Positions 1 to 49,885 of a stretch of 49,885 bases of DNA are shown here, one piece after another; within the stretch, counting starts at the first letter, position 1; each line of letters opens with the position of its first letter. Below the pieces are notes generated by a model. The model worked only from the letters and a program-made list of their open reading frames with translations. It searched no databases and was not told the DNA's origin. Location of the stretch: positions 1 to 49,885 of IMG/VR virus record IMGVR_UViG_3300034121_001439. The stretch is one strand, 5' to 3'. Both the position numbers and the translations under genes were made by a program. Origin of the DNA: a virus.

Positions 1-102
1 GAATTGAATGGTAGGATTTTCATCAAACCTACTCGTTCATTAGAATATATTTTCATAGAATTCGTTGTAACTCCAACAGGAGCGTCATTCGAGAATCTAT
101 AA
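1..102 (+). CDS. Tail sheath protein, C-terminal fragment (gp18-like)
   Basis: Reading from base 1 in frame 1 gives 33 codons and a TAA at 100-102; the gene starts outside the window. The peptide contains KPTRSLEYIFIEFVVTPTG followed by ASFENL. This resembles the C-terminal end of contractile tail sheath proteins (T4 gp18 family), where a strand pattern of the type 'P.RS.EYI...F..TPTG.SFE' closes the polypeptide. The location just before the tail tube gene (2620-3111) fits the usual sheath-tube order of T4-like phages. The identification rests on a short fragment plus context, so a different virion protein cannot be excluded. Confidence 0.6.
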   Translation, partial: ELNGRIFIKPTRSLEYIFIEFVVTPTGASFENL

Positions 103-122
103 AATAAACTATAAAACTTACG

Positions 123-158
123 AAAGAGATATCAATTAAGGTATCTCTTTTGTTTTTT
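123..158 (+). terminator. Rho-independent terminator after tail sheath gene
   Basis: A 9-bp perfect inverted repeat (AAAGAGATA at 123-131, TATCTCTTT at 142-150) is followed by a T-rich tract up to 158. It lies 20 bases after the sheath stop codon and before the next promoter-like element, so it would end the sheath transcript. Confidence 0.75.
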
Positions 159-161
159 CAC

Positions 162-172
162 CATATTTATAA
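162..172 (+). promoter_or_regulatory. Candidate late promoter element CATATTTATAA
   Basis: The sequence CATATTTATAA ends 12 bases before the ATG at 185 and directly follows a terminator. The same 11-mer occurs at 4855-4865 and 20005-20015, and close variants precede the genes at 11443, 32029 and 34726. Recurrence upstream of gene starts, often after a terminator, suggests a phage promoter element. This is inference from pattern only. Confidence 0.4.
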
Positions 173-184
173 TAAAAATTGAAA

Positions 185-901
185 ATGAAACAAAAAATCA
201 AGATAACAGAATCTCAATTAAAAACCATTTTAATGGAAATTGAAAAAAATAAATCAAATAACGATTTATTAAAAGAATCTAAAGAATTCATTAATTTTGT
301 TCGTGAAACAAAAAAACAAAAATTAAATGAAGGTTTAGATGTTGATGTAATTAATGAACAATTAGGTGATTGGTTGTCTTCTTTTTTTACTGATGATGAA
401 GAAGAAAAGGAAACTAAAAAAGATGATGAAGAAGAATCTGGTTTTACACAAAAAACTATTATCGATACCGGTAAACAATGGGTAATAGGATGGATATTAG
501 AACAAATGGGTGTTACAGGTGAATTAAATAGAATTATGAAAATCGCCTTATCAGAAATAGATGCGGTAGATTTACCTAAATTATTTGATCCTACCGATAA
601 TTGTCAATGGTTATCTGATGTATTATTTGAAGGTGTTTTAGAATATATCGTACAGAAATTAACAGAAGGTTTAATGAAAAGTAGTGAATCTGGTTCATTA
701 TTTAGTACGGCCGTTTCAAAATCATTTAAAAATTTAACAGATAATATAGATTTTAAAAAAGATATGAAATACTATGTTGGTCAGGCGGTATGTCAAGCCT
801 TGGGTGGTAAATCAGAAAAGATGGAATTATCTAGAGATGTTGAAAGATCAAGTTTAAACCCTAAATTTAAAAAAGGTATTAAAAGTGAATTAACCAAATA
901 A
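185..901 (+). CDS. Unknown, probably virion-associated protein (238 aa)
   Basis: I do not recognise a family. The ATG at 185 is preferred over an in-frame TTG two codons upstream. The N-terminus (MKQKIKITESQLKTILMEIE) is a short basic helix of the 'K-I-x-I-T-E-x-Q' type, also present at the start of the protein at 6305. It is followed by a charged segment (about residues 40-90, with an acidic run of D/E residues at 72-86) and a globular-looking C-terminal part containing conserved-looking Trp and Cys residues. The motif VINE|QLGDW near residues 54-62 matches the (L/I)-x-E pattern cut by T4-type prohead proteases. It lies between tail sheath and tail tube genes, so a structural or assembly role is the best guess; its function is not known. 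Confidence 0.6.
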   Translation: MKQKIKITESQLKTILMEIEKNKSNNDLLKESKEFINFVRETKKQKLNEGLDVDVINEQLGDWLSSFFTDDEEEKETKKDDEEESGFTQKTIIDTGKQWVIGWILEQMGVTGELNRIMKIALSEIDAVDLPKLFDPTDNCQWLSDVLFEGVLEYIVQKLTEGLMKSSESGSLFSTAVSKSFKNLTDNIDFKKDMKYYVGQAVCQALGGKSEKMELSRDVERSSLNPKFKKGIKSELTK

Positions 902-910
902 TTAATTTTA

Positions 911-946
911 AAAACTATCCCCCTTTCAATTAGATTGGGGGATTTT
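911..946. terminator. Bidirectional terminator between convergent genes
   Basis: The inverted repeat ATCCCCC (917-923) / GGGGGAT (937-943) is preceded by an A-run (911-914) and followed by a T-run (943-946). It can therefore form a G+C-rich hairpin with a U-tract on either strand. It sits between the + gene ending at 901 and the - endonuclease gene, whose stop codon at 930-932 lies in the loop. Confidence 0.7.
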
Positions 947-2552
947 CATACACCCATTTTTTAGACCCACAGTCGTAAATTCTTAGTAACCCAATTTCTT
1001 CAGTTATTTCTCTTTCACTTTTATTTGGGTCATAACCTTTGGATACTAATACATCTTTTCTATAATTAAATCGATTAATTCTTTTTCTACCCTCTAAATA
1101 GAAATAATTAGGTTTTGTTTCACCAATAAAATTAAACCCAAGATTTTTATATAAATTACCGGTGAAATATCTATTATCTGAAAATGAAATAATAGTTAAG
1201 GGGTTATATGTTTTAATAAAGTATTTAAATAATTTACTCGCCCCACCCAATATTATAGTATTTTTTAAATTACAAAATCTAACCATTTCGTAAGAACCTT
1301 CTTTATTAGTCATACCTAAAGATTTTCTCAATGATCCGAATGTCATGACCGAAACTAGTTCATCATTATTATATAAACCTATTTTAATTTTAGAATTACT
1401 ATGTCCTTGTATATGGTTATCATCAATGAATTCTTTACAAGTTTTATTATCAATTTCTTTAATTACACATTCTCTCCCATAAATCTTTCTTTCAAAAATA
1501 TTTAAATTTGTTTTTATGATAGACTTAACGATATCTCTTTTTTCTAACCATTCGTCTTCAAATATCTGAATTAATTGATAATCATTTGTTATACATTTTT
1601 TATATTTTTCTAAATGGTATGTATCTTTTAAATAATAAGATGAATTAGATAATAAATCATTATATTCTATACCAATTTTTTTATTAGATATTATAATATC
1701 TATTTCTTGGGGGGATATAAATTTCCTATCTTTTTCAATTATATCTTCATTGGGGAGTATTTCTTTGATAAATTCAAATACTTCTTTTTCATTATAACTG
1801 ATAGAATTTGTAACTGGATTACATAGGGTACATAATTCAACATTTAAATTTTTCCTATGATATAATACAGTTCTTTTTATTATATAAATTTCACCACATT
1901 TTTCACATTTAATTTCAATATCATTACCGTGGTGAGATATTACATCCAAATCTTTATATTTCTCAATAAAAAATTCTTTCCGTTTATTTAATGATTTCTT
2001 TATATTTTCCGGATCCAATAAATTCGTTTTATGACCATACTTAATTAAATTGGTGTTATTTATTTTTTCCCTAATACCATCAATTTCACTCACAGTTTCT
2101 ACACCATATTTCTTTAAAAATGAATCCTTTATTATATCTTTTCTTTCAAAGATATTTTCAACACCAAATTTTTCTTTGGTTTTTTCTTTTACCTTATTCC
2201 TAATAATTTCCGATGATGAACCTTGTCCACCATATTTCTCAATATTAGTCTCTTTGACCTTTTCTTTGTGTTCATCACATTTATTCGTACAAGATAATGA
2301 ACAGTATTTACCATAACCTTCATTAAGACTTTTTTTAAATTTTAAAGGTTTATTACATATATAACATAATACAACTTGATTAACATTATTAATGTAATGC
2401 CAAATCTTTTCTTTGAATGGTATTTCTTTTAAATCACCCTTATTAAAATCAATGATTTCACCATATAATGATGGGAAATTATTTTTTAAATAAATTTCTT
2501 GTGTCTTTTTACCATTTTTATTGTCATTTAAGAAAAATTTTTTCAAATCCAT
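930..2552 (-). CDS. Free-standing phage endonuclease with C-terminal GNAT-like domain (copy 1)
   Basis: 540-residue protein, the only convincing minus-strand gene in the window, paralogous to the + gene at 3165-4835. Visible layout: N-terminal region with a zinc-type CxxC...CSLSC site (about residues 63-92); modular '..KEKFGVEN..' / 'KKYGVETVS' repeats typical of DNA-contacting modules in phage endonucleases; a second CxxC pair (CEKCG...CTLCNP); a Vsr/PD-(D/E)xK-like core (EIDIIISNKKIGIEYNDL, then IQIFEDEW); and a C-terminal domain of about 180 residues (NHIQGHSNSKIKIGLYNND, FSDNRYFTGNLYKNLGF) resembling GNAT-type acyltransferase folds. Compared with its paralogue, the expected catalytic His is Asn303, so this copy may be catalytically weak. 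Orientation against its neighbours and the lack of any tail role suggest an invasive homing-type gene. Confidence 0.75.
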   Translation of the reverse strand: MDLKKFFLNDNKNGKKTQEIYLKNNFPSLYGEIIDFNKGDLKEIPFKEKIWHYINNVNQVVLCYICNKPLKFKKSLNEGYGKYCSLSCTNKCDEHKEKVKETNIEKYGGQGSSSEIIRNKVKEKTKEKFGVENIFERKDIIKDSFLKKYGVETVSEIDGIREKINNTNLIKYGHKTNLLDPENIKKSLNKRKEFFIEKYKDLDVISHHGNDIEIKCEKCGEIYIIKRTVLYHRKNLNVELCTLCNPVTNSISYNEKEVFEFIKEILPNEDIIEKDRKFISPQEIDIIISNKKIGIEYNDLLSNSSYYLKDTYHLEKYKKCITNDYQLIQIFEDEWLEKRDIVKSIIKTNLNIFERKIYGRECVIKEIDNKTCKEFIDDNHIQGHSNSKIKIGLYNNDELVSVMTFGSLRKSLGMTNKEGSYEMVRFCNLKNTIILGGASKLFKYFIKTYNPLTIISFSDNRYFTGNLYKNLGFNFIGETKPNYFYLEGRKRINRFNYRKDVLVSKGYDPNKSEREITEEIGLLRIYDCGSKKWVYENPPI

Positions 2553-2619
2553 AATATTTATATTAAGTAATTATAAACGATTACTAAGATAATAATAAAT
2601 ATATAAAAAAACAAGAAAA

Positions 2620-3111
2620 ATGGCAGATTTATTACTTCGTATGCCACTACCATACGAACCAAAAAAGAAAAACAGATGGATACTAAGATTTCCTAATGAA
2701 TTGGGGATTCAAGAATGGTGGCTAAGTAGTGCGGCTAGACCAAGTATAACACAAAATGAGGTAGTAGTACCTTTCTTAAATACTGAAACTTATGTATTAG
2801 GTAAATATAATTGGAATCCGATTTCAATTACTTTCAGAGATCCGATTGGACCATCAGCGGCACAAGCTTTAATGGAATGGGTTCGTTTACATTCAGAATC
2901 AGTAACAGGTAGACAAGGTTATGCAGCAGGTTATAAAAAAGACATTCAAATTGAAATGTTAGATCCAACCGGAGTTGTAGTTGAAAAATGGAATTTAGTT
3001 AACGCTTGGTTAAGTGGAGATATTAACTTTGGTGATTTATCTTACGATAGTGGGGATTTGGCCGATATTTCAGTTTCATTGAGATACGATTACGCAGTGT
3101 TGTTATTCTAA
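2620..3111 (+). CDS. Tail tube protein (T4 gp19 family)
   Basis: 163 residues, matching the usual length of T4 gp19-type tail tube subunits, which stack as hexameric rings inside the contractile sheath. The typical pattern is seen: an N-terminal stretch with KKKNRWILRFPNELGIQEWW, a central 'P....V.....YVLGKYNWNPISITFRDP' segment, then 'AAQALMEWVRLHSESVTGRQGYAAGYKKDI.IEMLDPTG.VVEKW.L..AW' and a C-terminal beta strand ending DISVSLRYDYAVLLF. The start ATG follows an A-rich leader without a Shine-Dalgarno, as is common in Bacteroidetes phages. It is flanked by two endonuclease genes, an arrangement that suggests the essential tube gene is the conserved target neighbourhood for these mobile genes. 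Confidence 0.9.
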   Translation: MADLLLRMPLPYEPKKKNRWILRFPNELGIQEWWLSSAARPSITQNEVVVPFLNTETYVLGKYNWNPISITFRDPIGPSAAQALMEWVRLHSESVTGRQGYAAGYKKDIQIEMLDPTGVVVEKWNLVNAWLSGDINFGDLSYDSGDLADISVSLRYDYAVLLF

Positions 3112-3128
3112 CAATTTTTCGTTTACCC

Positions 3129-3156
3129 TTGACATCCAAATAAAAATCCGTATATT
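3129..3156 (+). promoter_or_regulatory. Candidate promoter for the second endonuclease gene
   Basis: TTGACA at 3129-3134 and TATATT at 3151-3156 are separated by 16 bases, close to a sigma70-like promoter; the -10 part also reads TATATTTA, near the Bacteroidetes TAnnTTTG box. The start codon at 3165 lies only about 9 bases downstream of the -10 box, so a transcript from here would have a very short leader and would lack the 5' arm of the overlapping hairpin. Confidence 0.4.
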
Positions 3157-3174
3157 TACGATATATGGATTTTT
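3142..3174 (+). promoter_or_regulatory. Hairpin that buries the endonuclease start codon and may terminate the tube transcript
   Basis: AAAAATCCGTATAT (3142-3155) pairs with ATATATGGATTTTT (3161-3174) over 14 positions with a single G-U pair, leaving a 5-base loop (TTACG). The ATG at 3165-3167 lies inside the 3' arm. A T-rich stretch follows, so the same structure could act as terminator of the tail tube transcript. Established precedent: in T4, translation of some homing endonuclease genes from read-through early transcripts is blocked by hairpins over the start region. Confidence 0.7.
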
Positions 3175-4835
3175 CTTTTTTTACAACAGATAATAAGTCA
3201 GGATATAAGACTAAAGAGTCATGGTTTTCTAAAAACCATAAAGATGTATATGATAAAATCATAGAACATTCTAACACACATGATTTAAACAATCATTCGT
3301 TTAAGGAAAAAATTTGGAATTATTTTCATAGTATAACTCAAAAACCAAAATGTTTACATTGTGAAAATTCAACGACTTTTACTGATAGATTTGATAGAGG
3401 ATATAATAAATTCTGTTCATTAGAATGTGGTAATAAAAGTGGTCTGTTGAATGATTTCGCGAAAGTAAAAATGAAAGAAAAATGGGGTGTTGAATATTTT
3501 TCTCAACACCATACCTATGTCGATAAAGTTAAGAAAACTAAATTAGAAAAGTATGGTGATGAAAACTATACAAACATAGAAAAAAGTAAAAAAACTAGAT
3601 TGGAAAGATATGGTAATGAAAATTACAATAACGTAGAAAAAAGTGAGAAAACATCGTTAGAAAGATATGGTGTGTCAAATCCATCAAAATCTAAATTAAT
3701 TAAAGATAAAATTATTGAAAATAATTTAAAAAAATGGGGGTACATTTCACCGATATTACATCCGGACATAATTTCTAAAAGAGATAATACAGTACTTAAA
3801 AAAATTAAAAGTAGATTCAAAGATAATGAGTTTATATCCTTTGATAAAATAACTAAAGAATTTACATTAAAATGTCAAAAATGTGATTCTGAATATCAAA
3901 TTTTTAGTCCTTTTTATAATCTAAGAAGAAGATGTGGGTATGAAACTTGTTTAATATGTAATCCAATAGATTCGTTATCATCACATAGAGAAAAAGAAAT
4001 TTATAATTTTATACTAGATATTGGGGTTAAAAATGTCATTGAAAATGATAGGTCTATGATTAAACCATTAGAATTGGATGTTTATTTACCAGATCATAAA
4101 TTAGGTATTGAATTTAATGATTTATACTTTCATTCAGATTTATTTAAATCTGAAAATTATCATCTTAATAAACAGAATAAATGTATTGAATCTAATATTG
4201 ATTTGATACATATTTTTGAAGATGAATGGTTGTATAAAAAAGAAATTGTTAAATCCATCATTAAAAATCGTCTAAGTATTAGTGAAAATAAAATTTACGC
4301 GAGAAATTGTACCATTAAAGAATTGGATAATAAAACTTGTAAAAAATTTCTAGAAGATAATCATATTCAAGGTAATTGTTTATCCAAAGTTAAATTAGGT
4401 CTTTTCCATAATGATATATTAGTTTCAGTAATGACATTTGGTACTCGTTCTGGTATTGGTAATAATAAAGAAAACTATTCAGAATTATTAAGATTTTCTA
4501 ATTTAATTAATCATAGTATTATAGGTTCTGGGTCTAAATTATTTAGTTATTATATTAAACATTATAATCCAACTATGGTATTGAGTTATTCTGATAATAG
4601 ATTATTCGGTGGTGGTTTATATCAAAAATTGGGTTTTATTGAAATCCATAAAACAAAACCTAATTATTGGTATGTTAAAAACGATATAAGATTACATAGA
4701 TTGAATTTTAAAAAGAATAAATTAGTTAAAGAAGGGTTTGATCCATCTAAAACCGAAAAAACCATAATGTCTGAACGTGGTTTTAAAAGGATTTATGATT
4801 GTGGTGTCACTCGTTGGGAATGGAAAAAAAATTAA
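3165..4835 (+). CDS. Free-standing phage endonuclease with C-terminal GNAT-like domain (copy 2)
   Basis: 556 residues, clearly paralogous to the minus-strand gene at 930-2552 along its full length (for example FKEKIW, GY.K.CSL.C, DNKTCK.F...NHIQG, RIYDCG). Order of parts: zinc-type CLHC...CSLEC site (about 66-94); at least three tandem 19-residue repeats of the form L-E-[KR]-Y-G-[DN]-E-N-Y about residues 126-175; a second zinc-type site (CQKCD...CLICNP); a Vsr/PD-(D/E)xK-like core with LELDVYL (Asp305) and IEFNDLYFHSD (His323), then IHIFEDEW; and a GNAT-like C-terminal domain ending in GVTRWEWKKN. The nuclease residues that are altered in copy 1 are intact here. Probably a homing endonuclease; target unknown, but likely near the tail tube gene. 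Confidence 0.78.
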   Translation: MDFSFFTTDNKSGYKTKESWFSKNHKDVYDKIIEHSNTHDLNNHSFKEKIWNYFHSITQKPKCLHCENSTTFTDRFDRGYNKFCSLECGNKSGLLNDFAKVKMKEKWGVEYFSQHHTYVDKVKKTKLEKYGDENYTNIEKSKKTRLERYGNENYNNVEKSEKTSLERYGVSNPSKSKLIKDKIIENNLKKWGYISPILHPDIISKRDNTVLKKIKSRFKDNEFISFDKITKEFTLKCQKCDSEYQIFSPFYNLRRRCGYETCLICNPIDSLSSHREKEIYNFILDIGVKNVIENDRSMIKPLELDVYLPDHKLGIEFNDLYFHSDLFKSENYHLNKQNKCIESNIDLIHIFEDEWLYKKEIVKSIIKNRLSISENKIYARNCTIKELDNKTCKKFLEDNHIQGNCLSKVKLGLFHNDILVSVMTFGTRSGIGNNKENYSELLRFSNLINHSIIGSGSKLFSYYIKHYNPTMVLSYSDNRLFGGGLYQKLGFIEIHKTKPNYWYVKNDIRLHRLNFKKNKLVKEGFDPSKTEKTIMSERGFKRIYDCGVTRWEWKKN

Positions 4836-4854
4836 ACCTTTTTTAGTTTTTTCA

Positions 4855-4865
4855 CATATTTATAA
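4855..4865 (+). promoter_or_regulatory. Candidate late promoter element CATATTTATAA
   Basis: Exact copy of the 11-mer at 162-172, here ending 16 bases before the ATG at 4882. The preceding bases (TTTTTTCAC) also match those before the first copy, which extends the shared context. Confidence 0.4.
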
Positions 4866-4881
4866 GTAAAAAACTACACCT

Positions 4882-5292
4882 ATGAAACATAAAGGTAATG
4901 ATATTGAAAGAATATTTCAATTATTTGAAAGAGTTGAAAATCCTTTTCTAAATACAATAAATGAGACAATTGGTGTTGATGATTCTGGTTTGGAAGATAA
5001 ATATTTTAATTCAACAGATAATTCAATATATAGTGATGAAAATTTTGAACATAAATTATACCAAGTAAATGTAATTTCTAACGCGACAAATGAAGTTAAA
5101 GAAATTGGTAATAGTCCATTTTATTTTGTTGGTGAAAGTTTTTGGATCATTGAACATAATTCTAAAATGTATTTAATTAATACTTCACCAGGTAAAAATT
5201 TAACAACTTCAACTAAACGAGATAAAATAGAAGAATTTAAAAAAACTGGTAGTGGAATAATAGATTCTGTTTGGGAAATTACTAAAAAATAA
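4882..5292 (+). CDS. Unknown small protein (136 aa), possibly virion-associated
   Basis: No family recognised. The N-terminus (MKHKGNDIERIFQLFERVENP) is a basic amphipathic helix followed by FLNTINE|TIGVDD, which contains an (I)-x-E site like those near the start of the neighbouring proteins. The remainder is a small alpha/beta-looking domain with PFYFVGESFWIIEHNSKMYLI in its middle (residues about 72-95). The next gene starts 6 bases after the stop codon, which implies an operon with the genes up to 8081. A role in the virion is inferred only from context. Confidence 0.6.
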   Translation: MKHKGNDIERIFQLFERVENPFLNTINETIGVDDSGLEDKYFNSTDNSIYSDENFEHKLYQVNVISNATNEVKEIGNSPFYFVGESFWIIEHNSKMYLINTSPGKNLTTSTKRDKIEEFKKTGSGIIDSVWEITKK

Positions 5293-5298
5293 TTGGGG

Positions 5299-6303
5299 AT
5301 GGATAATTTAAAATTATATAATTTATTTTTGGAACAATCACCTAATGATTTAAGGGCGGTATCTACACCACCATCAGGAGTTGTTCAATTGGATGATCCT
5401 AACTATAAGGGACCTAGAAGAGGTGTATTTATTGCCGATAAACATACCGGTATGGAGATATTAGGTATGGGTAGTTTATTTTTAGGACCAATTGGTTTAT
5501 TAGTTGGTGCGGGTATTGGTTTAATTGATGCCGCGATGTATGCCGAAGAAGGTGAAGGTTATGATGCCGGATTAACTGCGGTTTTTTCACTTTTACCAGT
5601 TATCGGACCTATTATCAATAAAATACCTGGTATTAAAACTTTAGGTAAAAACGGTATGTCCTCATTAATAAAAAAAATTAAAGGAGGTGATAAATTAACT
5701 AAAATAGAGAAAGAAGTTATTGATGGTATAGAAAAAAATAAAAATTTTATAACACAAGAATATAATAAATTTCTAACTAATGTCATCAATAAAAATAAAG
5801 ATAAAATTTTAAATTCTAAATTGAACGATAAAGTTAAACAAACTGTTATTAATACCGCGAAAGTTGGTGGGGATTTAACTAAAATTGGACTTAAAATAGT
5901 TGGTGGAACTCTTAAAGGCGGTAAAAATTTAGTGGTTGGTGGTACTAAAGTGATTGCTCCGGCCGTTGGTACTATATTAGCTTACGATAAATTATATGGT
6001 ATCATACAATCCGATTCACCAAAAATTGTAGTCGAAAAAATGGGGTTAGATTGGGAAGAAACTAAATCTGAATTTGGTAGTTCAGGTTCGGTAGAAGATA
6101 ATTTAAAATTAAAAAATGCTTTATTATCTGGTTGGAAACCTGGTCAAGAAGTACCAGAAAAATTTCAGACTAAAAAATATACAACCAAAAAAGAAATTGA
6201 ATCAGATTCATTAAATGGTATTAATGAAAAAGAATATAATTTAATAAATTTATCAACAGAAGATACTGAAACATTAGAATCTTTAATATCTAAATACAAG
6301 TAA
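5299..6303 (+). CDS. Unknown protein with hydrophobic glycine-rich segments (334 aa)
   Basis: The ATG at 5299 is chosen; an in-frame TTG at 5293 abuts the previous stop and is less likely. The N-terminus reads MDNLKLYNLFLEQSPNDL, again a short helix ending in a Glu-Gln junction. Residues about 48-75 (GMGSLFLGPIGLLVGAG, then IGLIDAAMY) and 93-112 (AVFSLLPVIGPIINKIPG) are strongly hydrophobic and Gly/Pro-rich, reminiscent of the pre-toxin or membrane-active linkers of polymorphic toxins. A third hydrophobic stretch lies at about 205-232. The C-terminal third is charged. It could be a membrane-interacting virion protein delivered with the tail or head contents. Function unknown. Confidence 0.6.
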   Translation: MDNLKLYNLFLEQSPNDLRAVSTPPSGVVQLDDPNYKGPRRGVFIADKHTGMEILGMGSLFLGPIGLLVGAGIGLIDAAMYAEEGEGYDAGLTAVFSLLPVIGPIINKIPGIKTLGKNGMSSLIKKIKGGDKLTKIEKEVIDGIEKNKNFITQEYNKFLTNVINKNKDKILNSKLNDKVKQTVINTAKVGGDLTKIGLKIVGGTLKGGKNLVVGGTKVIAPAVGTILAYDKLYGIIQSDSPKIVVEKMGLDWEETKSEFGSSGSVEDNLKLKNALLSGWKPGQEVPEKFQTKKYTTKKEIESDSLNGINEKEYNLINLSTEDTETLESLISKYK

Positions 6304-6304
6304 A

Positions 6305-7786
6305 ATGAAAAAAAGAATTATAATAACTGAAAAGCAATATAGAGAAATATTCTTAAACAAAAAGAATAATAATATTCTAATAAATGAACAACTCAAAGGT
6401 TTTGGTAACTTTTTAAGTAATTCATTAGATAATATTTTTAATCCAGGAGCGTTAGAACTATATGTAAAAAATTTAAAAAAAGGTGTTAATTTAAAAGAAG
6501 AATTAAAAAAATTATTAAAAATAGATGAAAATGATTTAAATAAGTTAAAATCAATATTTGGTAGTACAGAAATAAACACATTAGATAAATTAAAATCATT
6601 ATTAGATAGTCATAGTTTCACTAGAGAAGATATTTCTAAATTATATACTATAAAATCTTTTAGAACACAAATTCAAAATTCATTATTACAGGATGATGAT
6701 GTGAAAAAAATGTTTTCAGTTTATAAAACAATGAAGAGTAAATTAAAAGACGAACATCCTGATTTACAAAAAATAGATGATTTAATAGATAAATATATCC
6801 CTAGAGATCTTAAAGATATTTTATTTAAATCTCAAGATATCTACCCTATTGAATCAAAAGATATTAAAAAAGGTGGGGATGAATTAAAACAACTATTACC
6901 CAGTAATTTTTCATTTGATATCACAGAAAATGAAATAATACGTATGTTAAATAATATTGATGAAATAGAAGGTATAGCTAAAATGGTTAAAGAAAAAGGT
7001 TTAAATCTAATTAATTTTAAGAAAAACTATTTAAAATTTTCAGACGAAAACGATAGAGCCGCATGGATTAAAATTAGTAATGATTTAACAGAAAATGATT
7101 TAAAATTAGTTAAAAGTAAATTAGAAGAATTAAAATATTATTTATCAGAAAATAATATTGATTATGCTGAATTTATTGAAAGATTCTATAAATTAAGACC
7201 AAAAAAATATAAACAAATTTTTATTGAAATAGGTAATAAATACCCTTTTATACCTAATAAACTTTTAAATTTTATGTATTTAGCACTACCTTTACTAACT
7301 GTAGGTGGTACATACATATTTGTCAATAGTACTATATCTTCTTATAATAAATTTAAAAAATTAAAAGAAACTAATGATATACTTACTAAAAAATTTTTAG
7401 GGTTTTTAAATAAAAATTACTCAGAAATTTATAAGAAATATTTAAAAGATGAAAATTTTTTTAAAATAACAGTAGAAGAAGGTAATAAAATTACCTTAAT
7501 AGATACTTCTGGTATTATAAAAAATGATGGTAAAACTGCGTATTTTGAATTTCAATATGACGAAAAAAATGATACTTTTAAAGAAACTTCTGATGAAGAA
7601 TCATTTGAAAATTCACCAAAAGGTTTTAATGAATTTTTAATTAAAAATCCTGGATTTAAACTTAATGATACTGATATTATAAATGGTGAAAAAGATATAT
7701 TCACTATTAGTACATCCGATAATGAAGAATATGTAAGTTTTAATTATAAAGATGGTACATTTATAGAAGTACCAGAACAAGAATAA
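6305..7786 (+). CDS. Unknown protein with one central membrane segment (493 aa)
   Basis: Begins one base after the previous stop codon. The N-terminus (MKKRIIITEKQYREIFLNKK) shares the 'I-x-I-T-E-x-Q' leader seen at 185, followed by ILINE|QLKGFGNFL. Residues about 45-320 are rich in Lys, Leu and Asn and look largely alpha-helical. One hydrophobic segment (FMYLALPLLTVGGTYIFV, about residues 321-340) could cross a membrane or be buried in a virion core. The C-terminal 130 residues are beta-rich and acidic, ending in EVPEQE. No catalytic motif was seen. Best described as a putative virion protein of unknown function. Confidence 0.6.
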   Translation: MKKRIIITEKQYREIFLNKKNNNILINEQLKGFGNFLSNSLDNIFNPGALELYVKNLKKGVNLKEELKKLLKIDENDLNKLKSIFGSTEINTLDKLKSLLDSHSFTREDISKLYTIKSFRTQIQNSLLQDDDVKKMFSVYKTMKSKLKDEHPDLQKIDDLIDKYIPRDLKDILFKSQDIYPIESKDIKKGGDELKQLLPSNFSFDITENEIIRMLNNIDEIEGIAKMVKEKGLNLINFKKNYLKFSDENDRAAWIKISNDLTENDLKLVKSKLEELKYYLSENNIDYAEFIERFYKLRPKKYKQIFIEIGNKYPFIPNKLLNFMYLALPLLTVGGTYIFVNSTISSYNKFKKLKETNDILTKKFLGFLNKNYSEIYKKYLKDENFFKITVEEGNKITLIDTSGIIKNDGKTAYFEFQYDEKNDTFKETSDEESFENSPKGFNEFLIKNPGFKLNDTDIINGEKDIFTISTSDNEEYVSFNYKDGTFIEVPEQE

Positions 7787-7808
7787 TAATTATTATAAAA
7801 TTATAAAT

Positions 7809-8081
7809 ATGAATTTTTTAAACGAACAAGAATCGGCGGATGAAAGAAAAAAAAGGATGGAACTTAGGTTAAAAAAAGCCAAAGAAAAATCTAAAAGTGT
7901 AAAATCTACCGGTAAAACTACACCACCTGAAACTAAACCAAAAGAAAAGGTGGAAGATGTTTCAGATATTAAAATAAATCTTCGTTGGACTAAATCAGAA
8001 AGTTTAATACAAAATACTGACTTTTTAAGGGCCATACAAAAATCTTTAGATAATAAAGATAAGTCACAAAATGTTTATTAA
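7809..8081 (+). CDS. Unknown small charged protein (90 aa)
   Basis: Starts MNFLNE|QESADERKKRMEL, again with an (L)-x-E-Q motif within the first seven residues. The first half is a highly charged Lys/Glu helix, followed by a Thr/Pro/Lys linker (STGKTTPPETKPKEK) and a short C-terminal segment containing INLRWTKSESLIQNTDFLRA. It lies 22 bases after the preceding gene and before a long hairpin. No homologue recognised; it could be a small scaffold-like or internal virion protein. Confidence 0.5.
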   Translation: MNFLNEQESADERKKRMELRLKKAKEKSKSVKSTGKTTPPETKPKEKVEDVSDIKINLRWTKSESLIQNTDFLRAIQKSLDNKDKSQNVY

Positions 8082-8084
8082 TTT

Positions 8085-8145
8085 AAATCTTTAATTTTTT
8101 TATTATTTCACTATCATTAGTTAATAATAATTAAATTAAAGATTT
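8085..8145 (+). promoter_or_regulatory. Long hairpin directly upstream of the gp26-like gene
   Basis: AAATCTTTAATTT (8085-8097) is perfectly complementary to AAATTAAAGATTT (8133-8145). After a 2x2 internal loop the pairing continues for 8 bp (8100-8107 with 8123-8130), leaving a 15-base loop. The 3' arm ends 4 bases before the ATG at 8150, so it would hide the ribosome entry region. No U-tract follows, which argues against a simple terminator. Confidence 0.6.
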
Positions 8146-8149
8146 TAAA

Positions 8150-8917
8150 ATGGAACCATTAACACAACAAACTCAATATCAAGAAACATTATCACCATAT
8201 GATATTATAGATTTACCGTCTGGTGGTATTTTATATCCTAATAAAATTTCAAAGGCCAAAGTTGAATATCTAAACGCCTTAGATGAATCAATTTTAACAT
8301 CTCCCAATATGATGAGAGGTGGTAAATTTATTGATATTTTAATCAAAAAGAAAGTTAAAGATTTAGGTGGTATGGATTCTTTGGATTTATTATCCGGAGA
8401 TAGAATGGCCATTATTTTATTTTTAAGGACTACTGGTTTTGGTCCATTATATAACGTACCTATCACATTAAATGATGGTTCAGATAAAACAGTTATGGGT
8501 GAAATTGATTTATCATCAATTAAACCAAAATCATTGTCGGCCAAACCAGATGAAAAAAATGAATTTGATTACAAATTACCTATGTCAGGTAAAATGGTAA
8601 AATTTAGATTTTTAACCGGTAGAGATGAAATTGAAATCGACTTAAAAGATGAAGCCTATTCTGAAAGAACTAATTCTTCTATTTCAGAAAAATCACGTTT
8701 TAGGTTAGAAAGTATGATCATGGAAATTGATGGTATTAGAGATAAAATGAAAATTTCCACAATGTTAAATAAAATACCTTTAGGTGATTCTCTAAAACTT
8801 AAAAGTTATTATAACGAAATTGAACCAGGTCTTGATTTAAATGTAGATGTTAGGATTCCCGGAGGTGGATCCGTTAAAACATTTCTTCCCATCGGATCAA
8901 ATTTTTTCTGGATTTAA
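8150..8917 (+). CDS. Baseplate hub/assembly protein (T4 gp26-like)
   Basis: 255 residues. The N-terminal part contains the hallmark DLPSGGILYP (about residues 22-31), and the protein ends in a 'P.G.NFFW' segment (LPIGSNFFWI); both are typical of the T4 gp26-type baseplate family (Pfam T4_baseplate) found in marine T4-like phages. The middle (about 165-205) has a charged 'FLTGRDEIEIDLKDEAY' stretch. T4 gp26 is needed for hub assembly. The position immediately before a tape measure gene and an overlapping small ORF also resembles the tail-assembly-chaperone arrangement of other tailed phages. The family call is from remembered motifs. Confidence 0.7.
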   Translation: MEPLTQQTQYQETLSPYDIIDLPSGGILYPNKISKAKVEYLNALDESILTSPNMMRGGKFIDILIKKKVKDLGGMDSLDLLSGDRMAIILFLRTTGFGPLYNVPITLNDGSDKTVMGEIDLSSIKPKSLSAKPDEKNEFDYKLPMSGKMVKFRFLTGRDEIEIDLKDEAYSERTNSSISEKSRFRLESMIMEIDGIRDKMKISTMLNKIPLGDSLKLKSYYNEIEPGLDLNVDVRIPGGGSVKTFLPIGSNFFWI

Positions 8918-9071
8918 TTCAGAATACCATAAAAATTTATTGGATGAAATTTATGTATTAGTTAAATACGGTCATTTCTCATATTCAGATATTTATAGTA
9001 TGCCAACGTATCAAAGAAGATATTTCATTGATAAAATGGTTGAAGAAAATGATAAAAAAAATGAAAAATAA
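8847..9071 (+). CDS. Tail assembly chaperone-like ORF overlapping the gp26-like gene (gp51-like)
   Basis: 74 residues if begun at the ATG at 8847, in the +1 frame relative to the upstream gene and overlapping it by 71 bases. The core, FNSEYHKNLLDEIYVLVKYG plus HFSYSDIYSMPTYQRRYFI, resembles the short protein after gp26 in T4-like phages and the C-terminal part of tail assembly chaperones ('Y..vy.mP...R..yi.k'). Two modes of expression are possible: independent initiation at 8847 (or TTG 8940), or a +1 frameshift in the T-run at 8899-8905 that would fuse it to the upstream protein just before its stop. The tape measure gene follows 7 bases after the stop, as expected for such a chaperone. Confidence 0.6.
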   Translation: MLGFPEVDPLKHFFPSDQIFSGFNSEYHKNLLDEIYVLVKYGHFSYSDIYSMPTYQRRYFIDKMVEENDKKNEK

Positions 9072-9078
9072 TTAGTAA

Positions 9079-11178
9079 ATGGCAGATAATATAGACGCGT
9101 TAAAATCCATAAGTGAATCAATAACTAAAATTGGGGGTTCGGCCGCCGATGCCGCTAAAGGTGGATTAACTCTATTAGAGAATAAAATGAATTCTCTCAT
9201 GGCAGGTGGTTTTAAACTTTACCAACATTGGGAAGGGATTAATGATGCCATTTTATCTGTCAATAAAAATTTTGGTGGTACTTTACAGAGTATCAAAAAA
9301 AGTAATAGTTATTCTCAACTTTTTTATGAAAATATAGTTGCCGCTGGTGCATCTTTAGCCAAATTAGGTGTAAGTCAAGAACAAATAACTAAACTAGTAG
9401 GTACATTATCATTACATACTGGTACGATGGTTGGTACTTCGGCTGAGGCGGCTACAAATTTTGCTGCTATATCCAAAAAAATAGGTGAGGCTGATGCATC
9501 TTCATTAAGTCAAGATTTAATGGATGTTGGATATAGTTTAAATAGTTCTGCGGAATTTATGGCTGATATGATCCATAGTTCGGAAAAAATGGGTCTGAAT
9601 TCAATGGCAGTATCTAATGCAATGAAAGCTAATTTTAATTCATTATCTAAAATGACATTTAAAGATGGTGTTAAAGGTATTACCGCTATGGCTAGAGAAT
9701 CTGTATTGTTGGGGATAGATATGGGTGAAGTGAAAAGAGTAGCTGATGGTTTAAGAAGTCCGGAAAAAGCGACTGAATTTGCACAAGAAATGCAAATGAT
9801 GGGTGGTGTATTAGCTGAAACATTTGGTGACGCTTTTAGTGTAATGAAAAAAGCTAGAACAGATTTACCTGGACTACAAAAAGATATAGCTAAAGCATCT
9901 GCTAGTCTTTATAAAATGGGTGAAGACGGTACATTCGCTATGGATCAAGTAGATTATGATAAAATGGCTATTTTAGCTAATAAATTAGGTATCAATGTTA
10001 AAACTCTTGAAGATTCTGGACAAAAATTAGCTAAATCACAATGGTTACAAAAAACATTTTCTTTAGATAAAGTAAAAGATGAAGATTTAAATATTTTAAC
10101 CGGTTTTATTGATTTTAGTAAAAGTAATGGTGGTAAAATTAAATTAGAAGGTTTAGATAAGTTAGATCAAAAAACAAAAGATGAATATGGTATTGTAGAT
10201 GGCTTTGTAGATGCAAGTCAATTAACATCGGAAAAAATAAACGATTTAGCTAAAGTTTTAAAAGGTAATACTGAAACAGAAGGTGATACAAATAAAAAAT
10301 CTATTGAAGTTATAAAAGAACAGATTACAGCTTCAACTAATTTAACGGATCAAATAAAAAGATTTGGTGATCAATTAATGACTAAAGTACCAGATTTAGC
10401 TAAAATGGCTAATGTAACTACAGATGAAAAAGGAAGGAATTTATCTAGTGAAATTAAAGGTATTTTTGATGCAATTAATAAAGGTTTTAATGAACAAGGT
10501 ATTAAAGATTTAACTGATAGTGGTAAAGAATTAACAAAGGTGTTAATAGAAATTACTAATGGGGTTAATGTTGGTATAAACAAACTTGTGGAAAAAGGTG
10601 CAAATTTAAGTACTATACTAGAAAAATATAATGAATTAATGACAGAAACTAAAACTGATAATAAAACTAAAGAAGTTAAAGGGAATAGACGTGGTGGTAT
10701 AGTTGAATTTGGTAATGGTGGAATATTAAATGGACCTTCACATGAAGAAGGTGGAATACCTTCAAGAATTAAAGGGAGTGATAAAATGTTAGAATTAGAA
10801 GGTGGTGAAGCTATAATAAATAAAAAATCTACTGAAATGTTTAAACCACTATTATCTTCATTAAATGAAAAAGGTGGTGGTGTTAAATTCGCAGATGGTG
10901 GTATACCTTCAAATAAAATAGAGTCTATGATGTCAAAAATGGCTTATAACGGCACTTCTAATGTAAATGTAGGTTCTACTACACCAATTAACTTAAATGT
11001 CAATATAAACGGTTCTATTAAGATTGACGGTAATGATATTACTATACCTGAAGATGAAAAAGATAATTTATCTAAAAATATCATAAAACAAGTTATGATA
11101 AAAGTAAATTCAGAAATAGGTCAGGGTACAATATTTACAGCCGGAAAAAAGAAAAAAACTGATTATATTTACGATTAA
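9079..11178 (+). CDS. Tape measure protein
   Basis: 699 residues. The N-terminal two thirds are Ala/Lys-rich and helical, with many small residues (KIGGSAADAAKGGLTLLENK and following), consistent with a tape measure that spans the tail tube and sets its length. The C-terminal part carries the glycine-rich signature common in tape measure proteins: RRGGIVEFGNGGILNGPSHE (about 534-553), EGGIPSRI, LELEGGEAIINKKS (about 572-586) and a second KFADGGIPS. T4 gp29 would be the functional counterpart. It follows the chaperone-like ORF by 7 bases and precedes baseplate genes, the standard position. No transmembrane or peptidase domain was seen. Confidence 0.75.
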   Translation: MADNIDALKSISESITKIGGSAADAAKGGLTLLENKMNSLMAGGFKLYQHWEGINDAILSVNKNFGGTLQSIKKSNSYSQLFYENIVAAGASLAKLGVSQEQITKLVGTLSLHTGTMVGTSAEAATNFAAISKKIGEADASSLSQDLMDVGYSLNSSAEFMADMIHSSEKMGLNSMAVSNAMKANFNSLSKMTFKDGVKGITAMARESVLLGIDMGEVKRVADGLRSPEKATEFAQEMQMMGGVLAETFGDAFSVMKKARTDLPGLQKDIAKASASLYKMGEDGTFAMDQVDYDKMAILANKLGINVKTLEDSGQKLAKSQWLQKTFSLDKVKDEDLNILTGFIDFSKSNGGKIKLEGLDKLDQKTKDEYGIVDGFVDASQLTSEKINDLAKVLKGNTETEGDTNKKSIEVIKEQITASTNLTDQIKRFGDQLMTKVPDLAKMANVTTDEKGRNLSSEIKGIFDAINKGFNEQGIKDLTDSGKELTKVLIEITNGVNVGINKLVEKGANLSTILEKYNELMTETKTDNKTKEVKGNRRGGIVEFGNGGILNGPSHEEGGIPSRIKGSDKMLELEGGEAIINKKSTEMFKPLLSSLNEKGGGVKFADGGIPSNKIESMMSKMAYNGTSNVNVGSTTPINLNVNINGSIKIDGNDITIPEDEKDNLSKNIIKQVMIKVNSEIGQGTIFTAGKKKKTDYIYD

Positions 11179-11442
11179 TCAAAAAAAAATTAAAAATATT
11201 TTCATTTTACTATTTACTTTTATTTTTTTATTGTTTATATATGTTATTATATATTATAATTATATATTAAATGTAATATTACATTAGATTATAATTTAAA
11301 TTAAAAATATTAATTAAATAAAAAATTAAATATAATATTACATTAGATTATAATTTAATTATTAATATATAATTAATATTATTAAATAATATAAAATACC
11401 AAATTTTTAGCTCTAATATATTTATATTTAAATATAGAATAT
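11179..11442. other. AT-rich 264-base intergenic region without a gene
   Basis: Nearly pure A+T. It contains two direct repeats (listed separately), several short palindromes such as TAATATTA, and near its end a variant of the candidate late promoter element, ATATTTATA (about 11419-11427), which lies 15 bases before the ATG at 11443. No open reading frame or structured RNA was recognised. Confidence 0.6.
11266..11358 (+). repeat. Pair of 34-bp direct repeats in the intergenic region
   Basis: Copies at 11266-11299 and 11325-11358 differ at one position (G11273 / A11332) and are 59 bases apart. The shared core begins TAATATTACATTAGATTATA. The identity is well beyond the simple A/T bias of the region; the copies could be protein-binding sites, a small replication or recombination element, or remnants of a duplication. 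Confidence 0.7.
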
Positions 11443-13935
11443 ATGTCAGTAAGTTTTTTAGATGGAGCTACAATAAAAGGAATTCGAGAGAATATTTTAA
11501 AATTAAATTTAGGTGTAACTTTTGATGCATCGCATATAGGTTATTCACAATCTGTTTTTACTGATAGAAATAAATATACTACAGTTAATGAATTAGATTT
11601 AAATATTAAAGATGAACCTAGAGTAGTTGAATTACAAGAACCTTATAGTATTTCTTTATTAAGAAAAAATAAATATCAATCTACTTCAGAAGGTTATAGA
11701 GAAGTAACTATTGAAGAAAATCCTAGAGTTTTTTTAAAAAATGAAAATAATACTGAATATGATGATTTAGTTAATCCTTTTATTGGTGGTACAATTTCAG
11801 ATCAAGGAAACAATTTAATTGATATTAAAACTTTAATATTAAATAATAATATTGATTCTTATAATGATACACCTATAGGATTAATTGGTATTAGAGTATT
11901 AGATAAATTAATTAAAGAAAATATTTCAGCAAATATTGAATCTTCAACCGTAGGTAGATTTAATACTAATCCAACATCATTATTAAAAGGTAATAGTTTT
12001 ATTATCCCAGATAGAACTATAAGTAAAATTAGCCCAACATTAGCTGATATCGCTAATCCTACTTATTTCTTAAAGGCTGGTGTAGATACTACAAATGAAT
12101 ATTTAGGTTATACAACACCAGTTAGTTTAATACCGGAATCTGCAATTGGTTGGCAAGAATTTAATATAGGTAGAGGTGAAAAGAAGAGACAAGTTATTGA
12201 AAGAGGTGATAGTAAATTTTCTAATTTTTTAGAAGGTGTTGATAAATTTAAAAATAATTTAGCTGATAAAACAGATAAAATATTAAGTAAACTCGGTATT
12301 GGTAATCAATATGATTTAAGTACTGAGGCTAGAATGGAAGAATTTTTAAAATTTACTGGTGAAGGTCAAAAAGAACTTATTTTTAAAAATTTATCGATTA
12401 ATACTTTTCAGCCAGGATATTCTTACCAACAATCTTTATTAAAAACTAAAAAATTAGCCGATTTTCAAGCTAATAGTATACAAAGGAATTTAATAAATAG
12501 AGGTTCTATTGGTAATAAAAGTGTTTATGGTTTATTAGGTAATAAATTAAGATATGAAAAATTTAATTTAAAAGGTGCATATGAACTTAATGATAATGAT
12601 GAAAAATCTGTTCTAAAATCTAATGGTATGGTTAGGATAGCACCAGACAAAGACAATCAAAATATTAAAAACTTTATGTTTTCAATTGAGAATTTGGCTT
12701 GGGCTGATGTTAGCGATGCATTTATGTCTGAAGCTGAAAAAGGTATTGGTGATCCGTCTAGTGGTTTAAGAGGTAAAATGATGTGGTTTCCACCATATGA
12801 TTTAAAAGTTGATGATAATACGACCGCTAATTGGGATTCAGAAGATTTCTTAGGTAGACCAGAACCAGTTTTCACTTATAATAATTCTAGTAGAAGTGGT
12901 TCATTATCATTTAAAATAATAGTCGATCACCCCTCCATTATAAATCTCGCCAAGGGTCAACAAAAGGATATTTTAGAAAAGTATTTTTCAGGTGAGATTG
13001 GTATAGATGATTTAGACCCCAAACAAACTAGTAAAATTACGGAAGATCAGGAGAGGGGATATTTACGTAATGTAGTTGGTGATGTAAATAAACCTAAATT
13101 GAATTTAGGTAAATTAACGAAGTCCGAAACATTTAATTTAACTTCAATTTTTTCGGATAGACCTAACAAAGAATTTACTGATAAGAAAAATCCACCAACA
13201 TTCTTCAGTGATGTTGAGAATAATTGGTTTAGTGAGAATAAAGTTGATCAAGATATTACATATAAATATTTGGCGGAAAAGATACAATTTTTCCATCCGG
13301 CATTCCATTCATCTTCTCCAGAGAGTTTTAATAGTAGATTAACATTTTTACAACAATGTTTAAGACAAGGACCTTCAATTACGGAAGGTGGTAAAGGAAG
13401 TGGTAATTTGGCATTTGGTAGACCCCCAGTATGTATATTAAGGGTTGGTGATTTCTATAATACTAAAATTAAATTTAATAGTTTAAGTATTTCATATGAT
13501 GATGGTGGATGGGATTTAAATCCGGATGGTATTGGTGTACAACCCATGATCGCGACAATTAGTATGTCATTTGATTTTATTGGTGGTTCATCACTTACAG
13601 GTCCAATTAATAGATTACAAAACGCGGTTTCATTTAATTTCTTCGCCAATACTGAGGTATATGAGATTAGATCTGATTTTTGGAGAGAGGCTACCAAAGA
13701 TGAGAAGAAAGTCGCTAAGGATAACGGTAATGATGATTTAAAGGTGGTTTTAAATAATGGTATGTCTGGTACTATCATTAAATCTAATGAAAAGAATAGT
13801 ATTGTGATGGGTGAACCTATTTTAAAACCTATAAATGAAAATCAAATTAAAATAAATAACTTAGAACAAGTTCAAAATAGTAGTGGTCAATTGGTTCAAA
13901 ATACTAAAAAAACTACGTCACACGCGTCATTTTAA
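11443..13935 (+). CDS. Large baseplate structural protein (830 aa)
   Basis: Not matched to a single T4 gene. The N-terminal 450 residues are variable-looking. The C-terminal half has a conserved appearance: MMWFPPYDLKVDDNTTANW, 'RSGSLSFKIIVDHPSI', FHPAFHSSSPESFNSRLTFL, RPPVCILRVGDFYNTKIKF, then 'SYDDGGWDLNPDGIGVQPMIA.ISMSFDFIGGSSL.GPI.RLQNA.SFNFFANTEVYE'. I associate this pattern with baseplate proteins of uncultured T4-like phages that sit between tape measure and gp53-type genes, perhaps a tube-initiator (gp48/gp54-like) or hub-adjacent role. Alanine codons change from mostly GCT/GCA before about 12930 to mostly GCC/GCG after it, which suggests that the two halves have different histories. 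Start ATG follows a TATTTATA-type element. Confidence 0.6.
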   Translation: MSVSFLDGATIKGIRENILKLNLGVTFDASHIGYSQSVFTDRNKYTTVNELDLNIKDEPRVVELQEPYSISLLRKNKYQSTSEGYREVTIEENPRVFLKNENNTEYDDLVNPFIGGTISDQGNNLIDIKTLILNNNIDSYNDTPIGLIGIRVLDKLIKENISANIESSTVGRFNTNPTSLLKGNSFIIPDRTISKISPTLADIANPTYFLKAGVDTTNEYLGYTTPVSLIPESAIGWQEFNIGRGEKKRQVIERGDSKFSNFLEGVDKFKNNLADKTDKILSKLGIGNQYDLSTEARMEEFLKFTGEGQKELIFKNLSINTFQPGYSYQQSLLKTKKLADFQANSIQRNLINRGSIGNKSVYGLLGNKLRYEKFNLKGAYELNDNDEKSVLKSNGMVRIAPDKDNQNIKNFMFSIENLAWADVSDAFMSEAEKGIGDPSSGLRGKMMWFPPYDLKVDDNTTANWDSEDFLGRPEPVFTYNNSSRSGSLSFKIIVDHPSIINLAKGQQKDILEKYFSGEIGIDDLDPKQTSKITEDQERGYLRNVVGDVNKPKLNLGKLTKSETFNLTSIFSDRPNKEFTDKKNPPTFFSDVENNWFSENKVDQDITYKYLAEKIQFFHPAFHSSSPESFNSRLTFLQQCLRQGPSITEGGKGSGNLAFGRPPVCILRVGDFYNTKIKFNSLSISYDDGGWDLNPDGIGVQPMIATISMSFDFIGGSSLTGPINRLQNAVSFNFFANTEVYEIRSDFWREATKDEKKVAKDNGNDDLKVVLNNGMSGTIIKSNEKNSIVMGEPILKPINENQIKINNLEQVQNSSGQLVQNTKKTTSHASF

Positions 13936-13959
13936 GATTAACTTATAAATAAAAACGAT

Positions 13960-14280
13960 ATGAATGAATATTATGATAGATATGGTGAATTTAAGATTGA
14001 TGGTAATTTTAAACCTTTACCATTTATAAAGATATCCCCAAAGAGTACGGATAAAATAATTCCTTATTTAAAAAATAGGGATAGGATGGACAAATTGAGT
14101 CAATCATATTATAATAGTCCATATTATGGTTGGTTAATAATGGCCGCGAACCCTCAATTGGGTGGTTTGGAATTTGATATACCTAATAATGAATTGATTA
14201 GGATACCATTTCCATTAAAGGTTAGTATACAACAATATATAGAGGGTGTTAATAACTATAATAGGTTAATAGGGATATAA
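13960..14280 (+). CDS. Baseplate wedge protein, gp53/LysM-like
   Basis: 106 residues. The segment IIPYLKNRDRMDKLSQSYYN followed by SPYYGWLIMAANPQLGG (about residues 29-66) matches the LysM-like pattern 'D..D.ia..YY.....WW.I..aNp' found in T4 gp53-type baseplate wedge proteins and in tail protein X. It ends with a short hydrophobic strand and IRIPFPLKVSIQQYI. It is placed between two large baseplate genes, with the hub gene starting 4 bases after its stop. The leader contains TTATAAATAAAAA 24 bases before the start. Confidence 0.7.
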   Translation: MNEYYDRYGEFKIDGNFKPLPFIKISPKSTDKIIPYLKNRDRMDKLSQSYYNSPYYGWLIMAANPQLGGLEFDIPNNELIRIPFPLKVSIQQYIEGVNNYNRLIGI

Positions 14281-14283
14281 TAA

Positions 14284-17200
14284 ATGGCGAATAATTCAAA
14301 AGTTACACAAATCACTAGTGGGAAAAATAATTTCACTATCATTGATCCGAATCCGAGGGATAGTAAAATCATACCAACGGAGGATTTATTCATTTATGTT
14401 AGTTTAAAAATTAATACTAAAAACAGAAGTGTATTACAGTTAAGTGATAATGGTATTAATGTAAATCAAAATCAGAGTAACGTAATTAATTTTATTGGGA
14501 CACAAGTTGATGGTTCTGGTAATGAGTATATGAGTACTGATTGGACTAACATTGGTGGGAATATTAGTGGTAATGTCACTGGTGGTAAAAATAAAGAAAC
14601 TTTTGGTATTAAGAGTATTAATATTTCATATGGGGCGGATTTATTACCTAAAGTTAGTATTACATTTATTGACATTAAAGGCGCGTCTTTATTCGATGGA
14701 TTTGAAACCAAGGATAAAAATGGTTTAATAACTAATGTTTCTAATTATTCTTCATTTTTTACATTACCTTATCCTGTTTTTGAATTGACCGTTAAGGGAT
14801 ATTATGGTAAGGCCGTAAGATATTGTTTAAATATGACCAAATGGGTTGGTAGTTTTACTAATGGTAATTTTGAAATTAAGGCGGATTTTATCGGTTTCAG
14901 TACTTCATTTTTATCTGATATAATTATAGATTATGTTAGGGCGGTAAATGATACGGAAGAAGGTAAAATAGAATTAAAAAAGATTTACAATATACATAGT
15001 AAAGGTAAAACACCTATAACTATCAATGAATTATTAAGGAATATTGGTGATATTGATAAATATGTTAAAGATATAAAGGGTAATGATAAAGAAACTGGTA
15101 ATAACCAGGGGTATAATACATTAATCAATTTAAACACCGCCTTAAGTAAATTATCAAGTATAAGAGATAAAATTGGTACTAATGTTACTAATTTAACTAC
15201 TAACTATTCTTTAGAGGGTAATTACATAAAAGTTAATGGTTTAATACCTAGGAGTAATATGTTTTCCTTTAGGGATATTATCGTTATTGATGAAAAGAAT
15301 TTAGATAAATACGATATGTTTAGGAAAGACATTATCGCGGAGATTAATTCGTATAATGATAGTTTACCTAAAAGTGATGGTGTTGATTATAAAGAAAAGT
15401 ATAGTTTAGAACAAAAATCCGGACTTAGTACTGATAAGTTAGTACCTTATTTTAGTTCTAGTAATAATGATAAATTAATTAATTTATTAGAACCAATTGA
15501 TAACATATTGACCGGTTCTCAAATAGGTTCTGGTAGACCGGAAGATGTTGGGTATGTAAATAGTAGTGAATTCAGTAAACCACCATTTAGTTTCACTGCG
15601 TCAACTAGTACGATGGGTTATGATAACATTATCCAATATTTTGATTTTTATAAATTAAGGGATGTGGTTGATAGTGTTTATATTAGTTTAACAGAAGAAA
15701 GAAAATCATTCTCTGATAAAGTAAGTGAACAAATCAATAAAGAAATTGAAAAGAAAATTGGGTTTAATCCTTCAATTGGTAATGTTTTTGAGATTATATG
15801 TCATAACGTTGAGGCCTATTTAAATGTTATTTATAAAGTGGCCTTAGATTCTGAAAAGAAGAATGATGGAAGGGTTAAAGTTATTAAAAAATTAAATAAA
15901 ATAACTGATAGTAGTGTAAATCGAATATATCCTTTCCCAATGTTATATAATGAAAAGGGGGAAGAGATTTATATTGGTTCAGATAATAATATTGATGAAA
16001 TTAATTTCCCGGAGATTAAATTCATTGAAACATTGGCCGCGTCTTTATCTAAAGAACTTGATGATAAGAAAAAACAAAGTGAAAATTTAACTAATTCAAA
16101 AAAGGCGTTCCCTATTAATCCGGCGGATATTACTTTTGAATATCCCCCATATCAATTCCAAAACGCGAGTACCGGTAATTTATTATCATTATTGAGTACT
16201 ATAATTGATAGATTTAAAATTTCTTATTTATATAGTAACTTTAAAGATAAAAGTAATGAAATCGCCAAATTTGAGGCCTCGGCCTTATATGATTTAACCA
16301 TAAACCAATTGGATAGAAACGCGATTTCAGAATTCTTAAAAAATAGTAGAAATAATTTAAGTACTTTGGGTATAAATTTTTCTACGACCATTAATATTAA
16401 TTCTGATTATAAAGATATATTTGGTAAAAATCCATTATATTTCGATGTATCATTAAGTCCTGATAAAATAACTAAATCTTTTTTAAGTCAATCATCATTG
16501 AATTTATTACCAAGTGTTAGTGGGGCGTTAGGTGATAAAAATATTAGTACGGTATTTACACCTACAGATACAAATAATGGTAGTATTAAATTTGATACAA
16601 CATATTATACGATTAATGAAGATTTAACTAAAATTAGTTGGGAAGAAAATGTTTTAAATGGAGGGACAAATCCTATTACTGATAAGATTAAAGAAGTTTT
16701 AGGTACTGTTAAATCTGGTATTAGTAAAAAAACATATAAATTAAATGAATCCCCATCTTATTTGAATTATAGTTCAACTAGTGGTGTTGATATGTTTTCT
16801 GATGATGAATTAAGAGGTTTTATGGTATTATCGACATATCCATTTAAAAAAATGGATGGATTGGTTAAGAATTTAAAAGATAAGGCGAAAGTTGTTAATG
16901 TACCTATGTCTTATTTGGCCTGGATAGGTGGTCATTTAAAACGTCAATATATAATTAAAAATGGTGGTTTGGATATATATGATTCATTAAAGTCCGAATT
17001 CTCAGGTGAACAAATAAAGGATATCAGTCATTACCTTTCTTTAAATTTAAAAATTAATGGAGTATTACCAACACCATTTAATGATATTAAATTATTTAAT
17101 GAGAGTATTGAATTAAAATTAATTAATGTTTTTGAACATTGGGTTAAAGAGATTAAATTATCCGGTTTAATCGATCATTATTTAAATTCTGGTACAGAGG

Positions 17201-18972
17201 ATGGTTTAAATACTATTTTAAAATCAACAAGATATTTGAATACCAATAATTTAATATCTTTAGTATCATATACCCCAAATTTTTGGTTACAGACTAACCA
17301 AGTGAATACGGTTGATGTAGATTCATTAAATAATTATATGAATGTTTTCATTGATAAATTTGTTGAATTAAACAGTAAGAATGTTGTTAAAGTTGAGGAA
17401 AATATAACAGAAAAGAAAGTGAAAGATGATGATGTTAAACAAGATCTTTATAGACATGTAAAAAATATCTATGATAAATGGATTGGAGGTACTATTGACG
17501 GTAAACCCTATAATACATGTGGTGGAGTCTCTTCAAAAGATAAATCATTATTTTCTTATTTTAAATTTATTGACAGTACTTTTAGTGATATTTCAAATAA
17601 GGCGAGAATAAATTTAAATTCACTTGTTATATTATCTAACAATAAAGGCGTTAATCTTTCAAATTTAGTTTCTAGAGTATTCAATGAAAATGGGTTCATA
17701 TTACACTCACTACCCACTTATATTGATTATTCAGATAAAAAAGAAGTTAAGAATATTTTTAGAACCTATACTAGAATTGAGGATGTAGTTTCATCACCCA
17801 CATTTGTTGGGATGTATAATTCCGGTAATTCAAAGATTTTAGATTTAGGTAAGAATAGTGAATATAGAAATGATAGTTATGATTTTATTGATGACGCGAG
17901 TAGTATACCAAATACTATGAATGACACCAGTACAGAAAAATCTGTTGTAGTTTATAGAGTTGGTTTTGGTGATGAAAATCAAAGTATATTTAAAAATTTA
18001 AGAATTAGTCAAGAAGATTTTTCTGAAACATCTGAATCTTTACAAGTATTAAGTGAATATGTCGATAATAAAGGTTCAACTCAAAGAGTATTTAAAGGTA
18101 GTAATCTTTATAATTTATATTCTTTAAGGTCTTATAACCTTAATTTTGATATGATGGGTAACGCGATGATACAACCCTTAATGTATTTACAATTGGATAA
18201 TATACCTATGTTCCATGGAGCCTATACGGTTATGAATGTTAGTCATGATATTACACCAAATACTATGAATACGACAGTTAGGGCGGTTAGGAAATCTAAA
18301 TTCACTGTACCGATTGTAACGGATTCTACAACTTTCTTACCATTGGATTTAAATAAAACGTTAGATATTAAAACAGATGTTTTAGTGAATACCGTTACGG
18401 ATATACCTACGGATAATATCGCCCCTAATACTTTAAATACTTTTGTTAATCCAGTAAAAGGTGATATGATTATTACGAGTAAAAAAGGATTTAGAAGAGG
18501 TGAACCACATAATGGTGTTGATATTGGAATTAGTAATGGTACACAATTATATTCATCTTGGAGTGGAATTATTAATCGATTCGTACAAGGTAAAGATGGT
18601 AAAGAAGGTTATGGTTTATATGTGATTATTGACCATTCAAATAATACTGAAAAATCTTTTGATGACGGTTTCTATTATTATACACTTTACGCCCATTTAT
18701 CTAATGTTAATGTTAATAATCTTGTTCAAGTAAAAACCGGTCAAAATTTTGGGTTATCTGGTGGTATTAAAGGGGCGGTGAATAGTGGTAATTCTGGTGG
18801 ACCACATCTACATTATGAAATTAGACGTAGCCCTAAAAAATTAACAGATATAAGAGGTCAATTTTTCAAGTTATCTGGTAATAATATTTTAGATCCTATT
18901 AGTTTCTTCAAAAAAACCGGTGATATCGCGGATAATAGTCCAGACCACGGACAATTAATCACGTATGTTTAA
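14284..18972 (+). CDS. Baseplate hub protein with C-terminal M23 peptidase
   Basis: 1562 residues, far longer than T4 gp27 or gp5. The N-terminal region (KSINISYGADLLPKVSITFI, about 105-124; then 'FFTLPYPVFELTVKGYYGKAVRYCLNM.KW..SF..GNFEIKADFIGF') looks like the hub/VgrG-type beta domain. A long central region is of unknown function. The C-terminal about 170 residues are an M23 (LytM-type) zinc endopeptidase: PHNGVDIG with H1409 and D1413, YAHLS with H1471, and HLHYE with H1508/H1510. This replaces the lysozyme of T4 gp5 and would cut peptidoglycan cross-links during infection. All alanine codons I could find in this gene are GCC or GCG, unlike the tape measure gene upstream. Confidence 0.85.
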   Translation: MANNSKVTQITSGKNNFTIIDPNPRDSKIIPTEDLFIYVSLKINTKNRSVLQLSDNGINVNQNQSNVINFIGTQVDGSGNEYMSTDWTNIGGNISGNVTGGKNKETFGIKSINISYGADLLPKVSITFIDIKGASLFDGFETKDKNGLITNVSNYSSFFTLPYPVFELTVKGYYGKAVRYCLNMTKWVGSFTNGNFEIKADFIGFSTSFLSDIIIDYVRAVNDTEEGKIELKKIYNIHSKGKTPITINELLRNIGDIDKYVKDIKGNDKETGNNQGYNTLINLNTALSKLSSIRDKIGTNVTNLTTNYSLEGNYIKVNGLIPRSNMFSFRDIIVIDEKNLDKYDMFRKDIIAEINSYNDSLPKSDGVDYKEKYSLEQKSGLSTDKLVPYFSSSNNDKLINLLEPIDNILTGSQIGSGRPEDVGYVNSSEFSKPPFSFTASTSTMGYDNIIQYFDFYKLRDVVDSVYISLTEERKSFSDKVSEQINKEIEKKIGFNPSIGNVFEIICHNVEAYLNVIYKVALDSEKKNDGRVKVIKKLNKITDSSVNRIYPFPMLYNEKGEEIYIGSDNNIDEINFPEIKFIETLAASLSKELDDKKKQSENLTNSKKAFPINPADITFEYPPYQFQNASTGNLLSLLSTIIDRFKISYLYSNFKDKSNEIAKFEASALYDLTINQLDRNAISEFLKNSRNNLSTLGINFSTTININSDYKDIFGKNPLYFDVSLSPDKITKSFLSQSSLNLLPSVSGALGDKNISTVFTPTDTNNGSIKFDTTYYTINEDLTKISWEENVLNGGTNPITDKIKEVLGTVKSGISKKTYKLNESPSYLNYSSTSGVDMFSDDELRGFMVLSTYPFKKMDGLVKNLKDKAKVVNVPMSYLAWIGGHLKRQYIIKNGGLDIYDSLKSEFSGEQIKDISHYLSLNLKINGVLPTPFNDIKLFNESIELKLINVFEHWVKEIKLSGLIDHYLNSGTEDGLNTILKSTRYLNTNNLISLVSYTPNFWLQTNQVNTVDVDSLNNYMNVFIDKFVELNSKNVVKVEENITEKKVKDDDVKQDLYRHVKNIYDKWIGGTIDGKPYNTCGGVSSKDKSLFSYFKFIDSTFSDISNKARINLNSLVILSNNKGVNLSNLVSRVFNENGFILHSLPTYIDYSDKKEVKNIFRTYTRIEDVVSSPTFVGMYNSGNSKILDLGKNSEYRNDSYDFIDDASSIPNTMNDTSTEKSVVVYRVGFGDENQSIFKNLRISQEDFSETSESLQVLSEYVDNKGSTQRVFKGSNLYNLYSLRSYNLNFDMMGNAMIQPLMYLQLDNIPMFHGAYTVMNVSHDITPNTMNTTVRAVRKSKFTVPIVTDSTTFLPLDLNKTLDIKTDVLVNTVTDIPTDNIAPNTLNTFVNPVKGDMIITSKKGFRRGEPHNGVDIGISNGTQLYSSWSGIINRFVQGKDGKEGYGLYVIIDHSNNTEKSFDDGFYYYTLYAHLSNVNVNNLVQVKTGQNFGLSGGIKGAVNSGNSGGPHLHYEIRRSPKKLTDIRGQFFKLSGNNILDPISFFKKTGDIADNSPDHGQLITYV

Positions 18973-19009
18973 ATTTTGTATTTAGTTAATTTATTAGTAC
19001 TTTTATGGG

Positions 19010-19633
19010 ATGAAGATAGGTTATATAATATCAGAAACTACTATTGATTTAAAGAATTTTGAAAATTTAAAATCATTAGATAATATCAATGACGATTTAC
19101 CAAAATTAATCGTTGGTAGAGAATATAGTAAGAAATTAAATATAAAAACATCTCTTTTAAATAAAGTTATAAATAAGAATACATTTTGGACTTTTACACA
19201 AGACGAGAAGAAATCTGAATATAAAGATGATATTGAATCATTTAAAAATTTATGTTATCAAACATTTATGAAAAGTATTCCTTATTTCAATTTAGATCCG
19301 TTTAGTTTAAACTATACCCAAACTAAACGTTTAATTCTTAAGATTAAGGAACTTAAAAATGGACTTATATATGATGATGGTAAAATGTGTTATATTTATT
19401 TCAATAAAGTGATATTTGGTATCCATTGGGAAACATTTGAATACATTGGTTTAAGTAGGGATAAAATAATAAAATATTTAAAAACGAATAATTTTACTAT
19501 TTTACCTAAAAACGAAATATTTAATGAATGTATGGAAGAAAGTAAAATTCTAAACGATAAGAAAATTATTCCATATCTATATTATCTAAAAGAAAATGAT
19601 GAAAAAAATATTGTTGGGGACGTTTGTTACTAA
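19010..19633 (+). CDS. Unknown protein (207 aa)
   Basis: No family recognised. It is a soluble-looking alpha/beta protein with a recognisable central segment LKNGLIYDDGKMCYIYFNKV followed by IFGIHWETFEYIGLSRDKI (about residues 117-155). No signal peptide or membrane segment. The start ATG at 19010 is favoured because it gives MKIGYIIS; an ATG five bases upstream is out of frame. The 3' end overlaps the next gene by 38 bases in another frame, so the two are probably translationally coupled. It lies between the hub gene and small structural-type genes. Confidence 0.55.
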   Translation: MKIGYIISETTIDLKNFENLKSLDNINDDLPKLIVGREYSKKLNIKTSLLNKVINKNTFWTFTQDEKKSEYKDDIESFKNLCYQTFMKSIPYFNLDPFSLNYTQTKRLILKIKELKNGLIYDDGKMCYIYFNKVIFGIHWETFEYIGLSRDKIIKYLKTNNFTILPKNEIFNECMEESKILNDKKIIPYLYYLKENDEKNIVGDVCY

Positions 19634-19997
19634 AGAAAAACTCGATACCTTATATAAAAAACTTGAGGATTTCTATTCTATTAAAAAAGAAGAAACATTT
19701 TTATTCTCAATAATGGGTGAAGAAAATCTATTGGTCACTTTTAAAATGAATAATGACAAAGATTTTAAACTTGAACTTAAAAATAAAATAAAAAATACTG
19801 TACAAATACATAAAAAAGGTAATTGTTTCTATACCATCAACGCGTTGAATAAACTTATCGAAAAGGATTTTGAACTATCTGAAGGTAATGTTGATTATAA
19901 ATCTTTTAAAGTTGATTGGGAAAAATATCAAAATAAGATTTTATTAATTAATAACAATGTATTGAAAATACAAGAAATTAAAAAAGTTATTTTATAA
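19596..19997 (+). CDS. Unknown small protein (133 aa)
   Basis: Begins with two consecutive ATG codons (19596, 19599) inside the end of the previous gene. Composition is Lys- and Asn-rich. The C-terminal part FKVDWEKYQNKILLINNNVLK resembles a segment common in many small uncharacterised T4-like phage proteins ('.vDW..Yk..ll..........i'), but I cannot attach a function. Overlap with the preceding gene indicates co-expression. Confidence 0.55.
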   Translation: MMKKILLGTFVTKEKLDTLYKKLEDFYSIKKEETFLFSIMGEENLLVTFKMNNDKDFKLELKNKIKNTVQIHKKGNCFYTINALNKLIEKDFELSEGNVDYKSFKVDWEKYQNKILLINNNVLKIQEIKKVIL

Positions 19998-20004
19998 AAA
20001 ACTA

Positions 20005-20015
20005 CATATTTATAA
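20005..20015 (+). promoter_or_regulatory. Candidate late promoter element CATATTTATAA
   Basis: Third exact copy of the 11-mer, followed by TAAAA as in the copy at 162-172. It lies 32 bases before the ATG at 20048, the longest spacing of the set, and would drive the two genes up to the terminator at 21011. Confidence 0.45.
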
Positions 20016-20047
20016 TAAAATATAATGTTTAAAAAAAATTTAATATT

Positions 20048-20239
20048 ATGAATAGTAATAGAAAAAATGAGGAAAACAAAGGAATTGAAAATTCCCTTGA
20101 TAGTTTTTTATCTGATGATAAAAATAATAAAAATGTAGTTTGTAAAGACGATGTTTGTTATGTTAACGATGGTAAAGAAATCGTTGAAAGAATTGAAAAA
20201 AAATTAGTTACCAGTGATGGTAGAAGATTATTAATATAA
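20048..20239 (+). CDS. Unknown small protein (63 aa)
   Basis: A short acidic N-terminal half (NSLDSFLSDDKNNK) is followed by VVCKDDVCYVNDGKEIVERI and a basic tail KKLVTSDGRRLLI. The CxxxxxC pair and the 'VTSDGRRLL' ending look conserved, but no family could be named. It is followed 23 bases later by a structural-type gene. Reading frame is supported by clean codon structure and by position behind a promoter-like element. Confidence 0.5.
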   Translation: MNSNRKNEENKGIENSLDSFLSDDKNNKNVVCKDDVCYVNDGKEIVERIEKKLVTSDGRRLLI

Positions 20240-20262
20240 TATATAAATTAAAAATACTAACC

Positions 20263-20982
20263 ATGTCTAAAAATATTAAAAGTGAATTATCTGAAGCGTT
20301 AAAACGTCATAATCTATTATTAGAATATGATTTCTATATACCACGTAAAGAAGAAAATAATATGTATAAGGGTGTAGAAGATACTATTGATGAACAGGAT
20401 GAAACTATCCCAACTGATGATGTACCACCAATTGATGATGTAATGGGTGATATGGATGTAACTACAGATGTAGAAGAACCTACAGATATGAGTACACTAC
20501 CAACTACTGAACCTACTACACCTCAAACAACTACCCCTACCGATACAACTGGTGGTGAAGTTGAAGTTGATGTTACAGATATCGTTAAAGATACTAAAGA
20601 AACTAAAGAAGCGGTTAATACCGGAAATCAAAAAGTTGATGAATTAATGAATAAATTGAGTGATTTAGAAAATAAATTAGCGTCAATGAATGATCTAGTT
20701 TCAAAAATTGATGAATTAGAAACTCAATTTGAAAAAAGAAATCCTACTCCAGAAGAAAAATTAGAAATGAGATCATTAGATTCTTTCCCATATAATCTTA
20801 AATTAACTGATTATTGGTCTGAAAAAGAAGGTGCGTATGCCGTAATGAATAATGATAATAAAGAAATTGTTGCGATAGGTAAAGAACCGATAGAAAAAGA
20901 ATATGTATTAACTCAAGATGAAGTTGATCAAGATTATAATGAAGGTGAAGTATCTGATTCTTTTTACCCTGAAAACCAATAA
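20263..20982 (+). CDS. Acidic coiled-coil protein, putative internal virion or scaffold protein (239 aa)
   Basis: N-terminus MSKNIKSELSEALKRHNLLLE is a basic amphipathic helix ending in LLE|Y, a possible (L)-x-E processing site. It is followed by a strongly acidic region, a Thr/Pro linker (TTEPTTPQTTTPTDTT, about residues 83-98), a predicted coiled coil (VDELMNKLSDLENKLASMND and following, about 125-160), and a small C-terminal domain with SLDSFPYNLKLTDYWSEKEG. This layout is reminiscent of scaffold, prohead core or internal head proteins of T4-like phages. The gene ends before a strong terminator. Exact role unknown. Confidence 0.55.
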   Translation: MSKNIKSELSEALKRHNLLLEYDFYIPRKEENNMYKGVEDTIDEQDETIPTDDVPPIDDVMGDMDVTTDVEEPTDMSTLPTTEPTTPQTTTPTDTTGGEVEVDVTDIVKDTKETKEAVNTGNQKVDELMNKLSDLENKLASMNDLVSKIDELETQFEKRNPTPEEKLEMRSLDSFPYNLKLTDYWSEKEGAYAVMNNDNKEIVAIGKEPIEKEYVLTQDEVDQDYNEGEVSDSFYPENQ

Positions 20983-21010
20983 CTTAAAATAATTTTGAAA
21001 AAAATATTAA

Positions 21011-21035
21011 AAGAGACTACATAGTCTCTTTTTTT
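21011..21035 (+). terminator. Rho-independent terminator ending the tail/structural unit
   Basis: AAGAGACTA (21011-21019) and TAGTCTCTT (21022-21030) form a 8-9 bp stem with a minimal loop, followed by a T-run to 21035. It separates the structural-type genes from the replication cassette. Confidence 0.8.
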
Positions 21036-21040
21036 ATTAC

Positions 21041-21048
21041 TATATTTG
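21041..21048 (+). promoter_or_regulatory. Candidate Bacteroidetes-type promoter -7 box (TATATTTG)
   Basis: TATATTTG matches the TAnnTTTG -7 element recognised by the primary sigma factor of Bacteroidetes. It lies directly after the terminator and 32 bases before the ATG of the gp32-like gene, and would serve as host-type promoter for the replication cassette. A clear -33 TTTG element is not visible because the terminator occupies that region. Confidence 0.5.
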
Positions 21049-21079
21049 TGTCATTGTTTAACTTTTAAAATAAAATAAC

Positions 21080-22006
21080 ATGTCAGAAAAAACAAATTCA
21101 TTACAGTCAATCCTTGAACAGTATGAAAAAAACAAAACATCTAGTGGTAGTGGTAATTTCGAAAGAAAAGAAATTGATCTAACTAAATACTTTACAGAAA
21201 AATTAAGAGAAGGTCAAAAATCGGATGAAAAAAGAGTTCGTATCTTACCTTCCAAAGAAGGTGGTTCACCATTCGTTGAAGCCTATTGGCATGAAATTTT
21301 AGTTAACAAACAGTATACTAAAATTTATTGTACTAAAAAGAATGATGGTGAAAGATGTCCTCTTTGTGAAGCCAATGAGGCCCTTAGAATGACCGGTAAC
21401 AATACAGATAAAGAATTGGCCAAACAATTTTCACCAAGACTTTATTATGTACTTAAAGTTATTGATAGAGACCACGAACAAGAAGGTGTTAAATTTTGGA
21501 GATTTAAACACTACTATAATGGTGAAGGTGTTTTTGATAAATTATTACCTATTATTAAAAAGAGAGGTGAAATTTATGACCCAAGAACTGGTAGGGATAT
21601 TACATTAACTTTAGAGAGAGATTCTAAAGGAAGATCTAAATTAACATCTATTATGGATGAAGATTCTACAGTATTAACTGACCCTAAATCTGAGAAAGCG
21701 AAACTTTGGATTACTAATGGTGAGACATTTAAAGATGTTTATCGTCCTAAGAGTATAGAATATATGGAAATCGTTGCCAAAGGATTAGAACCAGTTTGGG
21801 ATAAAGAAAACAAAAAGTTTGTATCTAAAGATGAATTAGATAGTAAACCTGGTGGTGATTTAGATTCTGAGATTAAATTAACTACTTCTTCTACTAAAAA
21901 TTCTGTAACACCTACACAAAAAACTGTTGATGTAGTTGAATTAGAAGTTGAAGAAAAGAATGATTATGTTGATGAAGCTGAAAGTGATGATGAATTACCG
22001 TTCTAA
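21080..22006 (+). CDS. Single-stranded DNA-binding protein (T4 gp32-like)
   Basis: 308 residues, near the 301 of T4 gp32. It coats ssDNA during replication and recombination. The zinc site is visible as H71, C84, C93, C96 (AYWHEI, then YCTKKNDGERCPLCE). Spacing H-x12-C-x8-C-x2-C compares with H-x12-C-x9-C-x2-C in T4 gp32. The surrounding OB-fold pattern (RVRILPSKEGG, PRLYYVLKVIDRD, VKFWRFKHYYNGEGVFDKL) fits. The C-terminus is acidic and ends EAESDDELPF, similar in type to the tips of SSBs that recruit partner proteins. First gene of a co-directional replication operon with UvsX, RNase H and helicase. Confidence 0.9.
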   Translation: MSEKTNSLQSILEQYEKNKTSSGSGNFERKEIDLTKYFTEKLREGQKSDEKRVRILPSKEGGSPFVEAYWHEILVNKQYTKIYCTKKNDGERCPLCEANEALRMTGNNTDKELAKQFSPRLYYVLKVIDRDHEQEGVKFWRFKHYYNGEGVFDKLLPIIKKRGEIYDPRTGRDITLTLERDSKGRSKLTSIMDEDSTVLTDPKSEKAKLWITNGETFKDVYRPKSIEYMEIVAKGLEPVWDKENKKFVSKDELDSKPGGDLDSEIKLTTSSTKNSVTPTQKTVDVVELEVEEKNDYVDEAESDDELPF

Positions 22007-22031
22007 GTATTAATATTTAAAAAATAAAAAA

Positions 22032-23147
22032 ATGTCTACAGAAAAAAGACCAAAAAAATCCTCAACGGGGATAAAAAAACAAGATTTTAATTTATCCGAT
22101 TTCAAAAAAGGAGTTGGATTAACATCATCTGTTAAAGATAAAGAATTAAGTTGGATCCCATTTTCACCTGCTTTTCACGAAGCAACTGGTGTACCTGGGA
22201 TACCTAAAGGATTCGTTTCATTAAGTAGAGGATTTAGTAATACAGGTAAATCTACATCTATTTATGAGGCAGTTGTTTCTTGTCAAAAAATTGGTGTATT
22301 ACCTATTATCATTGACACTGAAAACAATTGGAGTTGGGATCATGCTAAATGTATTGGTGTTGACTTCACTGAAGTAGGTAATGAAGATGGAGAAGTTGTC
22401 GATTATGAAGGATTCTTTATGTTTATTAATAATAAAATATTATTTGATAAATATGGTAGATTCAATCATGACGAAGGTGTGTATAAACAAAAAGAATTCC
22501 GTAGAAAAGCTTGTATTGAAGATATCGCTTTATTTATTGAAGATCTTTTAGATTTACAACAGAAAGATGATTTACCTTATGAATTATGTTTCTTATGGGA
22601 TTCTATTGGTACGATTGATTGTTTCCGATCAGTTATAGCTAAAACTAAAAATAATATGTGGAATGCCGGTGCTTTGGAGACAGCATTTAAAGGTATCTTA
22701 AATAATGATATACCTTCTTCACGTAAAGAAGATTCTAAATATACTAACACATTCTTAGCGGTTCAAAAAATTTGGATAGATAATATGAATGGTGGTGGTG
22801 TTAAGCATAAAGGCGGTGAAGGATTTTTCTACGGCGCACGCTTCATTTTGCATTTTGGTGGTGTAATTGGTCATGGTACTGAAACATTAACCGCTAGTAA
22901 AGGTGATAAGAAATACGGATTTGGTGTTCAATCTAAAGTAAAAGTTTGGAAGAATCAAGTTAACGGTATTACATTTGAAGGTAAAATTTGTTCTGTACCA
23001 CACGGTTTTTGGAGTCCGGACAAATTAAATGAGTATAAAGATAAACATAAACCTTATCTATTAGAAAAATTAGGTATGGAATACGGTGATTTTAATATTG
23101 AAACCGAATTAGTTTCAGATGTTTCAGATGTATACGCGGAAGATTAG
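22032..23147 (+). CDS. uvsX: UvsX/RecA-family recombinase
   Basis: 371 residues, close to T4 UvsX (391). ATP-dependent strand-exchange protein of phage recombination-dependent replication. The Walker A motif is GFSNTGKST (about residues 66-74). LPIIIDTENNWSWDHAKCIG (about 92-111) corresponds to the segment after Walker A in RecA proteins, with a catalytic-type Glu. Walker B is LCFLWDSIGTI (about 184-194). The N-terminal leader is basic and short, and the C-terminus is acidic (VSDVSDVYAED). It lies 25 bases after the ssDNA-binding protein gene, its functional partner. Confidence 0.88.
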   Translation: MSTEKRPKKSSTGIKKQDFNLSDFKKGVGLTSSVKDKELSWIPFSPAFHEATGVPGIPKGFVSLSRGFSNTGKSTSIYEAVVSCQKIGVLPIIIDTENNWSWDHAKCIGVDFTEVGNEDGEVVDYEGFFMFINNKILFDKYGRFNHDEGVYKQKEFRRKACIEDIALFIEDLLDLQQKDDLPYELCFLWDSIGTIDCFRSVIAKTKNNMWNAGALETAFKGILNNDIPSSRKEDSKYTNTFLAVQKIWIDNMNGGGVKHKGGEGFFYGARFILHFGGVIGHGTETLTASKGDKKYGFGVQSKVKVWKNQVNGITFEGKICSVPHGFWSPDKLNEYKDKHKPYLLEKLGMEYGDFNIETELVSDVSDVYAED

Positions 23148-23174
23148 TTATTAACCATTTAACACTTTAAGAAA

Positions 23175-24230
23175 GTGAAAAGACCCCCAAGATATAAAGA
23201 AAAAGTTGAAAGTAAAAAACTTGAAACATTAATTGTTGACGGTAATGCTTTATTAAATGTAGCTTACCATGGTGCAAAAGATTTATACAATAGTGATGGT
23301 AATCACATTGGGGGTCTTTTTCAATTCTTCACTACACTTAGAAAGATAATTTTAGATCAAGAACCTAATAAATTGTTTATTTTTTGGGATGGAAAATTTA
23401 GTGGTAAATTGAGATATGAAATTTATTCGGAATATAAATCCAATAGAGATAAAAATTATCATTATGATGGACCTTCCGATGATCCAATAAGAGATTTACA
23501 AAAAATAAGGATACAACAATATGCCGAAGAACTTTTCATTAGACAGTATGAAGATGATATAGTAGAAGCGGATGATTGCATTGCCTATTATTGTAATACT
23601 ATGTCATCAGTTGAAAATATTACTATATGTACTGGTGATAAAGATTTATGTCAATTAATTGATGATAATGTTAGGATTTATTATTTATCTAAGAAAAAAT
23701 TTATAACTAAAGAAAATTATCAAACATTTTTCTCACATCACTATGAAAATGCTACATTAGTTAAAGTTATTACTGGTGATTCATCTGATAATATAAAAGG
23801 TATAAAAGGTGTACAAGAAAAAACTCTTTTAAAATTAATTCCAAAAATAATTGAAAAAAAGGTTACTATTAAAGAAATTTTTAGTATCTTAGTAGAAGAA
23901 CAACATAAGAGAAAAAAACCACTTAAAGCGATTGAAAATATATTGAATAGCGTTACCGATGGTATACAAAAAGAAAATATATATGAAATTAATGATAAAA
24001 TTATTAACCTTAAAAACCCTTTATTAACAGAAAAAGTAATATATGAAATAAACAATCTTATCGATTCACCAATAGACCCAGAGGGAAGAGATAATAAAAA
24101 TTTATTCAGAATGATGATTGACGATAAGTTTTTTAACGAAATCCCCGGTAAAGAAGATGGTTATATAGAATATTTAAGACCATTTTTAAAACTAATAAAA
24201 AAAGAAAAAGAATTATTTAAAAATAACTAA
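23175..24230 (+). CDS. rnh: RNase H / 5'-3' exonuclease (FEN family, T4 Rnh-like)
   Basis: 351 residues; removes RNA primers and 5' flaps during lagging-strand synthesis. Acidic metal ligands of the FEN/5' nuclease family are visible: ETLIVDGNALLN (Asp near residue 22), IFWDGKFSGK, VEADDCIAYY (about 134-143) and CTGDKDLCQL (about 154-163). A helix-three-turn-helix type region follows (TGDSSDNIKGIKGVQEKT, about 199-216). The start is GTG at 23175: no ATG lies upstream of the first catalytic Asp in this frame, so a non-ATG start is required. Followed one base later by the next gene. Confidence 0.87.
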   Translation: MKRPPRYKEKVESKKLETLIVDGNALLNVAYHGAKDLYNSDGNHIGGLFQFFTTLRKIILDQEPNKLFIFWDGKFSGKLRYEIYSEYKSNRDKNYHYDGPSDDPIRDLQKIRIQQYAEELFIRQYEDDIVEADDCIAYYCNTMSSVENITICTGDKDLCQLIDDNVRIYYLSKKKFITKENYQTFFSHHYENATLVKVITGDSSDNIKGIKGVQEKTLLKLIPKIIEKKVTIKEIFSILVEEQHKRKKPLKAIENILNSVTDGIQKENIYEINDKIINLKNPLLTEKVIYEINNLIDSPIDPEGRDNKNLFRMMIDDKFFNEIPGKEDGYIEYLRPFLKLIKKEKELFKNN

Positions 24231-24231
24231 T

Positions 24232-24699
24232 ATGAAAAAAGAAATTGAAAAATTACCTTACGAATTTATCCTATATATTAATAATAAAATTGTTTGTCAA
24301 CGTTATTTTAATGTTAAAGGATTTAACCCAAAATCTATCAATTCATTAGAAATGAGAGAAATTATTCAAGAATCTTGTGATTTTATTAAAAGAGATTTAA
24401 AAAATAAAACATTAGAATATCTTTGGAAATTCTTTAATCCTTATACAGTACAAAAAGAAGAAGAAATAGATAAAAGAAACATTTACGAAAATGAAGATTT
24501 CTTTGATTTAGAAATTAAATATAATGATAATGGTGAACGTAAAACCATCGCGATCGAAAGATTTAGTGGTAATGTATACCCACCAAAAGTTAGATATTCA
24601 GTAGATATCAGAGATTTGATCCCAACTATTATTTCAAATATACAGGATGGATTGAATCGAAAAACATACACAGAAGTTGAAAGAACAGTTATTAACTAA
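24232..24699 (+). CDS. Unknown conserved-looking protein in the replication operon (155 aa)
   Basis: Starts one base after the exonuclease stop (TAATATG arrangement). Compact alpha/beta protein containing LPYEFILYINNKIVCQRYFN (about residues 8-27) and RYSVDIRDLIPTIISNIQDG (about 123-142). No nuclease, helicase or zinc motif was seen. The tight operon position between exonuclease and replicative helicase suggests a replication accessory role (a helicase loader such as T4 gp59 would be a candidate by position only), but the sequence does not show it. Confidence 0.55.
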   Translation: MKKEIEKLPYEFILYINNKIVCQRYFNVKGFNPKSINSLEMREIIQESCDFIKRDLKNKTLEYLWKFFNPYTVQKEEEIDKRNIYENEDFFDLEIKYNDNGERKTIAIERFSGNVYPPKVRYSVDIRDLIPTIISNIQDGLNRKTYTEVERTVIN

Positions 24700-24714
24700 T
24701 AAAAATAAAATAAG

Positions 24715-26112
24715 ATGACAAATAAAAGTACTGATAGTTTAGGTTATTTAGGTCACACATTCCAATTAAAATTATTGAACCAAGTTTTATTTGATGATAA
24801 ATTTTCACTATCTATTATTGGTCCATTGGATCCATCTTATTTTGATAATGAATATCTTAGATTAATATCTAGTAAAATAAAAGATTACCACGAAAAATAC
24901 GAAACAATACCGGAATTAAATACATTAGAACAAATTCTAATGACGGATATTAAAAGAGAGATTACTAAACAAAATACGATTGATGTTTTAAATGAAATAA
25001 AAGAAACGTCTCAGAAAGATTGTTTATATGTACAAGAAACCGCGTTAAAGTTTTGTAAACAACAAGAACTAAAAAAGGCCACCAAAAAAATACAGAAAAT
25101 TCTTGATTTAGGTGATTTTGATCGTTATCAAGAATGTGAAGAAATACTTAAAGTTGCGTTAAATATAGGTGATGTTAAAGATAACGGTATAGATGTATTC
25201 TCTTCAATTGATGATGTATTATCTGATGACTTTAGAAACCCAATACCTACCGGTATCAATGGTTTAGATGGTCTGATGAATGGTGGTCTTTCTAAAGGTG
25301 AATTAGGTGTTATCTTAGCGGCCTTTGGTGTAGGTAAATCTACAATGATTACTAAAATAGCCAATACCGGTTATAATTTAGGTTATAATGTTGTTCAAAT
25401 ATTTTTTGAAGATAACCCTAAAGTAATCCAAAGAAAACATATTACTTGTTGGACTGGTATTAATTTAAATGATTTAACTATTGAAAAAGAAAGGATTAAA
25501 CTTGAACTTGAAGCGGTTAAAGAATTTAAAGGGAATTTAATATTGAAAAAATTCCCTAGTGATGGTACTACTATTACCCATATTAAACAATATCTGAGAA
25601 AATTAACATCTGACGGTATTAAACCTGATTTAGTATTAGTTGATTACATCGATTGTATTCAACCATCTAAAAGAGTTGATGATGCGAATGTTGCCGAAGG
25701 TAATGTAATGAGAGAATTTGAATCTATGATCGATGAACTTAATGTTGCCGGATGGACAGCGATTCAAGGTAATAGAGGTTCAATTGGTGCCCAAGTCGTT
25801 GAAGCCAATATGATTGGGGGTTCTATTAAGAAAGGACAGATAGGGCATTTCATCGTTTCAATTGCTAAAACATTAGATCAAAAAGAAGAAGGTAGAGCAA
25901 CTATGGCAATCCTTAAATCTAGATTTGGTAAAGATGGTGTTATTTTTGAAGATATCGTTTTTGATAATGGTACTTTAACTATTGATACAAATTCTTCTAA
26001 TGACGTATCATTTTTAGATTTTGGTAAAAATCAAGATAAAAAGAAATCGAATAGGATTCAAGATGCATTAAAATTAAGACAAGAATTTATAAACAATAAT
26101 CAAAAAATTTAA
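24715..26112 (+). CDS. Replicative DNA helicase (DnaB/T4 gp41-like)
   Basis: 465 residues, equal to the usual length of T4 gp41 (475). Hexameric 5'-3' helicase of the phage replisome. The N-terminal domain (about 1-160) is helical with [13 protein letters not shown], typical of DnaB-family N-domains. The RecA-like C-domain contains [20 protein letters not shown] (about 178-197), Walker [10 protein letters not shown] (about 202-210), '[22 protein letters not shown]', and Walker [13 protein letters not shown] (about 303-314). No intein interrupts it. The primase (gp61) is not in this window. NrdB begins 4 bases after its stop. Confidence 0.9.
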
Positions 26113-26116
26113 TACT

Positions 26117-27064
26117 ATGGAAAAAATTTTAACAGAAAACAAAGATAGATTTGTAATTTTCCCTATACAACATAATGATATTTGGGAATATTATAAAATG
26201 CATCAAGCAGCATTTTGGACGGCTGAAGAAGTTGATTTAACTAATGATATTAGGGACTGGGAAAATTTAAGTGATAATGAAAAGTATTTCGTTAAGAATA
26301 TATTATCGTTTTTTGCTGCATCAGATGGGATTGTTAATGAAAATCTAGCTGAAAATTTCTATAGAGAAGTTCAATATCCTGAAGCTAAATTCTTTTATGG
26401 CTTTCAATTAGCGATGGAAAATATACATTCATTAATGTATTCATTATTAATCGATACATATATTTCTAACCCTAAAGAAAAAGATGAATGTTTTCATGCA
26501 ATAGATAGATTACCGGCTGTTAAGAAAAAAGCTGGATGGGCTTTAAATTGGATTAATAACGCATCTTTCCAAGAAAGATTAGTAGCATTTGCTGCGGTTG
26601 AAGGTATATTCTTTTCAGGATCTTTCTGTTCAATATTTTGGTTAAAATCTAGAGGTATATTACAAGGGTTATGTAATGCTAATAGTTTGATTTTTAAAGA
26701 TGAGAATTTACATTGTGATTTTGCAATACATTTATTGAATAATCATCTTAGTACTAAACCATCAGAAAAAAGAATAAAAGAAATTATATTATCAGCATTA
26801 GATATTGAAAAAGAATTTATAACAGAATCTTTACCGGTATCATTAATCGGAATGAATAGTAATTTGATGAAACAATATCTTGAATTCGTAACAGATCAGT
26901 TATTAGTTAAAATGGGTTGTAGTAAAGAATTTAATGTAGAACAACCATTTAAATTTATGGAACAAATTGCTATTGAAACTAAAGGTAATTTTTTCGAATC
27001 AAGAACTATGGAATACCAAAAAGCTAAATTAAACGAAACAATAACATTTACAGAAGATTTTTAA
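26117..27064 (+). CDS. nrdB: Ribonucleotide reductase small subunit (class I, NrdB)
   Basis: 315 residues. Supplies the tyrosyl radical for dNTP synthesis by NrdA. Diiron ligands and radical tyrosine appear in the expected spacing: [10 protein letters not shown] with E101, H104 and Y108 (E-x2-H-x3-Y as in E. coli E115/H118/Y122), [10 protein letters not shown], and [11 protein letters not shown] (E-x2-H). The C-terminus ITFTEDF is the type of acidic-aromatic tail that docks to the large subunit. The gene is intact, without intein, and nrdA starts one base after the stop codon (TAATATG). Confidence 0.93.
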
Positions 27065-27065
27065 T

Positions 27066-28667
27066 ATGTTAAGTATAATAAAAAGAACAGGTGAGAAACA
27101 AAGTTTTAACCCTACAAAAATTTACAATAGGATTAAAAAAGCGTCTAAAGGTTTAGATGTTAATCCAGATGAAATCTTTATTAAAGTAATAACTTCAGTA
27201 CCTACTGAAGGTAGTATTACTACTAAAGAATTAGATAAAATTATATATGAAATTTCAGCGTCATATACTGGTAGTCATTATGATTATTCTAAATTAGCAT
27301 CTTCTATTGCTATATCTTCATACCATAAAGAAACTACTGAAAGTTTTAGTGAAACAATGCATACACTACATGTTGATGGTATTTTAAATAATGAATTTAT
27401 GTCAATTGTTGAGAAATACGGACCATCAAAAATTGACGAAGTTATTAAACACGATAGAGATAATAATTTTGATTATTTTGGGTGGAAATCGTTAAAAGAT
27501 ATGTATTTACTAAAAACTAGTGAAGGTGTAACTATAGAAAGACCTCAACATATGTATATGAGAGTTGCTTTATGGGTTACTAAAACTTTTGAAGATGCAG
27601 TTGAATATTATAATTCATTATCAAATCAATTGATTTCACCGGCTACACCAATTTTAATTAATTCTGGTACTAAAAAACCTCAATTAGCATCTTGTGTATT
27701 AGCTTTTAATAGTGGTGATTCAAGAGAAGGTTTATTAGATACATTGAAAGATATTTCAATTTATTCTTCTGATGCTGCCGGTATTGGTTTATCTATGTCA
27801 AATATTCGTAGTAAAGAAAGTAAATTATCTTCATCTGGTGGGTATGCTGGTGGGTTATTAAAATACCTTAAAATTGTTAATGAGTCATTAAGATTTTTTA
27901 ATCAACAAGGTAGAAGACCAGGTAGTGCGGCGATCTATATTGAACCTTGGCATAAAGATATTTTTGATTTATTAGATATTAAGAAAAATACTGGTGCTGA
28001 AGAATTAAGAGCTAGAGATTTATTCACGGCTTTGTGGGTAACAGATAATTTTATGAGAGCAGTTGAAACTAATGGTGATTGGTATTTATTCTGCCCTAAT
28101 GATATTAAAAAAGCTGGTCTAAAACCTTTACATGAGATTTTTGGTGAAGAATATGAAAATGAATATAATAAAGCCGTTGAATTAGGTTTAGGTAAAAAAG
28201 TTAAAGCTACTGAAATTTGGGTTAAAATAATTGAATCTCAAATTGAAACTGGTGTACCTTATTTAGCATCTAAAGATAATGCCAATTCAAGAAGTAATCA
28301 AAAAAATATTGGTACTATTAAACAAAGTAATCTTTGTTGTTTAGTTGGTGGTACAATACTAACAATTAAGAGAGAAAATGGGGATGTTGAAAACATTTCA
28401 ATTTCAGAAGTTGTTGATTTAATTAATACATCTGAAAGATTAATGGTCTTAACAAAAGATGGTAATTTTTCTTTAATTAGTGCCGGTATGTTAACTAGAA
28501 AAGAATCTGAAATTTTAGAAATATTTGATGAGGATAGTAATTTAAGTTTAAAATGTACTCCTGATCATCTTATATTCACTAAAAATAGAGGGTATGTTAG
28601 AGCTGATGAATTAAACGAAAATGATATTCTAGATATTAAATACAATTTAGAATATTCAATGATTTAA
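27066..28667 (+). CDS. nrdA: Ribonucleotide reductase large subunit, piece 1: N-extein plus intein N-half
   Basis: 533 residues. Residues 1-424 are the NrdA N-terminus: ATP-cone-like start (SIIKRTGEKQSFNPTKIYNR), ISPATPILINSGT, QLASCVLAF with C210 (redox-active Cys, E. coli C225), 'SDAAGIGLSMSNIRS', and FNQQGRRPGSAAIYIEPWH. It ends in TIKQSNLC, where C424 corresponds to the thiyl-radical Cys (E. coli C439). From residue 425 an intein N-half begins (CLVGGTILTI...), with block-B-like LKCTPDHLIFTKNRGYVRAD, and the ORF stops at 28665-28667. The protein cannot be a complete reductase: the remaining catalytic Cys, Tyr-Tyr and C-terminal CxxC lie in the next two pieces. Confidence 0.92.
   Translation: MLSIIKRTGEKQSFNPTKIYNRIKKASKGLDVNPDEIFIKVITSVPTEGSITTKELDKIIYEISASYTGSHYDYSKLASSIAISSYHKETTESFSETMHTLHVDGILNNEFMSIVEKYGPSKIDEVIKHDRDNNFDYFGWKSLKDMYLLKTSEGVTIERPQHMYMRVALWVTKTFEDAVEYYNSLSNQLISPATPILINSGTKKPQLASCVLAFNSGDSREGLLDTLKDISIYSSDAAGIGLSMSNIRSKESKLSSSGGYAGGLLKYLKIVNESLRFFNQQGRRPGSAAIYIEPWHKDIFDLLDIKKNTGAEELRARDLFTALWVTDNFMRAVETNGDWYLFCPNDIKKAGLKPLHEIFGEEYENEYNKAVELGLGKKVKATEIWVKIIESQIETGVPYLASKDNANSRSNQKNIGTIKQSNLCCLVGGTILTIKRENGDVENISISEVVDLINTSERLMVLTKDGNFSLISAGMLTRKESEILEIFDEDSNLSLKCTPDHLIFTKNRGYVRADELNENDILDIKYNLEYSMI
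28338..28664 (+). other. Split intein 1, N-half (109 aa)
   Basis: Begins with the nucleophilic Cys (CLVGGTIL) directly after SNLC and contains the block B motif TPDH (in LKCTPDHLIF) plus the segment TKNRGYVRADELNENDIL. The latter is very like the published split intein NrdJ-1 from metagenomic data. It lacks the C-terminal HN motif, which is found in the next ORF. No endonuclease domain. Confidence 0.9.
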
Positions 28668-28670
28668 TAT

Positions 28671-28689
28671 TAAAATAAACTATAAAACT
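28671..28689 (+). repeat. 19-base sequence shared with the region after the tail sheath gene
   Basis: TAAAATAAACTATAAAACT at 28671-28689 is identical to 100-118. Here it forms most of the 30-base gap between pieces 1 and 2 of nrdA. It could be a promoter-type element or simply an A-rich translation-initiation leader. Confidence 0.5.
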
Positions 28690-28697
28690 AATATAAA

Positions 28698-28796
28698 ATG
28701 TTAAAAATTAAAAAATTAAATGAAAGGGAAGATGTATATGATATACAAGTCCCAGAAACATCTTGTTTTTATGCAAACAATGTTTTAGTACATAAT
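28698..28796 (+). other. Split intein 1, C-half (33 aa)
   Basis: MLKIKKLNEREDVYDIQVPE continues to SCFYANNVLVHN. Block F (VYDIQVPET..CFYANN) and block G (VLVHN) are complete. The +1 residue is Cys (C-E-I-F). Joining to C424 of piece 1 restores SNLC-CEIFQV, matching the NrdA pattern SNLC-x-EI. Length and sequence resemble the C-half of the NrdJ-1 split intein. Confidence 0.9.
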
Positions 28797-29684
28797 TGTG
28801 AAATTTTTCAAGTTACAGATGAGTCGACTACGGCTATCTGTACCTTATCTTCAATTGTCTTGAAGAATTTTTTAAATGATGGTAAATTTAATTTTACAAC
28901 ATTATATAATGAAACTAGAAAAATTACCAGAGCATTAAATCATGTGATTGATATAAATAATTATTCAACTGAAAAAGGTCAAAAAGGTGGTTTAGAACAA
29001 AGAGCGATTGGTATTGGTGTACAAGGATTAGCCGATGTTTTTTATTTGTTGGATTATGAATTTACATCAGATGAAGCTAAAAAATTAAATAGAGAAATAT
29101 TTGAAACTATTTATTTTGCCGCATTAACTGAGAGTAATGAATTGTGTAAAAATGGTTCTTATTCTCCGTATCAATACTTTAAAAATTCTCCGATATCAGA
29201 AGGAATTTTTCAATTTGATATGTGGGGTTTAGATAAAGTTAATTTAAGTGGTATGTGGGATTGGGATTCATTAAGACAAAGTATTATAACTCATGGTGTA
29301 TCAAATTCTTTGGTTACAGCACAGATGCCGGTAGCTTGTCAGACATCTGATACTAAAATTATCACTGAAAATGGTATAATGAGTTTTAGAGATATATGTG
29401 AATTGAATGATATTAATGTAGATTTGATTGAGACAAGTAATGTAGGCGGAGTATGGTACGAATTTAAAAATCCTATTTCAGTAAAAACAATGGATGGTTA
29501 TTCAATTTCAAATAAAATTTATTACAATGGTCATAGTGAAATTATTAATTTAGAAATGGAAGATGGTACTAACTTTAAATGTAGTCCAGAACATAAATTT
29601 TTAGTTAATAGAGATGGTGAAAATATCTGGATTAAAGTTAAAGATTTAGTTGAAGGGGATGATATAATAAATATTAATCAATAA
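28698..29684 (+). CDS. nrdA: Ribonucleotide reductase large subunit, piece 2: intein C-half, middle extein, second intein N-half
   Basis: 328 residues in three parts. Residues 1-33 are the C-half of intein 1, ending in NNVLVHN. Residues 34-213 (CEIFQV ... TAQMPVA) are the middle of NrdA, with E of the NxCxE active-site motif, TTAICTLSSIVL (Cys equivalent to E. coli C462) and RAIGIGVQGLADVFYLLDYE. Residues 214-328 are the N-half of a second intein (CQTSDTKIITENG onward), after which the frame stops. The start ATG follows a 30-base gap after piece 1. The protein would have to splice at both ends to become part of an active enzyme. Confidence 0.92.
   Translation: MLKIKKLNEREDVYDIQVPETSCFYANNVLVHNCEIFQVTDESTTAICTLSSIVLKNFLNDGKFNFTTLYNETRKITRALNHVIDINNYSTEKGQKGGLEQRAIGIGVQGLADVFYLLDYEFTSDEAKKLNREIFETIYFAALTESNELCKNGSYSPYQYFKNSPISEGIFQFDMWGLDKVNLSGMWDWDSLRQSIITHGVSNSLVTAQMPVACQTSDTKIITENGIMSFRDICELNDINVDLIETSNVGGVWYEFKNPISVKTMDGYSISNKIYYNGHSEIINLEMEDGTNFKCSPEHKFLVNRDGENIWIKVKDLVEGDDIININQ
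29337..29681 (+). other. Split intein 2, N-half (115 aa)
   Basis: Starts at Cys after MPVA (CQTSDTKIITENGIMSFRDI), with block B-like FKCSPEHKFLVNRDGENIWI and a terminal VKDLVEGDDIININ. The extein upstream ends VTAQMPVA. Different in sequence from intein 1, which would help keep the two splicing reactions specific. Confidence 0.9.
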
Positions 29685-29690
29685 ACTGGC

Positions 29691-29776
29691 ATTTGCGTGT
29701 TAAAAAAATAAAAAACATACTATTTATTAATTAAAATAGGTAAAATGGAAAAATTATTTTTAAATAACACGCAAAT
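29691..29776 (+). promoter_or_regulatory. 12-bp inverted repeat enclosing the homing endonuclease start
   Basis: ATTTGCGTGTTA (29691-29702) and TAACACGCAAAT (29765-29776) are perfect complements. The G+C-rich core stands out against its surroundings. The 62-base interior holds the A-rich leader, the ATG at 29745 and the first codons, so the paired RNA would enclose the translation start. Confidence 0.65.
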
Positions 29777-31226
29777 TAAAACTATTAATGGTTTAATTAA
29801 TTTCATTAAAAAATTTGATGGTGAAAATATTCTAATCAATGGTAATGGAATTTCATTATTTAAGTTATTAGATATTAATGATGAAAATGTTAAACCATCT
29901 GAGTTAGTAGATCTTTTCTTAAAAAATAGAAAAAATATTAGGAGTATTATTAAGTATATTAGTAATAATAAAAATAATTTGGATATTGAAAGGATGGGGA
30001 AGTTTATAGAGTATAGAAGTAAATATAGTAATGTTTCAAATACTAAAGATTTCTTAACTTTAATGTATGGTTATGATATTGGTATGGAAAAATTTAAAAA
30101 AGAACAAAATAAATTTTCAAAATATTATGATATCAAATATTATTTGGATTTAGGTTTTACCGAAGAAGAATCATTAGAAAAAATATCTGAATATAAAAAA
30201 AATAAATCTACTAATAAAGAAAATTTCATTAAAAAATATGGACTAGAAGATGGGGCAAAAAAATATAATGATTATGTTGAAAAGAGTAAAAATACGGTAG
30301 AAAATTTTAAAAAAAGATATGGTGATAAATGGGAAGAAAAATGGGGTAATTATATAAGTAAAGATTCATCATCATTTTATTGGGCTCTGAATAAATCTAA
30401 TGGTGATGTAGAATTAGCTGAAAAAATTTTTAAAGATAAGAATAAAAAATCTACAATAGATTTAAATTATTTCCATAAAAAATATGGTAAAGATCTAGCA
30501 GAATCAAAATGGTTGGAATTTAATTCTAAGAAAGATTCTAGTAGTTTAAATTATTTTTTAAAAAAATATAATGATATTGAAGTAGCTAATGAAAAATATG
30601 AGGAATCTAAAAAATATAAAGATTGTGGTAGTTTAGAATATTTTTTAAATAAATATGGGGATAAAGGTGAAGAATTATATCAAAAAAAATGTAAAATGTC
30701 TGATAATAAATCTTTAGGATATTTTTTAAAAAAAACTAATGACTATAATTTAGCTTATGAAAATTATATTAAAGCACAAGAAAAAATAAAAGTTAAGGCG
30801 TTAAAAGCTAGTAAATCTAGTTTAAATCATTTTAAACCATTATATGATTTTTTAATTAAAAAAAATATTAGTAATTTTGATGATATTTTTTTAGGTATTG
30901 ATGAAAGTAGAGAATTTTTTATTAGAGAAGGTAAAAAAATATTTTTTTATGATTTTGTAATACCTAATAAAAAAATTATAATAGAATATAATGGTAAGGC
31001 TTGGCATCCTAATTGGGAAAAATATGGTATAAATGAGGCGATTAAAAATTTTAAAAATAAAAATATAAATCCAATAGAATCAATAAATAAAGATAAATTT
31101 AAAATAGAATTAGCGTTTAAAAATGGGTTTGATGTTTTAATTTTATGGGAAGAAGATGGGTTTAATTTTAATGAAAATAAATTAAAAAATTATTTAAAAA
31201 CAAAAAATATAGATTATGAAAATTAA
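29745..31226 (+). CDS. Homing endonuclease of the Vsr-like EDxHD family, inserted between the halves of intein 2
   Basis: 493 residues. The C-terminal about 110 residues form a Vsr-like nuclease core: REFFI with E390, FYDFVIPNKKIIIEYNGKAW with D403, WHPN with H421, and NKDKFK with D450, ending FDVLILWEED. This E-D-x-H-D pattern is that of the I-Bth0305I family, first described with 'fractured' split-intein genes. The middle (about 140-350) carries imperfect repeats such as SSLNYFLKKYND and GSLEYFLNKYGD, probably DNA-contacting modules. It overlaps the third nrdA piece by 11 bases. It would cut intein-free nrdA alleles to spread the insertion. Alanine is rare and A/T-ending codons dominate. 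Confidence 0.85.
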   Translation: MEKLFLNNTQIKTINGLINFIKKFDGENILINGNGISLFKLLDINDENVKPSELVDLFLKNRKNIRSIIKYISNNKNNLDIERMGKFIEYRSKYSNVSNTKDFLTLMYGYDIGMEKFKKEQNKFSKYYDIKYYLDLGFTEEESLEKISEYKKNKSTNKENFIKKYGLEDGAKKYNDYVEKSKNTVENFKKRYGDKWEEKWGNYISKDSSSFYWALNKSNGDVELAEKIFKDKNKKSTIDLNYFHKKYGKDLAESKWLEFNSKKDSSSLNYFLKKYNDIEVANEKYEESKKYKDCGSLEYFLNKYGDKGEELYQKKCKMSDNKSLGYFLKKTNDYNLAYENYIKAQEKIKVKALKASKSSLNHFKPLYDFLIKKNISNFDDIFLGIDESREFFIREGKKIFFYDFVIPNKKIIIEYNGKAWHPNWEKYGINEAIKNFKNKNINPIESINKDKFKIELAFKNGFDVLILWEEDGFNFNENKLKNYLKTKNIDYEN

Positions 31227-31323
31227 AAAAATAACTAAATTAGAAAATACTCAAGCAGTATGGGATATAGAGGTTGAAAATGATCACCATTATATAACTG
31301 AAAATGGTTGTGTTAGTCACAAT
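31216..31323 (+). other. Split intein 2, C-half (36 aa)
   Basis: MKIKKITKLENTQAVWDIEV continues to DHHYITENGCVSHN. Block F (VWDIEVENDHHYIT) and block G (CVSHN) are complete; the penultimate His and terminal Asn are present, and the +1 residue is Ser31324. Its start codon lies inside the end of the endonuclease gene. Confidence 0.9.
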
Positions 31324-31929
31324 AGTTCAGCCAAAATTACTGGTTCATTTGAAATGACAGAACCGGCACATTCGGCCATCTTCAATCGAAGAGTTATTGG
31401 TGGTGAAATCACTATCGTTAATAAATATTTAATTGAAGATTTTAAAAAATTAGGTATGTGGTCAGAACAGTTCAAGAATGAGATTATAGTTAATGAAGGT
31501 TCAATACAAAATATCAATTTTAATAAATATTTAGACCCAGAGGATAAAAATTATCAGAAGAAAATTAAGAGAGTTGAACATTTATTGAAAAAATATAAAA
31601 CTATTTGGGAAATTTCACAAAAAGAATTAATTGATATGGCGGTTGATAGAGGACCTTTTATTGATCAATCACAATCTATGAATATCTATATGAATAATCC
31701 TACTTTATCTAAAATTAGTTCATCTCATCTATATGGTTGGAAAAAAGGTTTAAAAACATTATCTTATTATTTAAGAACTAAGGCCATTAGTACTGGGGCT
31801 AAACATTTGGCAGTAGATATGGCTAAGATGAATGAAAATAAAAATTCAGAAAAATTACCAGAAAATAAAGTAGTTATACCTAAAAAACCAGAAAATAGTG
31901 AATTTGAGTGTTTTGGTTGTTCTTCATAA
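31216..31929 (+). CDS. nrdA: Ribonucleotide reductase large subunit, piece 3: intein C-half plus C-extein
   Basis: 237 residues. Residues 1-36 are the C-half of intein 2, ending in CVSHN. The extein (residues 37-237) starts SSAKITGSFEMTEPAHSAIF. Joined to piece 2 it gives MPVA-SSAKITG, matching the phosphate-binding loop of class I NrdA (E. coli PSETSSQ; eukaryotes MPTASTAQ). SYYLRTKA contains the Tyr pair of the radical-transfer path (E. coli Y730/Y731), and the tail FECFGCSS carries the shuttle cysteines. With pieces 1 and 2 the ligated protein would be 805 residues, a normal NrdA length. A terminator follows. Confidence 0.92.
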   Translation: MKIKKITKLENTQAVWDIEVENDHHYITENGCVSHNSSAKITGSFEMTEPAHSAIFNRRVIGGEITIVNKYLIEDFKKLGMWSEQFKNEIIVNEGSIQNINFNKYLDPEDKNYQKKIKRVEHLLKKYKTIWEISQKELIDMAVDRGPFIDQSQSMNIYMNNPTLSKISSSHLYGWKKGLKTLSYYLRTKAISTGAKHLAVDMAKMNENKNSEKLPENKVVIPKKPENSEFECFGCSS

Positions 31930-31953
31930 ATAAATCTTAAATATATTTAAAAT

Positions 31954-31981
31954 CCCACCCCTAAATAAGGTGGGTTTTTTT
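31954..31981 (+). terminator. Rho-independent terminator after nrdA
   Basis: CCCACC (31954-31959) pairs with GGTGGG (31969-31974), followed by seven T residues (31975-31981). It ends the replication/nucleotide operon 25 bases after the last nrdA stop codon. Confidence 0.85.
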
Positions 31982-32013
31982 ATTTATGGGATATACAAAA
32001 AATTTTCATTCTA

Positions 32014-32023
32014 TATATTTATA
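32014..32023 (+). promoter_or_regulatory. Candidate late promoter element TATATTTATA
   Basis: Follows the nrdA terminator and lies 5 bases before the ATG of the gp25-like gene, the first gene of the second baseplate module. Close variant of the CATATTTATAA element. The very short spacing implies a nearly leaderless transcript if it is a -10 type box. Confidence 0.4.
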
Positions 32024-32028
32024 GGGTA

Positions 32029-32409
32029 ATGGCTAAACAATTTATAAATATTAGATATCCTTTTAAGAATAGTCCGGATGGTTTATTCTTAGATTTAACT
32101 ACGACTACTATAGACGCGGTTAAATCTGATTTACAACATTTATTGTTAACTGAGAAGGGTGAAAGATTTTATTTACCGGATTTTGGAACTAATTTAAAGA
32201 AATTCTTATTTGATCCGAGTGATGAAAAAAATTTATCTGATATTGAAACTGAACTTAAAATAACTGTTAATAAATATTTACCTGGATTAACTATAACTGG
32301 TTTACAACTATATTCTGAAGATGATCAAAAGGGTGTTGTGGTTAGAGTTAATTTCACGATAGGTGATGGTATTTTTAATAGTAGTGATTACATAGAAATT
32401 AACGTATAA
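32029..32409 (+). CDS. Baseplate wedge protein, gp25-like
   Basis: 126 residues, near T4 gp25 (132). The core TEKGERFYLPDFGTNLKKFL continuing FDPSD (about residues 42-66) is the signature of the gp25/lysozyme-like baseplate family ('T..GER....pdfG..l...lFep'), shared with P2 gpW-region and type VI secretion TssE proteins. It joins the sheath to the wedge. It is followed 2 bases later by the gp6-like gene, its usual neighbour. Confidence 0.9.
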   Translation: MAKQFINIRYPFKNSPDGLFLDLTTTTIDAVKSDLQHLLLTEKGERFYLPDFGTNLKKFLFDPSDEKNLSDIETELKITVNKYLPGLTITGLQLYSEDDQKGVVVRVNFTIGDGIFNSSDYIEINV

Positions 32410-32411
32410 CG

Positions 32412-34232
32412 ATGGGATATCAAACAAACTATTCGGCAAGGAATTTCGCCGATATAAGATTAGAATTATTAAATTACGTAAAACAATATTATCCTGATAT
32501 CTTTAGTGACTTCAATGACGCGTCAGTGGGTACCATGTTACTTGAGTTGAACGCGGCAACGGCGGATATACTTTCATATCATACCGATAGGATGTTTCAA
32601 GAGACTCAAATTGATTACGCGTATGAAAGAAGTTCGTTATTATCTATCGCGAAGACATTGGGTGTTAAAATACCGAATACAAGACCTAGTTTAAGTGTGG
32701 TTAATTGGTCAGTAAATGTATCGGTTAAGGGTGATACATTTGATTTGGATTATTGTCCTATTATTAAAAGGGGATCTCAGGCCACCGGTAGTGGAAAAAT
32801 ATTTGAAGTGTTAAGTGATATTGATTTTTCGTCTCAATATAATAATTTAGGTATATCTAATAGAACAGTAGTACCGAATAAAGACTCTAATGGTGTTATT
32901 AAGAGTTATACCATAGTAAAACAAGAGATAGTATTTAATGGTTATACTAAAGTATTTAGTAAAGTGTTAAATCAAAGTGAATCTATTCCCTTTTTAGAGG
33001 TAATATTACCAGAAGATAATGTTTTATCTGTGGAGAATGTAATTATATTACCGGGTACTAATTATACGACTATACCTTCATTATCACAATTTTTAGATCC
33101 GACAGTTTCTTGGTATGAAGTTGATTCATTGGCGGAAAATAAGATATTTGTTGAAGATACCAACGCCACCGCGATTAGTAACGGTGTTAAAAAAGGTATT
33201 TGGGAGAATATAACTAAAAAATTCATTAAAGAATATACAGAACAAGGATTTTGTAAATTAACATTTGGTTCTGGGTACAAAGATATTAGTTTTACCAGTC
33301 AATTTGATAAGAATTGTAAATTTTTGGTTGAAAAAATAGGTGATTTTATCAATAATACGGCTTTAGGTGAAATACCACCTTCTAATAGTACTATGTTTGT
33401 AAGATATCGTGTAGGTGGTGGTTCTGATACTAATTTAGGACCTAATACATTGACTGATTTAGGTATAGTTGATATGGTAGTTAATGGGTTGGATAACACT
33501 AAAAATAATAATGTTAGACAATCTTTAGAAATCACTAACCCAATACCCGCGACTGGTGGGGCGGATCAACCTGGTACGGAAGAATTAAGGAATTTAATTA
33601 AATATAATTTTTCATCACAAAATAGATGTGTAACTGTTAAAGATTATAAATCTAGAATTTCATTGATGCCCGGTAATTTTGGTTCACCTTTTAGATCTAA
33701 TGTATGGGAAGAACAAAATAAAATCGTTGTTGGTGTTATGACGTTGGATGAAAATAATAAATTAAGTAATACTACTAATACCATATTAAATGAAAATATC
33801 GCGGAATATTTATCAGATTTTAGGATGATGAATGATTATATATCGGTAAAAAGTGGTCGAATTTTCAATTTAGGGTTCGATGTGGATATTTTTGTTGATA
33901 AAAGTGTAACTCGTTCTGAAATCATTGGTAATGTGATTAATGTAATTAGTAGTTATTTTGATATATCTAAACAAGAAATGGCTCAAAACATATATTTGGC
34001 TCAATTAGTAGAACAAATTAATAATGTGGCCGGTGTTTTAAACGTGGTTGAAATTAAAGTATTCAATAAAGTCGGTGGTGGTTTATATTCATTAAATGAA
34101 GTTAGTCAACCATATTTAGATTCAACTACAAGACAAATAGACTTAATGGGGTTATATACTTTATTTTCAGACCCAGATAGTATGTTTGAAATTAAATATC
34201 CGGAAAAGGATATACGAGTTAGTGTGAGGTAA
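32412..34232 (+). CDS. Baseplate wedge protein, gp6/J-like
   Basis: 606 residues (T4 gp6 is 660). The N-terminal segment FADIRLELLNYVKQYYPDIF with 'DFNDASVGTMLLELNAATADILSYHTDRMFQETQIDYAYERSSLLSIAKTLG' is typical of gp6/baseplate J proteins, which form the inner ring of the baseplate. The C-terminal half contains RNLIKYNFSSQNRCVTVKDY and a typical 'V..i...........i.......I...l...........' strand-rich end. Ala codons are almost entirely GCC/GCG, like the hub gene. Neighbour of gp25, as in T4. Confidence 0.87.
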   Translation: MGYQTNYSARNFADIRLELLNYVKQYYPDIFSDFNDASVGTMLLELNAATADILSYHTDRMFQETQIDYAYERSSLLSIAKTLGVKIPNTRPSLSVVNWSVNVSVKGDTFDLDYCPIIKRGSQATGSGKIFEVLSDIDFSSQYNNLGISNRTVVPNKDSNGVIKSYTIVKQEIVFNGYTKVFSKVLNQSESIPFLEVILPEDNVLSVENVIILPGTNYTTIPSLSQFLDPTVSWYEVDSLAENKIFVEDTNATAISNGVKKGIWENITKKFIKEYTEQGFCKLTFGSGYKDISFTSQFDKNCKFLVEKIGDFINNTALGEIPPSNSTMFVRYRVGGGSDTNLGPNTLTDLGIVDMVVNGLDNTKNNNVRQSLEITNPIPATGGADQPGTEELRNLIKYNFSSQNRCVTVKDYKSRISLMPGNFGSPFRSNVWEEQNKIVVGVMTLDENNKLSNTTNTILNENIAEYLSDFRMMNDYISVKSGRIFNLGFDVDIFVDKSVTRSEIIGNVINVISSYFDISKQEMAQNIYLAQLVEQINNVAGVLNVVEIKVFNKVGGGLYSLNEVSQPYLDSTTRQIDLMGLYTLFSDPDSMFEIKYPEKDIRVSVR

Positions 34233-34236
34233 ATTA

Positions 34237-34300
34237 TTTACAATTCCATATTAAATCTTACTATTATTAAAAAAGATTTAATATGGGATGTAATTGTAAA
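34237..34300 (+). promoter_or_regulatory. Large hairpin burying the start codon at 34283
   Basis: CCATATTAAATCTT (34246-34259) pairs perfectly with AAGATTTAATATGG (34273-34286), which contains the ATG at 34283-34285. Beyond a 5-base bulge, TTTACAATT (34237-34245) pairs with AATTGTAAA (34292-34300), inside the coding region. Total 23 bp. No U-tract follows, so it is unlikely to be a terminator. Confidence 0.7.
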
Positions 34301-34684
34301 AACGATAATAATTCGGAAAAATCAATCAATATTGATAATTTAAAAGAGAATAAAACATTAAGTAATGTTGGTAAGACAACACTTAAAGTTATTGTTTATT
34401 TATTCTCCATAGTGATATTTTTTATCATTATCCCTTATATTTTTTGGGTGTTATTCAAAACTATAGTACTTAGTAAAGATTTTGACTTCGTTAAGAGTGT
34501 TCAAAATATATTACCTAATAATAGAAAAAATACTGTAAGTAATGGAGAAACCGATGAAGAAGAATATGAGGATGATGATATGGAATACTATGAAAACGAA
34601 TTCGGAGAACACTATGACAATTTAACTGATGAAGGTAATACACAACCTATTGATGTTGAGGTTATTGAAACTGTAAAAAATTAA
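34283..34684 (+). CDS. Small single-pass membrane protein (133 aa)
   Basis: N-terminus MGCNCKNDNN with a Cys-x-Cys pair, then a hydrophobic segment IVYLFSIVIFFIIIPYIFWV (about residues 37-56) that should cross the membrane once, and an acidic C-terminal tail (DEEEYEDDDMEYYENEFGEH, about 91-110). No family recognised. The membrane anchor and its position among baseplate genes would fit an assembly or host-envelope role, but nothing in the sequence proves it. The start codon is inside a long hairpin, so translation is probably regulated. Confidence 0.6.
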   Translation: MGCNCKNDNNSEKSINIDNLKENKTLSNVGKTTLKVIVYLFSIVIFFIIIPYIFWVLFKTIVLSKDFDFVKSVQNILPNNRKNTVSNGETDEEEYEDDDMEYYENEFGEHYDNLTDEGNTQPIDVEVIETVKN

Positions 34685-34725
34685 GTTCAATAATTCACTA
34701 ATAAACTATTTATGAAATAAAAATT

Positions 34726-37700
34726 ATGTCTAAATCCATAAGGATACGAACCACACCATTAGGTGAAGATAAATTCATTAAAGTTAAAATTGATCAAGAT
34801 TTTGATTTTTTGGAAATTTTAAGTCTCAAAATAACACAAGATGAGGCCTATCAACGGTATTGTTCTGATTATGGGGTAATAGTTGGTAGAGTAGTCGTTA
34901 ATAACGGTTTTGGTGTACCTAACGCCAAAGTATCTGTTTTTATACCTATTGATGAAGAGGATAAACAAGATCCATTAAAAGTTAGTTTATACCCTTATGA
35001 AAGTGTTTACACTAAAGATAAGGATGGTGTTAGATATAATTTATTAACTAAAAATTTTAAAGATAAAGATCCTTGTTATGTACCAGTAGGTACTATACCG
35101 AGTAAAAGGGAAGTATTAGATTGTGATGTTAAATTAGAAGTTTTTGAAAAATATTATAAATTTAGTACTACGACTAATTCCGCCGGGGATTATATGATTT
35201 TCGGTGTACCAGTAGGTGAACAAACAATACATGTAGATGTAGATTTAAGTGATATTGGTTCAGTAAGTCAAAAACCTTATGAATTAATCGCCCAAGGATA
35301 TAGTAAAAAACAATTTGTTAGTAATACTCAATTTAAAAAAACAAGTAGTTTAGATAGTTTATCACAAATTAAAAGTAGAAATACTAGTACTACGGTTATA
35401 CCATTTTGGGGTGATCCGGATAATTGTGAAATCGGTATTAGTAGAGTAGATTTTGATTTGAATTATAATATCATACCCACATCAATTATGATGGGTAGTA
35501 CTATTAGTGATACATTTAAAAGTGGTGTCAATAAAAATTGTAGACCTAGACCTGAAATGGGTTTAATGAAACAAATGTCAACTAGTTCTGGTACTATTGA
35601 TATTATCCGTAAAATGTCTGACGGTTCTACTGAATTATTTGTACCACAAGGTGAAAGTTCAGATATTAATGAAAACGGTGTATATAGTTTTCAAATACCA
35701 ATGAATTTAGATCCAGTGATTACCGATGAATTTGGTAATCAAATACCGTCAGCCGACCCATCAATTGGTATACCTACCAAGGCCAAAATTAGAATGAGGG
35801 TAGGTTTGGGTGATTCATCATCATTAAATAAGAAATACATGAGAGCCAAACATTTAGTCCCTAATAGGACTAATGATTATAGTTTTGGACCAGAAACACC
35901 GGATAGTGAATTTGCCGAATTAAAATGGAAGAAGATATATACAACTAAACAATTCATAGTTAGATATCAAAAAGGTAGTGCCGCGAATAAAAGATCTAGA
36001 ACTTCCATTAAACAAGTAGATAATAATTTAGGTCCGGGTATTAATCCATTCCCATATAATAGAATCGATCCAGAAATTAACCCATTATTTTCGATATTAT
36101 GTCTAATAATTGCGATAATGTTATTAATTGTCACAGCTATTAATGGTATCACAATACCAGCATTGAATTTTTTAGTTGCATTATTGAATGTCAATTTATC
36201 TATTATATGTGTTATAATGTATTATATAATTGGGTCAGTTTTAGGGAGTATTATTAAAGTACTTAATGGTATTATAGATGCGATTAATGCATTACCAGGT
36301 ATTGATCTTCCTAATATAGGTGGTAATTCTTATTGTGCTTATTGTATTAATACTAATCCTGGTAAATGTGCGGAAGGTTTTCCTGGTGTTGGTGGTGGTA
36401 AATGTGCTTGTGATGAACCAATTTTACCATATATACCTTGTATCGTAATTAAATGCGCTGAAGAAAGATTTGCACCAGGTTGCTCACCATTACTTAATAA
36501 AGGTCAAGCAAAATGTGATGTTAATGTATTTGAAGGTGTTGGGTATTTTGCGGGTCAAGGTTGGTGTTCTGCTAATAAATCGGAAAAAATTGATCATTGG
36601 GGACCAATATATGCTTCAACAGCTCCTGTGATATCATGTGGACATAATTTTACGTCAACCACTTGTAATAATGGTGCAAATAATGGTCATAGTTTAGATA
36701 ATTTTTATGGTTTTTATGATTGTTTCCAATCACAAATGGCTAAATCTATGAATCTATATCAATTAGATTTTTATAATGATTATATTAATGGAGTCTTATA
36801 TTTTTATACTTTTAAATTCAAATATAAATCTAAAAAGAAAAATTCTTTAGAAGTTTATTGTGATTATGATTGTCATGGGAAATTTGATAATGATATTAAT
36901 GATCCGATAAATAAAAGGAATGATTGTTCTAATAGGAGTAAATTATTAGAAACTTGTGTGAGTCAAGGTACTGGTAGTTTAGCGAATAATGAAGTTTATG
37001 TCGATTTATTTGAGGGTTTAGTTAAGGATTATTTGGGTGAGAAGTATTATCCGGCTTATGATCACCAGAATAAATATATAATGTTTGCTAGTGATTTAAT
37101 CTGTTTAGGTAGTACTGAAGATTGTAGTTATGATAATAGTAGGAAAATAATCAATCAATTAGAAACTACCACATATCAAATACCTATTCTGACTAGTGAA
37201 ACTGATGAAGAAACTGGGGAAGTTGAAGAGACTGGTGCAGATCCATTGTTATATAACATTAGATGTACCGCACCACAGTGTTATGTCACCGCTAGAAATT
37301 GTGCTAATATTAGGAAAATATGTGAATTAGGTGTTGGTGTTGATGAGACAACTGAAGATTATATTTTTGATAATAATGGTAATTTAGTATCTACAATAGT
37401 AAGTGGGCCTAATTGTACTATAGATATTTGTAATGGTAATTTAGATGGTGCAGATATTCAAAATAATTTTGTAAGGACAGAATTAGCTTATGCTAATGGT
37501 GTTGATAGAAATGTTAATACTTGCACTCAATTATATACGGACTATACCGGTTATTTACCAGCATATCTTGGTAATGATACAACTAACGAATATTTTGGTG
37601 ACTTAAGATTATTGAAGAATAGGAGTAAAAATTCTTATTATTTTTATTTTGGTTTATATAATGGTAAAACTGCATTAGATAATGTTTTAAACACTTATTT

Positions 37701-39369
37701 TACTAAATGTAATGACTTAAACCCAACTAATAAAATTGCCGTTAAAATTAATACTGATAATAATATTTGTGTTAATGGTAATGATGGTCAAATGACTATT
37801 AAAATTTTAAGTGGTACTAGTCCTTGGACATATAATGTGAATGGACCTACACAAATACCTAATGGTACAACTAGTGGTAATTTACTTACATTAAGTAATT
37901 TATTATCAGGTACTTATGTATTAACAATAACTGATTCTAATGGTATTAGTAATGTATATAGTGCGACTATTAACGAACCTAACCCTATTACGATTATACC
38001 TAGTATTAAATCAACTACTAGTCCGACAAGTAATAATGGTAGTATTTCGTTGACAATATTAGGTGGTAATCCACCATATAATTATAATTGGTCACCTACT
38101 CCACCATTTAATCAAAATGGTTCTATAATAAGTGGCTTGACTAGTAATTCATATAATGTTACTGTTAGTGATAGTGCTATAGGTAGTTGTACATCTCAAT
38201 TTACAACTTTAACTGGTTTAACGGTAACATCACCATCAGTTTTAGGATTTACAATTAGTACATCTAAAGACATATCAGGGAATTATAATATAAATTGTAA
38301 AAATGGTTCTGATGGACAAATTATAATTAATAATGTAACAGGTGGTACGGCTCCGTATAGTGTTTATGTTAATGGTCAAATACATACTAATGGATTCACT
38401 ATCACTAATTTATCTGCCGGTACTTATAATATAACGGTTTATGATTCAACATCTGGTCAATCTACAACTAAGGTTACCCAATTAATTGATCCACCGGTAT
38501 TAAGTGCAGTTATTAATGGTAATACGTCATTAAGTTGTTATGGTTGTAAAACTGATTTAGAGATAATACCTAATGGTGGTGTTGCACCATATACATATAG
38601 TTGGAATACATCTAATTCTGATACGACTAAAACAGTTTCAGTAGGAGCTGGCGATTTTAAATGGTCAGTTAGAGATAGTAATGGTTGTTTATTCAATGGT
38701 ACTACTAATGTCACACAACCAATAAGATTAAAGATAAATAACGTAATAACTACTAACCCAATATGCTATAATGGTAGTGGTACTGTTAATTTTGATGTTC
38801 AAGGTGGTGTTGGACCTTATACTTATAAAATTTATAAAGCATCAAGTGGTATTAGTTATGTAGATAATGCAATGCCTTGTGCTGGACCTGCTGCGGTAAA
38901 TTCAACAATTAATGGTAATTCTGCTAGTTGTTTAAGTGGTATTGGTTCGACTACACCAATAGGTAGTGGTAATATAATATTTGGTAGTGCTAATTTCTCA
39001 ACAAATGTTAAGAATACAGAACAATTCTATATTGAAGTTAAAGATACTAATAATTGTACTACTTGTACTACATTTAGTTTAACATCTCCGACTCAATTAA
39101 ATTTAGCGTTAACTAAATTAAGTGGTATTGGTGCTGGTAACTTTAACATATTAGCTATCGCTAATGGTGGTACTACAAGTACTGGTGATTACAATTTCAC
39201 ATTACATAGTGGAAGTTGTGGTGGTACGGTATTAACGACTATAACGACTGGTGGTGGTTCAGTAATATTTAATAATCCTCCAGGCGGTAGTGGATATACT
39301 AGTGGTACTTATTATGTAAATGTAGAAGATTCAAATAATTGTACAAATTGTAAAACTATAATATTATAA
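34726..39369 (+). CDS. Giant virion protein with hydrophobic/Cys-rich centre and SprB-type repeats
   Basis: 1547 residues. The N-terminal part has two Ig-like, carboxypeptidase-regulatory-type stretches (VGRVVVNNGFGVPNAKVSVF, about 51-70; TNSAGDYMIFGVPVGEQTIH, about 149-168). Residues about 453-525 form long hydrophobic segments (ILCLIIAIMLLIVTAING; CVIMYYIIGSVLGSIIKVL), followed by a cysteine-rich region (about 530-615). From about residue 1005 to the end there are several repeats of the SprB type ('NG..GTAPY.....NG......NLSAGTYN.TV.DS..G'), known from gliding adhesins of Flavobacteria. Probably a baseplate or fibre protein with an adhesive tail. Ala codons change from GCC/GCG to GCT/GCA near base 36100. 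Its stop overlaps the next start (TAATG). Confidence 0.7.
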   Translation: MSKSIRIRTTPLGEDKFIKVKIDQDFDFLEILSLKITQDEAYQRYCSDYGVIVGRVVVNNGFGVPNAKVSVFIPIDEEDKQDPLKVSLYPYESVYTKDKDGVRYNLLTKNFKDKDPCYVPVGTIPSKREVLDCDVKLEVFEKYYKFSTTTNSAGDYMIFGVPVGEQTIHVDVDLSDIGSVSQKPYELIAQGYSKKQFVSNTQFKKTSSLDSLSQIKSRNTSTTVIPFWGDPDNCEIGISRVDFDLNYNIIPTSIMMGSTISDTFKSGVNKNCRPRPEMGLMKQMSTSSGTIDIIRKMSDGSTELFVPQGESSDINENGVYSFQIPMNLDPVITDEFGNQIPSADPSIGIPTKAKIRMRVGLGDSSSLNKKYMRAKHLVPNRTNDYSFGPETPDSEFAELKWKKIYTTKQFIVRYQKGSAANKRSRTSIKQVDNNLGPGINPFPYNRIDPEINPLFSILCLIIAIMLLIVTAINGITIPALNFLVALLNVNLSIICVIMYYIIGSVLGSIIKVLNGIIDAINALPGIDLPNIGGNSYCAYCINTNPGKCAEGFPGVGGGKCACDEPILPYIPCIVIKCAEERFAPGCSPLLNKGQAKCDVNVFEGVGYFAGQGWCSANKSEKIDHWGPIYASTAPVISCGHNFTSTTCNNGANNGHSLDNFYGFYDCFQSQMAKSMNLYQLDFYNDYINGVLYFYTFKFKYKSKKKNSLEVYCDYDCHGKFDNDINDPINKRNDCSNRSKLLETCVSQGTGSLANNEVYVDLFEGLVKDYLGEKYYPAYDHQNKYIMFASDLICLGSTEDCSYDNSRKIINQLETTTYQIPILTSETDEETGEVEETGADPLLYNIRCTAPQCYVTARNCANIRKICELGVGVDETTEDYIFDNNGNLVSTIVSGPNCTIDICNGNLDGADIQNNFVRTELAYANGVDRNVNTCTQLYTDYTGYLPAYLGNDTTNEYFGDLRLLKNRSKNSYYFYFGLYNGKTALDNVLNTYFTKCNDLNPTNKIAVKINTDNNICVNGNDGQMTIKILSGTSPWTYNVNGPTQIPNGTTSGNLLTLSNLLSGTYVLTITDSNGISNVYSATINEPNPITIIPSIKSTTSPTSNNGSISLTILGGNPPYNYNWSPTPPFNQNGSIISGLTSNSYNVTVSDSAIGSCTSQFTTLTGLTVTSPSVLGFTISTSKDISGNYNINCKNGSDGQIIINNVTGGTAPYSVYVNGQIHTNGFTITNLSAGTYNITVYDSTSGQSTTKVTQLIDPPVLSAVINGNTSLSCYGCKTDLEIIPNGGVAPYTYSWNTSNSDTTKTVSVGAGDFKWSVRDSNGCLFNGTTNVTQPIRLKINNVITTNPICYNGSGTVNFDVQGGVGPYTYKIYKASSGISYVDNAMPCAGPAAVNSTINGNSASCLSGIGSTTPIGSGNIIFGSANFSTNVKNTEQFYIEVKDTNNCTTCTTFSLTSPTQLNLALTKLSGIGAGNFNILAIANGGTTSTGDYNFTLHSGSCGGTVLTTITTGGGSVIFNNPPGGSGYTSGTYYVNVEDSNNCTNCKTIIL

Positions 39370-40955
39370 TGGCTGACATAGAAAGATTATATAAGATATT
39401 AGATTCTCAGATTTCTAAAAAATCTGTTAATCAAGATTTTGATATCAATATTAGTTTAGGTAATAGTAATAGATTATTACCATTGAATGATGTCATTAAA
39501 ATTGTTGACCAATCAGTAGTATTTGAAGAGGAGAGGGATTTAAGTGAAAAGTATAGATTTTTAGGTTCAATTAGACAAAATATCTCTAATGTTTTGATTA
39601 ACATTACCGGGATAGATACATATGAAAGTGTTATCAATATCGTTAATAATCCGACATTAGATTATTTATCACCGAAAGAAGTGATTGATGAAACGAATGG
39701 TTGGTTTTTTTATAGTACGGATGATTGTACTAAAAAAGAATTATCCCCTTATAAAAAGGATTTATTATTGATTAAAGATGGTATTAAGGATAACTGGGTG
39801 GTTAAATTAACATACCCTTATAGTGGTTCTTCCGATACAATTTATTTTAACGCCGGTAATAATCCGTTAAGACCTGTTTATATAAAAGATGGTATCGCCA
39901 TAACTAAAGTTGAGAATATATTGGTTGGTGGTAAGGGTATGACTGTATTTGAAACACCTATAAAACATGGGTTAAAAATAGGTGATCAGATTATTATAAG
40001 TGGTAATACTATCTATGATGGTAAACATGTCATTTATAGTTTGGGTGATGATAATGGGGATAATTTAGAAAATAATTTCATTATTGATGTTTTTAATAAT
40101 GTACCGACTATAACTAATACATTCGCCTCGTTTAAACGAATTGTTGATAATGTCCCATCAAAATACATATTAAGGTATTTTAAATCAATAACGGATGAGA
40201 ATGATATTGATTATTATTTGGCTTCATTTAGTAAGACATATTATAGTGATGAAGTGATATGTTATAATACAAATGTGGATATTGATTTATCGTTATATAA
40301 AGATTATTTAGGTAGACCAATTACTGAAACTTATTTGAGTTTAATTAAGAATAAAACCGGTAATAATTATGGTGTATGGGATAACATTAAAAGTGGTATA
40401 CAAACTAGTGTCCCTAAAGTTAATTATGATATTAGACAAATTAACGAATCTACATCCACAGTTTTAGATATGGGTGTTGTTAAATCTAGTGATACCGTAT
40501 TTTTGGGTGACATTATGGATTATAATGAAGGAGATATTTCAGAAAGAGTATTGGTCGATATTAATCATAGATTTAATAGTATTAATAGAGATTTAAATAA
40601 TTATTATGAAGGGTATTTTTATTCCCCACATAAAAAAATGATTATAAAATATTATTCTAATCAAATTGAATATAGTGATATAGATTTACCGACAATTAAT
40701 GTCCCAGATTACGCCTTAACGGTTAATGGTAGAAAGATGTGGAGAGATATATTAACTAAAGGGTACATTGACGAAATAGGTAGAGGTGTGGATTATCCTT
40801 TTTTAAATGGATTTAATTATATTTCTAATAATTTTCAATTATCAGTAAAACGACAAGACCCGGAACTTAATTATGAACATGGTAATGACCCAATAATTAT
40901 TGGTATACCTTGTAATATAACTGAAAATATAAATACTTCACAAGATGTCTGTTAA
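39369..40955 (+). CDS. Unknown baseplate/tail structural protein (528 aa)
   Basis: The start ATG shares its A with the previous stop codon. N-terminus MADIERLYKILDSQISKKSV. Beta-rich protein without recognisable enzymatic motifs; a segment of the type FETPIKHGLKIGDQIIISGN (about residues 196-215) looks like a small beta-barrel module, common in tail proteins. The last codons overlap the next gene by 11 bases. It belongs to a tightly coupled run of structural genes (34726-45642), which is the main reason for the structural call. Confidence 0.55.
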   Translation: MADIERLYKILDSQISKKSVNQDFDINISLGNSNRLLPLNDVIKIVDQSVVFEEERDLSEKYRFLGSIRQNISNVLINITGIDTYESVINIVNNPTLDYLSPKEVIDETNGWFFYSTDDCTKKELSPYKKDLLLIKDGIKDNWVVKLTYPYSGSSDTIYFNAGNNPLRPVYIKDGIAITKVENILVGGKGMTVFETPIKHGLKIGDQIIISGNTIYDGKHVIYSLGDDNGDNLENNFIIDVFNNVPTITNTFASFKRIVDNVPSKYILRYFKSITDENDIDYYLASFSKTYYSDEVICYNTNVDIDLSLYKDYLGRPITETYLSLIKNKTGNNYGVWDNIKSGIQTSVPKVNYDIRQINESTSTVLDMGVVKSSDTVFLGDIMDYNEGDISERVLVDINHRFNSINRDLNNYYEGYFYSPHKKMIIKYYSNQIEYSDIDLPTINVPDYALTVNGRKMWRDILTKGYIDEIGRGVDYPFLNGFNYISNNFQLSVKRQDPELNYEHGNDPIIIGIPCNITENINTSQDVC

Positions 40956-41760
40956 TCGTTATAAAATATTGACTGGAACACTTCCAAAAGTGTCTGGTAG
41001 TACTATGGTAATACCATTTAATATGGATTTCATACCGGTAGATAATTCTGAATTGGTGGAAACCGAATTTGTTGAAAAAGAAACGAAAAAGGCGATAAAT
41101 CCAATCATTGATTATGAAAAAGGTAAATTTTATCCATCATATAATGATTCGGTGAATAAACCTAATATACCACAGATTAAAATAAATTTATTTAAGAGTA
41201 ATAATACACCACTTTATTATAGTGATTTGGGTATTACTAATGATGATGTGAAATTTAATAGGAATAGACTTTTAAATACATTTTTAAGATTCACATTTTA
41301 TAATACAAATATTCCAACAACACAAAAACCCATTTTTTATTCGACTTATTATACTCAAATTGGTGAAGAACAAAGGAATTCGGTGACCAAACAACCATTA
41401 GATGTTACGATGATGCCGGTTTCTTATTTAATTTGTGATCCAATTCTTTATCCCAATAATGTTAATGAATCTTTTTACATATATTGGAGAAAAAAAGATG
41501 TTATAGATACTGTTAAAAATTTTTATACCAGAGTTTCATTGAATAACGCCACTAATGGTAAAACTTTATCCTATTACGCGTTAAATCAATCCCCACCATC
41601 AATTAGTTCTCCTAATTTTTATGAAAATTTACATATAAATTATTCATTAATTAAAGATAATGACGGTCAGTATAAATATTTAATTGATAAAACTAATAGA
41701 ACTATCAGTATCACACCAACATTAATAACAATTAATCTTTACCCTTTAAATGTACAATAA
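40945..41760 (+). CDS. Unknown structural protein (271 aa)
   Basis: Overlaps the preceding gene by 11 bases and shares a base with the following start. Composition is beta-rich with many Asn/Tyr/Pro residues (for example LLNTFLRFTFYNTNIPTTQK and FYIYWRKKDVIDTVKNFYTR). No known family was recognised. Translational coupling with its neighbours implies a fixed stoichiometry in a baseplate or fibre complex. Confidence 0.5.
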   Translation: MSVNRYKILTGTLPKVSGSTMVIPFNMDFIPVDNSELVETEFVEKETKKAINPIIDYEKGKFYPSYNDSVNKPNIPQIKINLFKSNNTPLYYSDLGITNDDVKFNRNRLLNTFLRFTFYNTNIPTTQKPIFYSTYYTQIGEEQRNSVTKQPLDVTMMPVSYLICDPILYPNNVNESFYIYWRKKDVIDTVKNFYTRVSLNNATNGKTLSYYALNQSPPSISSPNFYENLHINYSLIKDNDGQYKYLIDKTNRTISITPTLITINLYPLNVQ

Positions 41761-42686
41761 TGGAATTAATTAGAAGAAGAGTTTTAATAGAAGATTTAAT
41801 TAGTAGAAAATCTCCCATTACTTTAGATGGTAAAAAAATAGTTTTGGATGATAAAGGTTGTTTAGTCGTTCAAAGTAATGATTTGATATTGAGTAATACG
41901 ACATTAATAGACTTTAAATGGGGTGAAATAGTTGTAGATAGTTTTGATGTAAATATATTTTTAACACAAACTATTGATGATATCGGTATTTTTAAAGATG
42001 TTGAATATGTTGATGAAATACCTGATTATACTATACTAAATGATTATTATGACCAATATTTGACAGGATTAACCTTTAATACACCATCATCTCACGATTC
42101 AGTATTTACTGGACCATATACTTTAGACCAAAAATTATTATATAGATTAAGAGGTCAAACAGTTGAAGATTATTTTTATACTGGTGGTACTGTAACCGGA
42201 TTAACTAGTAGTGTATTGAATATCGCGAAGAGTTATAAAAGAGATAATCCTTATGATTTAGGATTTAATCTTAACTCAGACCCTACAAATTATTTCACTG
42301 GTGTATTATCTTTAACCACTGGGGATACTTCATATGTGGTAGATGCCATAGTTGGTGATATAACTAATAGTGGTATACATTATAAAGATGAGAATACGAA
42401 AAGAATTGTTTATGATGATATTTTTAAAATAGAAAAGATTATTAATAATACTATTTTTAGTTATAAATCACAAGGTTGGAATGAAAGTAATATTTCACTT
42501 TCTGCCTTAACTAAAGAAGAGGTAGATTTAGGAATAGTTTTCCCACATAAAATAGAGAACGACCTATTTATAGATAGAGGTATTAATTCGGTTTTGGAGA
42601 ATCAAATGAGATTAACTGAAATTTCAAATTTAAACCAATTTGAAAGATATGAGAATGGTTATTATAATGTAAAAACACAATATTAA
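41760..42686 (+). CDS. Unknown structural protein (308 aa)
   Basis: Start ATG overlaps the previous TAA by one base. Begins MELIRRRVLIEDLISRKSPI. Middle region contains YTLDQKLLYRLRGQTVEDYF and 'GDTSYVVDAIVGDITNSGIHYKD'. A C-terminal piece (LFIDRGINSVLENQMRLTEI, continuing NLNQFERYENGYYNV) has the look of connector segments found in virion proteins. No family recognised. Confidence 0.5.
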   Translation: MELIRRRVLIEDLISRKSPITLDGKKIVLDDKGCLVVQSNDLILSNTTLIDFKWGEIVVDSFDVNIFLTQTIDDIGIFKDVEYVDEIPDYTILNDYYDQYLTGLTFNTPSSHDSVFTGPYTLDQKLLYRLRGQTVEDYFYTGGTVTGLTSSVLNIAKSYKRDNPYDLGFNLNSDPTNYFTGVLSLTTGDTSYVVDAIVGDITNSGIHYKDENTKRIVYDDIFKIEKIINNTIFSYKSQGWNESNISLSALTKEEVDLGIVFPHKIENDLFIDRGINSVLENQMRLTEISNLNQFERYENGYYNVKTQY

Positions 42687-42697
42687 AAGATAAGAAT

Positions 42698-43606
42698 ATG
42701 AGTACTGGTGTATATGGGACTGTAAGGTCGGCGGATGTTTCGCCAAATGATATGGAGATTTATTATCATTATAGCCCTTCTAGGGTTAGTACTGGTAATG
42801 TTAACCTAATTAAAATTACGGATCCAAATGAAATTATTAAAAAAGTTGATGACCCAAGTAATCCCGGTCAAATTTTTGGTGGTATGTATACACTTACATT
42901 ACCAACTACTATTTTTAATCTGACAGGGGTTTATACGATAATCATTAGACCTAAAGAAATAAAAACTAAAATAGTTGATTGTGGTGTTTTATCGGCATTC
43001 CCAGATATTAAGGGAATTATATTCGATACATCTACCATTTCACCGGACGATATAAATAAATTTGAAAATCAAGGCTTAGTTGGTTATAGGGTAGAATATT
43101 TGAGTACAGATCCTACTGCCAATGAAAAGAAAATACAAAATTTATTTAGAGTTATAACATCTAATAATAAATGTGAACCAGTTAGTGAAAATTTAACGAA
43201 TACAACACAAAAATCTATAAAATATAGATTTAATGATAATTCTACAACAGTTTTTTGTACATTAACACCTAGTTCAGCACCAAATGTTAAACCTAATGCA
43301 CAACCCTTTATAGGTGTACCTGGTCAAAATGTCATTATAACTAATACATATTTCAATCCTGTTATGGTAGAAATTGAAATGGTTGAAAATGATTTTGATA
43401 CGTTGGCTAATGGGTTATTTGGTAATCAAAGTAAATCTGATGCTGATGGTATTTATACTATCTATAATAAAAATAATGAAATTTATAAACAATACGATTT
43501 ATTCGAAATAAAAGATGATTTCGGTCAACCACTTTATGAAATTAGAGAGGAAAGAACTAATATAGATTTCACTAAAGATTTTAATCAAATCACTGACGGT
43601 ATTTAA
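42698..43606 (+). CDS. Unknown structural protein (302 aa)
   Basis: Begins MSTGVYGTVRSADVSPNDME. Beta-rich with a YTLTLPTTIFNLTGVYTIII stretch (about residues 68-87) and an Ig-like or jelly-roll-type appearance. C-terminal region has NNEIYKQYDLFEIKDDFGQP. No enzymatic motif, signal peptide or membrane segment. Followed 2 bases later by the gpI/gp7-like gene, so probably part of the same wedge or fibre-connector complex. Confidence 0.5.
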   Translation: MSTGVYGTVRSADVSPNDMEIYYHYSPSRVSTGNVNLIKITDPNEIIKKVDDPSNPGQIFGGMYTLTLPTTIFNLTGVYTIIIRPKEIKTKIVDCGVLSAFPDIKGIIFDTSTISPDDINKFENQGLVGYRVEYLSTDPTANEKKIQNLFRVITSNNKCEPVSENLTNTTQKSIKYRFNDNSTTVFCTLTPSSAPNVKPNAQPFIGVPGQNVIITNTYFNPVMVEIEMVENDFDTLANGLFGNQSKSDADGIYTIYNKNNEIYKQYDLFEIKDDFGQPLYEIREERTNIDFTKDFNQITDGI

Positions 43607-43608
43607 TA

Positions 43609-45642
43609 ATGGCTAAAAAATATAACATATCGAGTAAAAGTATTAATGACTCTTTAGTTGGATTACAATTCGCATCCGATGGTGGAACTCCTTTATTTAC
43701 TTTAGGTAATTTTAAAGTTGAAACTACCTTTTCTGAAAAAGTGGATAAGACCTATAATGTAGGTACATCTTCAGAATATTACACATTAAATGATATCGGT
43801 GAGGTAAGTGAACAAGATAATATATTAAGAGATAATAAAACTACCTTAAAATTAAATCCTGATTTTACTAATCCTAAAAGTTATTCATATTTTGGTTCTT
43901 TAAAAGAATATTTTAGAGTTAATATTGAAGATATTATTAAGTCATGGCCAGCGTCAATTTATGTTGATAAAATTTTTAATACTATAACCGGTAATACTGT
44001 AGAAAATTATACTTATGATCCAATAACTAATAAATCAAATTATAAGGTTAATAATAATTTCTTCAATAATACTTTCGATATAAAATATAATATACAATTT
44101 AATGATAGTTCTGGTTTAGAAAATAAATTAAGAAATTTAAATGTAGAGTATAGTAGATATACCATTTCTTATGAAGGGAATGATTATCCATTAGTTAATT
44201 TCACTGGTTCTACTTTATTATCAAATGATTATGTTTACTTTCAAGTTGAAGGGAATCCTTTCCCATTAGCAACTGGTGGTACACTTTCAACTAATTACCA
44301 CGTTAAACCAAATTCAGTTGAAGTAGAAAATTTCTTCTCATCGTTAAGTGATCTACCTAACCAATTATTGAATAGATATATATACCCAACATATACTATT
44401 AATTTTAATTATTTAGATGATATGTCTGAAGGTTCATATGAAGTATATGTTAGTCGTTCTTTCACTTGGCCGGTAAATGATGGTTATAATTTAGATATCG
44501 TTACCGATTCATTTGATACTTACCTTACGACATTATATGAATTTTGTGCATATTTTGACGATAATGATACTAATATAATGAATAGGAGATTGGTAGCTGA
44601 ATCTATTAATAGATTAAATACTATCGTAAGAGGTGATGGGAGTGAAGATGAAAATGATGCGGAGAAAGTCTCTAAATTAATTAATATATATGGTAGAGAA
44701 TTTGATGAGGTTAAAAAATATATTGATGGATTATCTACTATTAGGACTGTTACTTATAACAAAAACGGTAATACACCGGATACTTTAGTTAAAGATAATG
44801 CTAAAACATTAGGTTGGACATTATTAAATCCGATGTCAGATGTAGATCTAATTTCTAGTTTCATACCTAATAAACCAACATATAGTGGTTTTAGTGTAAG
44901 TTATTCAACATACGATGCCGAAATTGAATTTTGGAGGAGATTAGTTGTCAATACATCACATTTATGGAGAAGTAAAGGTAGTAGGAAAGCGATTGAATTT
45001 ATATTCGATTTAATTGGTACACCTCAACAATTGGTTAGTTTTAATGAATATATCTATATGGCTAAAAAGTCTATGGATATAAATACATTTAAGTTAATAT
45101 TAAAAGAATTGACCGGTGATGATGATATAACAATTTATAATGTAGATGAAGATGGTTACCCTAAAATATTACCAGAAACACCTTATAATTACTACCAATC
45201 AAATGGTTTATGGTATAGGGAAACTAGTGGTAGTAAATCTACTTTAGATGTTTTAGAAGGTAATAATCCTCACATAGGACCTTATGATGGTGGTAATACA
45301 TATATTGAACAATTCAAATGTTTATTAGATACCTTTAGTGGTTATACTAATAATAATGGTAGATCAATTGAGATTACCAATGATTATATAGAGATAACAA
45401 ATCTATTTAAAAATTATTCAAATGGTTTAGTAAATAATTATAATGGGAATTTATATTTAGATATTTATGATATCAATGGTAAACCTAATATTTGTTTTGA
45501 TACGGTTGGGAGTCAAGTGATAACTAATCCTGACCCACAAAACATTATGAATATATGTGGCTGTCCTATTGACGTAACTGATAAGGCTTTAATGATAAAA
45601 ATAAATAGGGAAAAATACTATACTAAATCATTATACGAATAA
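43609..45642 (+). CDS. Tail/baseplate protein, gpI- or gp7-like
   Basis: 677 residues. The segment FWRRLVVNTSHLWRSKGSRK followed by AIEFIFDLIGTPQQLVSF (about residues 444-481) matches the 'l.....l.r.KGT..ai.fil...g' pattern of phage tail protein I and related wedge proteins such as T4 gp7, which link the baseplate to peripheral fibres. The N-terminal part (about 1-260) is beta-rich; SIEITNDYIEITNLFKNYSN lies near the C-terminus. Assignment is by motif and position and is tentative, since T4 gp7 itself is much longer (1032 residues). Confidence 0.6.
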   Translation: MAKKYNISSKSINDSLVGLQFASDGGTPLFTLGNFKVETTFSEKVDKTYNVGTSSEYYTLNDIGEVSEQDNILRDNKTTLKLNPDFTNPKSYSYFGSLKEYFRVNIEDIIKSWPASIYVDKIFNTITGNTVENYTYDPITNKSNYKVNNNFFNNTFDIKYNIQFNDSSGLENKLRNLNVEYSRYTISYEGNDYPLVNFTGSTLLSNDYVYFQVEGNPFPLATGGTLSTNYHVKPNSVEVENFFSSLSDLPNQLLNRYIYPTYTINFNYLDDMSEGSYEVYVSRSFTWPVNDGYNLDIVTDSFDTYLTTLYEFCAYFDDNDTNIMNRRLVAESINRLNTIVRGDGSEDENDAEKVSKLINIYGREFDEVKKYIDGLSTIRTVTYNKNGNTPDTLVKDNAKTLGWTLLNPMSDVDLISSFIPNKPTYSGFSVSYSTYDAEIEFWRRLVVNTSHLWRSKGSRKAIEFIFDLIGTPQQLVSFNEYIYMAKKSMDINTFKLILKELTGDDDITIYNVDEDGYPKILPETPYNYYQSNGLWYRETSGSKSTLDVLEGNNPHIGPYDGGNTYIEQFKCLLDTFSGYTNNNGRSIEITNDYIEITNLFKNYSNGLVNNYNGNLYLDIYDINGKPNICFDTVGSQVITNPDPQNIMNICGCPIDVTDKALMIKINREKYYTKSLYE

Positions 45643-45646
45643 TTTT

Positions 45647-48600
45647 ATGCAACCAACAGGATATAATAATAATGTGTGTCAAAGTAGTATTGTAAGAGAT
45701 ACTAATGGTGAAATCATTTTAAATAGTGATGGTACAGTTTCATTTACTAACGGTATATCGATAGTAACACCAACATTACAATGTTGTACGACTTATAGTA
45801 CTACTGAATTACCATTATCTTATTATGGTGGTAATTGTTATTGGGCGGATTATTCAAAATGTTCGACTGATAATGATGTTAAAGTGACTTTAGGTATTGA
45901 TGGTAATAATGGTATTTATTTATTGACCGGTACAAGTGAAAACTCTTATTTTCAAGTTGAATTTGATATGTTAATTAATTTTGATTCAACTATTTTCTTA
46001 ACATCTATAGAAAATAATGGTATATTAAATACTTTAAGTGGTTTTACTATTGATGCGTCAATTGAAACTGCCACTGGTCTTACACCGACAACATTACAGA
46101 CATATAGGTTCTTTAATTTTGATATTACAAAAAAACCGACAGGTATTTATTTTAATGGTCAAGAATCTTCTTACAATTCATTGATTAACCAAATTAGAAT
46201 AGAACTTGGTGATAATTGTGAAGTTTTAACTAATGAAACATTTGAAGCCAAATGGACGAATGTTAAATTCAGAATAAATGATTCAATTATAGGTAAAAAG
46301 ATAAAATTAGGTTTTATTTATAATAATTTACCAAGTGAATTTAATTTTTTGGTAGATAATATTAAAATAAATAAAGTATCATTAATAACGAATAAAGATA
46401 TTTTAAATATCACGAATTGCCCTGGTTTTGATTTAGATAAAATAGTTGATAATAAAAAATCTTGGACTGAGACAGATACTAAAGTAAAACGTGTAGTAAA
46501 TAATTTAGATTTTAGAGAGACATCTTATTATGAAAATGATAGTAGATTGTTGATAAATTCTAAAGAAATTGATTTAACTATAGATGTTTCTAAAGCGATA
46601 GATAATGATATTATGTGTTATATCGGTAAAAATGATTGTTTTTATACCGGTAATACAGGTACTACTATCATCGATGAATACTTAATTAATTATAAAGATG
46701 AAATTGATGTCATTGATGATGTCAATGAATTTAGGGATTTTGTTTTGACTAGGTTAATCGACCCTAAGAGTAGACAAGTAATTAGGTCTTACCCTCTTCT
46801 ACGTTATGTATTTGATAAATATTTAAATCTTTGTGGTTTAAATGGGTGTGAAGATTTAGGTAATCAGTATAATTACGATTCTTTAAATGACTTCATTAAG
46901 TTAATTGGTGATTACTGGATTAATTTGGTAGAACAATTTGTACCGTCAACAAGTTTATGGAAAGGTGCGACTAGATTCTATAGAAATAGTGTTTTTGATC
47001 AACCTAAATTTAAGTATAAAAATTATTCTTTATTAACTTGTAATCTGGATGAAATAATTAGTGGGGGTACTACTACGTGTGAAATTACTTATACACCTTT
47101 TTCATTGTTATCAATGGAAAATTTAAATACTAATTATAATTTTTATTTGAATAAAATTACTGAATGTTGGAATAATAGTTATACTACTTTACCACCAAGC
47201 GTTATCAATTCTATTAATAGTAGTGGTCATACTCTAAATTTAGCGACTATAAACTTAAGAGGAATTAGTTCTGGTAATACTGTATTTAATGAATTAATTT
47301 TAACTGGTAATACTATTGCGTCTATAACTGGTTTAACTTACAACCAATTATTAAGTAGTTTTGAGGATGGATTAAATAATGCCGGTTATAATGTATTTTA
47401 TGAAGGTGAAAATATCAGAGTAGTCAATACTGATGAAAATTATTGTGGTGAAGAATTAGATATTAAATTCTGTGTCGATCTGTCATTATCTTGTATTTCA
47501 GGGGGTACGACTTTAGGTTGTGTACCTTATTCTGAAATTGACGTATTAGATTTAGGTTATGGTACGAATGGTAAATATGCCGCATATTGTCCGGTTAATA
47601 ATTCACTTTATATAATAGATAGAAATCAAAATAATATTAAGGTTATTGTTGGTGAAAACAGTACGGTAGTTGCTACGATTAATGGTTATGGTACTTTAGC
47701 CGATATCGCTTATAACCCAATTAATAATTCAATGTATGTATTACAAACATCACCATTAGATATATTGGTGATAGATTGTACTACTAATATTATGACACCA
47801 TTCCAATTACCTAGTTATTTTTCATATAATGAGGCTATATTAGAACAATCTAGAATCATATATAATAGTACTGATAATAAAATGTATTGTAGTTATTATT
47901 ATGGTTTATTAGAAATTAACTGTTCAACTAATGATCCGTTGGATGTTGTTACGATAGAAAAACCATTTAATAGAACATATAATGGTTATCAAATGACTTA
48001 TTGTAGTTATAATAATTCAATTTATATAGCGAATGAAGATGGTGTTGTAGATTATGTAAGTAACGGTACATATAGTAGAAGTGGTATATACCCTTTACCT
48101 AATTTTAATAGAGGTATTGGTTATAATCCAACTAATAATACTTTATATTCAACTTCAATCACACCTGGTGCACCTATTACTTTAATTGATCCTACTAATA
48201 ATACAGTAAAAGGTATAATCCCTAATACAAATACATCACCTATTGGTGAAGTCATATATAGTCCTCTGAATGATGATATGATTATCGCTGGATATAATAA
48301 TGTTAATTTTAGTAGTATAGATGTTAATAATAATTTAACTAATAGAGGTAATTTAAGTAGTTTACGGATAGGTAATTTTATATATAATAGTACCGATGAA
48401 ATATTTTACGCCACGGTTAATAATGGTGATAGTTCAACTGTATCTATTATTTGTGTTGGTGAGAGTGGAATTAGTGGTACTGGTACTACGATAACAACAA
48501 ATTGTGAGACATGTACCCCATTATTTAGTAATACTTTTAGTGAAGTTATTAGTAGTGGTACAACAATTTTTGATAGTAGTAAATTAGTTGGTTATCAAAG

Positions 48601-48772
48601 TGATAATATTGAGGTCATAATTGAACCAATACTTTTAACACCACCAACTGGGTCTACACAAACTAATTGTATTGAAATAAGTAATAAAACTATATGTTCT
48701 AAAATATATATAAAAGAAATTGATGACGATGTTATGTATTACGGTACTTATCAGAATTTAAATAATGTTTAA
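45647..48772 (+). CDS. Large tail protein with a seven-repeat beta-propeller domain
   Basis: 1041 residues. The N-terminal 430 residues include lectin-like beta segments and cysteine pairs (TLQCCTTYSTTE). A central part has FIKLIGDYWINLVEQFVPST followed by SLWKGATRFYRN (about 424-455), the type of sequence that often joins baseplate and fibre. Residues about 640-940 hold seven repeats of the form 'Y.P.NN.[LM]Y........I.VI.......': AAYCPVNNSLYII, IAYNPINNSMYVL, IIYNSTDNKMYCS, MTYCSYNNSIYIA, IGYNPTNNTLYST, VIYSPLNDDMIIA, FIYNSTDEIFYAT. Seven blades fit a YVTN/NHL-like propeller, perhaps receptor-binding. Confidence 0.65.
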   Translation: MQPTGYNNNVCQSSIVRDTNGEIILNSDGTVSFTNGISIVTPTLQCCTTYSTTELPLSYYGGNCYWADYSKCSTDNDVKVTLGIDGNNGIYLLTGTSENSYFQVEFDMLINFDSTIFLTSIENNGILNTLSGFTIDASIETATGLTPTTLQTYRFFNFDITKKPTGIYFNGQESSYNSLINQIRIELGDNCEVLTNETFEAKWTNVKFRINDSIIGKKIKLGFIYNNLPSEFNFLVDNIKINKVSLITNKDILNITNCPGFDLDKIVDNKKSWTETDTKVKRVVNNLDFRETSYYENDSRLLINSKEIDLTIDVSKAIDNDIMCYIGKNDCFYTGNTGTTIIDEYLINYKDEIDVIDDVNEFRDFVLTRLIDPKSRQVIRSYPLLRYVFDKYLNLCGLNGCEDLGNQYNYDSLNDFIKLIGDYWINLVEQFVPSTSLWKGATRFYRNSVFDQPKFKYKNYSLLTCNLDEIISGGTTTCEITYTPFSLLSMENLNTNYNFYLNKITECWNNSYTTLPPSVINSINSSGHTLNLATINLRGISSGNTVFNELILTGNTIASITGLTYNQLLSSFEDGLNNAGYNVFYEGENIRVVNTDENYCGEELDIKFCVDLSLSCISGGTTLGCVPYSEIDVLDLGYGTNGKYAAYCPVNNSLYIIDRNQNNIKVIVGENSTVVATINGYGTLADIAYNPINNSMYVLQTSPLDILVIDCTTNIMTPFQLPSYFSYNEAILEQSRIIYNSTDNKMYCSYYYGLLEINCSTNDPLDVVTIEKPFNRTYNGYQMTYCSYNNSIYIANEDGVVDYVSNGTYSRSGIYPLPNFNRGIGYNPTNNTLYSTSITPGAPITLIDPTNNTVKGIIPNTNTSPIGEVIYSPLNDDMIIAGYNNVNFSSIDVNNNLTNRGNLSSLRIGNFIYNSTDEIFYATVNNGDSSTVSIICVGESGISGTGTTITTNCETCTPLFSNTFSEVISSGTTIFDSSKLVGYQSDNIEVIIEPILLTPPTGSTQTNCIEISNKTICSKIYIKEIDDDVMYYGTYQNLNNV

Positions 48773-48789
48773 AAATATAGGGAAATAAG

Positions 48790-49885
48790 ATGGACTTTAT
48801 AACTACAAATACTAATACAATTTTTCCTTTTATAACATCTAATAAACTAATAGATAATCAGATATTATTCGCACAAGGTACTTGGATTGATTTACCTAAT
48901 TATAAGAGTAGTTGGGTTGATTTTGGTGATGTTGTTGAAATAAATGAATTAACTGTACCAACATATTTTGGGAGGAATGAAATTACAAACATAGGTAATG
49001 ACTATACTTTAGAAAGTATTGATTTGAATATTAATGAAGAACTTAACTTTGATGTTAAACCTTATAATGTAGAAGATAAGACTAAAGTAATGAGGTCAAG
49101 TTTTTGTACGGTGATGACACCTGGTTATGATGTTTACCCAACCACTAAAATATATAGTGGATTAACTAGTGGGACTACCGGTGTGATTATTGTTAATAGT
49201 GGTGGTACACAAGATTTTACTTTCACATTCACCGCGAATACGAATGTATTTAGTGGATATAATGTAGATTTTAAATTTTCAATATACAAATATTACGATA
49301 TAAGAGAACAATTTTTAAAACCGGCGGTATATGATAGTCCATTAATAGAACATTCTACATTTGATTCATTAATGTCATTTACAACTAATTTAAATTTATT
49401 AAATTTTAACGATGGGGAATATTTGATAAAAGGGTATTATGTATATCCTAATTGTAACCCCATCGCGAATCTAATGGGACTTAAAGTTGATACAAGTAAT
49501 TTCACTGATGTTGGTAATAGTTATATCGAATATAACGATAATACCGATTGGTATTTCGCGTATTTAACTAAGGCCCCTAAACCAACCATTATCGGTGGTG
49601 TGACAACTACATCTAATAATGGTTCTTTAAAAGTAGAAACTTTACCGATTGTTACTAGTGCCACTACTTATTATGTTAGTTCAACACCTGTGGGTGATTT
49701 ACAAGTAAATGTGAATGGTGTTACCTTACAACCTGGAATTGATTATACATCGTATACGAATTATTTTACGTTATCATCTACATTATTAGATACTGACGTA
49801 TTAACAGTAATATATATTATTAATTCTACCGGTGTAGATAATAGTATAGAGACATATGTAGTACCAGAAATTATACCTTCAACCA
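48790..49885 (+). CDS. Unknown tail/fibre protein, truncated by the window end
   Basis: ATG at 48790, 17 bases after the preceding stop; the frame stays open for 365 codons to the last base. Begins MDFITTNTNTIFPFITSNKL. Beta-rich, low in charged residues, with segments such as DLQVNVNGVTLQPGIDYTSY followed by TNYFTLSSTLLDTDVLTVIY near the visible end. That type of sequence ('L.V.VNG....pg.DYt......itl...l...D.i.v.Y') is a common beta-module of phage tail fibre proteins. Probably a fibre or fibre-connector protein; the C-terminus is not visible. Confidence 0.6.
   Translation, partial: MDFITTNTNTIFPFITSNKLIDNQILFAQGTWIDLPNYKSSWVDFGDVVEINELTVPTYFGRNEITNIGNDYTLESIDLNINEELNFDVKPYNVEDKTKVMRSSFCTVMTPGYDVYPTTKIYSGLTSGTTGVIIVNSGGTQDFTFTFTANTNVFSGYNVDFKFSIYKYYDIREQFLKPAVYDSPLIEHSTFDSLMSFTTNLNLLNFNDGEYLIKGYYVYPNCNPIANLMGLKVDTSNFTDVGNSYIEYNDNTDWYFAYLTKAPKPTIIGGVTTTSNNGSLKVETLPIVTSATTYYVSSTPVGDLQVNVNGVTLQPGIDYTSYTNYFTLSSTLLDTDVLTVIYIINSTGVDNSIETYVVPEIIPST

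What the first reader, a model, noticed from the sequence alone, without database searches (positions are those of the whole stretch)
27066..31929. NrdA encoded in three ORFs joined by two different split inteins
Seen directly: three in-order ORFs carry consecutive parts of class I NrdA; the junctions are intein N-half/stop/ATG/intein C-half. Ligation gives SNLC-CEIFQV and MPVA-SSAKITG and a protein of 424+180+201 = 805 residues. The middle piece carries a C-intein at its start and an N-intein at its end and must splice twice. Established: single split inteins in phage-like nrdA, nrdJ, gp41 and IMPDH genes are known from metagenomic 'fractured gene' work. A tandem double split in one enzyme, with both splice sites in catalytic motifs, is the least ordinary part.
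Basis: partly seen in the sequence, partly recalled or inferred. Interest (0 to 1): 0.9.

Follow-up and report, generated by a model that had tools for sequence, protein, structure and literature searches.

The report
Phage enzyme spliced from three pieces
A bacterial virus appears to make its DNA-building-block enzyme (ribonucleotide reductase, large subunit) as three separate proteins that two different self-splicing elements stitch together, because two independent selfish DNA elements broke the same gene next to its active site.

Summary
NrdA lies in three ORFs (27066-28667, 28698-29684, 31216-31929) whose exteins (424+180+201) join to an 805-aa enzyme with catalytic residues intact. Intein 1 is NrdJ-1-like; intein 2 is a homologous but distinct split intein. 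The locus is a gene fractured twice. In over 130 relatives both sites are empty, with no inserted base at either predicted junction. Relatives carry either unit alone, both units with two unrelated endonucleases (GIY-YIG at site 1, Vsr-like at site 2), decayed endonucleases, or a re-fused intein. Wherever intein 1 occurs in this clade, the residue after the radical cysteine is Cys (17/17); in empty alleles it never is (0/142). Intein 1 therefore brings its own +1 nucleophile, which argues that it splices. The double split is not unique: about ten distinct lineages carry it, including cultured Campylobacter phage WX1 and Klebsiella jumbo phage KP13-7, annotated there as fragments or hypothetical proteins. 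I rate it a new variant of the known fractured-gene/split-intein arrangement. Splicing itself is inferred, not shown.

The parts
26117..27064 (+). nrdB, small subunit of class I RNR, directly upstream
   Evidence: Pfam PF00268 E=9e-105
27066..28337 (+). NrdA extein 1 (424 aa: ATP cone, all-alpha domain, first part of barrel, ends at the radical cysteine ...SNLC)
   Evidence: Pfam ATP-cone, lgN, lgC 1-213; alignment to human RRM1
28338..28667 (+). Split intein 1, N-half (109 aa, C1, TPDH block B) and stop codon
   Evidence: phmmer to NrdJ-1 intein 8ubs E=2e-13; empty-site comparison
28668..28697 (+). 30-nt spacer with further in-frame stops; place where relatives hold a ~390-aa GIY-YIG endonuclease ORF
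28698..28796 (+). Split intein 1, C-half (33 aa, ends VHN)
28797..29336 (+). NrdA extein 2 (180 aa, CEIF...MPVA), +1 Cys
   Evidence: Pfam lgC 213-390; +1 Cys only in occupied alleles
29337..29684 (+). Split intein 2, N-half (115 aa, C1, SPEH block B) and stop codon
   Evidence: Pfam Intein_splicing 7e-15 in ORF 2; alignment A4
29691..29776 (+). RNA hairpin that encloses the endonuclease start codon; TATTTATT (29721-29728) lies inside it, 24 nt before the ATG
   Evidence: fold z=-5.8; all 8 site-2 endonuclease leaders pair the start codon, 7 of 8 hold the motif
29745..31226 (+). Free-standing homing endonuclease ORF (493 aa): N-terminal repeats + C-terminal Vsr-like nuclease
   Evidence: same family sits between split-intein halves in topoisomerase, DNA polymerase and DnaB-type helicase genes
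30777..31223 (+). Nuclease domain of that ORF (residues 345-493), invariant E, D, E and near-invariant H
   Evidence: 31-sequence alignment; AlphaFold pLDDT 91; Foldseek top hits Vsr and I-Bth0305I
31216..31323 (+). Split intein 2, C-half (36 aa, ends SHN)
   Evidence: Pfam Intein_splicing 122-155
31324..31929 (+). NrdA extein 3 (201 aa, SSAKITG..., YY pair, C-terminal CxxC) and stop
   Evidence: Pfam lgC 391-523
31954..31974 (+). Terminator-like hairpin (CCCACC/GGTGGG followed by T7) after nrdA
   Evidence: sequence; inverted repeat reported by the scan on the other strand

Best explanation
The locus is a doubly fractured nrdA in a T4-like phage. Two independent mobile units, each a split intein with a free-standing homing endonuclease between its halves, homed into two active-site codons of one gene. 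The unit at site 1 (after the thiyl-radical cysteine, SNLC|C) has since lost its GIY-YIG endonuclease. The unit at site 2 (MPVA|SSA, substrate-binding loop) keeps a Vsr-like one. The three precursors NrdA1-IntN1, IntC1-NrdA2-IntN2 and IntC2-NrdA3 are translated separately. Two cognate trans-splicing reactions then make the 805-aa NrdA, which works with the adjacent NrdB. The site-2 endonuclease cuts nrdA alleles lacking the unit in co-infecting phages and is copied in by repair. Its start codon is held in a hairpin and freed only on transcripts started at a late-type promoter inside that hairpin, as in T4 I-TevI. Shown here: anatomy, empty sites, independent assortment of the units, constraint, +1 Cys association, endonuclease family. 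Inferred: splicing, homing, timing control.
For: Motifs and junctions. Empty alleles: insert length 0 at both sites in 137 fetched loci. Each unit occurs alone (site 1: L004, L172, L178, L183, L186; site 2: L089) and together (window, L001/L002). The residue after the radical Cys is C in 17/17 occupied and 0/142 empty alleles, with at least 6 forced occupancy changes on the extein tree. Third-position excess in every half and in the endonuclease, e.g. N-int2 vs L089 18/10/47. Spliced product aligns end to end with RRM1, E=3e-196. No other RNR barrel domain found in related near-complete records. Vsr-like nuclease. Hairpin and late-type motif; TATTTATA upstream of 54/97 gp25 genes but 1/117 nrdA and 1/82 nrdB.
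Against: No biochemical or proteomic data. The two inteins are homologous (37% N-half, 41% C-half identity), so cross-splicing could occur: IntN1+IntC2 would delete extein 2, and IntN2+IntC1 on the middle piece would circularise it. N-half matches to the general Pfam intein model are weak for intein 1 (below its cut-off). Fold matches of the nuclease are modest (E 0.02-0.04, TM under 0.5). The late-promoter reading of TATTTATA is correlative.
Confidence: 0.87

Rival explanations
1. The three pieces are not spliced; they fold together non-covalently into an active enzyme, as in phage Aeh1, and the intein halves are passengers.
For: Genes-in-pieces NrdA that works without splicing is established for Aeh1 (Friedrich 2007, cited in PMC3653736). 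Related loci L308, L310, L314 show an Aeh1-like break without intein halves near site 1.
Against: Intein halves keep all splice motifs and are constrained. +1 Cys tracks intein 1 perfectly. Unremoved 109- and 115-aa tails would sit directly on the radical cysteine and the substrate loop. Natural fused intein 2 in L003.
Confidence: 0.05
2. nrdA is decaying and non-functional, as was proposed for Campylobacter phages with interrupted nrdA (PMC3653736).
For: Multiple breaks; the CPt10 gene is annotated as a pseudogene.
Against: Open frames and strong third-position excess in all exteins and intein halves; intact nrdB next door; catalytic residues kept; only RNR barrel found in near-complete relatives with the same layout.
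Confidence: 0.04
3. The split state itself is kept by selection, as a device that times or limits RNR assembly; the endonucleases only created it.
For: Site 1 stays split after its endonuclease is gone, in the window and in L003, L291; site 2 likewise with a 9-54-nt spacer in L291 and L296-L299.
Against: Site 2 has been re-fused in L003, and is a fused intein in CPt10 and IBB_35, so re-fusion is tolerated. No regulatory signal was found at site 1 (no stable fold).
Confidence: 0.08
4. The breaks are assembly or sequencing errors, or the pieces are joined at RNA level or by stop-codon readthrough.
For: Metagenomic contig.
Against: Four in-frame stops at site 1 and a 1.5-kb ORF at site 2; the same layout in independent assemblies and cultured phages; no RNA family at gathering threshold; each piece has its own ATG.
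Confidence: 0.01

Closest known systems
Fractured genes of marine metagenomes (Dassa et al. 2009; not held, known from citing papers and own knowledge)
   Same: Enzyme gene broken by a split intein with a free-standing endonuclease between the halves; Vsr-like endonuclease family; nrdA among the hosts; phage setting; control elements arriving with the endonuclease.
   Different: Two fractures in one gene by units with unrelated endonucleases (GIY-YIG and Vsr-like), so two orthogonal trans-splicing events are needed for one enzyme.
NrdJ-1 split intein (PDB 8ubs)
   Same: Intein 1 N-half is a sequence relative (E=2e-13); from own knowledge, NrdJ-1 sits at the corresponding cysteine of class II RNR.
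   Different: Sits in class I NrdA one residue after the radical Cys and brings a +1 Cys absent from empty alleles.
Campylobacter phages CPt10, IBB_35, WX1 and Klebsiella phage KP13-7 nrdA
   Same: Inteins at both of the same sites. WX1 and KP13-7 are split at both with an ORF in each gap; CPt10 and IBB_35 are split at site 1 and fused at site 2. PMC3322345 reported two inteins in IBB_35 nrdA.
   Different: Distantly related (about 24% identity in extein 2); site-2 endonuclease has an HNH-like instead of a Vsr-like catalytic end.
T4 I-TevI expression control
   Same: Endonuclease start codon in a hairpin with a late-type promoter inside it (own knowledge of T4).
   Different: Here in a split-intein unit, motif TATTTATA rather than TATAAATA; not tested experimentally.
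Aeh1 genes-in-pieces NrdA
   Same: Phage NrdA encoded in pieces separated by an endonuclease gene.
   Different: Aeh1 pieces have no intein halves and assemble non-covalently.

Membership tests
Class 1 split intein (both elements) | Nucleophile C1, block B TxxH-like, block F D, block G HN followed by C/S/T | tested here: met
   Int1: C, TPDH, DVYDIQV, VHN|C; Int2: C, SPEH (S in place of T), AVWDIEV, SHN|S
Class 1 split intein (both elements) | Two halves on separate ORFs at one insertion point of a host protein | tested here: met
   No inserted bases at both junctions in empty alleles
Class 1 split intein (both elements) | Splicing activity in trans | not testable with these tools
   Needs expression; indirect support from +1 Cys association and constraint
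Fractured gene arrangement | Free-standing endonuclease ORF between the two intein halves | tested here: met
   Met at site 2 in the window; at site 1 only in relatives (L001, L002, L004, L172, L178), lost in the window
Vsr-like (EDxHD, I-Bth0305I-type) homing endonuclease | Vsr-type nuclease fold with conserved E, D, H | tested here: met
   Invariant E46, D59, E70, near-invariant H77 in 31 sequences; Foldseek best hits 1vsr, 3r3p, 1cw0 with prob 0.85-0.92 but E 0.02-0.04
Vsr-like (EDxHD, I-Bth0305I-type) homing endonuclease | Cuts alleles lacking the insert | not testable with these tools
   Inferred from presence/absence pattern only
Class I RNR large subunit NrdA | ATP cone, barrel, two redox Cys, radical Cys, Tyr pair, C-terminal Cys pair | tested here: met
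   Pfam and end-to-end RRM1 alignment
NrdJ-1-like intein | Sequence similarity to NrdJ-1 | tested here: met
   Int1 N-half E=2.1e-13 to 8ubs; int2 N-half has no such match
Aeh1-type non-covalent split NrdA | No intein halves at the break | tested here: not met
   Intein halves present at both breaks

The most novel reading that the evidence does not exclude
Tandem double trans-splicing of one enzyme is a stable, repeatedly reached natural architecture in phages, in which the split state persists after endonuclease loss because it controls when active RNR appears; the two homologous inteins have been selected to ignore each other.
Probability: 0.13. Interest if true: 0.82.

Novelty: new variant of a known kind. 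Interest (0 to 1): 0.6.

Why it matters
This is a natural counterpart of laboratory tandem protein trans-splicing (three segments joined by two orthogonal split inteins), with two inteins that evolved side by side in one protein. It supplies new, naturally paired candidates for orthogonal split inteins. The relatives display each stage of a fractured gene: empty, one unit, two units, endonuclease decay, re-fusion. That makes the origin of split inteins testable. It also corrects the reading of some cultured-phage nrdA genes as pseudogenes, and shows that an intein can leave a mark (N/A/S to Cys) beside the radical cysteine of an essential enzyme.

Tried and rejected
Structure of the full 493-aa endonuclease: poor model (pLDDT 58), replaced by the nuclease domain with 31 relatives. 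Idea that the window's site-1 spacer keeps a remnant of the lost GIY-YIG gene: no clear alignment. A 106-bp 'insert' at site 2 in L147 is a tandem duplication, not an intein. Rfam search for introns: nothing at threshold. Link to the DUF7487 proteins of the window: hhalign 15%, only the EYNG motif. Idea that site-2 endonucleases with different nuclease ends share a site-specific body: the repeats are shared (hhalign 97.9%) but a helicase-gene endonuclease scores as high (L239), so site specificity is not shown. Literature search for a naturally doubly split enzyme found none in the held library, but Dassa 2009 itself is not held. Survey counts are not frequencies, because the tools return only the best 80 loci.

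Full report
What is there. The window is a 49,885-base linear IMG/VR record of a T4-like phage: gp32-, uvsX/RecA-, exonuclease-, DnaB-type helicase-, nrdB-, nrdA-, gp25-like genes and a tail tube protein. nrdB (26117-27064) is followed by three in-order ORFs that share one class I RNR large subunit. The Pfam barrel domain runs 1-213, 213-390, 391-523 across them. Removing intein halves gives 424+180+201=805 aa, which aligns end to end with human RRM1 (E=3e-196). The radical cysteine, the redox cysteines, the tyrosine pair and the C-terminal CxxC are in place.

The breaks. Site 1 follows the radical cysteine (SNLC|CEIF). The two ORFs are in one frame with four stop codons in between. Site 2 lies in the substrate-binding loop (MPVA|SSAK; the structural role is own knowledge). 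Intein 1 is a relative of NrdJ-1 (8ubs, E=2e-13). Intein 2 is not recognisably so. The two are nonetheless homologous to each other: 37% (N) and 41% (C) identity, far above shuffles.

Empty sites and assortment. 137 of the fetched loci have no insert at either site. Site 1 alone is occupied in L004, L172, L178/L179, L183, L186, with a 382-388-aa GIY-YIG-type ORF between the halves, and in L175-L177 and L185 with decayed remnants of it. Site 2 alone is occupied in L089 (intact Vsr-like ORF) and L090/L206 (frameshifted). Both are occupied in the window (site-1 endonuclease gone), in L001/L002 (both endonucleases intact), and in L003 (site 1 split by a 15-nt spacer, site 2 fused into a cis mini-intein). 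The extein tree needs at least 6 changes for the site-1-only group, and simple parsimony counts 7 for site-1 and 4 for site-2 occupancy. The units therefore behave as two independent mobile elements.

A test of function. In the window's clade and the L291-L294 group, the residue after the radical cysteine is Cys in all 17 occupied alleles; in 142 empty alleles it is Asn (118), Ala, Ser or Ile and never Cys. A class 1 intein that uses Cys as its +1 nucleophile needs exactly this residue, so intein 1 carries its own nucleophile into the gene and splicing leaves a one-residue mark. Site 2 needs no such change (MPVA|SSA in both states). In other phages with an intein at site 1 (L296-L299, L289, Yersinia phage TG1) the intein begins one codon earlier, so the catalytic cysteine itself would be the +1 nucleophile (sequence reading). 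Codon-position counts show an excess of third-position changes in every extein, intein half and the endonuclease.

The endonuclease. The last 149 residues belong to a family (31 sequences) with invariant Glu, Asp, Glu and a near-invariant His. The AlphaFold model is confident (pLDDT 91) and its best PDB matches are Vsr endonuclease and the I-Bth0305I catalytic domain (prob 0.85-0.92, E 0.02-0.04). Relatives lie between split-intein halves in genes read here as type II topoisomerase, DNA polymerase B, DnaB-type helicase and other nrdA genes. This fits the Vsr-like family of fractured genes described by Dassa et al. 2009 (own knowledge; the paper is not held, but is cited in PMC3653736 and PMC10448857). 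At site 2 of other phages (WX1, KP13-7, L307, L310) the ORF shares the N-terminal repeats (hhalign 97.9%) but ends in an HNH-like domain (sequence reading).

Expression control. The window's endonuclease start codon is inside a hairpin of -22 kcal/mol (z=-5.8). In all eight site-2 endonuclease leaders folded, the start codon is paired. In seven, TATTTAT[AT] occurs (0.56 expected), six of them 18-24 nt before the ATG. TATTTATA stands upstream of 54 of 97 gp25 genes but 1 of 117 nrdA, 1 of 82 nrdB and 2 of 70 dnaB genes, so it looks like a late promoter element of this phage group. A transcript started there would lack the 5' arm of the hairpin. This is the I-TevI layout of T4 (own knowledge). 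It is inference, not shown.

How widespread. Double-split nrdA also occurs in L289/L290, L291, L292, L294, L296-L299 and L307 and in two cultured phages: Campylobacter WX1 (three pieces, ORFs in both gaps) and Klebsiella jumbo phage KP13-7 (also interrupted upstream by an HNH ORF, probably an intron). In near-complete records (162 kb, 171 kb, 178 kb, 358 kb) these pieces are the only RNR barrel matches. The IBB_35 paper reported two inteins in nrdA (PMC3322345). PMC3653736 called the CPt10 gene a degenerating pseudogene, whereas here CPt10 and IBB_35 read as a split intein at site 1 plus a fused intein at site 2. I found no held paper that describes a natural enzyme needing two trans-splicing events. 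Laboratory tandem trans-splicing from three segments exists (PMC12707363).

Mechanism and risk. Most likely the three precursors are made from the nrd operon and joined by two cognate trans-splicing reactions. The middle piece (IntC1-extein-IntN2) has the geometry used in the laboratory for protein cyclisation. Any cross-reaction of the related inteins would circularise it, or join pieces 1 and 3 into a dead 625-aa protein. Orthogonality is therefore a strong, testable prediction.

Verdict. The finding is real and well founded. It is a twofold, recurrent version of a known arrangement, not a new category. What is new: the double fracture, the assortment of two units with unrelated endonucleases, the +1 Cys mark, and the recognition of the same layout in cultured phages.

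Noticed in passing
L081 (Campylobacter phage CPt10) 1915-5982; L082 (IBB_35): nrdA annotated as a pseudogene 'disrupted' by two CDS in CPt10 reads as a split intein at site 1 with two ORFs in the gap plus a fused intein at site 2; IBB_35 has a third, fused intein at RGGC..HN|SS.
   Followed up: partly
L083 (Klebsiella phage KP13-7) 1977-7507; L289 in a 201-kb record: NrdA in four coding pieces: an upstream interruption by an endonuclease ORF (probably a group I intron, no Rfam hit in L083) plus two split inteins.
   Followed up: partly
L210 (Campylobacter phage PC14): The NrdA barrel N-part lies about 69 kb from the rest of the gene (record 28076-28732 vs 96988-98289), and the latter has a fused intein at site 2: a dispersed NrdA.
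   Followed up: no
L308, L310, L311, L314: Aeh1-like break without intein halves near site 1 combined with a split intein at site 2 in the same nrdA.
   Followed up: no
window 164, 2555, 4857, 8990, 11419, 20007, 32016 (+): TATTTATA upstream of ORF starts, several of them structural; 54 of 97 gp25 homologues carry it within 70 nt of the ATG. Candidate late promoter of this phage group.
   Followed up: partly
window 930-2552 (-) and 3165-4835 (+): Two related DUF7487/Mom-like proteins flank the tail tube gene; a relative occurs next to nrdA in Yersinia phage TG1. Likely free-standing homing endonucleases.
   Followed up: no
window, upstream of the ORFs listed: No clear Shine-Dalgarno-like sequences before the starts, only A-rich leaders, and nrdA kinship to Tenacibaculum and Cellulophaga phages: host probably Bacteroidota.
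   Followed up: no
window 29690-29702, L001, L089: CATTTRCGTGTTA conserved just after the stop of NrdA2, though its full pairing partner is present only in the window.
   Followed up: partly
L292, L294 leaders of the site-1 endonuclease: Near-perfect hairpins of about 21 bp (CAGTACGTAGTGTAC...) upstream of the GIY-YIG ORF, with TATTTATT at their 3' edge.
   Followed up: no
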